Source: a virus. From it: DNA of 42,111 nt. The notes under the pieces are model-generated. The model did not search any database. It saw nothing but the letters and a program-made list of their open reading frames with translations, and was not told the origin of the DNA. The DNA is taken from positions 1 through 42,111 of the IMG/VR virus record IMGVR_UViG_3300005836_000003. One strand, 5' to 3'. Made by a program: the position numbers and the translations under genes. Shown one piece after another: positions 1 through 42,111 of the stretch (the stretch's first letter is position 1; each line of letters opens with the position of its first letter).

Positions 1-148
1 CCAGCCGCGCCCGCGCGCGCGCCTCGAGCTCGCGCTCGACCTCGGCCTCGAGGTCGCGCAGGTCGCAGCCCGCGCGCAGGGCGGCCGCGCGCGCGCGCTC
101 GAGCCGAGCCTGCGCGACGCTCGCCCCGCGGTCCTCGGGCAGCTCCAT
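1..148 (-). CDS. Partial CDS, N-terminal 49 residues of an unknown coiled-coil-like protein
   Basis: An ATG at 148 opens a frame that runs off the left edge without a stop. The 49 visible residues are dominated by Arg, Ala, Glu and Leu with a heptad-like spacing (RLERARAAAL, then LRDLEAEVERELEARA), so a charged helix or coiled coil is likely. It follows the glycosylase-like gene on the same strand with a gap of only 7 bases, which fits the same leftward operon. No Shine-Dalgarno of note is seen. Function is not recognisable from this fragment. Confidence 0.55.
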   Translation of the reverse strand, partial: MELPEDRGASVAQARLERARAAALRAGCDLRDLEAEVERELEARARARL

Positions 149-155
149 CCGGGAG

Positions 156-743
156 CTATCGGGCGGCGCGGGCCTCGAGCTTGAGCCCGTCTCCCCAGAG
201 GAAGTCGGCGAGCCAGGCCCGAGCGCGCCCCATGTTCGCGGCCTGGTTCCACCATCGGCACAGGCCCGAGGGGTGCGGCAGGTGGCCGACGAGCAGGCGC
301 GCGCCGTCGAGCTCGACCCAGCGCTCGGCCAGGGGCTCCAGGTCGCGCGCCCCGAAGGCGCAGCAGACCTCGCGCCCGAGCAGCACGGCGCGCCTGGGCG
401 CGATCAGGGGCGCGATCTCGAGCGCCCTGCGCCTGGCCTCGGGCCCGTCCCATCCGTCCCCGCGCCCGCGGCGCCCCGGCCAGTGCTGCAGCAGGTTGAC
501 CCGGTCGACCTCGAGCAGCCAGCGCAGGCCGAGCTCGAGCCCGACCAGGCGCGCCAGCGAGCGCCCGCAGGCGCCCGTGATCGGCAGGTCCTCGGGGCCC
601 GTGCGGTTGGGCGCCCGGCCCACGACGACGACGCGCCCGACGCCTAGCGCCTCGCGGAGGGGCTCGCCGAGCTCGAGGCCCCAGCCGGCGATCGGGCGGC
701 CAGGCCCGCAGCGACACGTGGACCAGCCCCGGCGGTCGCTCAT
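156..743 (-). CDS. Uracil-DNA glycosylase-like protein
   Basis: 195 residues. The pattern is that of the UDG-like superfamily variants found in phages: a first catalytic-pocket loop VVVVGRAPN at residues 38-46 followed by a glycine-rich stretch (LPITGACGRSLARL, 53-66), an internal RVNLLQHWPG strand-loop (81-90), a PRRAVLLG strand (117-124), and a C-terminal HLPHPSGLCRWWN motif (154-166) in the place of the His-Pro-Ser loop that contacts the flipped base. Such enzymes remove uracil or deaminated bases from DNA; whether this variant is catalytically active cannot be told. Its ATG overlaps the stop of the upstream gene (ATGA), so it is translationally coupled. It lies in the early-type left end with a resolvase and a Rep-like gene, which suits a role in DNA metabolism. 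Confidence 0.72.
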   Translation of the reverse strand: MSDRRGWSTCRCGPGRPIAGWGLELGEPLREALGVGRVVVVGRAPNRTGPEDLPITGACGRSLARLVGLELGLRWLLEVDRVNLLQHWPGRRGRGDGWDGPEARRRALEIAPLIAPRRAVLLGREVCCAFGARDLEPLAERWVELDGARLLVGHLPHPSGLCRWWNQAANMGRARAWLADFLWGDGLKLEARAAR

Positions 744-1417
744 CCGACGCCCGCTCGAGCCTTGAGGTAGGCGAGCCGTCCGGCCTCGCTCGAGAACGAG
801 CCCGAGCGCACGCGCGCGCTCTTGATCGCGGCCTCGAGCTCGCGCGTGAAGTGCGCCTCGTACCTGCGCCCGGCGTTCTCCTGCGCGACCGCGCGGAACT
901 TGAGCCTGGGGTGGATCGTCGCCTGGCGCGCGAGGATCCAGAGCGCGACGTCGCCGGCGCCGCGGACCTTCTGCCGGATCTGCCGGCCGGGGATCTTGCG
1001 CTGGCGCGGGTCGCCGCGCGGCAGCAGGCGCCTGGCGAAGCGGCCCGTGGTCGCGGAGCGCCGCGCCTCGACGTAGCGGGCCGGGATCGCCAGGTGCTGC
1101 GCGCCCTGCGTCGGGCGCTTGGTTCCGCCGTACTCCTGCAGGACCATGAACTCATCGAGCGAGCCGACCTCGCTCGTGATGTGCGGCCAGTCGCGCTTCT
1201 CCGCGCGGCGGACGCGGAAGCCCTGGGCGAGGCGCTTGCCGTGCACGCGCAGGCGGCTGGGCAGGTCCGCTATCTCCGCGGCCCGGACGTCCTGCGAGAG
1301 GCGCGTGAGCGCGACCGCCGCGGCGAAAGGGATCTGATCCTGCGCCCAGCGGCGCACGGTCTCGGCCATGAGCTCGGCGTCGGTCGCGACCGCGACGGTG
1401 ACGCCGGGCGCGGCCAC
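740..1417 (-). CDS. Conserved phage protein, possible minor virion component
   Basis: 225 residues, GTG start at 1417. The N-terminal part has an AVALTRLSQDVRAAE helix (residues 34-48) and an aromatic/GG segment FMVLQEYGGTKRP (about 90-102) followed by HLAIPARYVEARR. Phage proteins of this shape (helix, then a 'GG.K..........AIP' stretch, then a basic region) usually sit among tail-completion or virion-morphogenesis genes, but here the gene lies in the early-type block. The middle is rich in Arg and Lys (TGRFARRLLPRGDPRQRK), which may mean nucleic-acid or virion binding. Flanked by overlapping genes on both sides. The functional call is weak; that it is coding is well supported by the overlaps and the non-biased composition. 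Confidence 0.6.
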   Translation of the reverse strand: MAAPGVTVAVATDAELMAETVRRWAQDQIPFAAAVALTRLSQDVRAAEIADLPSRLRVHGKRLAQGFRVRRAEKRDWPHITSEVGSLDEFMVLQEYGGTKRPTQGAQHLAIPARYVEARRSATTGRFARRLLPRGDPRQRKIPGRQIRQKVRGAGDVALWILARQATIHPRLKFRAVAQENAGRRYEAHFTRELEAAIKSARVRSGSFSSEAGRLAYLKARAGVG

Positions 1418-1419
1418 GA

Positions 1420-1716
1420 TCAGCTCTTGGGCGGGACGATGCCGACGGTCTCCATGTGGCGCGCGCGCTCGACGAGCGGCATGCGCGCCGTGGCGAGCAC
1501 TCCGCGAGCGAGGTACTCGACGTCGAAGGTCCCGTCCTTGTGGTCGCGCGCGATCGTCCCGGAGACCTCCGCGTAGCGCGCGCCGCCGAACATCAGGACG
1601 ACCCCGCAGCGCGCGCCGGCTTTCGGGCGCCAGGCGTCGGACCTGTCGGCCTTCGGGGCCTGCGGGGCCGGGGCGGATGCGGGGGCGGTCGGGCTCATCG
1701 GTGCGGGGTCGGTCAT
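1420..1716 (-). CDS. Unknown small protein with Ala/Pro-rich N-terminus
   Basis: 98 residues. The first 25 or so residues are Ala/Pro/Ser-rich and probably disordered; the remainder (GVVLMFGGARYAEVSGTIARDHKDGTF and beyond) looks like a small beta-barrel such as an SH3-type fold, with alternating hydrophobic residues. The family is not recognised. The stop is two bases before the next start (GTG at 1417) and an 18-base gap separates it from the upstream gene. The start at 1716 is an ATG preceded by GAGCGACCC, a modest Shine-Dalgarno. Confidence 0.55.
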   Translation of the reverse strand: MTDPAPMSPTAPASAPAPQAPKADRSDAWRPKAGARCGVVLMFGGARYAEVSGTIARDHKDGTFDVEYLARGVLATARMPLVERARHMETVGIVPPKS

Positions 1717-1734
1717 GGGTCGCTCGGGTTCTGT

Positions 1735-1935
1735 CTAGCTCCGCTCCTCGTCGTCGAGGTCGCGCAGCAGGTCGCTCAGGGTCGGGTCTCCGAAGGCGGC
1801 GGCTCCTGCGGCCGAGCCGCTCCGGACGTGCTCGGCGATCCGGACGGCGAGGCGCAAGAGGCGCAGGGCCTTCGCGATCTGCCCTATCCCGGGGATCAGC
1901 TCGGCGACGGCCTCGAGGGCTTCTAGGAGGCTCAC
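1735..1935 (-). CDS. Unknown 66-residue amphipathic helical protein
   Basis: GTG start at 1935, overlapping the stop of the RusA-like gene (GTGA). The N-terminal half, SLLEALEAVAELIPGIGQIA then KALRLLRLAVRIAEHV, forms one or two amphipathic helices with an IPGIG turn; the C-terminus is acidic (LSDLLRDLDDEERS). It lacks an uninterrupted hydrophobic stretch long enough for a clear transmembrane segment, although membrane association is possible. No family is recognised. Coupling to the resolvase gene supports translation. Confidence 0.55.
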   Translation of the reverse strand: MSLLEALEAVAELIPGIGQIAKALRLLRLAVRIAEHVRSGSAAGAAAFGDPTLSDLLRDLDDEERS

Positions 1936-2423
1936 GCCGGCCACCATAGCAGCGCCACGGCCGCCGAGGAATCGTCGGGCCGGACGTCGAGCTGCCCAGG
2001 GCGCGCCTCGGGGGCGGGCCGCACGCGCACGGCGACTCCGGGCCGCACGCCGTAGAGCTTGGTCGCCCGCAGCCCGACGACCTGCGAGTCGTCGAGCCAG
2101 CAGCGGCCGGTCAGCGCGTCGAGGAGCGCGCGCGAGAGCTTGTCGACGTCGGGCCGCGCCGAGGGGTACGGCCTCGCCTTGGACGTGGGGCGCGCCAGGC
2201 GGACGTGGGACTTCGGCCGCCAGAGCACGAAGCACGCCTCGACGACGACCGGACCCTCGAGCGGCTTGATCCAGCCCGAGACGAGCGCGGTCGTCTCGAT
2301 CGCCGCGCGCCAGGCGCGCAGGCCTCTCGAGCTCTCGCGCACGACGCCGGCGACGGGCGCGCGCTTGGAGCCCTGCGAGACCGGGCGCCCGTCGACGAAG
2401 AACCAGGGCTTGGGCGTGCTCAC
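1932..2423 (-). CDS. rusA: RusA-like Holliday junction resolvase
   Basis: 163 residues, GTG start. RusA resolvases are small dimeric endonucleases that cut four-way junctions using Mg2+ held by clustered aspartates. Here the N-terminus has the family strand FFVDGRPVSQGSKR (8-21), and the core reads PSARPDVDKLSRALLDAL (87-104) followed by WLDDSQVVGLRATKLYG (109-125). Asp92, Asp94 and Asp111/112 occupy the expected acidic positions and Lys122 the expected basic one. The length is slightly above the usual 120-140 residues because of a C-terminal tail. Context with a Rep-like protein and a glycosylase-like protein supports a role in resolving replication or recombination intermediates before packaging. 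Confidence 0.88.
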   Translation of the reverse strand: MSTPKPWFFVDGRPVSQGSKRAPVAGVVRESSRGLRAWRAAIETTALVSGWIKPLEGPVVVEACFVLWRPKSHVRLARPTSKARPYPSARPDVDKLSRALLDALTGRCWLDDSQVVGLRATKLYGVRPGVAVRVRPAPEARPGQLDVRPDDSSAAVALLWWPA

Positions 2424-2803
2424 CGCTCGCGCCAGACGAAGGCGCCCTCGGGCTCAGACCAGCGCAGCTCCTCGGCCATCCGCCGCGCAGCGCAGAGCTC
2501 GAGCCGGCGCCGGCGCACGCTTGCGAGCCGGAGCGTGCGGCCTCCGAGCTGCCGGCGCCCGCCGCGCGCGGGACCGCGAGCGAGCCTCCGGGCCCGGCGC
2601 TTGAGGTAGCGCTCCCGCTTCCACCACGCGGGGTCGGAGATCCAGCCCCCGCCATACGACCACACCGCAAGCGGCCGCCCCAGCGGAGTGGCGAAGATCG
2701 CGCCGGCGCACTCGCGCGCGCCATCGAGCCTCGCGAAGGCGATGTCCTCCGCGCGCACGGCGGCTGCGAGCTGCTCCAGCGCTGCGGGCTCCAGCTCGCT
2801 CAC
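2420..2803 (-). CDS. Unknown Arg-rich protein
   Basis: 127 residues from a GTG at 2803 that overlaps the upstream stop (GTGA). The N-terminal third is acidic and helical (SELEPAALEQLAAAVRAEDIAF); it is followed by a Trp/Gly-rich patch (WSYGGGWISDPAWWKRERY) and a strongly basic middle (LKRRARRLARGPARGGRRQL) that could bind DNA. The C-terminus ends in its own stop four bases into the resolvase gene. No domain family is recognised. An ORF in the same frame extends further upstream, but the overlap-coupled GTG is the better start. Confidence 0.55.
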   Translation of the reverse strand: MSELEPAALEQLAAAVRAEDIAFARLDGARECAGAIFATPLGRPLAVWSYGGGWISDPAWWKRERYLKRRARRLARGPARGGRRQLGGRTLRLASVRRRRLELCAARRMAEELRWSEPEGAFVWRER

Positions 2804-3117
2804 GTCGCGCGCTCCGCCGCGCCGGGGCGCGTGGACTCGTAGCGCGGCAGCGCGAGCGCGGCCCGGATACGGTCGAGCCGGAGCGCCCAGTCGTTCGTCG
2901 TGGCCTGGCCGCGGGCGGACGGCATCGCTCCCACGGCCCACTCGAGGTCATCGCGCAGAGCGCGGCATTGCTCCCTCTCGTAGCTCGTGACGCTGCGCGC
3001 GAACTCGATGATCTCCCGCGCCAGAGCCGCGGCCGCGCCGCACTTGAGCTCGGGGTCATGCCGCACGGCCCAGCGCAGGGCGACCTCGGCGGCCGGCAGA
3101 AAGAGGTCCTCGCTCAC
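2800..3117 (-). CDS. Unknown small helical protein
   Basis: 105 residues, GTG start at 3117 overlapping the upstream stop. Composition is mixed and helical: AAEVALRWAVRHDPELKCGAAAALAREIIEFARSV is a likely helical pair, with a YEREQC segment and a Trp-containing second half (WAVGAM, NDWALRL). No signal peptide, no transmembrane segment and no recognised motif. Part of the tightly overlapping leftward block transcribed from the promoter at about 4.26 kb. Confidence 0.55.
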   Translation of the reverse strand: MSEDLFLPAAEVALRWAVRHDPELKCGAAAALAREIIEFARSVTSYEREQCRALRDDLEWAVGAMPSARGQATTNDWALRLDRIRAALALPRYESTRPGAAERAT

Positions 3118-4193
3118 GTCGCGCGCTCCTGCGGGTCGACCGGATCGCGGCAGAGCTTGACGGCCTTCTCTAGAAACGTGAGGGCGACTTCATCCCCTCC
3201 GAGCCGCGCGGCGTCGAGATTGAGCACGGCCTGCCGCAGCTCGCGCAGCGCGAAGTTGCTCGGGTCTCGCTCCCATCGGTCGCGCTGCCGGATGAGCGTC
3301 TTGTTCATGCTCTCGAGCTTGAGCAGGCGCTCGGGCGACGAATCGACCGCGCGCAGCTCCGCGACGCGCCGCTCGGAAGCGTCGAGCAGCGACTTCGCGT
3401 GCCGCGCTCCCGCGAGCGCGCCGTCGCGGGCGCTCTCCGCGGCGTAGCGCGCGAGGCGCTCGGCGGCGATCAGCGGGTGCGCCGCGGCATCCTTCGCGGC
3501 CTCGAGCTCGTGCGCCGGCGCGACGAGCGCGGAGCGCAGGGCGGCGGCGATCGACTCCCAGCGGCCGGCGGAGCGCGCGAGGAGCTGGACGGCCCAGAGG
3601 TCTCCGCCGCCCTCGCTCTCGACGAGGTCCGCGAGCCAGTGGATCGCGCTGCGGATGTCCGAGCGCTCGGGCGAGTGCAGGCCGTCGCGCGGCGGCAGCT
3701 CGAAGCCGAGCACGCGCGCCTGCAGGCGCAGCTCGTCGTCGCGCTCGCGCGCGCGCTCCCGCGCGTCCTCGTCGATCATCTCGCGCTCTGCGAGCTCACG
3801 CTCCGCGGCCTCGCCCTCGGCCGCACGCTTGCAGTCCCACAGCAGGCCCGAAGCCACGTCGTAGGAGTCGCGGCCGAGCTTCTCGCGGAGCACCGAGAGC
3901 AGCGCGTCGGTCGCGGCCTGGGCCGTGAGCTGCGGGGCTACCCGCTCCGAGAGCGTCGCTTCGGGAGCGACGTCGTCGCCGTCGTCGACCTCGTCCTCCG
4001 GAGCGAGCGGCTGCGCCATGCGCTCGGCTTCGAGCTCGTCGGCGCGGGCGGCGCGCCCGAGCAGCCAGTCGAGAGCCTCTCGATCGCGGGGGCCTCCTTC
4101 GCCCTCGTTTATTGCGGCTGCGATCGACTCCAGGATCTCCGCGCGCGCGAGATCGGCGCTCATCGGGAGCTGGGCCTTTCCCTTCGATTCCAT
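3114..4193 (-). CDS. Unknown 359-residue helical, charged protein
   Basis: Begins at an ATG with a good Shine-Dalgarno (GGAGG, seven bases upstream) about 50 bases downstream of the -10 of promoter P1, so it is the first gene read from that promoter. The protein is almost wholly helical: an acidic segment at 65-80 (EDEVDDGDDVAPE), a Glu/Arg-rich probable coiled coil at 125-160 (EAAERELAEREMIDEDARERARERDDELRLQ in part), and Ala-rich helices to the end. Phage early regions often carry such helical accessory proteins; no catalytic motif or known family is seen. The overlap of its stop with the next gene places it in the same transcript as the resolvase. Confidence 0.65.
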   Translation of the reverse strand: MESKGKAQLPMSADLARAEILESIAAAINEGEGGPRDREALDWLLGRAARADELEAERMAQPLAPEDEVDDGDDVAPEATLSERVAPQLTAQAATDALLSVLREKLGRDSYDVASGLLWDCKRAAEGEAAERELAEREMIDEDARERARERDDELRLQARVLGFELPPRDGLHSPERSDIRSAIHWLADLVESEGGGDLWAVQLLARSAGRWESIAAALRSALVAPAHELEAAKDAAAHPLIAAERLARYAAESARDGALAGARHAKSLLDASERRVAELRAVDSSPERLLKLESMNKTLIRQRDRWERDPSNFALRELRQAVLNLDAARLGGDEVALTFLEKAVKLCRDPVDPQERAT

Positions 4194-4462
4194 GTCGTCC
4201 TCCGTGGGTCCTGGGGAGAGCGCCTCTGCGGCGAGCGGGGATCCTCTCGGGGGATCGGCGCCGCGTCAATACGAAAAGCGCTAGCCTCGCTCGCGAGCCG
4301 CGCCAGGCGCTCCGAGACCAGGCCCAAGATCGACGCGCGCACGCGCGGATCGAGCTCGTGCGCGTCGAGCTGCAGGATCCAGCTCGCGCAGCCGCGCGCG
4401 TCGGCCCCGCGGATCCGGCCCCGCAGCTCGGCGGCGATCTCCTCGATCGGGCGGGCGCTCAC
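4160..4462 (-). CDS. Unknown protein, paralogue of the adjacent gene; 3' end carries promoter P1
   Basis: 100 residues, GTG start coupled to the previous stop. Residues 5-62 align with the whole of the neighbouring 75-residue protein: both have a GC followed by an IL dipeptide, a DPR.R motif and a RLA.LA helix (here DARGCASWILQLDAHELDPRVR in outline, there DPAGCAELILEV). This points to tandem duplication of a small helical domain of unknown function. The last 35 residues or so (Pro/Arg-rich) are encoded across promoter P1 and overlap the start of the 3114-4193 gene, so they may be a late extension. In the other promoter copies a TAG stop stands just before the conserved box; here the TAG is out of frame. 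Confidence 0.55.
   Translation of the reverse strand: MSARPIEEIAAELRGRIRGADARGCASWILQLDAHELDPRVRASILGLVSERLARLASEASAFRIDAAPIPREDPRSPQRRSPQDPRRTTWNRRERPSSR
4241..4279 (-). promoter_or_regulatory. Promoter P1 (repeat promoter module)
   Basis: On the minus strand the element reads GCTTTTCGTATTGACGCGG, with -35 TTGACG at 4269-4264, then 17 bases, then a weak -10 GAGGAT at 4246-4241. The upstream box and -35 match the modules at 7.09 and 7.41 kb almost base for base, with one extra T in the T-run. The first gene downstream starts at 4193 behind a strong ribosome binding site. The element lies inside the 3' part of the gene 4160-4462, so that gene is read through its neighbour's promoter. Confidence 0.6.
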
Positions 4463-4686
4463 GGACGGATCTCGCGGTCGGGTCCGCCGTCGCGCTTCCG
4501 GCTCTCGTCGAGGGCGAGCTGCGCCAGGCGCGCGGCGACGATCGCGAACACGGCGCCGCGGGCGCGCGGGTCCTCGACGCCGTCCGCGACTTCGAGGATC
4601 AGCTCCGCGCAGCCGGCCGGGTCGAGCGAGCGCGCGCGCGCCTCGAAGCCGCGCAGCAGCGCTCCCAGGTCCGCGCCGGGCTTCAC
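4459..4686 (-). CDS. Unknown 75-residue protein, paralogue of the next gene
   Basis: GTG start at 4686, overlapping the stop of the upstream gene (GTGA); its own stop overlaps the next GTG. The sequence is a compact helical domain (GALLRGFEARARSLDPAGC, ELILEVADGVEDPRARG, AIVAARLAQLALDESRK) that repeats in the following gene. Conserved Cys within a GC pair suggests a structural or metal role, but a single cysteine per domain is weak evidence. Family not recognised. Confidence 0.55.
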   Translation of the reverse strand: MKPGADLGALLRGFEARARSLDPAGCAELILEVADGVEDPRARGAVFAIVAARLAQLALDESRKRDGGPDREIRP

Positions 4687-4964
4687 GGCCCGACCTCGAG
4701 GCCGGCGACGCCGGCGCTCCTCGCCCAATCGTCGAGCGCGCCCTGGAGCACGCGGATCTCGAGCTCCCGGCCGAGCGCGAGCAGGCGCTCGTCGAGGGCG
4801 CGCGAGCGCGGCTCCGAGACGGTCCAGTCGGCCGCAGTCCCGGCCGCCCTCAGGGCCTTCTGCTCGTCGAGGAAGCGCGTGCGCTCGAGCGCGCAGAGCA
4901 GGAAGGCGTGGACGAGGCTCGGGATCGTCGCGGGCTCCGCCGCGGGTTCGGGTTCGTCGGTCAT
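4683..4964 (-). CDS. Unknown small helical protein downstream of the Rep-like gene
   Basis: 93 residues, ATG start coupled to the end of the Rep-like gene (ATGA). After an acidic, Pro-rich N-terminus (TDEPEPAAEPATIP) it forms helices: LVHAFLLCALERTRFLDEQK, a short WTVSEP strand, then RSRALDERLLALGRELEIRV. It shares the general look of the two small proteins that follow but clear alignment cannot be made by eye. Possible partner of the Rep-like protein because of the tight coupling; this is inference only. Confidence 0.55.
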   Translation of the reverse strand: MTDEPEPAAEPATIPSLVHAFLLCALERTRFLDEQKALRAAGTAADWTVSEPRSRALDERLLALGRELEIRVLQGALDDWARSAGVAGLEVGP

Positions 4965-5968
4965 CGCAGGGCCCTCAGCTCGGGGAAGTGCCGGACGGCG
5001 CGCAGGATCCATCCGGCGCGGTTGCGGACGACGTCGCCGCGCTCGAGCGCGCGCGCGAGCAGGCGCGCGGCCGCTGCGAGGCGCTCGGGGCAGCGCGCGA
5101 GCTCGAGCTGGGCGCCCGAGCCGCGCACGTCGGCGCCGGCGGCGCGCAGGAGCGCCAGGCAGCGCAGGGGCTCGCGCTCCATGGCGGCGCGGCCGATCGC
5201 GCGGGCGCGCTCGAGCTGCTCTGCCGAGGGCGCGCTCCGGCCCCGCACGGGCGAGCTAGCTTTATGCCCCGTTTGATTCGCGGATGATTCAGGCCCCCCG
5301 GAATCAGCCGCGAAACCCGCTGCCTGCCGAAGTGACCCGCTGCTTGACGGATCGGCGCGGACCTGCGGCGGAACGTCAAGCAGGCCCTCCTCGAAGGGCA
5401 GCATCGGCTCGCGCTCGAGTCGCGCGGCGCGCTCGCGCCAGCCGCGGAACAGGCGCCGCCAGGCGTCGGGGTTCGCGCGCGCCTCCGGATGCGCCGCGAG
5501 CATGTGCCGGCCCTCCCGCGCCCACCACTCCGCGTCGCGGTCCTGCTCGAGCAGCTCGAAGGTCTGCGGGTAGCGCGGCCGGCGCTCGGGGTGCTCGGGG
5601 TCTCGGGCCCGCGGCATCCAGTCGCCCGGGCGCCGGACGAGCGCGCAGGCGCCCTCGAGCTCGCCCAGGTGCTTGCGGATCGTGCGCAGGCTCGGCGCCC
5701 CTCCGCCGTAGAAGCCTCTCCAGGCTCGCTCCAGGCCCTCGGCGCCCAGGCGCGCGACGGCGCCGGGGACGTACCAGGAGCGCCGGGGCTCGCCGCGCGG
5801 CGGGCAGGCGAGGGCGAGCAGGAGCAGGAGCAGGCGGGAGCGCAGCTCGCGGCAGTCGCGCCGGCGGCTCGCGGCCTCGACGGCGCAGGCGAGGCGCGGG
5901 GACCTCTCGGCGAGCTCGTCGAGGGCGGATCGGGCAGGCGCCTGGGGCAGCCTTTGGCTATCTTGCAT
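4961..5968 (-). CDS. Replication-initiator-like winged-helix protein
   Basis: 335 residues, ATG start. The N-terminal half has a leucine-rich helix (LRSRLLLLLLALA, 42-54), then SWYVPGAVARLGAEGLERAW (64-83) and a probable helix-turn-helix, APSLRTIRKHLGELEGACAL (91-110), the arrangement of winged-helix replication proteins and plasmid Rep-like proteins. A Ser/Pro-rich linker (about 205-250) leads to a C-terminal helical domain ending VVRNRAGWILRAVRHFPELR, which recalls the 'N.AG.L..AI' C-terminal box of phage and plasmid replication proteins. It is preceded by 364 non-coding bases with palindromes and a DnaA-box-like site, consistent with origin binding. The alternative is a transcription regulator. 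The start lacks a clear Shine-Dalgarno. Confidence 0.6.
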   Translation of the reverse strand: MQDSQRLPQAPARSALDELAERSPRLACAVEAASRRRDCRELRSRLLLLLLALACPPRGEPRRSWYVPGAVARLGAEGLERAWRGFYGGGAPSLRTIRKHLGELEGACALVRRPGDWMPRARDPEHPERRPRYPQTFELLEQDRDAEWWAREGRHMLAAHPEARANPDAWRRLFRGWRERAARLEREPMLPFEEGLLDVPPQVRADPSSSGSLRQAAGFAADSGGPESSANQTGHKASSPVRGRSAPSAEQLERARAIGRAAMEREPLRCLALLRAAGADVRGSGAQLELARCPERLAAAARLLARALERGDVVRNRAGWILRAVRHFPELRALR

Positions 5969-6038
5969 CTGCGGTCGCTTGATGGGTCCAGTAATGAGCG
6001 GCCGCCGGCAGCGGGCCCCGGTAAGGGCGCCGACGCGG

Positions 6039-6067
6039 GCGGGCTCGGCCGGAGAGGTCGAGCCCGC
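6039..6067. repeat. Perfect 9-bp inverted repeat; terminator-like on the plus strand
   Basis: Arms GCGGGCTCG (6039-6047) and CGAGCCCGC (6059-6067) are separated by 11 bases and followed on the plus strand by TTCTTGT, the shape of an intrinsic terminator for rightward transcription. On the minus strand it would be a hairpin in the 5' leader of the Rep-like gene, about 70 bases before its ATG. Which role applies is not decided by the sequence. Confidence 0.55.
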
Positions 6068-6233
6068 TTCTTGTACCCCCGAGCTCCGGCCGCGCGCAAG
6101 CGCGCGCTCGCCGCGCCCGGGGATCGGGGAGCGCCCGCTCTGCTCTGTCAGCAGTTTCCCTTCAATGCTTGGATGCTGGAAGGTTCGCGGCGCGATCGCG
6201 GAGTTATCCCCAATCTCTCCCCATCAGCGCTCG

Positions 6234-6247
6234 GCGGCGATCGCCGC
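6234..6247. repeat. Perfect 14-bp palindrome GCGGCGATCGCCGC
   Basis: Self-complementary element centred on GATC, about 22 bases from the DnaA-box-like site. It could be an operator for a dimeric regulator or a structural element of an origin. GC-rich palindromes arise by chance more often at this composition, so confidence in function is limited. Confidence 0.45.
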
Positions 6248-6264
6248 GGAAATCTGGGCGCAGG

Positions 6265-6292
6265 GGCGCCGCGGCGAGAACTCCGCGGCGCC
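6265..6292. repeat. Perfect 10-bp inverted repeat with 8-base loop
   Basis: Arms GGCGCCGCGG (6265-6274) and CCGCGGCGCC (6283-6292) flank CGAGAACT. On the minus strand the hairpin lies about 40 bases after the stop of the 6333-6704 gene, so it may act as an attenuator or terminator of the upstream transcript although no T-run follows. It equally suits an origin or operator. Confidence 0.5.
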
Positions 6293-6332
6293 TGCCCGCG
6301 GGCGCCCTGCCCCCCCGGGCGGGCGCTCCGGG

Positions 6333-6704
6333 CTAGCGCAGCTCGGCTTCGAGGCCGTCGAGCTCGAGCAGCGGCGCTCCGAAGGCCTCGAAGCGCTCGT
6401 GCGGGCTCTGCAGCTCGCCGGCCTCGAAGTCGAGCGCGTGCTGCCCGGCGATCAGCTCGCGCAGGCCGGCCTCGGCCTCGCGCAGGGAGGCGCGCACGGC
6501 CCTGACGGCGCCGCGGGCCTCCTCGAGCAGCTCCTCCAGCTCGACGACGCCCGCCTGGGCGGCGCGGATCGCCGTCAGGTCGGCCGCGGCGCGGGCGGCC
6601 TCCTCGGCGGCCTGGGGCTGCGCCTCCGCGCGCTCGCCCGCCGCGAGGTTCTTGCGGTCCGGGCCGGCGCCGGCGCGAGCCCGCGAGCTCCTGGGGCGGC
6701 CCAC
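6333..6704 (-). CDS. Unknown coiled-coil protein
   Basis: 123 residues, GTG start at 6704 with GAGG six bases upstream. The N-terminus is basic (GRPRSSRARAGAGPDRK); residues 25-90 are a long Ala/Glu-rich helix with heptad spacing (VVELEELLEEARGAVRAVRASLREAEAGLREL), a clear coiled-coil candidate; the C-terminus is acidic and leucine-rich. It follows the 6709-7062 gene by four bases and is probably expressed from promoter P2. No family is recognised. Confidence 0.55.
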   Translation of the reverse strand: MGRPRSSRARAGAGPDRKNLAAGERAEAQPQAAEEAARAAADLTAIRAAQAGVVELEELLEEARGAVRAVRASLREAEAGLRELIAGQHALDFEAGELQSPHERFEAFGAPLLELDGLEAELR

Positions 6705-6708
6705 GGCC

Positions 6709-7062
6709 TCAGCGCTCCTCGATCAGGACGCGCGCGAGCGCGGCTAGGCCGGCCTCGAGGTCGATCGAGTCCCGCAGGCTCTCGCGCGAGATCCGCTCGC
6801 GCCACCACGCGCCCGGGAGCGTCGCGCCCAGGCGCGCGTCGACGAGCGCGGCCGCGAGGGCGCAGAGGTCTCGGAGCGCCATGGCGCGCGAAGGGCGCCG
6901 GCCCTCGGAGAGCCCGCGGGCGCGCGCCCAGTCGCCCAGCGCGCGGAGCTGCTCGGGGGCGAGGCGCACGGGCCCGAAGGGGCGGGCGGCCGCGGAGCCG
7001 GCGGAGAGCGGCCGGCCCCGGCGGTGCTTGGACCTCGGCCTCGAGCTCGCGCGCTTCGCCAT
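6709..7062 (-). CDS. Small basic protein, possible DNA-binding regulator; leaderless start
   Basis: 117 residues from the ATG at 7062. An in-frame ATG at 7071 exists but overlaps the -10 box of promoter P2, so it cannot be in the transcript; the expected start point of transcription falls on or within a base or two of the 7062 ATG, implying leaderless mRNA. The N-terminus is strongly basic (AKRASSRPRSKHRRGRP). Next comes GPVRLAPEQLRALGDWARARG, then RPSRAMALRDLCALAAALVDARL, a strand followed by two helices that resembles ribbon-helix-helix DNA-binding proteins. It is the first gene after a strong promoter, as expected for a regulator, but the fold call is tentative. Confidence 0.6.
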   Translation of the reverse strand: MAKRASSRPRSKHRRGRPLSAGSAAARPFGPVRLAPEQLRALGDWARARGLSEGRRPSRAMALRDLCALAAALVDARLGATLPGAWWRERISRESLRDSIDLEAGLAALARVLIEER

Positions 7063-7069
7063 GCGCCGC

Positions 7070-7106
7070 ATCGTAGGCGCGCGCGGGGCCGCGTCAATAC
7101 GAAAGC
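7070..7106 (-). promoter_or_regulatory. Promoter P2 (repeat promoter module, best match to consensus)
   Basis: Minus strand: GCTTTCGTATTGACGCGG (7106-7089) with -35 TTGACG (7097-7092), a 16-base spacer and -10 TACGAT (7075-7070). It starts immediately after the TAG stop of the 7108-7371 gene. With a start point about seven bases beyond the -10, transcription begins at the ATG at 7062. This is the copy with the best -10 and anchors the alignment of the other three. Confidence 0.75.
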
Positions 7107-7107
7107 G

Positions 7108-7371
7108 CTAGCCGGCGCGCTGGAGCGCTCGCGCGCGCAGGCGAGCCTCGCGCGCGCGGATCCGGCGTCCGCGGCGGTTCTCGCCCTGCGCCAGGAAGCG
7201 CGCGTAGCCGCGCTCGGCCTGGATCTGGCGCCAGCGCCGCGGGCGGTCGTCGGGCCGGAAGCTCGCGAGCAGCTCGCGCGCGATCTCGGGCGGGATCTCC
7301 TCCCAGCCCTCCGGCATGTCCTCGCGCCGCTCGAACTGCCGCAGCTCCCCGGTCCTCGGATCCATGCCCAT
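7108..7371 (-). CDS. Unknown small phage protein
   Basis: 87 residues. The ATG at 7371 has a strong Shine-Dalgarno (GAGGAGG, nine bases upstream) and lies about 20 bases from the -10 of promoter P3, so it is the sole gene between two promoter modules. The N-terminal MDPRTGELRQFERREDMPEG then WEEIPPEIARELL is a motif seen in small phage and bacterial proteins ('DP.TGEL..F......P.GW..I....A'), and the C-terminus is very Arg-rich (RRGRRIRAREARLRARAL). Function unknown; nucleic-acid binding is plausible from the charge. Confidence 0.65.
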   Translation of the reverse strand: MGMDPRTGELRQFERREDMPEGWEEIPPEIARELLASFRPDDRPRRWRQIQAERGYARFLAQGENRRGRRIRAREARLRARALQRAG

Positions 7372-7391
7372 CGCGCTAGCCTCCTCGGCGG

Positions 7392-7429
7392 AGCCTAGCC
7401 GTGCGCCCAGCCCGCGCCAATACGAAAGC
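7392..7429 (-). promoter_or_regulatory. Promoter P3 (repeat promoter module)
   Basis: Minus strand: GCTTTCGTATTGGCGCGG (7429-7412) with -35 TTGGCG (7420-7415), a 17-base spacer and -10 TAGGCT (7397-7392). It follows the TAG stop of the large virion-associated gene by one base. The downstream gene has a strong ribosome binding site. Differs from P2 by A to G in the -35. Confidence 0.65.
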
Positions 7430-7430
7430 C

Positions 7431-9560
7431 CTAGGGCTGGAGCTGGCGCAGCAGGAAGGCGAAGTCGTCGGCGTACAGCGACGCGCGGTAGGGGTTGGGC
7501 ATCTTCGCCAGGATCCCCGCGATGGGATCGGCGTGGTTCCCGCAGAGCGCGCCGACCGCCTGGGCGAACTCGGGGTAGGCCTGGGCCGAGCCGTCCGCGT
7601 AGGCGAAGGCGAAGGCGTGGCCGAGCTCGGCGTCGTCGACGTGGTAGCGCGGCGAGCAGCTCTCGAGCGGCGCGCTCGAGCGCGCGACCCCGCGCACGGC
7701 GAGGAAGTCCGCGGGGCCCGGGGCCGCGCCGGACTGCCAGGCCTGGCGCCAGACGGCGAGCGCGAGCTCCGGCCAGGCGGGCGAGCGCCCGAGCGCGAGC
7801 TCGCAGCAGCGCGCGCCGACCTCGAGGTAGACCTCCTCGTCGGGCGTCGTCGTCGCCCAGAGCGCGTTCCCCTGGGCGTCAAAGAACACAGGGCCGTCTT
7901 TGATATACGCCGGGTGCGCGCGGCGGAATCCGCTCGGCATCCGCGCCTCGTCGAGCAGCATGGCGCACTCGGCGACGTGCCGGCGCCAGCGGCTGCGCCA
8001 GGCGTCCGCCGAGAGGACGACGGTCGCGGCGGCCATCGCCAGCGGGTGCCCCTGGCCGCGGCCCCAGAGCGTGCCATGCCCCGGCCAGGCGTCGAGCGCG
8101 GCCAGCTCGCCGGCGAGCCGGCCGTAGGTCCGCTGCTGCATCCTCCAGACCTCCGAGAGGTCGCGCAGCGCCCAGGCCGCGAGCGCGTCGTTGCGCAGCA
8201 GCGCGAGCGCCACGAGCGGCGACCAGACCCGGATCAGGTGCTGGTCGTCGATGCGCTGGTACTGCCCGGGCCCCAGCCCGAAGGCCTGGACCTCCTGCTC
8301 GACCCAGGCGCCCGACGCGGGTCGCTCCAGCGAGGCCGCGGCGAAGCCGAAGGCGCCGTCGCGGCCGGGCTCGAACTCCCCGCCGATCGCGGACAGGCGC
8401 CAGGAGCCCAGCGGGTGGCCCGTCGCGTCGAGCCAGCGCTCGAGCGCGACCGGCGTCCCGTCGCCCTCGAGCAGGAGGCAGGGGTGCCGAAAGAGGACCA
8501 TCGCGGCCTCGGCCTGGATCGCGGAGATCGCCTCGGGCGCGCCGGACATCACGGCCGCGAGCGCCTTCTGCGCGACGACCTCGCGGTCCGCGCCGCCCGT
8601 CGTGCCGCCGTAGGCGACGCCCCAGGGAACGAAGTGCCCGATGCGCGCCGGCAGGCCCACGGTCGCGTTCGTGCCGAAGCTCGTGCCGTCCCGCAGGGCC
8701 GTGGAGATCCCGGTCCACTCGCCGGCGGCGAGCGCCTCGAGCGTCGCGGCGAGCCCGGCCGTGCGCGCGTCGAGGCGCGGCAGCGGCAGGCCGCTCGGGA
8801 GCCAGGCGGGCAGCTCGGCCCACTGGTCCGAGGCGCCAAAATCCTCGGAGCGCGCGAGCGCCTCGGCGAGGGCGCGGTCGGCGGGGTCCGCGTAGCAGAC
8901 CAGGCGGAACAGCCGCGCCTGGCGCTGGACGACGACCCAGGCGGCGGCGCTCGGGGCGCGCGGCGAGAGCGGCTCGAGGCCGCTGCCGGCGGCCTCATCG
9001 CCGAGCGGCTCCGGCCAGGCCGAGGCCGCGCGCCAGCCCGAGGGCAGCGCGAGCCGGAAGCGCTCGAGGAACAGGTGCGGCGAGCCGGCCGCCGCGGCGT
9101 GCACGGCGAGGTCGACGCGCACGACGTCGCGGCGGTCGTAGAAGGTCGCGGCTCCGCGGCACCACGGCAGGGCGAACCAGCGCTCGTGCTGCAGCGCGCC
9201 ATCCCGGCGGTCGCAGACCCAGTCGGCGAGCTCCGGGCCCTGGCCGCGGTCGAGCGGCACGCCGGCGCGGAAGGCCTCGGCCGCGGCGTCGCCGGGCTGC
9301 GCGAGGCCCGCGGCCTCGATGCCGGCGACGACCTCGTAGACCGCCGGCATCGAGGGCGGCGCGGGGTCCGCGAAGGAGACCTCGACGACGCCCGGGGCGC
9401 CGCGCCGGCTGGGCGCATAGACGAGGTCGACCTGGGCGGCGAGCGTCGCCCCCGAGGGCGAGCGCGCCGAGAGCTCGGGCGGTTCGCCCGGCGGGAAGTA
9501 GGGGACGGGGACGGACGCGCGGACGATGCCGCAGGGGCGGCGGACGAGGAGCTTCGACAC
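7431..9560 (-). CDS. Large virion-associated protein, possible polysaccharide-degrading enzyme
   Basis: 709 residues. The GTG start at 9560 has GGAGG seven bases upstream and follows the hydrolase stop by 13 bases; the open frame continues further upstream but without gene-like sequence. The N-terminal 110 residues are beta-rich (SVPVPYFPPGE, GATLAAQVDLVYAP, GVVEVSFADP) in the style of the barrel that precedes the catalytic domain of exo-acting polysaccharide lyases of the PcRGLX/YetA type. The remainder is Trp- and helix-rich (TLWGRGQGHPLAMAAATVV, WRSRWRRHVAEC, EEVYLEVGARCCELA), which could be an alpha/alpha toroid. Catalytic residues cannot be assigned. Position after two fibres and an esterase suggests a structural or depolymerase role on the virion. 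An ordinary adhesin remains possible. Confidence 0.6.
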   Translation of the reverse strand: MSKLLVRRPCGIVRASVPVPYFPPGEPPELSARSPSGATLAAQVDLVYAPSRRGAPGVVEVSFADPAPPSMPAVYEVVAGIEAAGLAQPGDAAAEAFRAGVPLDRGQGPELADWVCDRRDGALQHERWFALPWCRGAATFYDRRDVVRVDLAVHAAAAGSPHLFLERFRLALPSGWRAASAWPEPLGDEAAGSGLEPLSPRAPSAAAWVVVQRQARLFRLVCYADPADRALAEALARSEDFGASDQWAELPAWLPSGLPLPRLDARTAGLAATLEALAAGEWTGISTALRDGTSFGTNATVGLPARIGHFVPWGVAYGGTTGGADREVVAQKALAAVMSGAPEAISAIQAEAAMVLFRHPCLLLEGDGTPVALERWLDATGHPLGSWRLSAIGGEFEPGRDGAFGFAAASLERPASGAWVEQEVQAFGLGPGQYQRIDDQHLIRVWSPLVALALLRNDALAAWALRDLSEVWRMQQRTYGRLAGELAALDAWPGHGTLWGRGQGHPLAMAAATVVLSADAWRSRWRRHVAECAMLLDEARMPSGFRRAHPAYIKDGPVFFDAQGNALWATTTPDEEVYLEVGARCCELALGRSPAWPELALAVWRQAWQSGAAPGPADFLAVRGVARSSAPLESCSPRYHVDDAELGHAFAFAYADGSAQAYPEFAQAVGALCGNHADPIAGILAKMPNPYRASLYADDFAFLLRQLQP

Positions 9561-9573
9561 GGGGGTCCTCCGG

Positions 9574-10698
9574 TCAGGTATAGGCGGGGATCTGCAGGTC
9601 GTCGTCGATCCAGTCGAGCATGAGCTGGCCCGAGGTCGCGAGGATCGGGGTCGCGGGGCGGCCGTCGGGGTTGTTGGTCGGGTTGCCCCAGTAGATCCGG
9701 TGCAGCGAGTCGCGGTATCCCGCGAGCCCGAGCTGCGCCTTGAGCGCCTCCTCGACGAGCAGGGCCGTGCCCGGCTCGTGCGGGTCGAGGCAGGTCGGGA
9801 TCGAGACGCGCGCGGCCGCGGCGGCGAGGAACTGCGCCTTGGTCGTCGCCGCGCTGCCGAGCATGATCCCGTCCGCGGCGCTCCCGCCGTTGACGATGAA
9901 CAGCGGCAGGCCCCGGTTGGGGTACAGGTCGGCCTCGACGTACGGGAGGAAGCTCGAGGCGCGGCGCACGTCCGGCGAGACCTGCTGGAGCTTGGGGCTC
10001 GCGTCGTGCCACTGGTTCGCGCCGTACAGCGGCAGGAGGTTCGCCGAGAGCCCCGCGTCCGCCGCGAGCCGCAGGTCGGAGAATACGTCGACGAGGATCG
10101 CCGCGCCGGCGCGGTGGTCGAAGTAGGGCACCATCGGGTGGTCGCGCCGGTAGCCGAGCCGGTCGGGGCTCTCGTACGGGAAGGCGCCGGGGAGCTGGAG
10201 CAGCGACCAGGCCCAGTTGTCGGAGCCGCTCGAGATCCCCTGGCATACGACGCGCTCGGTCCGCCAGGTCGTGCGGTGCGCGGTGCTGTTGGTGATGCGG
10301 CCCTGGTAGCCCCAGGTCTTGGCCATCTGGACGGCCTTCGCCATCCGGGCCAGGTTCTCGGGGAAGGAGTCGACCGGGTAGATCTGCGGCCAGGAGCCGG
10401 CCGTCGTGGTGCTGTATCCGGACGGCCAGTGCACGAAGCCGACGGCCCAGCCGGCGGCGAGCAGCGTGTCGGCGAGCGAGGACACGGGCAGCGCGTAGCC
10501 GGTCGGGTCGCTCCAGCGCTTCGAGTGGTGGTCGCTCGACGTCCAGCCGCCCCCGTACGTCGAGAGGAGCAGGCTGATCTCCTCGTGGCTCTCCCAGTCG
10601 GCCGGCAGCCAGATCGCAAGCAGGCACTGGGAGCGCTCGTCGTAGAAGTCGACGAAGTCGGCCGAGGCCCATGTGTAGGCGGCGGGGACGCCCGGCAT
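9574..10698 (-). CDS. Alpha/beta-hydrolase fold esterase, tail-associated
   Basis: 374 residues, ATG overlapping the stop of the upstream fibre gene (ATGA). The order of motifs is that of serine esterases: a beta-rich start, the oxyanion-hole loop STYGGGW (46-52), the nucleophile elbow GISSG (154-158, nucleophile Ser156), an acid candidate Asp276 in VNGGSAADG (269-277), and His307 in LDPHEPG (304-310). All three triad candidates are in the expected order. No secretion signal is present, which fits a virion component. Phage particles use such enzymes to remove acetyl or other ester groups from capsule or lipopolysaccharide. It lies between a tail fibre and a putative polysaccharide-active protein, supporting this. 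A peptidase of the same fold cannot be excluded. Confidence 0.72.
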   Translation of the reverse strand: MPGVPAAYTWASADFVDFYDERSQCLLAIWLPADWESHEEISLLLSTYGGGWTSSDHHSKRWSDPTGYALPVSSLADTLLAAGWAVGFVHWPSGYSTTTAGSWPQIYPVDSFPENLARMAKAVQMAKTWGYQGRITNSTAHRTTWRTERVVCQGISSGSDNWAWSLLQLPGAFPYESPDRLGYRRDHPMVPYFDHRAGAAILVDVFSDLRLAADAGLSANLLPLYGANQWHDASPKLQQVSPDVRRASSFLPYVEADLYPNRGLPLFIVNGGSAADGIMLGSAATTKAQFLAAAAARVSIPTCLDPHEPGTALLVEEALKAQLGLAGYRDSLHRIYWGNPTNNPDGRPATPILATSGQLMLDWIDDDLQIPAYT

Positions 10699-12251
10699 CA
10701 GGCCAGCCCCCCGAGCTCGCCGCCGTTGCGGGATATGAAGGCCTCGAGCGTCTGCGGCTCGAGGCGCGCGGTGTCGTCGTACGCGCCGGAGATCGCCCAG
10801 CGGACGCCGAGGATCGTGTGGCCCTTGTTGTCGACGTAGTTCTCGCTGCCGTTCGCGAAGGCGACCTCGCAGTCGACCTCGTCGTGCGCGCCGGCGATCG
10901 GCGACGAGAGCAGGAAGGCGTCGTCGCCCTGCGCCTCGTTGCCCGCGGCGCCGCGCTCGACCGCGGCGGTCGCGGCGTCCCAGATCCCGCCGCCGTCGAA
11001 CTCCGTGCCGGCGTCGACGGCCGCGTCGAGGCCGGAGATCGAGCCGACGACGTCGAAGGCGTGCGAGCCCGCGGCGAGGTTGTAGGCCTCGCCCATCGCG
11101 ACCGCGGTCGCCGTCGCGTTCGCCACGCCGCCCGCGATCGTCGCGGGCCCGTTGGTCGCGTAGAGCAGGCCGGAGACCACGCCCTGGATCTGCGTGCCGG
11201 CGGGGATGACGGTCCCGTTCGTGCCCGTGAAGTGCGCCGTCCCGCTCGCCGAGCCCGAGATCGTGCCGGGGAAGCGCGTCCGGAACAGGAGCGAGGTCGC
11301 GACGCTCGCGATCGTCGTGCGCGCCGGGATGAAGGTCCCGAGCGCGCCGCGGAATCGCGCCGTGCCCGTGGCGCGGCCGGAGAGCGGCGTCGTGAAGTTC
11401 CAGAGGTTCGCGGAGTCATGCCGGCCCCAGTGCAGCTCGATCGCGGTCCCGGACTGGAAGCGGTGCCCGCTGCTCGCGCCGATGTCCGGCGCCCAGAAGC
11501 GCGAGAGGATCGTCTGCCGGCTCGTGTCGCGGCCGACGATCCAGACGTCCCACATGAAGGGCCGCTCGGTCGCCGCGGCGCCCGCCGCGATCGAGCCGTA
11601 GAGGACGACCGCGCGCGCCGAGCCCCAGGAGTTGGCCTTCCCGTAGACGTTCCCGTTCGGGTCCATGCACAGGAAGATGTTCCGCGGGCTGCCGTCGTTC
11701 TGGAGCAGGCGCCCGGTGATGCGCAGGTGCAGGACGACGCCCGGGCCCATGCGGCCGCGCCGGATGAAGGGCCCGTTGTCCTGCTGCCCCGGGTCGAGCG
11801 GGTAGATCCCGTGCGAGGTCGACGTCGCGCCGGTCATCGCCTGCGGCCCGCAGCAGTTGTAGAACTCGCCCGCGGCCTCCTCGTAGACGTCCGCCGGCCA
11901 GCTCCCGCCGGAGGCCCCTACCGTCCAGCTCCCATGCGCGCGGAAGATCAGCTCCTCGTGCCGGGCGGGCTCCAGCCAGGGGCGCGCGATCGCGTTGAGC
12001 ACGCCGGCCTGCGCGGGCGGGAGGCCCTGGACGTAGAGCGCGTACAGCGCCGCGAGCAGCTGCCCCGAGTTGGCCTTGTCGGGCGGGATGCCGGCCGCGG
12101 CGAGCACGCCGATCAGCTCGTCGGAGATCGAGTTGAGCCAGTCCGCCGAGACGATCGTCCCGCTCTGCGGGGTCGCCGCGTAGGGCTGCCCGTCCTGGAA
12201 GCGGCCGCCGACCGATCCGGGGGTGTCGATGCGGAACACGGGCGCGAGCAT
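10698..12251 (-). CDS. Tail fibre/receptor-binding protein with baseplate-J-like repeats
   Basis: 517 residues from the ATG at 12251. Residues 6-68 (FRIDTPGSVGGRFQDGQP, then IVSADWLNSISDELIGVLAAAGI and QLLAAL) match the N-terminus of the second fibre at 18829-20010; this is the common phage fibre N-terminal module that attaches to the tail. The middle is beta-rich and includes FEYNCCGP-type aromatic and cysteine residues. At about 310-400 come two tandem copies of a motif, GTARFRGALGTFIPARTTIA and GTAHFTGTNGTVIPAGTQIQ, closely matching the domain of baseplate J in this window (GTVRFTGTDGTAIAAGATLR). It heads the group with the esterase and the 709-residue protein. Receptor binding is inferred. 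Confidence 0.75.
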   Translation of the reverse strand: MLAPVFRIDTPGSVGGRFQDGQPYAATPQSGTIVSADWLNSISDELIGVLAAAGIPPDKANSGQLLAALYALYVQGLPPAQAGVLNAIARPWLEPARHEELIFRAHGSWTVGASGGSWPADVYEEAAGEFYNCCGPQAMTGATSTSHGIYPLDPGQQDNGPFIRRGRMGPGVVLHLRITGRLLQNDGSPRNIFLCMDPNGNVYGKANSWGSARAVVLYGSIAAGAAATERPFMWDVWIVGRDTSRQTILSRFWAPDIGASSGHRFQSGTAIELHWGRHDSANLWNFTTPLSGRATGTARFRGALGTFIPARTTIASVATSLLFRTRFPGTISGSASGTAHFTGTNGTVIPAGTQIQGVVSGLLYATNGPATIAGGVANATATAVAMGEAYNLAAGSHAFDVVGSISGLDAAVDAGTEFDGGGIWDAATAAVERGAAGNEAQGDDAFLLSSPIAGAHDEVDCEVAFANGSENYVDNKGHTILGVRWAISGAYDDTARLEPQTLEAFISRNGGELGGLA

Positions 12252-12311
12252 GGCGCGGCCGCGGTCGCGGCGCAAGCGCGCAGCGGGTACGCTCCGCGCG
12301 GAGGTAAGACC

Positions 12312-12758
12312 ATGATCCAGCAGACCCTCGCCCTGCTCGCCGTCGCCTGCTCGCTCCTCGCGCTCTCCGCCTGCCGCGCCGTCGCGCTCGAGGACCTCTC
12401 GCCCGAGCAGTTCGCCGCGCGCGAGCGCGTCGTCTACCTGGTCTCGAAGGCCGCCGGCGCGCGCATCGTCGCGGAGGGCGCCGCGGACGCGGCCGACCTG
12501 GCGCGCGCGGCGTCCATCGTCGAGGCCGCGGCCGGACAGGACGTGCCCGGGGCGCTGCTCGCCGCGGGCCTGCTCGAGCCCGAGTGGGAGCTGCTCGGGC
12601 TGCTCGTGCAGCAGGAGCTCGAGCCGTGGCAGCTCGATCCGCTCCTGCCGCGCATGGTGGCGGCCGCGGCGCGCGGCCTGCGCGAGGGCGCGCTCGGGAT
12701 CTCCGAGCCGGAGCGCGACGAGCTGCGCGAGCAGCCGGCGCCGCCCGGATCCCGCTAG
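12312..12758 (+). CDS. Lipoprotein of unknown function, only plus-strand gene
   Basis: 148 residues with a strong Shine-Dalgarno (GGAGG, seven bases before the ATG). The N-terminus is a classic lipoprotein signal: MIQQ, a hydrophobic stretch (TLALLAVACSLLAL) and a lipobox LSAC with the acylated Cys21. The mature part is acidic and helical (DLSPEQFAARERVVYLVSKAAG, then VEAAAGQDVPGALLAAGLLEPEWELLGLLVQQ) with a Pro-rich end. It would be anchored in the cell envelope of the infected cell or lysogen. Its stop overlaps the stop of the convergent gene. A TACGCT at 12288-12293 may be its -10, but no good -35 is visible. Candidates are a superinfection-exclusion or conversion lipoprotein, or an outer-membrane spanin partner. 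Confidence 0.7.
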   Translation: MIQQTLALLAVACSLLALSACRAVALEDLSPEQFAARERVVYLVSKAAGARIVAEGAADAADLARAASIVEAAAGQDVPGALLAAGLLEPEWELLGLLVQQELEPWQLDPLLPRMVAAAARGLREGALGISEPERDELREQPAPPGSR

Positions 12759-13063
12759 ATGTTGCGGCGCGCCTGGACCTCGACGATCGAGCTCCAGTAG
12801 GTCTTGCCCGAGACGACGGCGCGGCCCTGGACGAGCCACTCGCCGGCGGCGTCGAAGTCCGCGCCCGAGCTCAGGTAGCTCGCCTGGGCGGCCTGGCCGA
12901 CGACCGGCGTGAGCGCGCGCTCGAAGGGCGCCGCGCTGCCGACGGGGGAGTCGAAGCGCGCGACGAGCTCGGTCGCCGCCGAGACGTCGAAGGGCGAGCC
13001 GTCGGAGCGCGAGAACTCGCACAGGACCTCGACCGCGGAGCCGACCTGGACCTCGAGCAGCAC
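12755..13063 (-). CDS. Small beta-rich tail/baseplate accessory protein
   Basis: 102 residues, GTG start. The sequence has the layout of a single Ig-like or BppU-N-terminal-like domain found in small phage tail proteins: VGSAVEVLCEFSRSDGSPFDVSAAT, then a central 'AQASYLSSGADFDAAGEWLVQGRAVV' region and a terminal WSSIVEVQ strand. In such proteins the first half resembles 'G....l.v...D.dG.p.DLS.At' and the second 'd..G.W.vqa.v'. It sits just after the repeat-rich beta-helix gene and is probably a particle component. The exact position in the virion is unknown. Confidence 0.6.
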   Translation of the reverse strand: MLLEVQVGSAVEVLCEFSRSDGSPFDVSAATELVARFDSPVGSAAPFERALTPVVGQAAQASYLSSGADFDAAGEWLVQGRAVVSGKTYWSSIVEVQARRNI

Positions 13064-13072
13064 GCGGCGAGG

Positions 13073-16000
13073 CTACCCGTCGCTCATCCCGAGCGCCAGC
13101 CGCAGCGGATCGCGCATCGGCAGCTCGAGCGCGAGCGCGTCGAGGACCACGGCGGGGAGCGCGAGCGAGCCCGCTACGACGAGCGGGAGCTGGAGCAGGA
13201 ACTCGGGCGGCTCGACGCCGAGCACGGCGACCTGCGGCGCGGCGGCGTGCGCCTGCGCGGCCGCCGGCGCGAGCAGCCAGGAGAGGTCGAGCGCGGGCGC
13301 CGCGGCGGACGCCGAGAGCGCCGCGGGCCCGGGCGAGAGCGCGATCTCGAGGACGAGCGCGGCCGCCGGCGCCTGCGCGGCCGCGGCCGCCGCGCCGGGC
13401 GAGAGCGCGAGCGCGAGCGCGAGGGCGGGCGCCGGCGCGGAGGCCGAGACCTGCGCAGCAGCGGGCGAGAGGTCGAGGAAGGATCCGGCCGCGGCGATGG
13501 GGGCGGAGGTCGAGACCGCGGCGGCCGCGGGCTGCAGCGCCAGGTCGAGCGCCAGCGCGGCCGCCGGAGCCTGCGCGGAGGCCTGCGCCGCCGAGGGCTG
13601 GAGCACGACGTTCGACGTCACGAGCGGGTCGGGAGCCGCGAGGACCGCCTGCGCGGCCCCAGGATCGAGCCGCAGCGCCAGCGCGGCCGCGGGCGCGGAG
13701 GCGGCCGCGGACGCGGCGGCGGGCGCCAGGTCGAGCGCCAGGGACACGCCCGCCGCCGGCGCGGAGGGCGAGGCCGCTGCCGCCGAGGGCGAGAGGATCT
13801 GCCCGAGCACGAGCGCGGGGTCGACGAGCTTCGCCCGCGCCTTGCCGGCGGCCGGCAGCATCGCCAGCGCGAGCGCCGGATCCGGGGCCGCGGCCGAGGC
13901 CGCCGCCGAGGCGGGCGAGAGCACGATCGGGGTCCCGACCGCGGCGACGACCTTGGGGGCCTTCGCCGTCGCGGCCGCGCGCTCGGGGGAGAGCGCCAGC
14001 GCGAGCGCGAGGGCCGGCGCCGGCGCGGAGGTCGCCGCCGCCGCCGCCGAGGGCTGCAGCAGGATTACGGCGCTCGAGCCGACCGTCGCGGCGGGCGCCT
14101 CGAGCAGCGCGACGGCGGGCGCGTCCGAGACGACGATCCCGGCGAGCGCCTGCGACCAGGGCGGGTAGGCCGCGTTGGGGCCGGCGAGCGCGTCGATCTG
14201 GGCGTTCGTGAGCAGCCCGTTCCCGCTCCCCGTCTGCGCCGGGTTCGCGGTGTAGCCGTAGCGGACCTTCCCGCCGGTCGCGCCGAAGCCCGGCCAAGTG
14301 TGCGGGGTCGCGCCGTAGACGGCCACGTCGAATTCGAGCGTGCCGCAGTCGAGCGGGCCCGAGTTCATGCCGCCGCCGGGAGCGAAAGAGAAGCAGCCGA
14401 TCGCGGCGCGCGAGCCGTCGACGTCGTGCCCGCGCAGCACGACGGAGGACGCGCCGGCGAGCGCGATGACGTCGCGCGGCTGCGTCCAGGGCGACGCCGC
14501 GCGGAAATAGAAGTCCTCGATGGCGACGGCGCCCGTGTGGAAGGCCGTCCGCGAGAGCGGCCAGGGCGCGGAGTCGAACTCGCCGAGCGTCGTGTGGAGC
14601 CCCTTGCCCCAGTCGCCCCAGACGACGATCCCGCCGCCGTGCGAGTTGATCGAGCGGAGGCGGATGAAGTCGACCGTTCCGAGGAAGCCGGCGACCGTGA
14701 AGGCGCTGGCGCCGTTCTCGCAGCAGCCGTCCGCGGTGCAGTCCTCCATCCTCGAGTTTCCGAAGCCGGGCGGCCCGCCGTAGATCGGGCCGCCGTCCGC
14801 GATCGCCCGCTGCACGAGCTGGATGCACGTGCGGCCGGTGCGCGGGACGGCCGGAGCGGCCGCGTACGTCACGTTGCGCACGCCGCGCGCCCAGAAGCCG
14901 CCCTGGGGCGCGTCGACGTAGATCACGTGCTCCTCGCACTCGCCGCCGATCAGCTCGAGGATCTCCCAGCGCGCGTAGCCCGCGCGGATGCAGGTCTTGG
15001 TGTCGTACAGGCTCCCGTAGTTCTTGGCGCCCGAGCACTCGCAGTCGTAGAAGCCGAAAAGGCCGTTGACCTCCTGGTCCCCGAGCGGCGTCGACCAGCA
15101 GTAGGTCGTCCCGCCGGGATTGTGGAAGTCGCAGCGGTAGAAGCGCAGCGCGTCGAGCGGGCCCTGGTCGTGCGTGACGGCCATGTTGTCGCGCACGAAG
15201 CGGCTCGCGCCGAAGCGCCGGATGCGGGCGCGCGCGAGCGGGTCGACGCCGACGATATACAGATCGTGGATCCGCGCGAACGGGCCGGTGTGCGGGCCCC
15301 AGTAGGCGCAGTAGGTCTTGCCCGTGTCGGTGTCCCCGATCGAGACGAAGTCGAGGTCGCAGCCCGGGGCGATGTCGATGCGGTTCCCGGGGCCCGAGCG
15401 GCGGATCGCATCGGCCAGGGCCTTGTCGTCGAGCGGCCCGCCGTAGCGCGTGTCCGTCGTGAAGAAGCCGCCCGTTGCCATGTTCCGGATGCGGTAGCGG
15501 TTCGGGACGGTGCCGCCGTTGTAGCCCGGCTGCAGCTCGACGACGAAGGTCGTCGCGGGCAGCGCCGGGTAGGAAGTCGGCGGCGCATCGGTCACGGAGA
15601 GGTCGAGCTCGCAGTCGGGCAGCGCCAGCGCGAGCGCGGCCGCGAATGGCTGGAGCAGGACCTCGAGCGCGAGGGCGGGCGCGGGCGCCGAGATCGAGGC
15701 CGCCGCGGCCGCGGGCGCGAGCGCCAGGGCGAGCGCTAGGACCGCCGCGGGCGCGGAGAGCGAGGCCGAGGCCGCGGAGGGCGCGAGCACGGTCCCGAAG
15801 TCGAGCTGGGGAGCGGGCGCGGACGCGACGGCCGCCGCGGCGCTCGGCGCGAGGTCGATCGAGAGCGCGAGCGCGGGAGCCGGCGCCGAGCAGGTCGCGG
15901 CCGCGGCGGACGGCGCGAGCGCGAGCGCCAGGGCGAGCGCGGGCGCCGGCGCGGAGAGCGCGACCGCGGCCGCCGTCGGCGTCTCGACGATCGGCGTCGG

Positions 16001-16627
16001 GACGGGGAGCAGGGCGAGGCTGTCGCAGATCCAGTCCGCGCTCGTGATCGAGCGCGAGGTCGACGCCTCCGTGCCGGCGCTCGCGCGGGTCTTGTGCTCG
16101 GAGACGACGCGCGCCGTGTTCGCGCCGGCGTCGATGTCCTCCGTCCAGGTCGCCGGCGGCGAGGTCGCGGAGTTGCGCCGGTACGCGACCAGGTGCACGC
16201 AGAGCCGGTCCGAGCCGGCCGTCGTGATCGACGGCGACGTGACGGTCGTGCTCGTGCCCTTGCCCGAGTTGAGGCCCTCGTACGGCGTGCCGACGCCGAT
16301 CGCGTCGCGGTAGTAGACGATCCGCGAGCTGCCGTCGTCGGAGATCGAGAGCGTCGTCGTCGCCGTGCCGCCGTTCTCGCTCCCGTCGCAGCGCCGCCAG
16401 GCCGTGAAGGAGTGGTGGTCGGTCGTCTGCTCCGCGCCGGCGATCGGCGTGAAGCCCGAGGCCCAGCTCGAGACGGACTGCCCCGAGGCGGTCGCCGAGC
16501 AGGTGATCTGCAGTATCGCGATGTCGCCGGCGGCGATCCCGGACGCCGCGTGCGGCGTCGGCACGCTCGCGCTCGCGAGGAAGGAGCCGCCGGTCGGCCC
16601 GTTCTGGTTCCAGCTAGGAGCTGCCAC
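13073..16627 (-). CDS. Giant beta-helix tailspike-like protein with two Ala/Pro/Leu repeat arrays
   Basis: 1184 residues, GTG start at 16627. Layout: residues 1-210, a jelly-roll-like domain (GDIAILQITC, FTAWRRC, SSRIVYYRDAIG) of the kind found on phage tail proteins; 214-346, six 22-residue repeats; about 360-800, a cysteine-rich region typical of right-handed parallel beta-helix/pectate-lyase-like proteins (IRRSGPGNRIDIAPG, FYRCDFHN, FYDCECSGAKNYG, HGGGIVVWGDWG, SSVVLRGHDVDG); 835-1140, about 13 more repeats; then a short Leu-rich end. The beta-helix probably binds or cleaves a surface polysaccharide; catalytic residues cannot be named. The repeats likely form an extended shaft or linker on both sides. 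No signal peptide. Confidence 0.75.
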   Translation of the reverse strand: MAAPSWNQNGPTGGSFLASASVPTPHAASGIAAGDIAILQITCSATASGQSVSSWASGFTPIAGAEQTTDHHSFTAWRRCDGSENGGTATTTLSISDDGSSRIVYYRDAIGVGTPYEGLNSGKGTSTTVTSPSITTAGSDRLCVHLVAYRRNSATSPPATWTEDIDAGANTARVVSEHKTRASAGTEASTSRSITSADWICDSLALLPVPTPIVETPTAAAVALSAPAPALALALALAPSAAAATCSAPAPALALSIDLAPSAAAAVASAPAPQLDFGTVLAPSAASASLSAPAAVLALALALAPAAAAASISAPAPALALEVLLQPFAAALALALPDCELDLSVTDAPPTSYPALPATTFVVELQPGYNGGTVPNRYRIRNMATGGFFTTDTRYGGPLDDKALADAIRRSGPGNRIDIAPGCDLDFVSIGDTDTGKTYCAYWGPHTGPFARIHDLYIVGVDPLARARIRRFGASRFVRDNMAVTHDQGPLDALRFYRCDFHNPGGTTYCWSTPLGDQEVNGLFGFYDCECSGAKNYGSLYDTKTCIRAGYARWEILELIGGECEEHVIYVDAPQGGFWARGVRNVTYAAAPAVPRTGRTCIQLVQRAIADGGPIYGGPPGFGNSRMEDCTADGCCENGASAFTVAGFLGTVDFIRLRSINSHGGGIVVWGDWGKGLHTTLGEFDSAPWPLSRTAFHTGAVAIEDFYFRAASPWTQPRDVIALAGASSVVLRGHDVDGSRAAIGCFSFAPGGGMNSGPLDCGTLEFDVAVYGATPHTWPGFGATGGKVRYGYTANPAQTGSGNGLLTNAQIDALAGPNAAYPPWSQALAGIVVSDAPAVALLEAPAATVGSSAVILLQPSAAAAATSAPAPALALALALSPERAAATAKAPKVVAAVGTPIVLSPASAAASAAAPDPALALAMLPAAGKARAKLVDPALVLGQILSPSAAAASPSAPAAGVSLALDLAPAAASAAASAPAAALALRLDPGAAQAVLAAPDPLVTSNVVLQPSAAQASAQAPAAALALDLALQPAAAAVSTSAPIAAAGSFLDLSPAAAQVSASAPAPALALALALSPGAAAAAAQAPAAALVLEIALSPGPAALSASAAAPALDLSWLLAPAAAQAHAAAPQVAVLGVEPPEFLLQLPLVVAGSLALPAVVLDALALELPMRDPLRLALGMSDG
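13208..14125 (-). repeat. C-terminal array of about 13 coding repeats of about 66 bp (22 residues)
   Basis: The coded unit is L-x-P-x-A-A-x-A-x-x-S-A-P-x-P-A-L-A-L-x-L-x, 22 residues in most copies (20-24 in a few). Examples are LSPAAAQVSASAPAPALALA and LQPSAAQASAQAPAAALALD, each followed by two residues. Copies are diverged, so this is an old repeat kept by selection on the protein, not a recent nucleotide duplication. Confidence 0.85.
15590..15988 (-). repeat. N-terminal array of six coding repeats of 66 bp (22 residues)
   Basis: Same unit as the C-terminal array, for example LAPSAAAATCSAPAPALALS and LAPAAAAASISAPAPALALE, each completed by two residues. Phase is exact at 22 residues through five copies; the sixth (beginning LQPFAAALALALPDCE) is degenerate and leads into the beta-helix domain. 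Confidence 0.85.
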
Positions 16628-16648
16628 GGCGCGGCGCGGCCCGCCGCG

Positions 16649-17092
16649 CTAGGCGATCTGGATGATCCCGCCGGCGTTCCACTGGATCGTGACGTTGGCG
16701 CCGTTCGCGGTGAACGGGAAGCCGCCCGAGTCGATCCAGGCCGCCGGCAGCGAGGCGCCGAGGCTGCCCAGGTAGACGTAGACGATCGCGCCCTGGACCT
16801 GGCGCGTGCCCGCGCCGAGCGGTCCGAAGGCCGCGTCGTTCGCGTCGGCCTCCGCGCGGTTCTGCCCGGAATTCTCCGAGAGCGCCTCGCCCGTCAGCGC
16901 GACGCCGCCGGTCGAGTAGCCCGAGCCGTCGAACTCGTCGAGGGTCGTGAAGCCCGCGATGGTGTTCGCGTCGTCCTCCGTATTGGCCGTCGTGTTGGTC
17001 ATCGCGAGCAGGACGCGGACGTCCGACGAGTCCCAGTCGACCTCGCCGGCCGCGAGCGCGCGCTTGAACTCGTTGTAGATGAAGTTGGCCAA
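16649..17092 (-). CDS. Tail-fibre-region protein, paralogue of 18356-18796
   Basis: 147 residues from a TTG at 17092 behind GGAGG (eight bases upstream). Begins LANFIYNEFKRALAAGEVDWDS, then VRVLLAMTNTTA, a recurrent phage module ('iYn.fk..l..g.idwdsd.ikv.Ll'). The rest is beta-rich (GYSTGGVALTGEAL, GAIVYVYLGSLG, FPFTANGANVTIQWNAGGII). It aligns in outline with the 18356-18796 protein: TAALKALLLG for VRVLLAM, then ADTDAAVLSDFAALAE for TEDDANTIAGFTTLDE, then GYSRQALSGVTV for GYSTGGVALTG. Such genes usually lie among fibres and are thought to be particle components. Confidence 0.7.
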   Translation of the reverse strand: MANFIYNEFKRALAAGEVDWDSSDVRVLLAMTNTTANTEDDANTIAGFTTLDEFDGSGYSTGGVALTGEALSENSGQNRAEADANDAAFGPLGAGTRQVQGAIVYVYLGSLGASLPAAWIDSGGFPFTANGANVTIQWNAGGIIQIA

Positions 17093-17094
17093 GC

Positions 17095-17382
17095 TCAGGT
17101 CCTCCGGGGCTTCGGTCGGGGCGCCGGCTCGGCCGGCGGGTCTGCGGCCGGCGGCGCGCCGGCGGGGTGCTCGATGTAGCGGTCGAGCGCGATCTGCGTG
17201 CGCGCGGGGGCGGCCTTGAAGGCGGAGCGCGCGGCGGGGTAGGCGACGACGGCGAGCGCGGCCCCGAGCGCGGCGCAGGCGCGCACGAGCACGGGCTCGG
17301 CGGGCGCCCAGGCGAGGGCGAGGAGGGCCGCCGCGATCGCGTGCGGGCCGAGGAACTCCGTCGTCAGCAGGCCGGGCTTCAA
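17095..17382 (-). CDS. Holin-like small membrane protein
   Basis: 95 residues, TTG start at 17382 overlapping the upstream stop (TTGA), with GAGGCGAGG before it. Starts KPGLLTTEFLG, which matches the 'GwkTTEFw' N-terminus of a frequent phage holin-like group, followed by two hydrophobic segments (HAIAAALLALAWAP, about 14-27; VRACAALGAALAVVAYPAA, about 33-51) and a Pro/Ala-rich cytoplasmic-type tail ending in basic residues. Holins form the lethal membrane lesion at lysis. The other neighbours are also membrane proteins, but no endolysin is adjacent, so the lysis role is inferred from the protein alone. Confidence 0.6.
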   Translation of the reverse strand: MKPGLLTTEFLGPHAIAAALLALAWAPAEPVLVRACAALGAALAVVAYPAARSAFKAAPARTQIALDRYIEHPAGAPPAADPPAEPAPRPKPRRT

Positions 17383-17555
17383 CGCCTCGCCTCATCGCAG
17401 GAGCAGCCGGCGGCCTCGAGCGCGGCGCAGACGGCCGCGATGTGCGCGTCGAGGTGCTCGCGGATCGGCGTCCCGGGCCGGCTGGTCGTCGTGACCGGAT
17501 CGAGCTCGCGGTCGCCGCAGCGCAGCCCGCTCGTGGTGGTGGTGATCGCGCCCAT
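17379..17555 (-). CDS. Unknown 58-residue protein
   Basis: Short gene ending in a TGA that overlaps the TTG of the holin-like gene. Product: MGAITTTTSGLRCGDRELDP, then a Pro/Gly turn, IREHLDAHIAAVCAALEAAG and a terminal CSCDEARR. Four cysteines in all (one in RCGD, one in AAVC, two in CSC) suggest a metal site or disulfides. The ATG at 17555 has only a weak Shine-Dalgarno. The four-base coupling with the next gene and lack of a better reading of this interval support it. Confidence 0.5.
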   Translation of the reverse strand: MGAITTTTSGLRCGDRELDPVTTTSRPGTPIREHLDAHIAAVCAALEAAGCSCDEARR

Positions 17556-17607
17556 TCGCTCGAGCGCGAGCCTAGCGCGCGGCCCGTGGCGCGCACAAGG
17601 GCTCGGG

Positions 17608-17958
17608 TCAGTGGTCGGGCTCGGGCTCGGCCGCCGCGTCGCGCGGCATGAGGCTCGGGACCTTCTGCGCCTCGAGCACGGTGGCGCAGTGGCGCTCGAG
17701 CCACTCCCGCACGCTCTCGCCCTGCGCGGCGCGCGGGGTCTCCAGGGTCACGAGCCCGGAGCTCGCGGGGTACGTCGTGCGCGTGCGCTGCGCGGAGACC
17801 GCGCCCCCGATCAGGGCCAGCGGCTCGGCGACGCGGTCGAGCGCGCGGCGGACCGTCAGGCCCTGCAGGACCAGGATCGCGCCCAGGAGCAGCGCCGCGA
17901 TCGGCCCCCAGGGCGCGCCCTGCAGCGACCCGCGCGCGCTAGCGGCGCGAGATCGCAT
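17608..17958 (-). CDS. Small membrane protein, possible lysis-cluster component
   Basis: 116 residues. A basic start (MRSRAASARG) is followed by one transmembrane segment (PIAALLLGAILVLQGLTV, about 18-35), then a soluble part with SAQRTRTTYPASSG and a helix ESVREWLERHCATVLEAQK, ending in an acidic Pro-rich tail. The N-in topology predicts a periplasmic or external domain. It overlaps the end of the preceding gene by 20 bases. Neighbours are a TM/coiled-coil protein and a holin-like protein. A spanin or lysis regulator is possible but no family is recognised. Confidence 0.5.
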   Translation of the reverse strand: MRSRAASARGSLQGAPWGPIAALLLGAILVLQGLTVRRALDRVAEPLALIGGAVSAQRTRTTYPASSGLVTLETPRAAQGESVREWLERHCATVLEAQKVPSLMPRDAAAEPEPDH

Positions 17959-18319
17959 CGAGCTTCCCCAGTATCTTGGGTATCTCCCGCGCCGCGTCGC
18001 GGACCTCGGCGAGGTCGCGCTTGATCGTGCCCAGCTCGGCCGAGAGCATCTGCGCGTTCGCCTGCCAGCGGGTCTCGGAGACCTCCTTGGTGACGTAGCG
18101 GCTCGCGACGGCGTCGAGGATCTCGGACTTCTGGACCTCGCTCGAGCGCCCGAACCAGAACGCGAAGGCGGCGAACTGGAGCAGCGCGCCGACGAGCCCG
18201 GCGACGATGCCGACGCTCATCGTGGTTCCCGTACCGATCCCTCGCTTGTCCCGCATCGCGGCTCGACTCCCCGGGGCAGATTCCGCAGCCCTCTCCGCCG
18301 GCGGTTGCGGAAACGCCAT
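17939..18319 (-). CDS. Single-pass membrane protein with coiled coil (spanin- or XhlA-like)
   Basis: 126 residues from the ATG at 18319; internal ATGs at residues 22 and 34 are possible alternative starts. A transmembrane segment at about 36-56 (VGIVAGLVGALLQFAAFAFWF) is followed by a helix with heptad pattern (RWQANAQMLSAELGTIKRDLAEVRDAAREI). This N-terminal anchor plus coiled coil is the architecture of inner-membrane spanins and of haemolysin-XhlA-type phage proteins. Located beside a holin-like gene. The family cannot be settled by eye. Confidence 0.55.
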   Translation of the reverse strand: MAFPQPPAERAAESAPGSRAAMRDKRGIGTGTTMSVGIVAGLVGALLQFAAFAFWFGRSSEVQKSEILDAVASRYVTKEVSETRWQANAQMLSAELGTIKRDLAEVRDAAREIPKILGKLDAISRR

Positions 18320-18355
18320 ATCCCTAGGCCCTCTCCGGCGCGGGCGGGCGCGCGC

Positions 18356-18796
18356 TCAAAGGTCCAGGACCTTCCCGCCCGGGAACAGCGCCTCGAGCTG
18401 CCGGCCGATCGGGACGTAGGGGAAGGCGATCGAGGCGGCCTCGACCTCGTTCAGGTACGCGACCGGCAGGTCCGATCCGGGCCCGCCGTTGTCCGCGATC
18501 ACCAGGATCGCGACTACGGCCTCCGAGGCTCCGGCGAGCACGCCGAAGTCGAGGTCGTCCGCGCCCATCGCGGCGCCGTCGGCGTCGGAGGTCACGGTGA
18601 CGCCCGAGAGCGCCTGGCGCGAGTAGCCCGCCGCGTCGGACTCCGCGAGCGCCGCGAAGTCCGAGAGCACGGCCGCGTCCGTGTCGGCCGCGGCCGTGGT
18701 CGACGCGCCGAGCAGCAGCGCCTTAAGCGCCGCGGTCTCGAGGTCGAGCGCGCCGGTCCAGGCCGCGGCCCGGGCGGCGGGGTAGACGAAGCTCAT
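18356..18796 (-). CDS. Tail-fibre-region protein, paralogue of 16649-17092
   Basis: 146 residues, ATG start. Short N-terminal segment (SFVYPAARAAAWTGALDLET) then LKALLLGASTTAAADTDAAV, and beta-rich remainder (GYSRQALSGVTVTSDADGA, DDLDFGVLAGASEAVVAILVI, GSDLPVAYL). The same order of elements occurs in the 16649-17092 protein; the two copies bracket the membrane-protein cluster. This type of gene is common next to tail fibres, and may be a small fibre-associated virion protein. Function not established. Confidence 0.65.
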   Translation of the reverse strand: MSFVYPAARAAAWTGALDLETAALKALLLGASTTAAADTDAAVLSDFAALAESDAAGYSRQALSGVTVTSDADGAAMGADDLDFGVLAGASEAVVAILVIADNGGPGSDLPVAYLNEVEAASIAFPYVPIGRQLEALFPGGKVLDL

Positions 18797-18828
18797 GCGG
18801 CGAGGCTACGGGCTCGCGGGCCGCGCCG

Positions 18829-20010
18829 CTAGAGCTCGGCGTCCGCGGTCCAGTTGGCCGCGAGGTAGCCCTCGAGGAAGCTCGAGACGGTGATGTGCCC
18901 GGTCTGCGTCTCCGACGTCGTCCCTCCGAAGCTCACGGAGACCGCGGTCTGCACGCCGGTCGTCGGATCTATGCGCGTGACCTCGTCGACCACGTTCGGC
19001 GCCGCGACGGAGTACCACGTCACTGCGGGAGCGACGCGCTTGGGGACGCGGAAGCGCTGGCGGATCGAGTAGAGGATCCCGCCCGGTCCGTCGACGGCCC
19101 AGACCACGGCGGCCCCTCCGAATCCGGACCCGGCGGAGGCCGCCGTGTCGAGCGGGTAGCTCTTTTCGTAGTAGCGCTCGCAGAGCTGCCGCTGCGTCGT
19201 CGGGTCGATCCGCTCGAACGTGGTCGCGCCGCTGCCGGCCTCGAGCTGCACGTCCGCGACGTGGACCTCGCCATTGAAGCTCGCCGGCGCCTCGAGGATC
19301 GCGGCGAGGAAGCTCGAGGCTCCGATCGTCGCGCCGGCGGTGCTCGCGAGCGTGAAGGTCTGGGAGAACCTCGCCCAGGCGCTCGTCAGGCTCGCGGCGG
19401 CGCCGTCGTACTGGACCGTGGTCGATCCGCCGCTCCCGAAGTTCTGCTGGAGCCTCGGAGTCATCGACGCGGTCCCCGACGCGGCGCGCGCGCTCCAGCT
19501 CAGCGTCACGACGCGCCCGTTGAGCGTCCAGACGTTCTCGGCGCGCTGCGAGATCCGTCCCTCGCCGCTGCCATTGAGGCCCGAGGGCTGGTTCCAGCGG
19601 AGGTAGTAGATCGGGTCACCCGCGACCTCGACCTGGCCGGGAGAGAAGGCCGCCCGGATGATCTCGAAGGAGTTGGAGTTGCCGGCCGGGGGCTGCCGGA
19701 TCCAGCGGTCCGCGGTATAGAGCGCGGTTCCGGACAGGGAGAGAAATTGGCTCCCGCGCTGCCAGATCAGGAAGTCGCCGTTGACGAGCACGTTGCGCCG
19801 CGATCCCGACGCGAGCGCGATCGCCCGCGCGAGCTGCGTAGGGTCGCCCTTCGCGAGCGCGATCCCGGAGGCCTCGATCGCGCGCGCGAGGTTCTCCTGC
19901 ACGTCGTTGAGCCAGTCGTCGGTCACGACGGTAGGGGCGATCCCCTGCTGCGGGTCGCCCTCGGTGAACTGCTCGCCGGCGGTCGCGCCGGGGCCGTCGA
20001 TCCTGTGCAT
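18829..20010 (-). CDS. Tail fibre with carbohydrate-binding-type domain
   Basis: 393 residues, ATG at 20010 with GGAG eight bases upstream. Residues 1-62 (RIDGPGATAGEQFTEGDPQQG, VVTDDWLNDVQENLARAIEA in outline) form the phage fibre attachment module shared with the 10698-12251 protein. Residues 72-110 carry the signature NVLVNGDFLIWQRG followed by YTADRW, typical of the beta-sandwich domain in many phage fibres that resembles carbohydrate-binding modules. The rest is beta-rich (VVTLSWSARAASG, ARFSQTFTLAS, EVHVADVQLEAG) and ends with a YEKSY and VSSFLEGYL region. It directly follows gpI, the usual fibre position. Confidence 0.85.
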   Translation of the reverse strand: MHRIDGPGATAGEQFTEGDPQQGIAPTVVTDDWLNDVQENLARAIEASGIALAKGDPTQLARAIALASGSRRNVLVNGDFLIWQRGSQFLSLSGTALYTADRWIRQPPAGNSNSFEIIRAAFSPGQVEVAGDPIYYLRWNQPSGLNGSGEGRISQRAENVWTLNGRVVTLSWSARAASGTASMTPRLQQNFGSGGSTTVQYDGAAASLTSAWARFSQTFTLASTAGATIGASSFLAAILEAPASFNGEVHVADVQLEAGSGATTFERIDPTTQRQLCERYYEKSYPLDTAASAGSGFGGAAVVWAVDGPGGILYSIRQRFRVPKRVAPAVTWYSVAAPNVVDEVTRIDPTTGVQTAVSVSFGGTTSETQTGHITVSSFLEGYLAANWTADAEL

Positions 20011-20012
20011 TG

Positions 20013-20699
20013 TCAGGTCTCCTGCAGGGTCAGCGCCGCGGCCGACGGGGCGGCGCTCGGCGCGATGGGCCGGCAGGTCGCCGGGTCCCAGGGCTGGTAG
20101 TCGGTCGGGGCGGTCAGGTCGTACTCGACCTGGCCGAATACGTGCGCCGGCGAGGCCTCCAGGATCGCGCACTCGAGCGAGGCGGCGGTCGGCGCCCAGA
20201 GCGCGTCGCCGGCGCCGGCGAGCCCGGCCTGGAAGAAGATCCCCGTCGCGACGGGCGCGTGCAGAGTGAAGGTGTGCGGCCAGGGCCCGTTCGAGAGCGC
20301 GCCCCCGGCCTCCGAGCCGGCGACGAACGCCCGGTACTCCGTGACGGTTCCGGGAGCCCCGAGCAGGGCCGCGAGCGCCTCGATGTCCGCCGGCGTCGAG
20401 CCGGCGGCGGCCGTGAGGCGGCGCAGGACCGCCGCGCGGCGCTCGGGGATCGTCTGCGCGTCTCCGGCCGTGCACGGCGAGGGCAGGCCCAGGAAGCGCT
20501 CCCACTCGCCCAGGAGCGCCGCGGACGAGCGCGGATCCGACTCCCGCACGAGCAGCGCCGCGAGCTCCTCGACGCGCCCGAAGCCCTCCGCGAGGCCCTC
20601 GTAGAGCGCGCGCGCGACGGACCCGGGCCGTCCCGGGGCCGCGGTGCCCGGGGGCTGCAGCCGGACCAGGACCTCGCCGAGCTCCTCGGCGCGGCTCAC
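20013..20699 (-). CDS. Mu gp48/YmfQ-like (gpI-type) baseplate protein
   Basis: 228 residues, GTG start at 20699 overlapping the stop of gpJ (GTGA). The protein has the form of the DUF2313/YmfQ family: VRLQPPGTAAPGRPGSVARALYEGLAEGFGRVEE near the start, RSSAALLGEWERFLGLP with PCTAGDAQTIPERRAAVLRRLTA (about 58-97), and a C-terminal WDPATCRPI element. In Mu-type tails this protein connects the gpJ wedge to fibres. Order gpJ-gpI-fibre is the standard one, which strengthens the call. Confidence 0.88.
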   Translation of the reverse strand: MSRAEELGEVLVRLQPPGTAAPGRPGSVARALYEGLAEGFGRVEELAALLVRESDPRSSAALLGEWERFLGLPSPCTAGDAQTIPERRAAVLRRLTAAAGSTPADIEALAALLGAPGTVTEYRAFVAGSEAGGALSNGPWPHTFTLHAPVATGIFFQAGLAGAGDALWAPTAASLECAILEASPAHVFGQVEYDLTAPTDYQPWDPATCRPIAPSAAPSAAALTLQET

Positions 20700-21751
20700 G
20701 TGAACACGAGCGCGCCGAGCGCGGCGACGGAGCCGATCGGGACCGCGACGTCCGCCGCGGGCGCGGCGAGCGCGTGGTCGACCTCGCCGGCGGCCTGCGA
20801 GATCGCCTCCTGGAAGTGCGAGAGGTACACGGTCGCGCCGGGCGAGCCCTCGCGCGCGAGCAGGTCCTGGAGCGAGGCCTCGATCGCGGCGCGGACCGCC
20901 AGCGTGTCGGGCGCGATCGAGAGCGTGACGTCGACCTCGAGCACGCCGGGCGCGTAGACGAGCACGTCGGCCGTGATCGGCCGGCGCTCGTCGACGTAGG
21001 CCTGGACCTCCGCGACCTGCGCCGCGTCGGGGATCGGGGCCGTCGAGCCGCTCGAGACCAGGAAGGTGATCCAGACCGTCCCGGGCCCGTCGGCGATGCG
21101 CTCGACGAAGGCCTGCGAGACGTACGCGAACGAGAGGACCCAGGCCTCGTAGTCGCCCGCGCTCCCGCCGCGCCGGCCGGCGCGCATCGCGACGAGCAGG
21201 CGCGCGCGCAGGCTCTCGTCGTCCTCGCGGTCGGAGCCGCCCTCGAGGCCGGGCGCGAGGACCTCGGCGGAGCTCGAGGCGCCCGCGACCGCCGGCGAGA
21301 GCGTCAGCGCTCCGGCGCCGGAGCTCGTGTCGCCGTCGAGCCCCGGCAGCGAGGCCTCCGCGGGCAGGTCGAGCACGCCGCCGGAGATCGAGCCCGAGTC
21401 GGTCGTGCGGAACTCCGCCGCGTCCGAGCGCCGCAGCGTCGCGCCCGCGGCGATCGCGGTCCCGTCGGTGCCCGTGAAGCGGACCGTTCCGTCCGCGCGC
21501 TCCGCGGGCAGGCGCGGGACGCCGAAGATATCGGCCCAGCGCCCGAGCTCGTCGCCGTCCGCGGTGTCCGGAAAGAGCTGCCGCGCGGCCCAGTCGACGT
21601 GCCCGTGCAGGAGGTGCGCGAGGCCCGCCGCGGCGCGCGCTATCACGCGCAGCATCCCGCGGCGCAGGAGCGAGCCCAGGCCCAGGTGCGAGGCTACGTC
21701 GGTCTCGGCCTGCGCCTGCAGCTCCGTCAGCGTCGGGCGGTCGAAGGGCAC
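20696..21751 (-). CDS. Baseplate J-like protein (wedge; Mu gp47 type)
   Basis: 351 residues, GTG start. Family features: an N-terminal helix (TLTELQAQAETDVASHLGLG), LARLAHLLHGHVDW-type helix and DTADGDELGRWADIFGV (61-77), then the beta domain GTVRFTGTDGTAIAAGATLRR (about 86-106) with FRTTDSG, and the GG.DRE.DE.LR.RLL motif (GGSDREDDESLRARLLVAMR, about 174-193). C-terminal half includes AYVSQAFVERIADGPGTVWITFL. The protein forms the wedge of the baseplate. Unusually it is separated from gp46 by 3.2 kb of non-structural genes. Confidence 0.93.
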   Translation of the reverse strand: MPFDRPTLTELQAQAETDVASHLGLGSLLRRGMLRVIARAAAGLAHLLHGHVDWAARQLFPDTADGDELGRWADIFGVPRLPAERADGTVRFTGTDGTAIAAGATLRRSDAAEFRTTDSGSISGGVLDLPAEASLPGLDGDTSSGAGALTLSPAVAGASSSAEVLAPGLEGGSDREDDESLRARLLVAMRAGRRGGSAGDYEAWVLSFAYVSQAFVERIADGPGTVWITFLVSSGSTAPIPDAAQVAEVQAYVDERRPITADVLVYAPGVLEVDVTLSIAPDTLAVRAAIEASLQDLLAREGSPGATVYLSHFQEAISQAAGEVDHALAAPAADVAVPIGSVAALGALVFT

Positions 21752-21784
21752 GCGCGCGAGCGTAGCGCGCGCGCCGCGGCCGGC

Positions 21785-22042
21785 CTAGGGCGCGACCTCG
21801 ATCGACTCGTAGGGCAGGTCGGGCTCGGCCGTCCCGCGGATCTCGACGACGACGCGCAGCCGCGCCCCGCGCGCCTCGGCGTCGCGGAAGGCCTGCGCGC
21901 CGGCCTGGACGGGTCCGGCCTCGAGCAGCAGCTCGCGCGCCCGCTGCTCGGATGCGGCGCAGATCCGGGCGGACGCGAAGCGCGCCTCCCAGCAGCAGCC
22001 GCAGGCGAGCTCGACCTGGTACGTCGCGGATCCGGTGAACAC
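21785..22042 (-). CDS. Unknown Cys-containing small protein, last gene of the inserted cassette
   Basis: 85 residues, GTG start at 22042. Begins FTGSATYQVELACGCCWEARFAS, with three cysteines in CGCC context, followed by a helix (ASEQRARELLLEAGPVQAGAQAF) and a strand (RLRVVVEIRGTAEPDLPYESIEV). The beta-alpha-beta shape and CGCC could indicate a metal-binding mini-domain. No convincing Shine-Dalgarno. It precedes gpJ by 33 bases. Confidence 0.5.
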   Translation of the reverse strand: MFTGSATYQVELACGCCWEARFASARICAASEQRARELLLEAGPVQAGAQAFRDAEARGARLRVVVEIRGTAEPDLPYESIEVAP

Positions 22043-22051
22043 GGAGGCAGC

Positions 22052-22465
22052 CTAGGCGCCCTCGAGCATCCGGGCGAGCGCCTCGAAGTCGCACCGCATC
22101 CGGCGCAGGCGCTCCGCGGCCTTGAGGTCGCCCGAGCGGTGCGCCTCGAGGCGCCCCAGGATCTCGGCGACGAGCGCGTCGAGGTCGACGCGGCTCTCGG
22201 CCAGGTCGGCAAACTCCTCGCCGCCGGGTGAGCTCAGACGGCGCCAGATCCCGGCGTCGTCGAGCCCTGCCCCGAGCGGGCCCGTCGTCAGGACCAGCAG
22301 CGCCGCGCTGCGGTCCCGGATCCAGCGCACGGCCGGCGCGAGCTTGAGCCCGAGCGCGCGCAGCGCCTCCTCCCGCGCCAGGCCGAGCGCCAGCTCCTCG
22401 ATCTCGCGCTCCTCGGCCGAGACCGCGGCGCGGTGCGCGAGCCCCTCGACGTCGCGGGCGCTCAT
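22052..22465 (-). CDS. Unknown helical protein in the cassette
   Basis: 137 residues, ATG start coupled to the upstream stop (ATGA). Helical throughout: SARDVEGLAHRAAVSAEERE, EELALGLAREEALRALGLKL, then a loop IRDRSAALLVLTTGPLG and a second set (LVAEILGRLEAHRSGDLKAAERLRRMRCDFEALARML in outline). No catalytic motif is seen. It lies between the FhxxNP-type protein and the CGCC protein in the inserted cassette. Confidence 0.5.
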   Translation of the reverse strand: MSARDVEGLAHRAAVSAEEREIEELALGLAREEALRALGLKLAPAVRWIRDRSAALLVLTTGPLGAGLDDAGIWRRLSSPGGEEFADLAESRVDLDALVAEILGRLEAHRSGDLKAAERLRRMRCDFEALARMLEGA

Positions 22466-22803
22466 CGGCCGCCCCCGATCGCGCGCAGCTCGAACACCTG
22501 GCCGAGCTCCGGGTGCGCCGCCAGGAAGTGCCGGGCGTAGTAGGGGACGTAGTGGTCGTTCAGGCGCCAGGCCTGCCCGGCCGGGTCGCGGGTCTCGATC
22601 CAGACGTGCCAGCGGATCCTCTCCCAGACCATGCGCGCGCCGATCCTGTGCGCGCGCCCGGCCTTGGCGGCGGCCTCGATCGCGTAGCGCTCGAACAGCT
22701 CCCAGACGGCCGGATTCGCCGCGTGGAACTCCTCCCAGAGCCGCTCGCGCGTCGCGTCGACGGGGAAAGGGAGCATCGGCGCGAGGGTCTCGCGGGCGGA
22801 CAT
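22462..22803 (-). CDS. Conserved phage protein with F-H-A-x-N-P and ERIRWHV motifs
   Basis: 113 residues. The sequence matches a small protein recurrent in many phage and prophage early regions: LWEEFHAANPAVWELFERYAIEAA (22-45), then ARMVWERIRWHVWIET (56-71), then LNDHYVPYYARHFLAAHPELGQVFELR (81-107). The conserved pattern is 'FhaaNP.Vy.lf..fa', 'ErIRWe..vet', 'lNnny...YaR.fm..hPe..gfFe.R'. The biochemical role is not known to me. Its presence here among tail genes is unusual, as its relatives lie with replication genes; it supports the view that this cassette is an early module inserted in the late operon. Confidence 0.7.
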   Translation of the reverse strand: MSARETLAPMLPFPVDATRERLWEEFHAANPAVWELFERYAIEAAAKAGRAHRIGARMVWERIRWHVWIETRDPAGQAWRLNDHYVPYYARHFLAAHPELGQVFELRAIGGGR

Positions 22804-23000
22804 CAGAGCCCCTCCCCGGCATGGACCAGCAGCATCGCGACCCAGAGCGCGGCGATCGTGGCGCCTATCGAGAGGATGACCAGGACGAGCGCTCGCGCGT
22901 CGGAGTCGGACCGCTCGCCCGGCCAGAATAGGAGCTTGAAGGCTCCGCAGATCGCGTAGGCGGCGAGGACTAGGAGCGCGATGGCGAGGGCGGACTTCAC
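22803..23000 (-). CDS. Small two-pass membrane protein
   Basis: 65 residues from the GTG at 23000 (GTGA overlap). Two hydrophobic segments, KSALAIALLVLAAYAICGAF (about 2-21) and ARALVLVILSIGATIAALWV (about 35-54), joined by a short charged loop (KLLFWPGERSDSD). A longer reading to an upstream ATG would add a basic N-terminus that overlaps the previous gene, and is less likely. A small phage membrane protein of this sort could act in exclusion or inhibit the host, but there is no direct evidence. Confidence 0.55.
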   Translation of the reverse strand: MKSALAIALLVLAAYAICGAFKLLFWPGERSDSDARALVLVILSIGATIAALWVAMLLVHAGEGL

Positions 23001-23254
23001 GCGAGGAACTCCAGCAGTGGTACGAGGCGGCCGCGGACGAAGGCGCACGCGAGCTCGAGCTCGCGGCCCGCCAGGCGCACGCGCTCGCCGCGGTAGCTGG
23101 CGCTGCGGCTGCTCGCGAAGGGATCGCCCCCGGCGAGCTGGACGACGACGTGCCGCACGCCGCGGCGGCCGCGGACGACGCGGCGCAGGACGCCCACGTA
23201 CGTGCCCGCGCGGTCCGGCCGAGAGAACTCGAACAGGATGCCGGTGGCGCTCAC
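22997..23254 (-). CDS. Unknown 85-residue beta-rich protein
   Basis: GTG start at 23254 overlapping the stop of the nuclease-like gene. Strands alternate: ATGILFEFSRPDRAGTYVGV, RRVVRGRRGVRHVVVQLAGG, YRGERVRLAGRELELACAFV, RLVPLLEFL. This small, basic beta-barrel could be an OB- or SH3-like nucleic-acid-binding domain. Coupled expression with the PD-(D/E)XK-like protein suggests a functional partner. Not recognised as a family. Confidence 0.5.
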   Translation of the reverse strand: MSATGILFEFSRPDRAGTYVGVLRRVVRGRRGVRHVVVQLAGGDPFASSRSASYRGERVRLAGRELELACAFVRGRLVPLLEFLA

Positions 23255-24033
23255 AGCGGCTGCTCCGGCAGGTCGACGACGGGGTCGACGCCCTCGAGCC
23301 GGCGCAGCGCCGAGCGGAGCTCCTCGCGCACGCGCTCGACGAGGCCTGCGGCGCCGCCGCTCCCTGCCAGGGAGAGCACGGTCCGCACGGCCTCGCCGAT
23401 CCGCCCGGCCTCCCAGGTCCCGCGGACCCTGACGCCGGAGGCCTGCTCGAACAGCTCGAGCCCGCGCTGCAGCTCGGCGAGCGCGCGCTCGCTCTGGGAG
23501 GCCTCGCGCTTGCCGCGCTCGACGCCAGCCTTGTAGCCCTCGTCGCGGCCCTCGCGGCGCGCGGCCGCGATCGCCTCGACCTGCGGGTGCCGGCGGTGCA
23601 CCTGCCGGCAGAGCGAGGCCAGGAAGGCTCGGTCGACCGCGGCGGCCTCGAGCTTGGGCGCCGCTACCTCGACGGCGAGGCCCGCCCCGCGGGGCACGAT
23701 CAGGCCCCAGGTCGGCGGGAGCTCGCCGTCCTGGACGATCGAGCGCGGCGCGACGAGCCAGAAGCGGTCGCAGTACGCGACGAAGTCGTCGGACTTGGCG
23801 GCGCTGCGCAGCTCGCGCAGCCAGTCGGAGCGCTGGACCTTGACCTCGAAGCCGTGGAGCTCGAGGCCCCGCGAGGCCCAGAGGCTCATCGCGATCGCGT
23901 CGAGCGTCCGGGACTTCGCCCAGCCCGTGCCGTCGGGGACCTCGGCGAAGAAGGCCCAGGCGTCGCCGGCGTGGCGCCGGCGCAGCCGCTCGATCAGGTC
24001 GCCCGCGTGGCCGCTCCATTCGGCGGCGCTCAC
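23251..24033 (-). CDS. MmcB/PD-(D/E)XK nuclease-like protein
   Basis: 260 residues, GTG start. The N-terminal 125 residues show the restriction-endonuclease-like core: WAFFAEVPDGTG (26-37, Glu31), SRTLDAIAMSLW (41-52, Asp45), ASRGLELHGFEVKVQRSDWLRE (53-74 in part; Glu63 and Lys65 of the E-x-K), and Lys80, followed by CDRFWLVAPRSIVQDGELPPTWGL (88-111 in part). This is the pattern of phage/DNA-repair-associated MmcB-like proteins. The C-terminus (140-250) is helical and may mediate oligomerisation. It may cleave DNA or act in repair. It lies in a cassette of early-type genes inside the tail operon. Catalytic competence is likely since all core residues are present. Confidence 0.75.
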   Translation of the reverse strand: MSAAEWSGHAGDLIERLRRRHAGDAWAFFAEVPDGTGWAKSRTLDAIAMSLWASRGLELHGFEVKVQRSDWLRELRSAAKSDDFVAYCDRFWLVAPRSIVQDGELPPTWGLIVPRGAGLAVEVAAPKLEAAAVDRAFLASLCRQVHRRHPQVEAIAAARREGRDEGYKAGVERGKREASQSERALAELQRGLELFEQASGVRVRGTWEAGRIGEAVRTVLSLAGSGGAAGLVERVREELRSALRRLEGVDPVVDLPEQPL

Positions 24034-24386
24034 CGCGGGACCTCGCGGAACGGGCCGCCCTGCGGCAGCGAGCAGTCGTCCCGGAACTCGGTCGGCTCCT
24101 CGAGCGTCGATCGCAGGCCGACGAGCGCCTCGATCGCGCCGAGCGCGGCGAACATCGGCCCCGCGCCCGCCGGCTCCAGCTCCGGCAGGAGCGGGATCGC
24201 CGGGATCGCGCGCAGGCCCGCGAGCCGCGCGTCCTCGACGTCCCGCCCGGCCCAGACGATCGCGCTGCCGTCGAGCTTGACGCTGCAGCGGAGTCGCCCC
24301 GGGATGCGCAGCTCTCCGCGCTGCTCGAGCTCGCGCGCGGCCTCGAAGGCCGCGGCGGCGATCAGTGCTGCGAGAGCATCTTTCAC
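24030..24386 (-). CDS. Unknown protein upstream of the nuclease-like gene
   Basis: 118 residues, GTG start at 24386 (GTGA overlap at both ends). Begins KDALAALIAAAAFEAARELEQ, a helix, followed by LRIPGRLRCSVKLDGSAIVWAG, a beta hairpin, and an Ala/Pro/Leu-rich middle. The C-terminus (PTEFRDDCSLPQGGPF) is polar. No catalytic motif recognised. Translationally coupled with the nuclease-like protein, so a joint role is possible. Confidence 0.5.
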   Translation of the reverse strand: MKDALAALIAAAAFEAARELEQRGELRIPGRLRCSVKLDGSAIVWAGRDVEDARLAGLRAIPAIPLLPELEPAGAGPMFAALGAIEALVGLRSTLEEPTEFRDDCSLPQGGPFREVPR

Positions 24387-24814
24387 CGCGGGCGCTCCTC
24401 TCCGGCGAAGCGCAGGCCGTTGCGCGCGACGACCGCTCGCACGAGCTCGGCGTCGTCCGGCGAGAGCTCCGCGAGCTCGCTCTCGAGGATCGCGGAGCCG
24501 TCGCTCCAGCACGCGACGCCGTCGGAGCGCCGCAGGATCTCGGGCTCGCCGTTGCCGGTGTCGATCGGGTATAGCCGCGTGTCCGGCGCGCGGAAGCGCG
24601 GGACCTCGACCACCGTCGAGTGGCGGCCCGACAGCAGGGCCGCGCACGTGCGCGCCAGGCGTCCGCCGCAGCTCGGGCAGAGCGGCCCGTCCTTGAGCCG
24701 CGTGCCGGGGCCCGCGCGCCAGGCGACCAGGAGCGAGCACGGCGCGCAGCGCGCGTGCGTGAAGTCGGAGCGGTGGAGCAGGTACTCCTCGGGCAGTCGG
24801 TACGGTGCGGGCAT
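24383..24814 (-). CDS. Zinc-ribbon protein, first gene of the inserted cassette
   Basis: 143 residues, ATG start at 24814, GGAGG 10 bases upstream. Two CxxC knuckles, CAPC (23-26) and CPSC (46-49), form a probable zinc ribbon, with C57 nearby. The remainder contains SGRHSTVVEVPRFRAPDTRLYPIDTG in outline and a segment ERSDGVACWSDGSAIL-like, ending with a helix AELVRAVVARNGLRFAG. It is the first gene read from promoter P4, about 75 bases downstream of the -10. Possible regulator or nucleic-acid-binding protein. Family not recognised. Confidence 0.6.
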   Translation of the reverse strand: MPAPYRLPEEYLLHRSDFTHARCAPCSLLVAWRAGPGTRLKDGPLCPSCGGRLARTCAALLSGRHSTVVEVPRFRAPDTRLYPIDTGNGEPEILRRSDGVACWSDGSAILESELAELSPDDAELVRAVVARNGLRFAGEERPR

Positions 24815-24889
24815 CTTGAGGCCTCCTCGGTCTCGGTCGCAGCGGCCGCCCGGGCCGCGCGGGCCGTCGCTCCTCGCGCCGGCAGGGAG

Positions 24890-24927
24890 AGCCTCCCATC
24901 CCGCCCGGGCGCGGTCAATACGTAAAT
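24890..24927 (-). promoter_or_regulatory. Promoter P4 (repeat promoter module)
   Basis: Minus strand: GATTTACGTATTGACC with -35 TTGACC (24918-24913), a 17-base spacer and weak -10 GAGGCT (24895-24890). It shares the TTTxCGTATTGAC core with P1-P3 but has diverged more in the flanks. It lies 12 bases after the stop of gp46 and gives the inserted cassette its own transcription start. Confidence 0.55.
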
Positions 24928-24938
24928 CCGATTTCCGC

Positions 24939-25412
24939 TCAGCGGACGAGCAGCCGCAGGCTCGCGCCGGCGAGCCCCCGGCTCGTCTCCCCGCGCTCGA
25001 GGCCGGCCCAGAGCTCCGACCAGCGCCGGGCCGCCCCGCGCGCGATCGTCACGACCAGGCCCAGGCCCGAGCCCGAGAGCTCGGCCTCGACGTCGACGGA
25101 CTCGGCGACGTCGTCCTCCGCGAGCCAGGCGAGCGCGTCGAGCGCGGCCCCGCGCGCGAGCGCGGCCGAGTCCGCCGTCGCCTTGGCGCGCTCGAGCAGC
25201 CAGAGCCGCGAGCCCCAGCGGTCGCCCACGGCCTCGAGCGGCCAGCCGCGCGGGTCCGCCCCGGCCTCGGGCAGCTCGTCGTCCGCGCGCGCCCGCGCGT
25301 CGCAGAACAGCGAGAGCGCGACGGCGGTCCAGAGCCCTTCATCGACCGCCAGGTCGCCGGCCTCGAGGACCAGGTCCGGACCGTCCTCGCCGATCTCGAG
25401 CAGCGCGTCCAT
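24939..25412 (-). CDS. Mu gp46-like baseplate protein
   Basis: 157 residues, ATG start. The profile is that of Mu gp46/T4 gp25-related baseplate proteins: an N-terminal DALLEIGEDGPDLVLEAGDLAVDEGLWTAV in outline, LSLFCDARA (33-41), WPLEAVGDRWGSRLWLLERAK (55-75) and a C-terminal SVDVEAELSGSGLGLVVTIAR strand pair. In Mu-like phages gp46 directly precedes the gpJ-type gp47; here gpJ is 3.2 kb away. The protein lies in the inner baseplate. Confidence 0.88.
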   Translation of the reverse strand: MDALLEIGEDGPDLVLEAGDLAVDEGLWTAVALSLFCDARARADDELPEAGADPRGWPLEAVGDRWGSRLWLLERAKATADSAALARGAALDALAWLAEDDVAESVDVEAELSGSGLGLVVTIARGAARRWSELWAGLERGETSRGLAGASLRLLVR

Positions 25413-25421
25413 GCCGAGAGC

Positions 25422-25964
25422 CTACGGGACCGTCGGCGTCGGCGTCGACGTCGTGCCGGGCGCCGTGGTCACGGCGTGCGTGTGCGAGTTGTAGGCGTCG
25501 CGGAGCTGCGCCAGCGAGCCGACCGCGTCGGAGACGTCCCCGCCCGCGGCGAGCGAGCCGCTGCCGAGGATCCGCAGCTCGGAGGCCTCGACCTCGACGA
25601 CCCCGCTCGCGCGGATCGTCAGGCGCGCGACGACCGACCCGCCGCTCGCCGCGTAGAGCCCGGCCTCGCCGACCGCGAGGCCCTGCGGGCGGCTCGCGCG
25701 GTCCTCGGTCGCGACCACGATCGCGTGGCCGCGGTCGCCGCCTATGCAGACGACGAGGACCTCGGCGCCGGCGGGCGGCCGGCTCACGAAGCCGAACTCG
25801 CCGAAGCGCTCGGCCTGGAGCGTCTCGCCGGCGAGCGCCGTGATCTGCAGCTCCTGCGCGCGCCGCGAGTCGTCCGAGAGCGCCACGACGCCGCGGCTCG
25901 CGAGCGCGCGCACGCGCGCCGCCACGGGCTCGAGCAGCCGCCGCATCCACTCCGCGGGGTGCAT
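25422..25964 (-). CDS. Mu gp45/gpV-type baseplate spike protein
   Basis: 180 residues, ATG overlapping the stop of the hub gene. N-terminal helix (EWMRRLLEPVAARVRALASRG), then an OB-like domain (QELQITALAGETLQ, FGFVSRPPAGAEVLVVCIGGDRGHAIVVA in outline), a beta stretch (VVARLTIRASGVVEVEASELRIL) forming the needle, and a His-containing tip (YNSHTHAV) that could bind iron as in P2/Mu spikes. It punctures the outer membrane on contraction. Confidence 0.9.
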   Translation of the reverse strand: MHPAEWMRRLLEPVAARVRALASRGVVALSDDSRRAQELQITALAGETLQAERFGEFGFVSRPPAGAEVLVVCIGGDRGHAIVVATEDRASRPQGLAVGEAGLYAASGGSVVARLTIRASGVVEVEASELRILGSGSLAAGGDVSDAVGSLAQLRDAYNSHTHAVTTAPGTTSTPTPTVP

Positions 25965-27088
25965 CAGCCGCCCTCGCCCTCGTCGGGCAGCGCGTCGCTC
26001 GCGGGCTCGCCGGCCCAGTCCTCGAAGGGGTCGGCCGAGGGCGCGGGCTCGGGGTCGTAGGCGGTCTTGCGCGCGAGCCGCAGCGTCGTGCGCGTGCCCT
26101 CCTCGGATCGCGAGAACTCGAGGCCGTCCACGAGGAGGACGTCGCGGAAGCCCCAGCGGGGCACGTCGACGTAGACCAGCTCGTTCAGCCGCCAGAGCCG
26201 CCCGCCGGGCGTCTGCCGCCAGCCCTGCACGCCGGCCTCGATGAAGGCGGAGCGGGCGGAGCGGACGGCGCGCTCCCAGAGCGCGCGCGCCTCCGCGTCC
26301 TCGGGCGAGATCGAGGTCTCGGCGACGACGACGAGCACGCGCGGCCGGCGCACGCCGAAGTCGCGCGCGGAGCCCTCGACGGCCGCGACGGCCGAGCCCC
26401 ACGCGGAGTCGGAGCCGCGGCCCTGCCCGCGGACGAGGTAGGTCTGGAATCGGTCGCCGTCCTCCCAGCGCAGGTCCAGGTCCGCCAGGCCCTCCACGAT
26501 CGCGCCCTCCGCGCGCCGGCGCGCCGGGGCCTCGATGACCAGGGCGCCCTCCTCGTCGGCGTAGGCGAGCCTCCCGCGCAGCCTGCAGGCCCGCTCGATC
26601 GCGGCCCAGGCGGTCTCGCCGGTGTTGAACCTCCACTTCGGGAAGGGGTCGCCGCTGCCGAGCACGTGCAGCTCGACGTCGTACGGGCTCGCCGCGAGGT
26701 GCGCGACGTCCGTGAGGTAGACGTCGGAGAGCTCGCCGAGGTCCTCGTGGATCGAGCAGTCGTGCAGGTCCGCGGTCAGGTCGCGCCCGCCGACCTCGAC
26801 GGCGTGCTCGGATCCGGAGAGCCGGCAGCGGATCGCGTCGACGTTGCCCGTCGCGGCGAGCAGGCCGCCGAGCAGGACGCGCACGCGCGCTCCGGCGCGG
26901 ATCGGGAAGGGGTGCTCGATCGTGCCCTCTATCTCGAAGCTCCCCGAGCACGCGCCGAGCTCGCGCTTGAGCCGGAAGGAGGTCCAGGCCGCGAAGGGCC
27001 GGCCCTCGACCTCGAGGACGAGCTCGTCCTGCGGCGCGCCGCTCGGGTCCGAGGCCGCGCGCAGGCGCAGGGCCGGGTCGGGGGTCAT
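25964..27088 (-). CDS. Mu gpP-type baseplate hub protein
   Basis: 374 residues, ATG at 27088 overlapping the stop of the gpN-type gene. Features include DELVLEVEGRPFAAWTSFRLKRELG (near 21-45, in part) and AGARVRVLLGGLLAATGNVDA (about 64-84), then VEVGGRDLTADLHDCSI (95-111), the 'v.vsGRd.taDLvDcs' signature of gpP/T4 gp27-like hubs, and LEFSRSEEGTRTTLRLA near the end. The hub holds the spike and links it to tube and tape measure. The order gpN-gpP-gpV is the standard one. Confidence 0.92.
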   Translation of the reverse strand: MTPDPALRLRAASDPSGAPQDELVLEVEGRPFAAWTSFRLKRELGACSGSFEIEGTIEHPFPIRAGARVRVLLGGLLAATGNVDAIRCRLSGSEHAVEVGGRDLTADLHDCSIHEDLGELSDVYLTDVAHLAASPYDVELHVLGSGDPFPKWRFNTGETAWAAIERACRLRGRLAYADEEGALVIEAPARRRAEGAIVEGLADLDLRWEDGDRFQTYLVRGQGRGSDSAWGSAVAAVEGSARDFGVRRPRVLVVVAETSISPEDAEARALWERAVRSARSAFIEAGVQGWRQTPGGRLWRLNELVYVDVPRWGFRDVLLVDGLEFSRSEEGTRTTLRLARKTAYDPEPAPSADPFEDWAGEPASDALPDEGEGG

Positions 27089-28269
27089 CGCGAGAGGACC
27101 TCGAGGACGACGCCGGCGCCGACGCGGGCGGGGTTGTGCAGGCGGTTGCGCAGGCGGATCTCGTCGTCGCGCCCGGAGTCGTCGAAGGCCGCATAGGCGA
27201 GGTGGAGCGTGGTCGTGTCGCCCGCGACCTCGAGCTGGACCAGCTCGGGCGCGTCCTCGCCCTCGGGCGGCATGGCCGCGACGAGCGCGGCGCGCAGGAG
27301 GACCAGCGCGCGGTAGGAGTCGTCGGAGGCGCCCTCGAGCGCGGCGTCGAGCGCCTCGAGCAGGCGGTCGCGCGCGGCGCGCGCGTCGGCGCCCGTCTCG
27401 AACACGGTCGCGGCCGCGGCGAGGCCCGCGCCGGCGAGCGCCAGCTCGCGCGCGAGCGCGGTGGCCGCGCGGTCGTTCGCGTCGCGCCTGGCGCCGATCG
27501 TCGCGCCGCCGAGCTCCGAGGCCTGGAGCTGCGCGAGCACGCGGTAGGACTCGAGCGCGGCCGCGGGGTGCGCGGCGGCGGCGAGCACGCTCTCGAGCGC
27601 GACCTTGACGGCGGCGACGGCGTCCGCGGGCGCGGTCGCGAAGGTCAGCGCGTCGTCCGCCAGCGCGCGCGCGGCGGCGAGCATGTCGGCGACCTCGAGC
27701 GCGGGCCCGCTCGTCTGGTCTAGCGCCTGGATCGCCAGGCCCGTGCGGCGCATGGACGCCGTCGCGCCGGCGACCACGCCGTCGGGCGCGCCGGCGAGGT
27801 CGAGCTCGCGCTCGGCCGCGGCGGAGGCCGCGGCGGAGGCCTCGGCCGAGCGCTGCTCGAGTTCTTGGCGCGGGCGCGGGTAGCTCCGGAAGGGCGCGGC
27901 CTCGTCGACCTGCGTGAACTGCAGCTCGAGGCGCGAGAGCCCGCCCTCCTCGCTCGACTCGCGGACCTGGACGCCCTTGCAGAAGGCCGGGCGCGGAGTG
28001 AAGGCCGGCAGCACGAGCATGCCGCCGGCGCCGGGGCGCGTGCACGCCTCCACGAGCCGGCGGCGCTGCTCGAGGTAGTCGTCGCCGAGCAGGTAGGCGT
28101 CGATCGCGAACGAGACCTCGCCCTGCCCGAGGTCCTCCGCGTAGGGGCGCTTGCGCGAGCCCGCGAACTTGTGGACCTGGTAGAGGCGCTCGATCTGCGC
28201 GCCGGTCTCGCGCACGAAGAAGGGCACGCCGCGGAAGCTCGCGCCGAGCAGCTCGTCGCGCCAGCCCAC
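27085..28269 (-). CDS. Mu gpN-type DNA circularisation/tail protein
   Basis: 394 residues, GTG at 28269 sharing bases with the tape measure stop (CTAGTG). The N-terminus has the DNA_circ_N signature: WRDELLGASFRGVPFFVRET (3-22), the YQVHKFAGSRKRPYAEDLG segment (30-48), then SFAIDAYLLGDDYLEQRRRLVEAC in outline. The rest is a long Ala-rich helical region. In Mu the family is a distal tail component linked to ejection and genome protection. Placement between tape measure and hub is expected. Confidence 0.92.
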   Translation of the reverse strand: MGWRDELLGASFRGVPFFVRETGAQIERLYQVHKFAGSRKRPYAEDLGQGEVSFAIDAYLLGDDYLEQRRRLVEACTRPGAGGMLVLPAFTPRPAFCKGVQVRESSEEGGLSRLELQFTQVDEAAPFRSYPRPRQELEQRSAEASAAASAAAERELDLAGAPDGVVAGATASMRRTGLAIQALDQTSGPALEVADMLAAARALADDALTFATAPADAVAAVKVALESVLAAAAHPAAALESYRVLAQLQASELGGATIGARRDANDRAATALARELALAGAGLAAAATVFETGADARAARDRLLEALDAALEGASDDSYRALVLLRAALVAAMPPEGEDAPELVQLEVAGDTTTLHLAYAAFDDSGRDDEIRLRNRLHNPARVGAGVVLEVLSR

Positions 28270-29882
28270 TAGGACCCCATCGCGTAGCCGACGGAGACGT
28301 CGACGGGCCCGCCGCGGCCGGGGCTCGCCTTGATCGAGGTGCCCCGCTGCACGTTCTTGAAGTCGACCTCGACGCGCCCGGGCGCGCCCGCGGACGCCGG
28401 CGCCCCGGCCGCCGCGCCGAGCTGCGCCGCGGGGATCGGCGCCCCGAAGCTCGCGGCCGCGTTCGCGCCGAGCAGGCCCGGCAGCCAGTCCGGAACCAGC
28501 CGCGCGATCGCGGGCAGCTTGCGCTCGATCCAGTCGAGGAACAGGCGCACGGGCTCCGTGAAGCCGACCCAGGCGGCCTTCATGAAGGCGAGGGTTTCTT
28601 CCCAGTGCGTCGCGACGTAGACCAGGCCCGCGACGAGGCCCGCGAGCGCGATGATCAGCACGCCGACTGGGTTCGCATCGGCGAGCGCGTCGAACAAGGC
28701 GAGGAGCGGGTTCGCGATCCCGAGCGCGACGGTCAGGGCGTTGAACGCGACCGCGAGCTGGCCGACCGCGATGAACAGGGGCCCGATGACGGCCGCGGCC
28801 GCGGCGACGCCGAGCCCGATCTTGAGCAGCCAGGGGTCCGTCTCCGCGAGCTGGTCGATCCAGTCGGCGAAGCCGTCGACGAGCTCGCCGACCCAGCGCA
28901 GGAGCCCCGCGCGCTCGAGCGCGTGCTGCAGCTTCTCGACCGCGCCCGCGAGCCGCGCGAAGGAATAGCCGGCGCCATCCGTCGCGCGCGCTGCTCGCCG
29001 CGCGGCGTCGCCCGCGGAGCCCGGGCCCTCGAGCTCGCGCGCGAGCTGCTGCGCCGAGCGCACGCCCTCGCCGAGCAGGCCGCGCAGCACGGGGCCGGCC
29101 GAGCGGCCGAAGGCCTTGGCGGCGCGCGCCGCGTCGTCTCCGCCCTCCCCGAAGCGCTCGAGCAGCTCCGTGATCGAGCCGAACTTCGCGCCCTGGGCGG
29201 TCGCGCGCGCTAGTCCGGACGCGAGCACGGATCCCGCGCGCGAGCCGCGCACGCCGCGCTTGTCGAGCTCGACGAGCACGGCGAGCGTGTCCTCGAGCCC
29301 CAGCTTCATCGCGCGCGCGACGGGCGACACGGCCTCGAGCCCCATCGCGAGGTTCTCGAGGGTCGCCCCGCCCCGCGAGCTCGCGCTCGAGAGCTCGTCG
29401 ATGATCCTCGCGGGGTCGGCGCGCCCGAACTCGTCCATCGAGCGCGTGGTGATCTCGACGGCCGTCGCGAGCTCGAGCGCGTGCCCCGCGGCCAGGTCGA
29501 GCACGGCCGGCGTCGCGGCGAGCACGGCGTTCGCCCGCAGGCCCTCGCGCGCGAGCAGGCGCTGGGCCTCCGCGACCTGGACTCCGGAGAAGGGCGGCGT
29601 CTCGCCCAGGCGCTCGGCCTGCTCGCGCAGGGCGGCGAGCTCGGCCTCGGTCGCGTTCGTCGTGGCCGCGACCTTGGACATCGCGCGGTCGAACTCCGCC
29701 AGGCTGCGCGTCGTCAGCGCCAGGAACGCGCCGATCGGCGCGGAGATCCCGACCGTGAGCGCGGCGCCGACGCGCTTCGCCTTGTTCCCGAAGGCCTCGA
29801 GGCTGCCGGCGACCTTGGCGAGCGGGCCGGAGACCTTGTCGACCGCGCCCAGGACAATGGAGAGCGGGAAGGTCTTGGCCAC
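28269..29882 (-). CDS. Tail tape measure protein
   Basis: 537 residues, GTG start at 29882. N-terminal amphipathic helices (FPLSIVLGAVDKVSGPLAKV, EAFGNKAKRVGAALT), the phage minor tail/TP901 core (LAEFDRAMSKVAATTNATEAELAALREQAERLG in outline; GVQVAEAQRLLAREGL; RGVRGSRAGSVLASGL), hydrophobic helices (KIGLGVAAAAAVIGPLFIAVG, PVGVLIIALAGLVAGLVYVA) and a C-terminal VDFKNVQRGTSI box seen in Mu-type tape measures. Length sets tail length: about 80 nm if the usual relation of 0.15 nm per residue applies, a short tail. It starts 10 bases after the extended chaperone ends. Confidence 0.92.
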   Translation of the reverse strand: MAKTFPLSIVLGAVDKVSGPLAKVAGSLEAFGNKAKRVGAALTVGISAPIGAFLALTTRSLAEFDRAMSKVAATTNATEAELAALREQAERLGETPPFSGVQVAEAQRLLAREGLRANAVLAATPAVLDLAAGHALELATAVEITTRSMDEFGRADPARIIDELSSASSRGGATLENLAMGLEAVSPVARAMKLGLEDTLAVLVELDKRGVRGSRAGSVLASGLARATAQGAKFGSITELLERFGEGGDDAARAAKAFGRSAGPVLRGLLGEGVRSAQQLARELEGPGSAGDAARRAARATDGAGYSFARLAGAVEKLQHALERAGLLRWVGELVDGFADWIDQLAETDPWLLKIGLGVAAAAAVIGPLFIAVGQLAVAFNALTVALGIANPLLALFDALADANPVGVLIIALAGLVAGLVYVATHWEETLAFMKAAWVGFTEPVRLFLDWIERKLPAIARLVPDWLPGLLGANAAASFGAPIPAAQLGAAAGAPASAGAPGRVEVDFKNVQRGTSIKASPGRGGPVDVSVGYAMGS

Positions 29883-29891
29883 GCGGTCAGG

Positions 29892-30316
29892 CTAGCGCGC
29901 GGGCTGGCGCAGCGCACCGATCTCGGCGGCCCGCTCGAGCCACCATTCGAGCCCGGCCGCGTCGAGCTCGAGCAGGTCCCTCGGCGGCCATCCGAAGGCC
30001 GCCGCGAGCGCCGCCAGGGCTAGGCCCCAGTTGGCGGGGAACCTGCCAAGCCCTCCCCCACGATGGCGGCGAGCTCGATCGCGTCGCAGCCCTGGAGCCG
30101 GCGCGCTGCGGCCTCGGGGATGCCGGCGCAGCGCGCGCCGATGTCGACGAGCTGCCCGAGCGTGGCCGTGCGGATGTCCGCCGGCAGGTTCCAGAGCTCG
30201 TTCGCGGTCGGGGCCTTCACGCGGAGCTCCGTGATCGTCTCCGAGCCGAGCTCGACCGGCTGCGAGAGCTTGAGCACGCGCGGGGCGCGGCCGGGGCTGG
30301 GGGTCGCGGCGGCCAC
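29892..30316 (-). CDS. Tail assembly chaperone, full-length -1 frameshift product
   Basis: Joined product of the 30020-30316 frame and a second frame (-1) that is open from the G-run at 30051-30061 to a TAG at 29892-29894, about 141 residues in all. After the shift the sequence reads GLGRFPANWGLALAALAAAF, then GWPPRDLLELDAAGLEWWLE, RAAEIGAL. The 'FGWPP.DLLELD..GLEWWLERA' part is the usual end of gpE'/Mu-type chaperones ('fgWsp..l..L...el..w...A'). The lack of a start codon and ribosome site of its own, plus the position just before the tape measure, argues for frameshift expression. Confidence 0.82.
30020..30316 (-). CDS. Tail assembly chaperone, short product (gpE/Mu gp41-type)
   Basis: 98 residues, GTG start at 30316. 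Contains LKLSQPVELGSETITELRVK (16-35) and APTANELWNLPADI, the usual 'l.l..pi..g...it.l.lR.pt..dl' opening of Mu gp41/gpE family proteins, followed by LVDIGARCAGIPEAAARRLQGCDAI and VGEGL. The family assists tube-tape-measure assembly and is not in the mature particle. Most ribosomes would stop at 30020; a fraction shift to give the longer form. Confidence 0.88.
   Translation of the reverse strand: MAAATPSPGRAPRVLKLSQPVELGSETITELRVKAPTANELWNLPADIRTATLGQLVDIGARCAGIPEAAARRLQGCDAIELAAIVGEGLAGSPPTGA
30051..30061 (-). promoter_or_regulatory. Candidate -1 ribosomal frameshift site GTGGGGGAGGG
   Basis: In the zero frame it reads GTG GGG GAG GG. A tRNA-Gly in the P-site on GGG can re-pair perfectly with GGG one base back. 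The -1 frame is open from here and gives the conserved chaperone extension. A second candidate, GGTTCCCC (about 30036-30043), would slip less easily because TCC to TTC mispairs at the second base. The site is inferred from frame and context. Confidence 0.65.
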
Positions 30317-30319
30317 GCG

Positions 30320-30682
30320 CTAGACCTCCTCGGCGCTAGTGCCCTCGAAGCGCGCCGCGATGTTCGCCTCCTCGGTCCCGACGGTGCCGTCGCCGGCCCA
30401 CCAGGCGTTGCGCAGGACGATCGTCTTGCCGTGCCCGAGCGCGAGCGTGATCGTCGCGTCCCGCGTGTCGAGCAGGTCCGCCAGGTCGAGGTCGCCGCGG
30501 TCGGTGATCTCGCCCTCGATGTAGGCGACCTGCGGAGTCTCCTTGTAGCCGTGCGTGCGGTCCGCGCCGACGATCGCCTCGCGCTTCGCGTGCCCGAGGT
30601 TGTAGGTCCAGTTTCCCTTGACGTCGAGGCGGACGCCGTCGCGGTTCAGCGACAGGATCCCGCCCCTGCGATTGCTTGCCAC
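30320..30682 (-). CDS. Tail tube protein (Mu gpM type)
   Basis: 120 residues, GTG at 30682. RRGGILSLNRDGVRLDVKGN (5-24), WTYNLGHAKREAIVGADRTHGYKE (25-48 in part), PQVAYIEGEITDRGDLDLADL, NAWWAGDGTVGTEEANIAARFEG are the features of the Mu-type tube (Tail_tube family), including the 'G..w.vk.G.....ive...G......p.p..e.......d...l' pattern. Polymerises inside the sheath. Confidence 0.92.
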   Translation of the reverse strand: MASNRRGGILSLNRDGVRLDVKGNWTYNLGHAKREAIVGADRTHGYKETPQVAYIEGEITDRGDLDLADLLDTRDATITLALGHGKTIVLRNAWWAGDGTVGTEEANIAARFEGTSAEEV

Positions 30683-30692
30683 GGCGAGCCCC

Positions 30693-32168
30693 CTAGAGGA
30701 TGAACGCGAGCTTCACGCCCACGACCATCAGGTTGTTGATCAGGTCCGGCGGGAAAAGGATGTTCAGGCGGTTGCGGTCGACGGGGTCGCGCTCGGCGAG
30801 CACGTCCGCGGCGAACTGGTCGAAGTTCTCGACGAGCCCGAGCTCCTCGTAGTCGCGGAAGGCGGCGACGCACTCCGCGACGGCGAGCTTGGGCGTCATC
30901 ACGGGCTGCCCCGCGCCGAAGTTCGTGCCGTCGTCCCCGAGCTTGTGGCGCGGGTACTTGGCGCCGAAGCGCGCGCGCAGGTCGTAGCGGATGTACGAGA
31001 GCGTCGCGACGCTCATCACGTCGAGGAAGGCGTCGTCCGCCTGCGCCACGGCGTTGAGCTGGTAGGTCGTGATCGCGCGCTCGATCCGCACGGCGCCGGC
31101 GCCGTCGACCGTGAACGTCGATATCCCGTCGTAGAGCAGGAGGTTGCGCTCGGCGAAGGTGAAGCGGTCGGCGACGGCCGGCGCGCGCACGCCCTTGAGC
31201 TCGAGGGTCTTGAGCTGCCGCCCGGGGTCGGCCTGGAGCTCGCGCGCGGCGACCGCGCCGAAGGCCGAGGCCCACTCCCAGGGCGGGGTCGGCGAGAGGT
31301 CCGCGCCGATGATCAGCGAGTGCTTGGAGTTGCGCGCGTTCCCGAGCGTCGAGAGCGTGCCCTGCGAGCCGCGCGCGCCGAGCACGACGCGCCCGTCGTT
31401 GTCCTGCGTCGTGCCCCAGCGCAGGTCGAGCTCGGCCTCGAAGGCCGCGACGTCCGTCGAGTCTCCGAAGCCGGCGATGATCACGTCGTACTGCGTGTCC
31501 CCGAGCGCGGCCCAGAAGGCCGCGTCCCCGATCGCCGGGTCGTTCGCGCCGGCGACCGCGGAAGCGACGACGACCGTCACGCCGGCGGGCAGCTCCTCGC
31601 CGGAGCCGTAGTCGAGGCGCACGTCGATGGCGCTCCCGTAGGCGCCCTTGTGGTTCGCCGTGAGCGTCACGACGTTGGTCGCCGAGCCCGCGGTCACGGG
31701 CAGCGTCGGGTCCGCGTCGCAGGCGGCCTCGATCGAGGCCGCGATCGCGTTCTGGACGGCCCCGGACGCGACGCCGACCTTGATCCGGCGGCCCGCGATC
31801 CAGAGGTAGATCGAGCCCGCGGCGGTCGCGGTCCCGGTCACCGTGACGGTGAAGGTCGCGGCCGTGCCCGTCGGGTCCGCGTCGACCGCGATCGCGTCCG
31901 TCGCGACGAGCGTCGAGTTGCCGAAGTACAGCTGCGCCATGTGGTGCAGCATCGAGCCGGTCCCGAACCAGGCCGCGGCCTGGTCGGCGCCCGTGATGCC
32001 CTGCTTGAGCACGTGCTCGAGCACGCTCCCGGACGCGAGGCGCATCCCGGCGAGGAGCACGCGGTAGACCTTGGCGGCGGGGCCCTGCCGCGCGCGGGTC
32101 GGGTCGACCTCGACGCCGATGATCGGCACGCGCACGGTGTTCGGGAGCTCGGAGAATATGATCGGCAT
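30693..32168 (-). CDS. Contractile tail sheath protein (Mu gpL type)
   Basis: 491 residues, ATG at 32168. Starts PIIFSELPNTVRVPIIGVEVD, the typical 'I.F..iP..iR.P....E.d' sheath opening. Next VLLAGMRLASGSVLEHVLKQ and ITGADQAAAWFGTGSMLHHMAQLY follow the 'lliGq.l..g.a......v.s...a..lfG.GSmla.M' signature. It includes an added beta-rich domain (about 90-205) containing FTVTVTGTATAAGSIYLWIAG, and the C-terminal sheath core (LVENFDQFAADVLAERDP, NRLNILFPPDLINNLMVVGVK). Forms the contractile outer layer that drives the spike. Confidence 0.95.
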   Translation of the reverse strand: MPIIFSELPNTVRVPIIGVEVDPTRARQGPAAKVYRVLLAGMRLASGSVLEHVLKQGITGADQAAAWFGTGSMLHHMAQLYFGNSTLVATDAIAVDADPTGTAATFTVTVTGTATAAGSIYLWIAGRRIKVGVASGAVQNAIAASIEAACDADPTLPVTAGSATNVVTLTANHKGAYGSAIDVRLDYGSGEELPAGVTVVVASAVAGANDPAIGDAAFWAALGDTQYDVIIAGFGDSTDVAAFEAELDLRWGTTQDNDGRVVLGARGSQGTLSTLGNARNSKHSLIIGADLSPTPPWEWASAFGAVAARELQADPGRQLKTLELKGVRAPAVADRFTFAERNLLLYDGISTFTVDGAGAVRIERAITTYQLNAVAQADDAFLDVMSVATLSYIRYDLRARFGAKYPRHKLGDDGTNFGAGQPVMTPKLAVAECVAAFRDYEELGLVENFDQFAADVLAERDPVDRNRLNILFPPDLINNLMVVGVKLAFIL

Positions 32169-32171
32169 GGG

Positions 32172-32351
32172 CTAGGCCTCGCGGTCGGGAGGGTCCTCGG
32201 AGCGCTCGGGGTCGCACGGGACGACGTCGCCGCGCCGCAGCCGGCGCCGCCAGTAGGCGGTGTCGGGGACCTCGCGGCCCTCGGGCGGCAGCGGGGCGCG
32301 CGGCTGCGCGGGGTCGCGGACCAGGAGCCCGGGCGCGGGTCGAACTCGCAT
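32172..32351 (-). CDS. DUF2635-family protein (Mu gp38 type)
   Basis: 59 residues, ATG at 32351. The sequence MRVRPAPGLLVRDPAQPRAP, then LPPEGREVPDTAYWRRRLRR, then GDVV matches the DUF2635 pattern ('vrPapG..VRDP.....L...G..VP...YW.RRl.dGDV'). In Mu-like tail operons it lies just before the sheath, as here. Exact function unknown. Stop three bases before the sheath ATG. Confidence 0.92.
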   Translation of the reverse strand: MRVRPAPGLLVRDPAQPRAPLPPEGREVPDTAYWRRRLRRGDVVPCDPERSEDPPDREA

Positions 32352-32360
32352 GGGCGGAGG

Positions 32361-32891
32361 CTACTGCGCCAGGGTCACGTCGTCCACAGCATCGACCTGG
32401 CCGTCGTCCGGCTGCAGCCGGTGCTCGAAGTGCGCGGTCAGGAAGTCGCCGACGAGCGCGGGGTCGCCCTCGGGCGCCTCGACGTAGTGCACGACCTCGC
32501 ACGTGATCCGCCCGGCGCCGATGCGCTTCTTGCCGGAGCCGAAGTCCGCGTCGTAGGTCGCCGGCCGCAGCTCGCAGTCGTCCAGGCCGAGCGAGGGGTA
32601 GCGGAACAGGACCGCGAGGACCTCGGCTCCGAGCGCGTCGAGCTGGTCGTCCGCGGGCCCGGTCGCCGTCTCCTCGACGAACAGCTCGAGCGCGACGGTC
32701 GTCGCGACGCGGTAGATCCGCGGGGACTGCGCGTGCTCGGCCCATTCTTCGCGCAGCGAGTAGACCAGGATCGCGGGCAGGCCCTGGCGCCAGACCGCGC
32801 GCGCGCGCGAGCTCGAGACCCGCTGCCCGGCCGCCGTCTGCCCGAGCAGCAGCGCGACCAGGTTCTGGCGGATCAGCGCCCGCTCGGCCAC
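32361..32891 (-). CDS. Tail terminator/gp37-type protein
   Basis: 176 residues, GTG at 32891 sharing bases with the previous stop (CTAGTG). RALIRQNLVALLLGQTAAG (4-22), VSSSRARAVWRQGLPAILVYSLREEW (25-50 in part) and YRVATTVALELFVEETAT (60-77) match tail terminator proteins ('l...v...L.g.t.ag..V...r......e.lPai.vy'). It caps the tube and sheath at the head side. Context between head-tail joining protein and sheath is consistent. Confidence 0.8.
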   Translation of the reverse strand: MAERALIRQNLVALLLGQTAAGQRVSSSRARAVWRQGLPAILVYSLREEWAEHAQSPRIYRVATTVALELFVEETATGPADDQLDALGAEVLAVLFRYPSLGLDDCELRPATYDADFGSGKKRIGAGRITCEVVHYVEAPEGDPALVGDFLTAHFEHRLQPDDGQVDAVDDVTLAQ

Positions 32892-33220
32892 TAGAGCGCC
32901 TCGAGGCGCAGCAGCGCGCCGCCCTCGCCGTCGGGCTCGAAGCCCGCCACGCGGTAGGGCGCGCCGGCGATCAGGACCCCGTCGCCCTCGGCGGGCTCCG
33001 CGGGCAGGTCCGCGAGCGCGATCGAGAGGTCGGGGCCGACCGTCGCGACGCCGACTTCTTCTCCGGCGAGGACCTGCTCGACGTGCGCCTCGCGGAAGAT
33101 CGCGCGGCCGTCCAGGCTCACGGTGGGCAGGCCGGCGGGCGCGTAGACGACCGCGCGCGTGGTGCAGAGCGCCCGCTGCGTCGTCCGCAGCGCGGCCGCG
33201 GCGGGGCCGTCGAAGCTCAC
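32891..33220 (-). CDS. Head-tail joining protein (lambda FII-like)
   Basis: 109 residues, ATG start at 33220. Middle and C-terminal parts GRAIFREAHVEQVLAGEEVG (38-57 or so), VGPDLSIALADLPAEPAEGDGVLI and YRVAGFEPDGEGGALLRLEA follow the small barrel family that joins capsid and tail ('p.l.v....lp.....G..i.i.g..Y.V......gdG...l.L'). Position after the decoration proteins and before the terminator fits. Confidence 0.78.
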   Translation of the reverse strand: MSFDGPAAAALRTTQRALCTTRAVVYAPAGLPTVSLDGRAIFREAHVEQVLAGEEVGVATVGPDLSIALADLPAEPAEGDGVLIAGAPYRVAGFEPDGEGGALLRLEAL

Positions 33221-33224
33221 GGCG

Positions 33225-33569
33225 CTAGAACTGGCCGAGGATGACCCAGCCCAGGACCGCCGCGTCGGCGGCCGCGGCCATCGCCGTGCCGATCCTCGGG
33301 TTCGCCGCGGTGTTGTCGGTGTACGTCACGGCCAGGTTGACCACGTCCCAGTAGAGCTTCGCGCCGGCGGTCCAGGCGCTGCCGCCGCCGTCGACCTTCT
33401 CGAGCAGGAAGGCGCCCGTGCGGGCGCAGGCGACCGTGTGGCCGACCGTCGCGTCCGAGACGATGGGGACGACGAGCATCGTCCCGACCATGAAGGGGAC
33501 GCCGGAGACGGCGGCGGCCGCGGTCACGACGTTGATCGTGTCGGCGGGCTGGGACTGGACGGCTGCCAT
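33225..33569 (-). CDS. DUF2190 capsid-associated protein, copy 2
   Basis: 114 residues, ATG at 33569 with GGAG upstream. QPADTINVVTAAAAVSGVPF and MLVVPIVSDATVGHTVACA, GGGSAWTAGAKLYWDVVNLA, GTAMAAAADAAVLGWVILG show the DUF2190 pattern ('a...i..Gvv.....ia.GdlV........vav.G........a...G..vYwd......t')—proposed capsid decoration proteins. It is a tandem paralogue of the next entry: the first nine residues (MAAVQSQPA) and last seven (GWVILGQF end) are the same. Confidence 0.85.
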   Translation of the reverse strand: MAAVQSQPADTINVVTAAAAVSGVPFMVGTMLVVPIVSDATVGHTVACARTGAFLLEKVDGGGSAWTAGAKLYWDVVNLAVTYTDNTAANPRIGTAMAAAADAAVLGWVILGQF

Positions 33570-33600
33570 GTGAGGGGTTCTCCGGGTCTAGAGCCGACGG

Positions 33601-33930
33601 TCAGAACTGCCCGAGGATGACCCAGCCGCTGGCGCTGGGGTTCGCCGCGGCGAGGCCCGCCGTGCCGATGCGCTGGTTCGCGCCGACCGTGCTCGTGACG
33701 TTGGACGTGGCGACGGCCCAGTAGAGCGCTGCGCCGGCGGTCCAGGCCTGCGCCGAGACCTTGGGCAGGAAGTGCATCCCCGTGCGGTGGCACGGGATGT
33801 GGTCGCCGCTGCCGCCGGAGACGATCGGGACGAGCAGCATCGTGCCCGAGAGGACCGGCGCTCCGGCCGTGACGGTGCCGCCGGCGACGTAGTCGACGAT
33901 GTCGGCGGGCTGGGACTGGACGGCTGCCAT
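33601..33930 (-). CDS. DUF2190 capsid-associated protein, copy 1
   Basis: 109 residues, ATG at 33930 with GAGGAG upstream. MAAVQSQPADIVDYVAGGTV, GTMLLVPIVSGGSGDHIPCH, AQAWTAGAALYWAVATSNVT and SASGWVILGQF mirror the second copy. The DNA is nearly identical over the first 25 or so bases and last 25 or so bases of the two genes, with diverged middles. Probably a trimeric decoration protein stabilising the capsid. Confidence 0.85.
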   Translation of the reverse strand: MAAVQSQPADIVDYVAGGTVTAGAPVLSGTMLLVPIVSGGSGDHIPCHRTGMHFLPKVSAQAWTAGAALYWAVATSNVTSTVGANQRIGTAGLAAANPSASGWVILGQF

Positions 33931-33987
33931 GTTCGAGGGCTCCTCGGTCGGTTGGTTCTGTGTGGGTCGCTCGCTCGGGCTCTCCGG

Positions 33988-35955
33988 CTACGCGCCGCTG
34001 GACTCGACGAACCCGCGGTAGTCGATCGCGGCCGCGGCGCGGACGGCGAGGTAGCTCGTCGTCATGCCCTTGGTGCGGAAGTCCATCTCGGTCTCGACGA
34101 TGATCGGCTCCGCGCCCGTGAGCGAGCAGAGCTCGATCATGTCGATCTGGTCGGGCGTCGCGAGCAGCCACCACTTGGTGGCGGGCAGGCGCGCGTCGGA
34201 GACCACGCCGCGCAGGAGGTCGACGAGCGGGTTCGCGTTGCCGGCGGTCTCGGGCACGATCTGCGCCATGTACTGGCGCAGCGTGATCTCGAGCGCGCTG
34301 CCGCCCATGAGCAGGCGCCCCTCGAGGTTGAGCCGGTCGCCGTTCGGGCTGGTCTGGTTGCGCATCAGCGCGCGCGCGCCCGCGATCTTGTCCACCGCGG
34401 GGGCTCCGGTCGCGAGGTTCGCGTGCGTCGAGTGGAACAGCGCCAGGCCCGTCTCGTCCATCACCTGCGGGGTGGTGATCACGGCGTACACGAGGTCGCC
34501 CTCGAGCGTGGAGACGGCCGCGCCGCCCATCGCGAGCTGGCGGCCGATGAAGTCGAGGTCGTCGTTGATGAGGGACTCCCAGGTCGTCGCCACGGCCTTG
34601 CCGTACTTGGCGAGCGAGTAGCCCTGCGCCGCGTCCGTGATGATCCCGTCCTGGATCTCGCCGCCCTCGTAGACGCGCGTGAGCTGCGGCAGGCCCGAGC
34701 CCGAGACGCGCGAGACGGGCTTGAAGTCCGGGGCGCCGACGCGGGTCGTGAAGGGCTCGAAGGTCCGCGGCGCGCGCTCGTAGGCCGCGCGGAGCGTCTT
34801 GTTCTGGACGTTGGCGAGCGCCTGCGGGAAGTCGCTCGTGGAGTGGAAGGCGCGGCGCGCGATGTCGACGTCGGACATCAGGCCGCAGCGCACGCCCTGG
34901 CGCTCGAGGAACCAGGCCGCGATCCGCACGGACCGCATGCCGCGGAACGAGCGCGCGAGGTCGCCCTGCGCCGCCGCGGCCACGGGTCGGCCGCCGCGCA
35001 GCTCCAGGCCGGCGAACAGCTCGGCCCGGACCTTGTCCTCCTCGGCCTCGGTCACGCGCGCGCCGCCGGCGGACGTGCGGACCTCGTCGTCGCGGCTCGC
35101 GAGCGAGTCGAGGATCGCGGCCCGAGCCTGCTCGAGCGTGCGCCCCTTGTCGACGAGCTCGGCCTCGAGCTCGGGCGCGACGCGGTGCGCGCGGCAGAGC
35201 ACGCGGATCGCGGCGATCCGCTCGCGCTCGGCCGATCGGGCGGCCTCCGCGGCCGCGGCGATCGCGGCGTCGGCGGCGGCCTTCTCGGCGGCGATCCGGT
35301 CGGCCTCGCGCTTGGCGTCGGCGGCGATCTCGGCGGGGGTCTTGGTCGTGACGGTTTCGGGCGGCATGTCGGCGCTCCGGAGGACTTCGCAGGGGTTGAG
35401 GGTCGCGCCTTGCGGCGCTCCGCGGAAGCCGGCTCCGGCGTCCGCGGGGATCGGTACGGGGCTGATCTCGAAGGGCTCCCACTTGCGGACGATCCACACG
35501 GGCTTCCCGTCGACGAGCTCGGAGGTCTTCTCGATGCCCAGGCGCTTGTAGCCGAAGCTCACGCTGCCGAGCGTGCCGTCCTTGATCCGGCCGACGATCG
35601 GGGCCGCGTCGGGCTGCGCCGTGAAGCGCAGCCGGGCCGTGCCCTTGCGGGCGGCGGCGTCGACGCGGGCGGAGCCGGCCATCACGTTCCCGACGACGTC
35701 GGTCCCCGAGTAGGAGCTGTGCGCGTCCAGGACCGGCGCCCGGCCCGAGTTGAGCCGGCCGAGGTCGACCGCGTCGGCCGAGAAGTCGAGCCGCTCCCAG
35801 TAGAGCTGGTCGCTCCGGTAGTCGTAGCGCAGCACGTCGGCGCCGGCGGTCCAGGTGACCTCGACGCTGCGGTCCTCGTCGCGCCAGGACGCGAGCTCGA
35901 CGTCCGCGCGCAGCGCGCAGGGCTCGAGCATCCACACGGCGGAGGTCGGGGGCAC
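33988..35955 (-). CDS. Prohead protease-scaffold-major capsid fusion protein
   Basis: 655 residues from a GTG at 35955. Residues 30-175 form an S78/HK97-type prohead protease: APVLDAHSSYSG (73-84, catalytic His79), IKDGTLGSVSFGYK (124-137, Ser133) and FEISPVPIPADAGA (162-175). Residues 205-290 are an Ala/Glu-rich coiled coil (scaffold delta-domain-like). Residues 300-655 form the HK97-fold capsid protein (DFPQALANVQNKTLRAAYE, 375-393; WESLINDDLDFIGRQ; NNANPLVDLLRG-like; PATKWWLLATPDQID). The fusion is self-consistent with phages where one polypeptide is cut after assembly. The frame has no internal stop. The start lacks a strong ribosome site. Confidence 0.88.
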   Translation of the reverse strand: MPPTSAVWMLEPCALRADVELASWRDEDRSVEVTWTAGADVLRYDYRSDQLYWERLDFSADAVDLGRLNSGRAPVLDAHSSYSGTDVVGNVMAGSARVDAAARKGTARLRFTAQPDAAPIVGRIKDGTLGSVSFGYKRLGIEKTSELVDGKPVWIVRKWEPFEISPVPIPADAGAGFRGAPQGATLNPCEVLRSADMPPETVTTKTPAEIAADAKREADRIAAEKAAADAAIAAAAEAARSAERERIAAIRVLCRAHRVAPELEAELVDKGRTLEQARAAILDSLASRDDEVRTSAGGARVTEAEEDKVRAELFAGLELRGGRPVAAAAQGDLARSFRGMRSVRIAAWFLERQGVRCGLMSDVDIARRAFHSTSDFPQALANVQNKTLRAAYERAPRTFEPFTTRVGAPDFKPVSRVSGSGLPQLTRVYEGGEIQDGIITDAAQGYSLAKYGKAVATTWESLINDDLDFIGRQLAMGGAAVSTLEGDLVYAVITTPQVMDETGLALFHSTHANLATGAPAVDKIAGARALMRNQTSPNGDRLNLEGRLLMGGSALEITLRQYMAQIVPETAGNANPLVDLLRGVVSDARLPATKWWLLATPDQIDMIELCSLTGAEPIIVETEMDFRTKGMTTSYLAVRAAAAIDYRGFVESSGA

Positions 35956-35993
35956 GCCCGTACTATGTCGCGCGCAGCGGCTCGCGCAAGACC

Positions 35994-37565
35994 CTAGGCG
36001 GGAGGCGCGGCGGGCGCGGCGCTCGCCTGCCCCTGCGCCGCGCGGCTCGGGTCGGAGTCGAGCGTGATCCCGAGCGCCCGCGCGCGCTCCCAGTCGGACG
36101 CCTGCTCGGCCATCAGGTCCTCGGGCCGCCAGCCGCTCGCGCGCTGCTCCTCGGAGAGCGTCGAGAGCCCGCCGCGGATGCGCGCGACGGCGGCCTCGGC
36201 CTCGATCTTGGGCTCGATCATGCCCCGGCTCGGCGGCGTCCAGCTCATCCGGCAGCCGGGCGCGATCAGGCCCGCGAGCTCGGCCTGCGAGCGCCAGGCG
36301 CGCCAGACCCCGCGCACCAGCTGCGGCACGAGCCAGTCCGTGCGCCAGCCGGCGAGCTCGCGCTCCCAGTCGAGGTTGCCGATCCTCGCGCTCGAGAAGT
36401 TGACCTGCGAGAGGTCGCCCGCGAGCACGTGGTACGGGACGCCGTAGCCGACGCCGATCCCGTGCAGCGTCAGCTTGGGGAAGTCCTCCATGCCCTCGAC
36501 CCCGGGCGGGCTCGCGAGCGTGATCTGCTCGCCGGGCTGGAGCTTCTGCACGGTCCCCGGCTCGAGCTCCTCGGTCGCCTTGCCCGTCGCCGAGATCGCG
36601 CCGCCGGAGTCCTCGAACTCCGTCGTGATGAAGCCCGCGAAGCACGCCGCGAGCTTGGTCCGCACCATCGTCGCGTCGGCCCAGTCGTTCAGGTCCCGCA
36701 GGTCGAGCAGGCAGGGCGCGCCCCAGGGCACGCCGCGGACCTGGCCCGCGCGGTCGACGCGGTAGACGTGCAGGAGCGAGTCGGCCGGGATGAAGCGGGA
36801 CTCGAGCGTCCAGCCGGCGACGCCCGGATGCTGCGACCAGACCCAGTATCCGACCCGGCGGCCGCGCTGGTCGAACTCGACGCCCAGGCGCCGCAGGCGC
36901 CCGCCCTCGTCGGGCAGGCCGAGCACGCTGTCCTGCGTCGAGTCCAGGAACTCGCTCTCGAGGATCTGGACCTGCAGCGGGACCGCCAGGCCGTCGGACT
37001 GCCGGCGCAGGCGCAGGCGCGCCAGGCACTCGCCGGCCTCGGCGACCTCCGCGGCGGCGAGGCGCTGCAGGCCGTAGAGGCTCATCCGCCCGTCGGCGTC
37101 GGCATCCTCCTCGGCCCACTGGTCGAACAGCTCCTGCGCGAGCAGGCGGTCGGCATCGCGCTCGTGCTCGACCACGACGCGGACGCCGTCCCCGACCATG
37201 TGCGTAGAGATCGCGCGCTTGGCCTTCGCCGCCCACTTGTTGTTGCGGGAGAGGTCGCGCGAGCGCTTCACGAGCTCGGCGAGGAACGTCGAGCTCGTCG
37301 CGTCGGGCGCCGTCAGGGGCGCCATCCAGCCCTGCGTGCGGGCCGTGCGCGAGGCCGCGTCGAACTTGCGGACCTCGCTCGAGCCCGCGGGGTCGCGCCG
37401 GCGGCCGCGCCGCTCGCGCAGCTCGTGGAAGGCGTCCAGGGCGATGCGCGCGCGCTCCTCGCGCAGGCGCGCGGCCTGGCGCGACGCGGCCCAGGCGGGC
37501 GAGGCGGCGCGCAGCACGCGCTCGAGCAGCGGGTCGCGGCGCGGGAGCTTGTCGGCGGCCGGCAT
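35994..37565 (-). CDS. Portal protein (lambda gpB family)
   Basis: 523 residues, ATG overlapping the gpW-type stop (ATGA). Signature segments: LVKRSRDLSRNNKWAAKAKRAISTHMVGDG (92-121 in part), the 'R.L.rNn..a..ai..i...vvG.G' portal signature; QILESEFLDSTQDS; VGYWVWSQHPG; ILHVYRVDRAGQVRGVPWGAP-type loop; DLSQVNFSSARIG (about 388-400), the 'nyss.R' motif. Twelve copies make the DNA entry vertex. Length about 520 is normal. Confidence 0.93.
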   Translation of the reverse strand: MPAADKLPRRDPLLERVLRAASPAWAASRQAARLREERARIALDAFHELRERRGRRRDPAGSSEVRKFDAASRTARTQGWMAPLTAPDATSSTFLAELVKRSRDLSRNNKWAAKAKRAISTHMVGDGVRVVVEHERDADRLLAQELFDQWAEEDADADGRMSLYGLQRLAAAEVAEAGECLARLRLRRQSDGLAVPLQVQILESEFLDSTQDSVLGLPDEGGRLRRLGVEFDQRGRRVGYWVWSQHPGVAGWTLESRFIPADSLLHVYRVDRAGQVRGVPWGAPCLLDLRDLNDWADATMVRTKLAACFAGFITTEFEDSGGAISATGKATEELEPGTVQKLQPGEQITLASPPGVEGMEDFPKLTLHGIGVGYGVPYHVLAGDLSQVNFSSARIGNLDWERELAGWRTDWLVPQLVRGVWRAWRSQAELAGLIAPGCRMSWTPPSRGMIEPKIEAEAAVARIRGGLSTLSEEQRASGWRPEDLMAEQASDWERARALGITLDSDPSRAAQGQASAAPAAPPA

Positions 37566-37765
37566 CAGGTGCCCCGGTTGAACGTCCAGACGCGGCGGCG
37601 CTCGATCGAGGCCTCGACCCCGAGCTGCTCGCGCAGCTCGTCGCGGATGGAGCGCATCTCCTCGAGGCTGCGGTAGGTGACGTCGCGGTCCTGGTACTTG
37701 ACCCGCAGCGCGCCGACGTTGATCGCGGCCTCGAGCGCGTCGAGCTCCTCTAGCGTCCCAGCCAT
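37565..37765 (-). CDS. gpW-type head-tail joining protein
   Basis: 66 residues, ATG at 37765. LEELDALEAAINVGALRVKY, then QDRDVTYRSLEEMRSIRDEL and a short RRRVWTFNRG end are the 'l..L..A...g...v.y.dr.v.y.s...l...i..l......' pattern of gpW and related small connectors. Overlaps the end of the terminase gene by 16 bases and the portal start by 1 base. Usually needed to finish the portal vertex. Confidence 0.85.
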   Translation of the reverse strand: MAGTLEELDALEAAINVGALRVKYQDRDVTYRSLEEMRSIRDELREQLGVEASIERRRVWTFNRGT

Positions 37766-39762
37766 CCGCGGCCCCGATACCCCGAGAGGTAGCCTCCGCG
37801 GGGCGCCGCCGGCCCGCCCGTCGGGCCGCGATCCTGCGGAGCCGGCCGCTCGGGGTCGGGCGGCCCGACCCGGCGCGGCGCCGGCGGCCGCGAGCCTAGC
37901 GCGCCGCGCGCCTCGCGCCAACGCTCCGGCGTCCAGCGGTGCAGGCCGAGCATCATGGCGGCCGCGAGCGCGTAGACGTTGCAGTCGAGGACCTCGTTGC
38001 GCTCGTGCAGCGACTTCTCCCAGACGTAGCGCCGCAGGCCGCGGACCGTGCGCGGGATCATCTGCTCGGCGCAGAGCTGCCGGAAGTACTCCTCGCCCCA
38101 CTCGGGGAAGTGCATGAAGCCCGGCGGGCAGTGGTCCGCGGGGTCGAGCGGGGCCTCGAGCCGGAGCCAGGAGTAGATCGTCGCCTTGGCCTCGTCGACG
38201 CCGACGTGCCAGAGCTCGACCCCCCGCCGCAGGGTCTTGCCGCTGCTGCCAGAGACCTCGACGCGCTTGGGCAGGGAGACGACCACGCTCGAGCCCTCGC
38301 GCCCCTTGACGGCCGAGACCCGGCGCCGGCTCTGGCGCGCGACCCACTGGTACACGAGCGCCGAGGCATAGCCCGAGTCGATCGCGAGGCGCTCGATCGA
38401 GAGCTCGGCCCCGCCGGCGTGGCGGACCGGGGTCGCGAGCAGCCGGTCGAGGTCGCGCCAGGTGTCCCGGTCCTGCGGCCCTCCCGGGATGATCCGGTAG
38501 TCGACGCTCCAGCTCTCGAGGCCCCCGCCCTCGGCCTCGCCCCAGGCCTTGACCTCGACCTCGACGCGGTCGGCCTGGACGTCGGCGCCGGCCGTCAGGA
38601 CGACCGAGCGCTCGGGCGCGACGCCCTGGGCGTAGCGCTCGCGGCGGCGGTAGAGCTTCTGCCACTCCGGCGCCTCGCCGCGCTCGCGCCAGGGCTCGCC
38701 CAGGCGCAGGTTCACGAAGGGCCGCAGGCGCGCGTCCTGCCCCTGGGCCTGCGCCCAGGCCTCGACGCACTCGGCCCAGGACTGCCAGCCGAGCGGGGAG
38801 TAGAGGCTCGACAGGTGGTAGCCGCGGTGCTGCTCCGAGAGCTCGGGCCGCGTGGCGACCCACAGGCCCGCCGCGAGCATCGCGGGCTTCTCGTGCTCAT
38901 GGATCTCGCCGCCGCAGGCCTCGCAGCGCAGGCGCGCGCTCTCGGGGATAGGGCGCTCCTTCGCGTCGCGGTCGTACGCGACGAACTTGCGCGCGCCGAC
39001 GACGACGCGCGTCGAGGCCGACCAGGCGATCGGCGAGAGGTCGCCGCAGCGCGGGCAGGGCACGTGGAAGAAGCGCCCGTCGGAGCGCTCGAGCTCGGCC
39101 ATGATCCGCGAGCGCCCCTCGAAGGTCGGCGTCGAAATCTTGAGGATCTTCCGCCGCGCGCCGAAGGTCATCGTCGCGCGCTCGGCCAGGTTGATCGGGT
39201 CGCCCTCCTCGCCGGCCTCCTGCGCGAAGCCGTCGAGCTCGTCGCAGATCAGGTTGCGCGCCGGCATCTGCCGCAGCCCCGCCGCGGAGTTGGAGCCGCC
39301 GAGCAGCAGGAAGCCGCCCGGGAAGTCCTTGGCGAGGAGCGAGTTGCCCGAGTCCTTGGAGCGCGCCTCGCGGACCTTGGAGCGCAGCGCTGGGCACTCG
39401 GCGATCATCGTCGCGAGCCGCTGCTTCGAGTAGCGCTGCGCGACCTCGAGCGTCGGCAGGACCATCAGCGTCGGGCCCGGCGCCTGGTCGATGACGTAGC
39501 CGAGGAAGTTCGACGCGACGGTGGAGAACCCGAGCTGCGCGCCCTTCGCGACCGTGACGCGCTGCACGGGCGAGGACGCCGAGAGCGCCTCCTGGATCTC
39601 GCGCGCGTAGGGGACGCGGTCGACGCGGTAGGGGCCCGGCTCGGCGGAGTCCTTGCTCGTCAGGCGGACGCTCTGCTCGGCCCACTCCCAGACCGTGAGC
39701 TGCGGGTCGGGCTCGACCGCGCCGGACCAGGCGGAGCGCACGAGCTCGCGCGCGTCGATCAC
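37750..39762 (-). CDS. Terminase large subunit (lambda gpA family)
   Basis: 670 residues from the GTG at 39762 (GTGA with small subunit). DNA-packaging ATPase and nuclease: variant Walker A VAKGAQLGFST (71-81), Walker B LICDELD (171-177), motif III-like KISTPTFEG (208-216), a zinc-binding pair CPRC (236-239) and CEAC (280-283), and nuclease acids Asp394 (GADVQ), Asp462 (AIDSG) and Asp593 (VLDCNVYALAA). A Pro/Arg-rich tail begins near 620. The lambda-type family generally makes cohesive ends, so cos packaging is likely but not proven here. Confidence 0.95.
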   Translation of the reverse strand: MIDARELVRSAWSGAVEPDPQLTVWEWAEQSVRLTSKDSAEPGPYRVDRVPYAREIQEALSASSPVQRVTVAKGAQLGFSTVASNFLGYVIDQAPGPTLMVLPTLEVAQRYSKQRLATMIAECPALRSKVREARSKDSGNSLLAKDFPGGFLLLGGSNSAAGLRQMPARNLICDELDGFAQEAGEEGDPINLAERATMTFGARRKILKISTPTFEGRSRIMAELERSDGRFFHVPCPRCGDLSPIAWSASTRVVVGARKFVAYDRDAKERPIPESARLRCEACGGEIHEHEKPAMLAAGLWVATRPELSEQHRGYHLSSLYSPLGWQSWAECVEAWAQAQGQDARLRPFVNLRLGEPWRERGEAPEWQKLYRRRERYAQGVAPERSVVLTAGADVQADRVEVEVKAWGEAEGGGLESWSVDYRIIPGGPQDRDTWRDLDRLLATPVRHAGGAELSIERLAIDSGYASALVYQWVARQSRRRVSAVKGREGSSVVVSLPKRVEVSGSSGKTLRRGVELWHVGVDEAKATIYSWLRLEAPLDPADHCPPGFMHFPEWGEEYFRQLCAEQMIPRTVRGLRRYVWEKSLHERNEVLDCNVYALAAAMMLGLHRWTPERWREARGALGSRPPAPRRVGPPDPERPAPQDRGPTGGPAAPRGGYLSGYRGRGWLGR

Positions 39763-40358
39763 GCCGGCGCGCCCTCGGGCTCGCGGAGCTGGCGCGCCAG
39801 GTCGGCGAGGATCCGGTCGATCTGCGCCGAGAGCAGCGCCCTCACGCGGTGCGGGTCGGTCTCCGCCGCGAGCAGGGAGGCGCTCGAGTCGGGCAGCGCG
39901 CGCAGGCGGTCGCGCACGGCGCGCGCGGCGCGGGACTGCTCGAGGCGCACGTCCTCGGCGCGCACGAGCTCGCCCGAGCGCTGGCGGTACTCGAGCTCGG
40001 CGAGCTTCGCCTGGAAGGTCAGGCGCACGGCCTGCGCGCGGCGCGCCTGCTCGGCTACGCCCGAGTCCGAGCTCGCGCGCGCCTCGAAGGCCGGCGCGTC
40101 GTCGAGCGAGCCCCCGGGCCGGCCCGCGGTCGGGTCGCCGGACTGCTCGGGCCCGCGCGACATCGTCGCGTCCGTGCGGCGCTCCCATTCGGCGTCGGCG
40201 AGCTCGGGCTCGATCGAGGGTTTCCCCTCGCGCACGACCACGGCGCGCTCGAGGCGGCCCGCGGCGATCGCCTTGCGCACGGCGGCGTGCGTCCCGCCCG
40301 GCAGCCCGCGCTCTCGCCGGGATCGCGCGTAGGCGCGCAGGGATACGAGCTCGGCCAC
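39759..40358 (-). CDS. Terminase small subunit (Nu1-like)
   Basis: 199 residues, GTG at 40358. N-terminal winged-helix type DNA-binding part: VSLRAYARSRRERGLPGGTHAAVRKAIAAGRLERAVV in outline (5-41), comparable to 'sl.aYar.rg.s..aV..ai..Gri' in Nu1/DUF1441 proteins. The middle is Gly/Pro-rich, and residues 105-190 are a coiled coil (AQAVRLTFQAKLAELEYRQRSG, VRAEDVRLEQSRAARAVRDR) typical for subunit contacts. Recognises the packaging site. Coupled to the large subunit. Confidence 0.85.
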   Translation of the reverse strand: MAELVSLRAYARSRRERGLPGGTHAAVRKAIAAGRLERAVVVREGKPSIEPELADAEWERRTDATMSRGPEQSGDPTAGRPGGSLDDAPAFEARASSDSGVAEQARRAQAVRLTFQAKLAELEYRQRSGELVRAEDVRLEQSRAARAVRDRLRALPDSSASLLAAETDPHRVRALLSAQIDRILADLARQLREPEGAPA

Positions 40359-40361
40359 GGC

Positions 40362-40922
40362 CTAGCGCTCCCCGCCGCTCGCGCTCCAGCGGTGCCCGCA
40401 CTCCGGGCACTCGTGGACCTGCTGCGTGCGCCCGGCCTTGGTCGCCGCGGCGGGCGTGGGGCGAGGGCCCGCGAGCAGCCTGCGGAGCTGCGCGCGGTCG
40501 AAGCCAAGCGCGGGCATGTCGAGCGGCTCGGCGTCGAAGGCGAGCAGCTCGGCGCGCAGCCGCTGCTCGTCCCAGCTCGAGAGCTCGGCGAGCCGGTTGT
40601 CTGCGATCAGGTAGGCGCGCCGCTGCGCCTCGGTCAGGTGCTCCAGCGGGACGACGGGCACGCGCTCGAGCCCGAGCAGGCGCGCGGCGTCGAGGCGCCC
40701 GTGGCCCGCGATGACGACGGCGCTCGCGGCGTCGACGAGGATCGGAGACACGAAGCCGAACTCCTGGATCGAGCGCGCGATGCGCGCGATCTGGTCGTCG
40801 GAGTGCGTCCTCGGGTTGCGCGCGTAGGGCACGAGCCGCTCGACCGGCCAGAGCTCGATGCGCTCGGCGAGCCGCGCCGGCAGCGCGGGGGCCTTGGCCG
40901 CGGGCGCGCGGCGGGGCTTCAA
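40362..40922 (-). CDS. ParB-like N-terminal domain protein with zinc-ribbon-like end
   Basis: 186 residues from a TTG at 40922 that overlaps the upstream stop (TTGA); an ATG at 41012 would add 30 residues overlapping the zinc-finger gene and is less likely. Core: VERLVPYARNPRTHSDDQIARIARSIQEFGFVSPILV (in outline), the IAGHGRLDAARLLGL box and the YLIADNRLAEL box. These are the ParB/Srx-fold motifs of phage proteins often found next to terminase or fused to DNA methylases; the GHGR box binds nucleotide in ParB relatives. The end has CPECGHRW. No methylase domain here. May act as CTP/ATP-dependent DNA-binding protein or nuclease. Confidence 0.8.
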   Translation of the reverse strand: MKPRRAPAAKAPALPARLAERIELWPVERLVPYARNPRTHSDDQIARIARSIQEFGFVSPILVDAASAVVIAGHGRLDAARLLGLERVPVVPLEHLTEAQRRAYLIADNRLAELSSWDEQRLRAELLAFDAEPLDMPALGFDRAQLRRLLAGPRPTPAAATKAGRTQQVHECPECGHRWSASGGER

Positions 40923-41317
40923 GCGAGCGGCCCATGGCCGCAAGCCGGGCAGGCGGTTTCCCACTGGTCCGGCAGCAAATGCAGCCGCCCGCCATCCATG
41001 CACAGTCGGCATGTGGGGAGCCCGCCGCGCGCGGCCGGCGGGCTGGACACACCCAACGCGCTCGCGCCCCCGCCGGGGACCGGGGCCGCGCGCTCCCCGG
41101 CAGGACTCTCGGCGGGCTCGATGGCGCGACGCTCCAGCGCCGGAGGCTCCGGCGTCTCGTACTCGGGCTCCGCCGGCGCGCCGCAGTTGCGGCAGCGGCC
41201 GAGCGAGTCCAGGCGCAGCGGGACGATGCAGTAGGCGCAGCGCGCGCCGCGGCGCGCGAGCCGCGCCTGCTCCTCGCGCCAGCCGGGCGGCGGGCGCCGC
41301 GGCGGGGTCGTGCCCAT
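40919..41317 (-). CDS. Double zinc-ribbon protein
   Basis: 132 residues, ATG at 41317 (ATGA). Four CxxC knuckles: CAYC (27-30), CRNC (41-44), CRLC (about 102-105) and CPAC (about 122-125), forming two probable zinc ribbons separated by a Pro/Glu/Ala-rich linker (AEPEYETPEPPALERRAIEP). Such proteins bind nucleic acid or act as transcription adaptors. The gene precedes the ParB-like gene. No specific family recognised. Confidence 0.65.
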   Translation of the reverse strand: MGTTPPRRPPPGWREEQARLARRGARCAYCIVPLRLDSLGRCRNCGAPAEPEYETPEPPALERRAIEPAESPAGERAAPVPGGGASALGVSSPPAARGGLPTCRLCMDGGRLHLLPDQWETACPACGHGPLA

Positions 41318-41604
41318 CACGCCCTCGCGAGCTTGACGACGACGGCGACGAGCGCGGCGGCGATCGCGAGCCAGGCGATCGAGAATCCGATCGCGGCCCA
41401 GCCCATCGCGCGCGCCGCGCCCGAGAGCGCGTCCGCCCGCGCGATCTCGGCCTCGAGTCGCTCCGCCGCGCGGTGCGGCCTGCCAGCTACGCAGGCGTCG
41501 CAGGTCCAGGAGTCGGAGGCTCGGTCGAGGATCCAGCCGCGCGCCTGGCCTAGCTCGCCGATCTCGTAGCCGCATTTTCCGCAGCGAGCGCCTCCCCCGC
41601 TCAT
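41317..41604 (-). CDS. Zinc-knuckle membrane protein
   Basis: 95 residues, ATG start. N-terminal CGKC (8-11) and CDAC (35-38) give one zinc ribbon; a helix AERLEAEIARADALSGA leads to a single C-terminal transmembrane segment (WAAIGFSIAWLAIAAALVAVVV, about 69-90) followed by Lys and Arg. The zinc domain probably lies in the cytoplasm at the membrane. Role unknown. Coupled with both neighbours. Confidence 0.6.
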   Translation of the reverse strand: MSGGGARCGKCGYEIGELGQARGWILDRASDSWTCDACVAGRPHRAAERLEAEIARADALSGAARAMGWAAIGFSIAWLAIAAALVAVVVKLARA

Positions 41605-42014
41605 AGCGGACCTCCGGCGTCGAGCTCGACCAGGCGCTCGCAGACCAGGCGCTCGGCGACGTCGTCGAGGTCGCGCCCGTAGAGCCCAGTCGCGAGCAGG
41701 CGCTCGAGCCGCTCAATCGCAGCGCTTCCCAGGATGATGCGCAGTCCGAGGCGCCCGGACGCTCCGGATCCGGGGGCGAGCGTCCGGTTGCCCTCGGCGT
41801 GGATCGAGCCAGCGGCGGGCTCGACCGCGGGCGCGCAGGCGGTGTGCATGGGGCCGCGCGCCGCCAGCGAGACGCGGTCGCCGCCCGCGAGCGGAACGCC
41901 GCAGACGCAGCAGCGCTCCGGGTGCCAGGCGGCCTCGGCCGCGACCGGCGGGAGCGGGTAGGAGTCCAATGGTCCGAGGCTCGCGGCCGGGATCGAGCGG
42001 CAGGGGTCGGGCAT
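41601..42014 (-). CDS. Zinc-finger and ribbon-helix-helix-like protein
   Basis: 137 residues, ATG at 42014. Residues 35-60 contain CCVC and HTAC, a possible zinc site. The C-terminal part, AAIERLERLLATGLYGRDLD, followed by DVAERLVCERLVEL, resembles the 'l..L..tGLyG.s..evaerLv.egl' end of small ribbon-helix-helix-like regulators. It is the first gene of the visible operon with a GGATACC repeat pair in front. A role as regulator of the late operon is inferred. Confidence 0.6.
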   Translation of the reverse strand: MPDPCRSIPAASLGPLDSYPLPPVAAEAAWHPERCCVCGVPLAGGDRVSLAARGPMHTACAPAVEPAAGSIHAEGNRTLAPGSGASGRLGLRIILGSAAIERLERLLATGLYGRDLDDVAERLVCERLVELDAGGPL

Positions 42015-42035
42015 GGCGGCGCGATCCTACCCTCC

Positions 42036-42054
42036 GGATACCGTCGTGGATACC
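42036..42054 (-). repeat. Two direct GGTATCC repeats upstream of the first gene
   Basis: On the minus strand GGTATCC occurs at 42054-42048 and 42042-42036, start to start 12 bases, within 40 bases of the ATG at 42014. Direct repeats spaced by about one helical turn are a common operator layout for ribbon-helix-helix proteins, and the first gene has such a candidate domain. The link is speculative. Confidence 0.35.
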
Positions 42055-42057
42055 CCC

Positions 42058-42111
42058 TCAGAAGCCCACGCCCTGCTTGTTTTGGGCGGTCGCCGTTACC
42101 CGCCGGCCCGG
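42058..42111 (-). CDS. Possible C-terminal fragment of an upstream gene
   Basis: A frame open from the right edge ends in a TGA at 42058-42060. The 17 residues are PGRRVTATAQNKQGVGF. Nothing can be assigned, and a short open frame could be chance. It would place the end of the preceding gene 43 bases before the 42014 ATG, which suits operon spacing. Confidence 0.25.
   Translation of the reverse strand, partial: PGRRVTATAQNKQGVGF

Follow-up and report, generated by a model that had tools for sequence, protein, structure and literature searches.

We find that a 1184-residue putative virion protein carries two arrays of a 22-residue repeat on either side of a large central domain, and that the repeat unit, judged by its residue pattern, belongs to a widespread, unnamed phage repeat family whose structure is unsolved. 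The arrangement is unusual; the part itself is not new. The protein is probably a modular fibre on the surface of a contractile-tailed phage, either a tail fibre or a spike, composed of a sandwich domain, a six-unit stalk, a central domain and a thirteen-unit stalk. We base this on the gene order in the tail cluster, on the scores of both arrays against a profile made from other phages, on a shared hydrophobic alternation and on predicted strand pairs. Moreover, the N-terminal domain is related to domains accompanying these repeats elsewhere, homologous repeats occur in minor tail proteins of PHROGs 553, and the nearest relative phage (loci L093/L173) also combines a sandwich-like domain with a repeat, albeit a different one. 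From this evidence we infer the location of the protein in the virion, its assembly into a fibre and its binding of a receptor or polymer.

The window, i.e., the whole stretch of DNA analyzed, covers the whole of an IMG/VR virus record and comprises 42,111 bases at 75% GC. It encodes a contractile-tailed phage with a lambda-type portal, S78 protease and capsid, two-domain tail sheath, tape measure, DNA_circ_N protein, baseplate J, gpI-like wedge protein and tail fibre. Genes are ordered portal, capsid protease/capsid, sheath, tape measure, baseplate J, gpI-like wedge, tail fibre, phrog_644, the 1184-residue gene and a further fibre. The gene under study thus lies beyond the baseplate genes in the tail-fibre cluster, with a phrog_644 gene on one side and a small Ig-like gene on the other, followed by the second fibre. 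The interval given by an earlier, sequence-only reading coincides exactly with one single ORF; its strand, which that reading had left out, is minus (16627..13073, GTG start). GC at the three codon positions is 0.71/0.61/0.97, the pattern a genuine gene would show at 75% GC, and competing frames, e.g., 10698-15038 on the minus strand (GC3 0.76), were rejected by GC3. We assigned the following features:

13073..16627, minus strand: whole gene of the 1184-residue modular virion fibre protein (putative), from the ORF, GC3 of 0.97 and the tail-fibre cluster
15998..16627, minus strand: N-terminal β-sandwich (jelly-roll-type) domain, residues 1-210, from hhalign profile comparison
15593..15985, minus strand: array 1, residues 215-345, five clear and one degenerate 22-residue unit, from autocorrelation, AlphaFold strands and the other-phage profile
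14123..15592, minus strand: central domain, residues 346-835 (about 490 residues), β-helix-like by eye only, a sequence impression
13208..14059, minus strand: array 2, residues 857-1140, thirteen units, from autocorrelation and the other-phage profile
13073..13207, minus strand: C-terminal tail, residues 1141-1184, Leu/Ala-rich, from sequence only
12755..13063, minus strand: next gene, small Ig-like cap protein, GC3 of 1.00
16649..17125, minus strand: phrog_644 gene directly upstream of the fibre gene, PHROGs E 2e-19

As a whole, the protein had no PHROGs match at E ≤ 1, and so no direct match to the PHROGs 553 model. Bacterial Ig-like Big_12 scored 20.3 bits, under the Pfam gathering cut-off of 27, and a search of 29 portal-relative records gave no match. 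Three further observations concern the surrounding genes. A single long ORF (33988-37236, minus) matches both Peptidase_S78 and a capsid protein and is possibly a protease-capsid fusion. A tail-fibre-like protein (10698-12725, minus) contains a Baseplate_J-like β domain at residues 492-568, apparently with a second similar copy. Two phrog_644-type genes (18356-18796 and 16649-17125, minus) flank two small genes with a single membrane span each (17608-17958 and 17939-18319), possibly a lysis cassette.

Both arrays are strongly periodic. Autocorrelation at lag 22 reached z = 10.2 in array 1 and 7.8 in array 2, with further peaks at 44 and 66. Proline anchors, read by hand, lie in array 1 at residues 217, 239, 261, 283 and 305 with a degenerate one at 327, and in array 2 at 859, 881, 905, 925, 947, 969, 989, 1011, 1033, 1055, 1077, 1099 and 1121. 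They match the six and thirteen diverged units that had been counted by eye around the central domain; spacing is 22 residues, apart from a few units that measure 20 or 24. Units carry Pro-1, Ala-4, Pro-13 and hydrophobic residues at 15 and 21, Pro-13 being replaced by Ala in about 40% of the window units. A DNA pattern of one unit matched seven times in the window compared with 0.10 matches expected in shuffles. The 13 regular units share 57% amino-acid identity, and identical residues use the same codon in 55% of cases, precisely the 55% expected from codon usage. We therefore rejected a recent DNA-level tandem duplication as the origin of the arrays, which are old and conserved as protein sequence.

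As first query for relatives we used a repeat in the Thr/Gly style of phage tail proteins. It matched 13 Mycobacterium and Gordonia phage records (loci L005-L008 among them), most of them annotated as minor tail proteins and members of PHROGs 553 (category tail) and related tail families. The sequence-only reading, which had pointed to Thr/Leu-rich relatives in phage tail proteins, was thereby borne out on this, and the metagenomic repeat search it had proposed uncovered further arrays in IMG/VR contigs. For these, a DNA pattern of two consecutive units was run on IMG/VR, which gives lower bounds; the fetched loci, window excluded, contained at least about 30 ORFs with three or more periodic units, many of them near-identical mycobacteriophage copies. 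Both window arrays scored above 1000 of 1000 shuffles with a matrix built from 24 actinophage units. With a profile of 16 rows, all from outside the window, array 1 obtained 109 bits and array 2 obtained 201 bits, compared with maxima of 49 and 90 bits in 200 residue shuffles and 66 and 146 bits in 200 dipeptide shuffles. Together with the autocorrelation and the DNA pattern count, these shuffle-controlled scores led us to reject chance or a low-complexity artefact.

In Mycobacterium and Gordonia minor tail proteins and in metagenomic phages the repeat reads P-x-x-A-x-h-x-h-T-G-x-x-P-x-h. Its register and in-out alternation agree with the window position by position, including positions 15, 19 and 21, and the outward positions 5, 7, 9, 14, 20 and 22, which are Thr or Ser in other phages, are often Ala or Ser in the window. 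On this sequence evidence we count the window repeats as members of the family. Low-complexity filtering makes the unit difficult to detect by BLAST, and in the literature searched we found no published description of it. Passages of the Douge cryo-EM paper that deal with CBM-fold baseplate proteins and a fibre stem describe no such repeats (PMC13033339).

Could the Ala-rich unit have arisen by convergence under extreme GC, with no homology to the Thr/Gly-rich phage repeats? Units are short and simple, and arrays on contigs of higher GC contain more Ala (n = 17, Spearman 0.64, p = 0.006), a correlation that is suggestive only, since several of these arrays come from related mycobacteriophages and are non-independent. 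Still, both prolines, Ala-4 and the hydrophobic positions stand in the same register, the score lies beyond the reach of dipeptide shuffles, and the arrays share an N-terminal domain and a phrog_644 neighbour. Moreover, Ala-rich arrays are present in at least five other contigs (L237, L256, L398, L401 and L410), and these five as well as L314 have a GC content of 50-67%, so GC is not the whole cause of the bias. We hence regard convergence as very unlikely and homology as the reading to follow. The Ala bias of the window arrays partly tracks genome GC, at a suggestive level; it had been called striking, an impression weakened both by this trend and by the Ala-rich arrays elsewhere.

The fold of array 1 was predicted with AlphaFold on residues 217-345 from a 38-row alignment of window and related loci. 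Each of the six units was predicted as a strand of about 7 residues, a 4-residue turn, a strand of about 8 residues and a 3-residue turn, at moderate pLDDT of 64-78. This lends support to the repetitive β fold proposed for the arrays from sequence; disorder, named beforehand as the outcome speaking against it, was not obtained at this moderate confidence. Foldseek of the model against the PDB gave no significant match; the best hits were β-solenoids, with the CsgA fibril first (E 0.2, TM 0.13). Curli CsgA and other two-strand β-solenoids resemble the window arrays in having about 22 residues and two strands per unit. Beyond those poor CsgA scores, they differ in that the window lacks Gln/Asn ladders and places Pro in the turns. 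A PDB sequence search with array and sandwich profiles found nothing convincing. In BFVD a single match fell below 0.001, to a phage protein named 'collagen triple helix repeat'; with an rmsd of 44 it was not informative.

Alternatively, the arrays might serve as flexible Ala/Pro-rich spacers that lack a regular fold, with structure confined to the N-terminal and central domains. The low-complexity composition with 40% Ala, the only moderate AlphaFold confidence and the lack of a PDB relative would fit. Against this, position-specific conservation across unrelated phages is well above shuffles, hydrophobic alternation is strict, a strand pair is predicted in every unit and the arrays fall on the folded side of the charge-hydropathy plot. 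Flexible spacers are thus unlikely, and we continue with a folded, rod-forming repeat.

For the N-terminal domain, the sandwich profile of other array proteins gave an hhalign score of 27.3 (E 0.002), collinear over about 50 columns, compared with at most 15.0 for 60 shuffles and 12.0 for the reversed sequence. Weak BLAST and phmmer matches to L344 and L337 cover this region as well. A sandwich profile of four actinophage sequences was not significant, whereas the broader one was, and a search of 284 genomes from the phylum of a Myxococcota MAG gave no match. The profile comparison thus indicates that this domain, already read as jelly-roll-like, is a distant relative of the β-sandwich that accompanies these repeats elsewhere.

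The central domain had no match in Pfam, PHROGs or the PDB and no relatives in phage, viral or genome contig collections; AlphaFold, given the single sequence without relatives, reached a pLDDT of 32.5, too low for the model to be of use. The β-helix proposed for it was hence not confirmed. A right-handed β-helix is suggested by eye, from sequence features such as DDKALADAIRR...RIDIAPG and Gly/Cys-rich rungs. Pectate-lyase-like β-helix tailspikes look similar by eye, with a DD-x-A-x-x-x-A-I...P-G-like start and Asn/Gly/Cys-rich rungs, but show no statistical match. We know of no β-helix tailspike with such repeat stalks on both sides.

Domains and arrays are mixed in several ways among phages, and array-domain-array layouts recur. 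The same repeat, Ala-rich in several cases, is found in the metagenomic proteins L344, L410, L398, L314/L360, L348/L390, L366, L256, L237 and L401. L344 shares its N-terminal sandwich with the window protein and continues with about 29 units, whereas in L331, L337 and similar proteins the units precede the sandwich, and L398 has sandwiches, units and an Ig-like cap within one ORF. In L348 and L390 a small domain (its identity in L348 read from sequence) separates two units from many further ones; the array of L366 is also interrupted. In L314 (6978-9104) and L360, the closest counterparts of the window protein, about 11 Ala-rich units directly follow a β-helix-like domain on a contig of 50% GC; this domain was read from sequence and had no support from Pfam in L314. 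A domain between two shafts had been thought unusual. This holds for the insert of about 490 residues, since among the matches listed only the window protein has such a domain between arrays of 6 and 13 units; smaller array-domain-array or domain-array proteins do exist (L348/L390, L366, L314/L360). Actinophage minor tail proteins (PHROGs 553; e.g., Avani gp26, Bipolar gp20, Gibbles gp37 and prophiGD02-2 gp102) have repeats of 20-24 residues in matching register next to a related β-sandwich, and are encoded among virion tail genes. Unlike the window protein, they have one Thr/Gly-rich array, usually of 5-10 units, a C-terminal sandwich and no large central domain.

Neighbouring genes bear on where such proteins sit in the virion. 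A phrog_644 gene accompanies the array gene, adjacent or close by, in the window (E 2e-19), L344 (1e-26), L237 (9e-21) and L256 (1.5e-7), and by motif also in L401 and L366. In L398 the array protein carries, fused at its C-terminus, an Ig-like domain similar by eye to the small cap protein; this domain matched BppU_N weakly, below cut-off (E 0.0018). The array genes of L256, L348, L398, L410 and L401 are near genes reading by eye as head-tail connector or tail terminator, which suggests a neck or head fibre for those phages. Accordingly, the window protein might be a fibre of the neck or head, or a decoration protein, i.e., an adhesin near the head-tail joint rather than a tail fibre, as would also fit a phrog_240 'head protein' gene, which in the closest relative lies upstream of the array. 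We consider this rather unlikely, because in the window and in mycobacteriophages the array gene lies beyond the tail tip or baseplate genes, and retain the tail fibre or spike as the more probable reading. Judged by its portal (55% identity), L093/L173 is that closest relative; beyond its tail genes, next to phrog_240, it encodes a sandwich-like domain with a 21-residue repeat of another kind. The different repeat at a comparable place suggests that repeat stalks may be exchanged there. In L173 (1-756, minus; contig IMGVR_UViG_3300031716_000039) the β-sandwich-like domain is followed by the 21-residue repeat (ATLDAQLGGLSSSATSTVEHS), cut by the contig end.

We propose that the N-terminal β-sandwich would be followed by a six-unit stalk, the large central domain and a thirteen-unit stalk. 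Each unit would fold strand-turn-strand-turn with Pro in the turns, its Leu/Val/Ile residues pointing to one side and its Ala/Ser (in other phages Thr) to the opposite side. Stacked units would form a long rod, its length determined by the number of copies, with the central domain either inserted into the rod or flanked by a rod extension. This domain probably recognizes a polymer on the host surface or breaks it down.

The general repeat family is more interesting than the window protein itself. Tentatively, the repeat may be a widespread, undescribed virion β-rod module whose fold is absent from the PDB and which can take up receptor-binding or depolymerase domains at any point. The window protein would then be the clearest stalk-domain-stalk example, with two unequal rigid segments holding a central enzyme off both ends. 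The 22-residue unit, invisible to Pfam and PDB, links mycobacteriophage minor tail proteins with fibres of unrelated metagenomic phages. A modular stalk in which repeat count sets length and cargo domains swap would be relevant to how phages build and retune their host-recognition fibres.

Follow-up and report, generated by a model that had tools for sequence, protein, structure and literature searches.

A putative variable cargo locus of early-type genes between the baseplate genes gp46 and gpJ of two related phages

In cargo hotspots of the P2/P4 type, two conserved phage genes enclose about 1-5 kb of variable cargo that includes nucleases and other DNA enzymes; some relatives have such an insert and others lack it. 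All of these traits recur at the locus described here. Two further groups of proteins are relevant to its content. First, the MmcB-like endonucleases (PF06319; relative of known structure, 3dnx) combine a PD-(D/E)XK fold and an E-D-ExK core with CDR and G-L-I/AP motifs, and MmcB protects Caulobacter against mitomycin C (PMC9578287). Phage nucleases of phrog_14517 and phrog_5429, such as y223_00022 of Bordetella phage PY223 and the one of Aeromonas phage ST4, are encoded in early regions. Second, the family of mycobacteriophage TM4 gp63 and Sparky gp54 (phrog_13625) is elsewhere also found in early regions.

We analysed a 42,111-nt stretch of viral DNA (the window), a linear and possibly incomplete record of IMG/VR. 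Its ORF listing shows eight coupled genes on the minus strand (24814-21785), forming a cassette of about 3 kb inside the baseplate operon of tail-building genes (Table 1). A sequence-only reading had placed an early-type cassette with its own promoter between gp46 and gpJ, and this placement is borne out. Indeed, both flanking genes match Pfam families, and all eight ORFs display the codon-position pattern of real genes, with GC1/2/3 values of 0.77/0.53/0.96 for the cassette vs 0.75/0.53/0.98 for the late genes. The cassette and the late genes do not differ in codon usage, which thus gives no sign of recent arrival. Start/stop overlaps of 4 nt or 1 nt chain the first seven genes, and the eighth is set off by a 9-nt gap; the start of gpJ lies another 33 nt on.

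Table 1. Features of the gp46-gpJ locus and copies of the promoter motif in the window
Feature	Coordinates	Strand	Evidence or context
Promoter motif, third copy	4258..4277	-	repeated motif, in front of gene 3114-4193 and the RusA-containing region
Promoter motif, second copy	7086..7104	-	repeated motif, in front of 7071
gpJ (Mu gp47), baseplate wedge protein, flank	20696..21751	-	PF04865 5e-56 (Pfam)
Candidate own gpJ promoter, TAGGCC-N17-TACGCT, leaderless type	21752..21787	-	7 nt before GTG
W8, 85 aa, CGCC protein	21785..22042	-	ORF; no counterpart in L007
W7, 137 aa	22052..22465	-	weak relative at the same position in L007
W6, 113 aa, F-H-A-x-N-P protein, phrog_13625 family	22462..22803	-	phrog_13625 6.8e-21
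W5, 65 aa, two hydrophobic segments, two-pass membrane protein	22803..23000	-	sequence itself
W4, 85 aa	22997..23254	-	ORF and coding signal
W3, 260 aa, MmcB-type PD-(D/E)XK nuclease, long C-terminal helix	23251..24033	-	PHROG profiles, fold, core residues
W2, 118 aa	24030..24386	-	ORF and coding signal
W1, 143 aa, two CxxC pairs, zinc-ribbon-like	24383..24814	-	ORF and coding signal
Candidate cassette promoter, TTTACGTATTGACC, 17-nt spacer, GAGGCT	24890..24926	-	repeated motif
gp46, baseplate wedge protein, flank	24939..25412	-	PF07409 2e-29 (Pfam)

As proposed for Mu-like tails, gp46 and J are adjacent in Mu, in PY223 and at 218 of the 233 related loci that carry both genes. The cassette genes are absent at these 218 loci and are thus not constant parts of the tail. 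In Planctomycetota prophages with a related J, the two genes likewise lie side by side. In one relative, gp46 is fused to a sulfatase.

The comparison of junctions with and without an insert revealed a second cassette. L007, the closest relative, has a J protein with 57% identity, and its whole late module is colinear with that of the window, mostly at 40-70% identity. At its gp46-gpJ junction L007 carries a cassette of its own, with six genes in 3.5 kb, and the J tree groups both phages in one clade (SH-aLRT 99). Beyond these two, no further cassette of the same kind was found. Other long gp46-J gaps were rejected as candidates on account of three J-like copies in tandem (L245), a different gene order (L058, L074), or gp46 C-terminal extensions or an adjacent ORF (L070, L052). 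A gpV scan for more clade members returned only L404, which has no cassette, and no cultured member of this phage group was found.

The cargo of the two cassettes differs. In place of the nuclease and the zinc-ribbon protein, L007 carries an N6/N4 DNA methyltransferase and a Cys-rich protein; the membrane and CGCC genes are also absent from its cassette. Only W6 (49% identical) is clearly common to both, together with a weak resemblance between its neighbour W7 and positions 8498-8968 of L007 (blastp E 0.003). The methyltransferase matches PF01555 (2e-45) and a Type II methyltransferase model (308 bits), but its frame begins at motif IV with no usual start codon upstream, so this cargo may not be intact. 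While the insertion of early-type genes behind a candidate promoter of their own is supported, the proposal that the eight genes make up one fixed functional unit is not: L007 keeps the site, the promoter motif, W6 and, weakly, W7, whereas the rest of the cargo is different. Judged from sequence, 'variable cargo locus' is the more fitting description.

The MmcB-like PD-(D/E)XK character and the intact E-D-ExK core of W3, a predicted nuclease, had been read from the sequence alone and were confirmed. W3 belongs to phrog_14517, which it matches over most of its length (residues 15-204, 1.3e-43), and it also matches phrog_5429, annotated as 'DNA repair protein', at 3.4e-23. Its AF2 model (pLDDT 88) resembles 3dnx, a homologue by sequence of bona fide MmcB (Foldseek 5.5e-8; VIA Z 13.9 over 143 residues). 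The core residues E31, D45, E63 and K65 all align with MmcB; among 37 homologues of W3, D45, E63 and K65 do not vary, and chromosomal MmcB has E31 as well. Despite the agreeing fold, membership of PF06319 was dropped on score (17.5 bits, below the Pfam curated cut-off of 22), and just one of the 37 homologues matches this family (E <= 0.001). The structure 3dnx was found by fold comparison only, as PDB sequence searches with W3, single and profile, returned nothing. Scanning viral_contigs with the single protein gave no relative, and the alignment-based scan gave 62. Relatives of W3 adjoin a ParB gene (in PY223, among early genes) or a RuvC-like resolvase gene, or sit near exonuclease genes; gp46 or J was found at none of the 62 loci. 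W3, the main cargo of the window cassette, might cut damaged, branched or foreign DNA in early infection, and a role in the repair or recombination of phage DNA is somewhat likelier than an attack on rival DNA.

The match of W6 to phrog_13625 covers residues 19-109, most of the protein, and places it in this family. Its relatives are located between cro and RecE/RecT or between exonuclease and primase genes, in agreement with the early-region relatives anticipated for the F-H-A-x-N-P protein, and none of their loci, sister phage L007 excepted, contains gp46 or J. The W6 model (pLDDT 84) has no convincing PDB match and resembles only phage proteins of unknown function. W6 could be an early protein that is widespread among phages and moves along with the gp46-gpJ site. 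For the other genes, searches gave little: W1 has no significant match in Pfam, PHROG, NCBIfam or PADLOC, W2 and W4 have no relatives among Pfam and PHROG profiles or in L007, and W5 has no Pfam or PHROG match above chance. NCBIfam provided no usable name for any protein of the window cassette.

The promoter proposed in front of the cassette is real as a repeated motif. The sequence CGTATTGAC occurs three times in the window (24918, 7097 and 4269), always intergenic and on the minus strand, where 0.02 occurrences are expected. In the early-like region (7097 and 4269) it takes the form TTT(N)CGTATTGAC, as it does in L007 downstream of gp46, where the cassette lies behind the same candidate promoter sequence, TTTCGTATTGAC. 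The -10 hexamer of the candidate cassette promoter in the window, GAGGCT, is poor. Because the -10 elements deviate strongly from the consensus, a scan for sigma-70 consensus sites detected no promoter; it detected no terminator either, and the candidate was recognised through the repeated motif instead. The cassette may have a sigma-70-like promoter of its own, of the kind present in the early-like region, in which case its products would probably appear before, or separately from, the tail proteins. Early genes within a late structural operon are unusual. The candidate promoter of gpJ, located inside a strong GC inverted repeat, has an equivalent in L007 (TAGGAC-N17-TACGCT, 6 nt before GTG); with such a leaderless promoter for gpJ, the insert need not disturb late expression. 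Leaderless-type -10 elements also lie ahead of seven late genes. No terminator was found between the cassette and gpJ, and read-through would thus be possible in both directions.

Altogether, we consider it fairly probable that the locus is an early-expressed accessory (moron-type) operon with exchangeable DNA-processing cargo at a tolerated baseplate site, the gp46-gpJ junction, in what appears to be a small group of phages combining Mu-like tails with lambda-like packaging. The best-surviving alternative, which we nonetheless regard as unlikely, is an inter-phage conflict island whose nuclease (window) and methyltransferase (L007) exclude or protect against competing DNA, like the cargo of P2/P4 hotspots. 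The size of 3.0-3.5 kb, the position and the apparent cargo turnover fit the hotspot description (PMC9122126), the nuclease fold is also used by restriction enzymes, the methyltransferase is Type II-like and the window cassette encodes a small membrane protein. However, none of the window cassette proteins matches a known defence family in PADLOC, the closest families of the nuclease are annotated as DNA repair and located in recombination or early regions, and nuclease and methyltransferase were not found together in one cassette.

Less likely still is a displaced piece of the replication/recombination region that performs its ordinary job within the tail module. While the promoter motif common with the early-like region and the ParB-adjoining nuclease gene of PY223 would suit this explanation, the early-like region of the window, with RusA, is still in its own place, and L007 keeps the site with no nuclease homologue on its 31.5-kb contig, which indicates that the nuclease is not a core replication function. 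It is very improbable that the cassette genes encode parts of the virion (baseplate) that assemble together with gp46 and gpJ: they are located in the baseplate operon, and in other relatives gp46 has extra domains fused to it at this junction, but their absence from most loci, their own candidate promoter, their relatives in early regions and the nuclease or methyltransferase cargo all argue against it. Finally, an assembly chimera, conceivable for a linear metagenomic record of this kind, is practically negligible given the uniform codon usage and an independent contig from another sample, whose gp46-gpJ junction likewise holds an insert with a homologous gene and the same promoter 12-mer.

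Under the favoured reading of an accessory operon with exchangeable cargo, the alternation of nuclease and methyltransferase at a single site suggests that the function under selection is DNA-level conflict or DNA processing, and the shared promoter motif offers a testable handle on early regulation in this phage group. With gp46-gpJ as a conserved anchor pair, there is also a simple rule for finding unknown accessory systems in Mu-like phages and prophages. We advance only tentatively the bolder idea that exchangeable cargo in Mu-type tail operons has a previously unrecognised anchor at this junction, where a module for conflict or DNA processing (with nuclease and methyltransferase as alternatives) would be under early regulation, embedded in a late baseplate operon and insulated by the leaderless gpJ promoter.

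Compared with known systems, W3 shares the hallmarks of MmcB but is phage-encoded, scores under the Pfam cut-off and has about 100 extra C-terminal residues, mostly helix. It shares at most 43% identity with the phage nucleases of its own family and, like W6 among the relatives of TM4 gp63, differs from them by its location inside a tail module. As in P2/P4-type hotspots, a small variable locus lies between conserved genes in some phages (here two) and is missing from others. Cargo may also turn over among close relatives, the two cassettes having one gene clearly in common. Unlike these hotspots, the locus is anchored by a gene pair inside the baseplate operon, has a promoter motif that also occurs in the early-like region of the phage itself and retains W6 in both cassettes, and no known defence system was recognised in it. 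Based on two cassettes, it would represent a variation on the known phage cargo hotspots.

In the window, a linear IMG/VR record taken whole (42,111 bases, 75% G+C), nearly all genes lie on the minus strand, and they follow one another from a ParB-like gene through terminase, portal, capsid, Mu-like tail genes and fibres to an early-like region that includes a RusA-like resolvase. Eight short ORFs, W1 to W8, all on the minus strand, separate the baseplate wedge genes gp46 and J. Seven of them are chained by start/stop overlaps of 4 nt or 1 nt; a gap of 9 nt precedes the eighth, and J lies 33 nt further on. Since neither codon-position G+C nor synonymous codon use sets them apart from the late and early genes (correlation 0.99), all eight are likely real genes of long residence. 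Elsewhere in the window, the ParB-like protein, encoded directly before the small terminase gene as in the sister phage L007, has a further match, to the N-terminal region of ParB-methyltransferase fusions (phrog_498), and a fibre-like protein of 1163 aa has many Ala/Leu/Ser-rich repeats flanking an apparent beta-helix region.

J-bearing loci were gathered from viral contigs and genomes, and the gp46-to-J distance was measured. The sequence-only reading that gp46 and J are normally adjacent holds in Mu, in the Bordetella phages PY223 and PBb002, and in 218 of the 233 loci with both genes. Among these 233, retrieved by short-pattern scans that may miss relatives, only L007 (contig IMGVR_UViG_3300031716_000039) shares an early-type insert with the window. 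L007 is also the window's closest relative by J (57%), and the two pair with a support of 99 in a quick-search J tree. The nearest prophages by J include Planctomycetota as well as Pseudomonadota genomes. The remaining long gaps, considered as further inserts, proved to be J duplications, altered gene order or gp46 extensions. At the junction, L052, from another clade, has a gp46 C-terminal extension of 497 aa; in L070, of the same clade as L052, gp46 includes an Ig-like domain, and a 333-aa ORF stands separately after it. In L404 (contig IMGVR_UViG_3300049483_000194), whose gpV is 52% identical to that of the window, gp46 and a sulfatase form one fused protein of 720 aa (PF07409 7e-25, PF00884 2e-18; motif CGPTR), and J begins 17 nt further on; this would be a predicted baseplate-borne sulfatase.

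The window and L007 are colinear from ParB to YmfQ, with protein identities mostly of 40-70%. The L007 junction spans 3.5 kb and holds six coupled genes (see table); no homologue of the nuclease W3 was found on the 31.5-kb contig. Between the two phages, the site and one gene are thus retained, whereas most of the cargo is exchanged. The L007 methyltransferase frame opens at motif IV, and the in-frame sequence upstream encodes similar residues with no usual start codon. This upstream stretch resembles intact homologues and overlaps the preceding gene; caution is needed, as it may reflect truncation, frameshift or assembly error.

Features of the window and of compared contigs
Feature	Contig	Position	Strand	Remark
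gp46	window	24939-25412	minus	flank of cassette
Baseplate J	window	20696-21751	minus	flank of cassette
CGTATTGAC copy	window	24918	minus	ahead of cassette
CGTATTGAC copies	window	7097, 4269	minus	early-like region
TA[CG][CG]CT elements	window	13075, 18808, 21764, 22054, 25424, 29894, 32363	minus	
ParB-like protein	window	40362-40922		
Fibre-like protein	window	13073-16564		
Cassette gene 1	L007			Cys-rich protein
Cassette gene 2	L007			93-aa protein
Cassette gene 3	L007			N6/N4 DNA methyltransferase; PF01555 2e-45; PADLOC Type II MTase model 308 bits
Cassette gene 4	L007			195-aa protein
Cassette gene 5	L007			F-H-A-x-N-P protein homologue; 49%, E 5e-29
Cassette gene 6	L007			weakly like W7; E 0.003
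Methyltransferase upstream frame	L007	6180-6480		
gp46-sulfatase fusion	L404	7917-10079		
gp46 extension	L052	7054-8982		
gp46 and 333-aa ORF	L070	667-2341		

The retained gene encodes the F-H-A-x-N-P protein (W6), a member of phrog_13625 (7e-21), a widespread phage family with at least 506 relatives in one scan. Its relatives do lie in early regions, as had been proposed: between cro and RecE/RecT in Sparky, and between exonuclease and primase genes in TM4. Another neighbourhood includes a BglII-like gene, a methyltransferase gene and a phage RNA polymerase, and yet another a ribonucleotide reductase. Relatives of W3 adjoin a ParB-like gene in PY223 and a RuvC-like resolvase in JustASigh; in other annotated phages they lie within an exonuclease/ATPase region. 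Neither gp46 nor J was found at any of 62 nuclease loci, nor at F-H-A-x-N-P loci except in the sister phage. Altogether, these neighbourhoods support an early character of the cargo, whose tail location is peculiar to the window/L007 clade.

The window has three copies of the motif CGTATTGAC, all of them intergenic (0.02 expected), and the two early-like copies are near-identical across about 25 nt. The sole L007 copy, TTTCGTATTGAC, stands about 110 nt past gp46, right ahead of the cassette, an observation independent of how the motif was discovered. The identical 12-mer with a good -10 is also present in two nuclease-carrying prophage contigs (L097 and L102). The TTGAC-N17-hexamer layout (GAGGCT, GAGGAT; GATAGT in L007) is consistent with a sigma-70-type promoter and, because the motif is common to the cassette and the early-like region, we infer early expression. 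The cassette promoter would thus drive W1-W8 at early times, with the tight overlaps coupling their translation, and late baseplate expression could continue, since gpJ is preceded by a separate candidate start signal (TAGGCC-N17-TACGCT, GTG 7 nt downstream; same layout in L007). TA[CG][CG]CT elements with an ATG/GTG 6-7 nt downstream are found at seven minus-strand sites of the window and at none on its plus strand. Six coincide with a predicted gene start, and the one at 32363 with what is likely the start of a small gene ahead of the sheath; in several, TA is part of the upstream gene's TAG stop. They look like the leaderless-type -10 elements described for Deinococcus-Thermus (PMC12340547), which hints at a host using leaderless mRNAs.

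Once expressed, the nuclease W3 would act on DNA. W3 matches phrog_14517 (1e-43) and phrog_5429, 'DNA repair protein' (3e-23), and scores 17.5 bits against PF06319, under the cut-off of 22. The predicted E-D-ExK core is indeed intact, D45, E63 and K65 being invariant across 37 homologues. The AlphaFold2 model (pLDDT 88) retrieves 3dnx (Foldseek 5.5e-8; VIA Z 13.9 across 143 residues), the next rows being far lower; 3dnx is a relative of MmcB, since a Jiella protein with a 229-bit PF06319 score retrieves it at 4e-25. When the W3 family profile was compared with this Jiella protein, 87 columns aligned (E 1.8e-5); E31, D45, E63 and K65 also align between the two. MmcB is reported to be a PD-(D/E)XK endonuclease that shields Caulobacter against mitomycin C and cisplatin (PMC9578287). 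Family annotation and neighbourhood slightly favour a role of W3 in repair or recombination; an attack on rival DNA would better suit the hotspot-like exchange of cargo, in which a methyltransferase is the alternative.

P2/P4 hotspots have been described as high-turnover loci of 1-5 kb, flanked by two conserved genes, with many anti-phage systems (PMC9122126). The gp46-J locus agrees with them in size and position and, judging from two examples, probably in cargo exchange; it differs in that the window's locus has no recognised defence gene. Considering this fit and these differences, we would regard it as a variant, hotspot-like yet distinct by its site within the baseplate operon and its promoter of the phage's early-like type.
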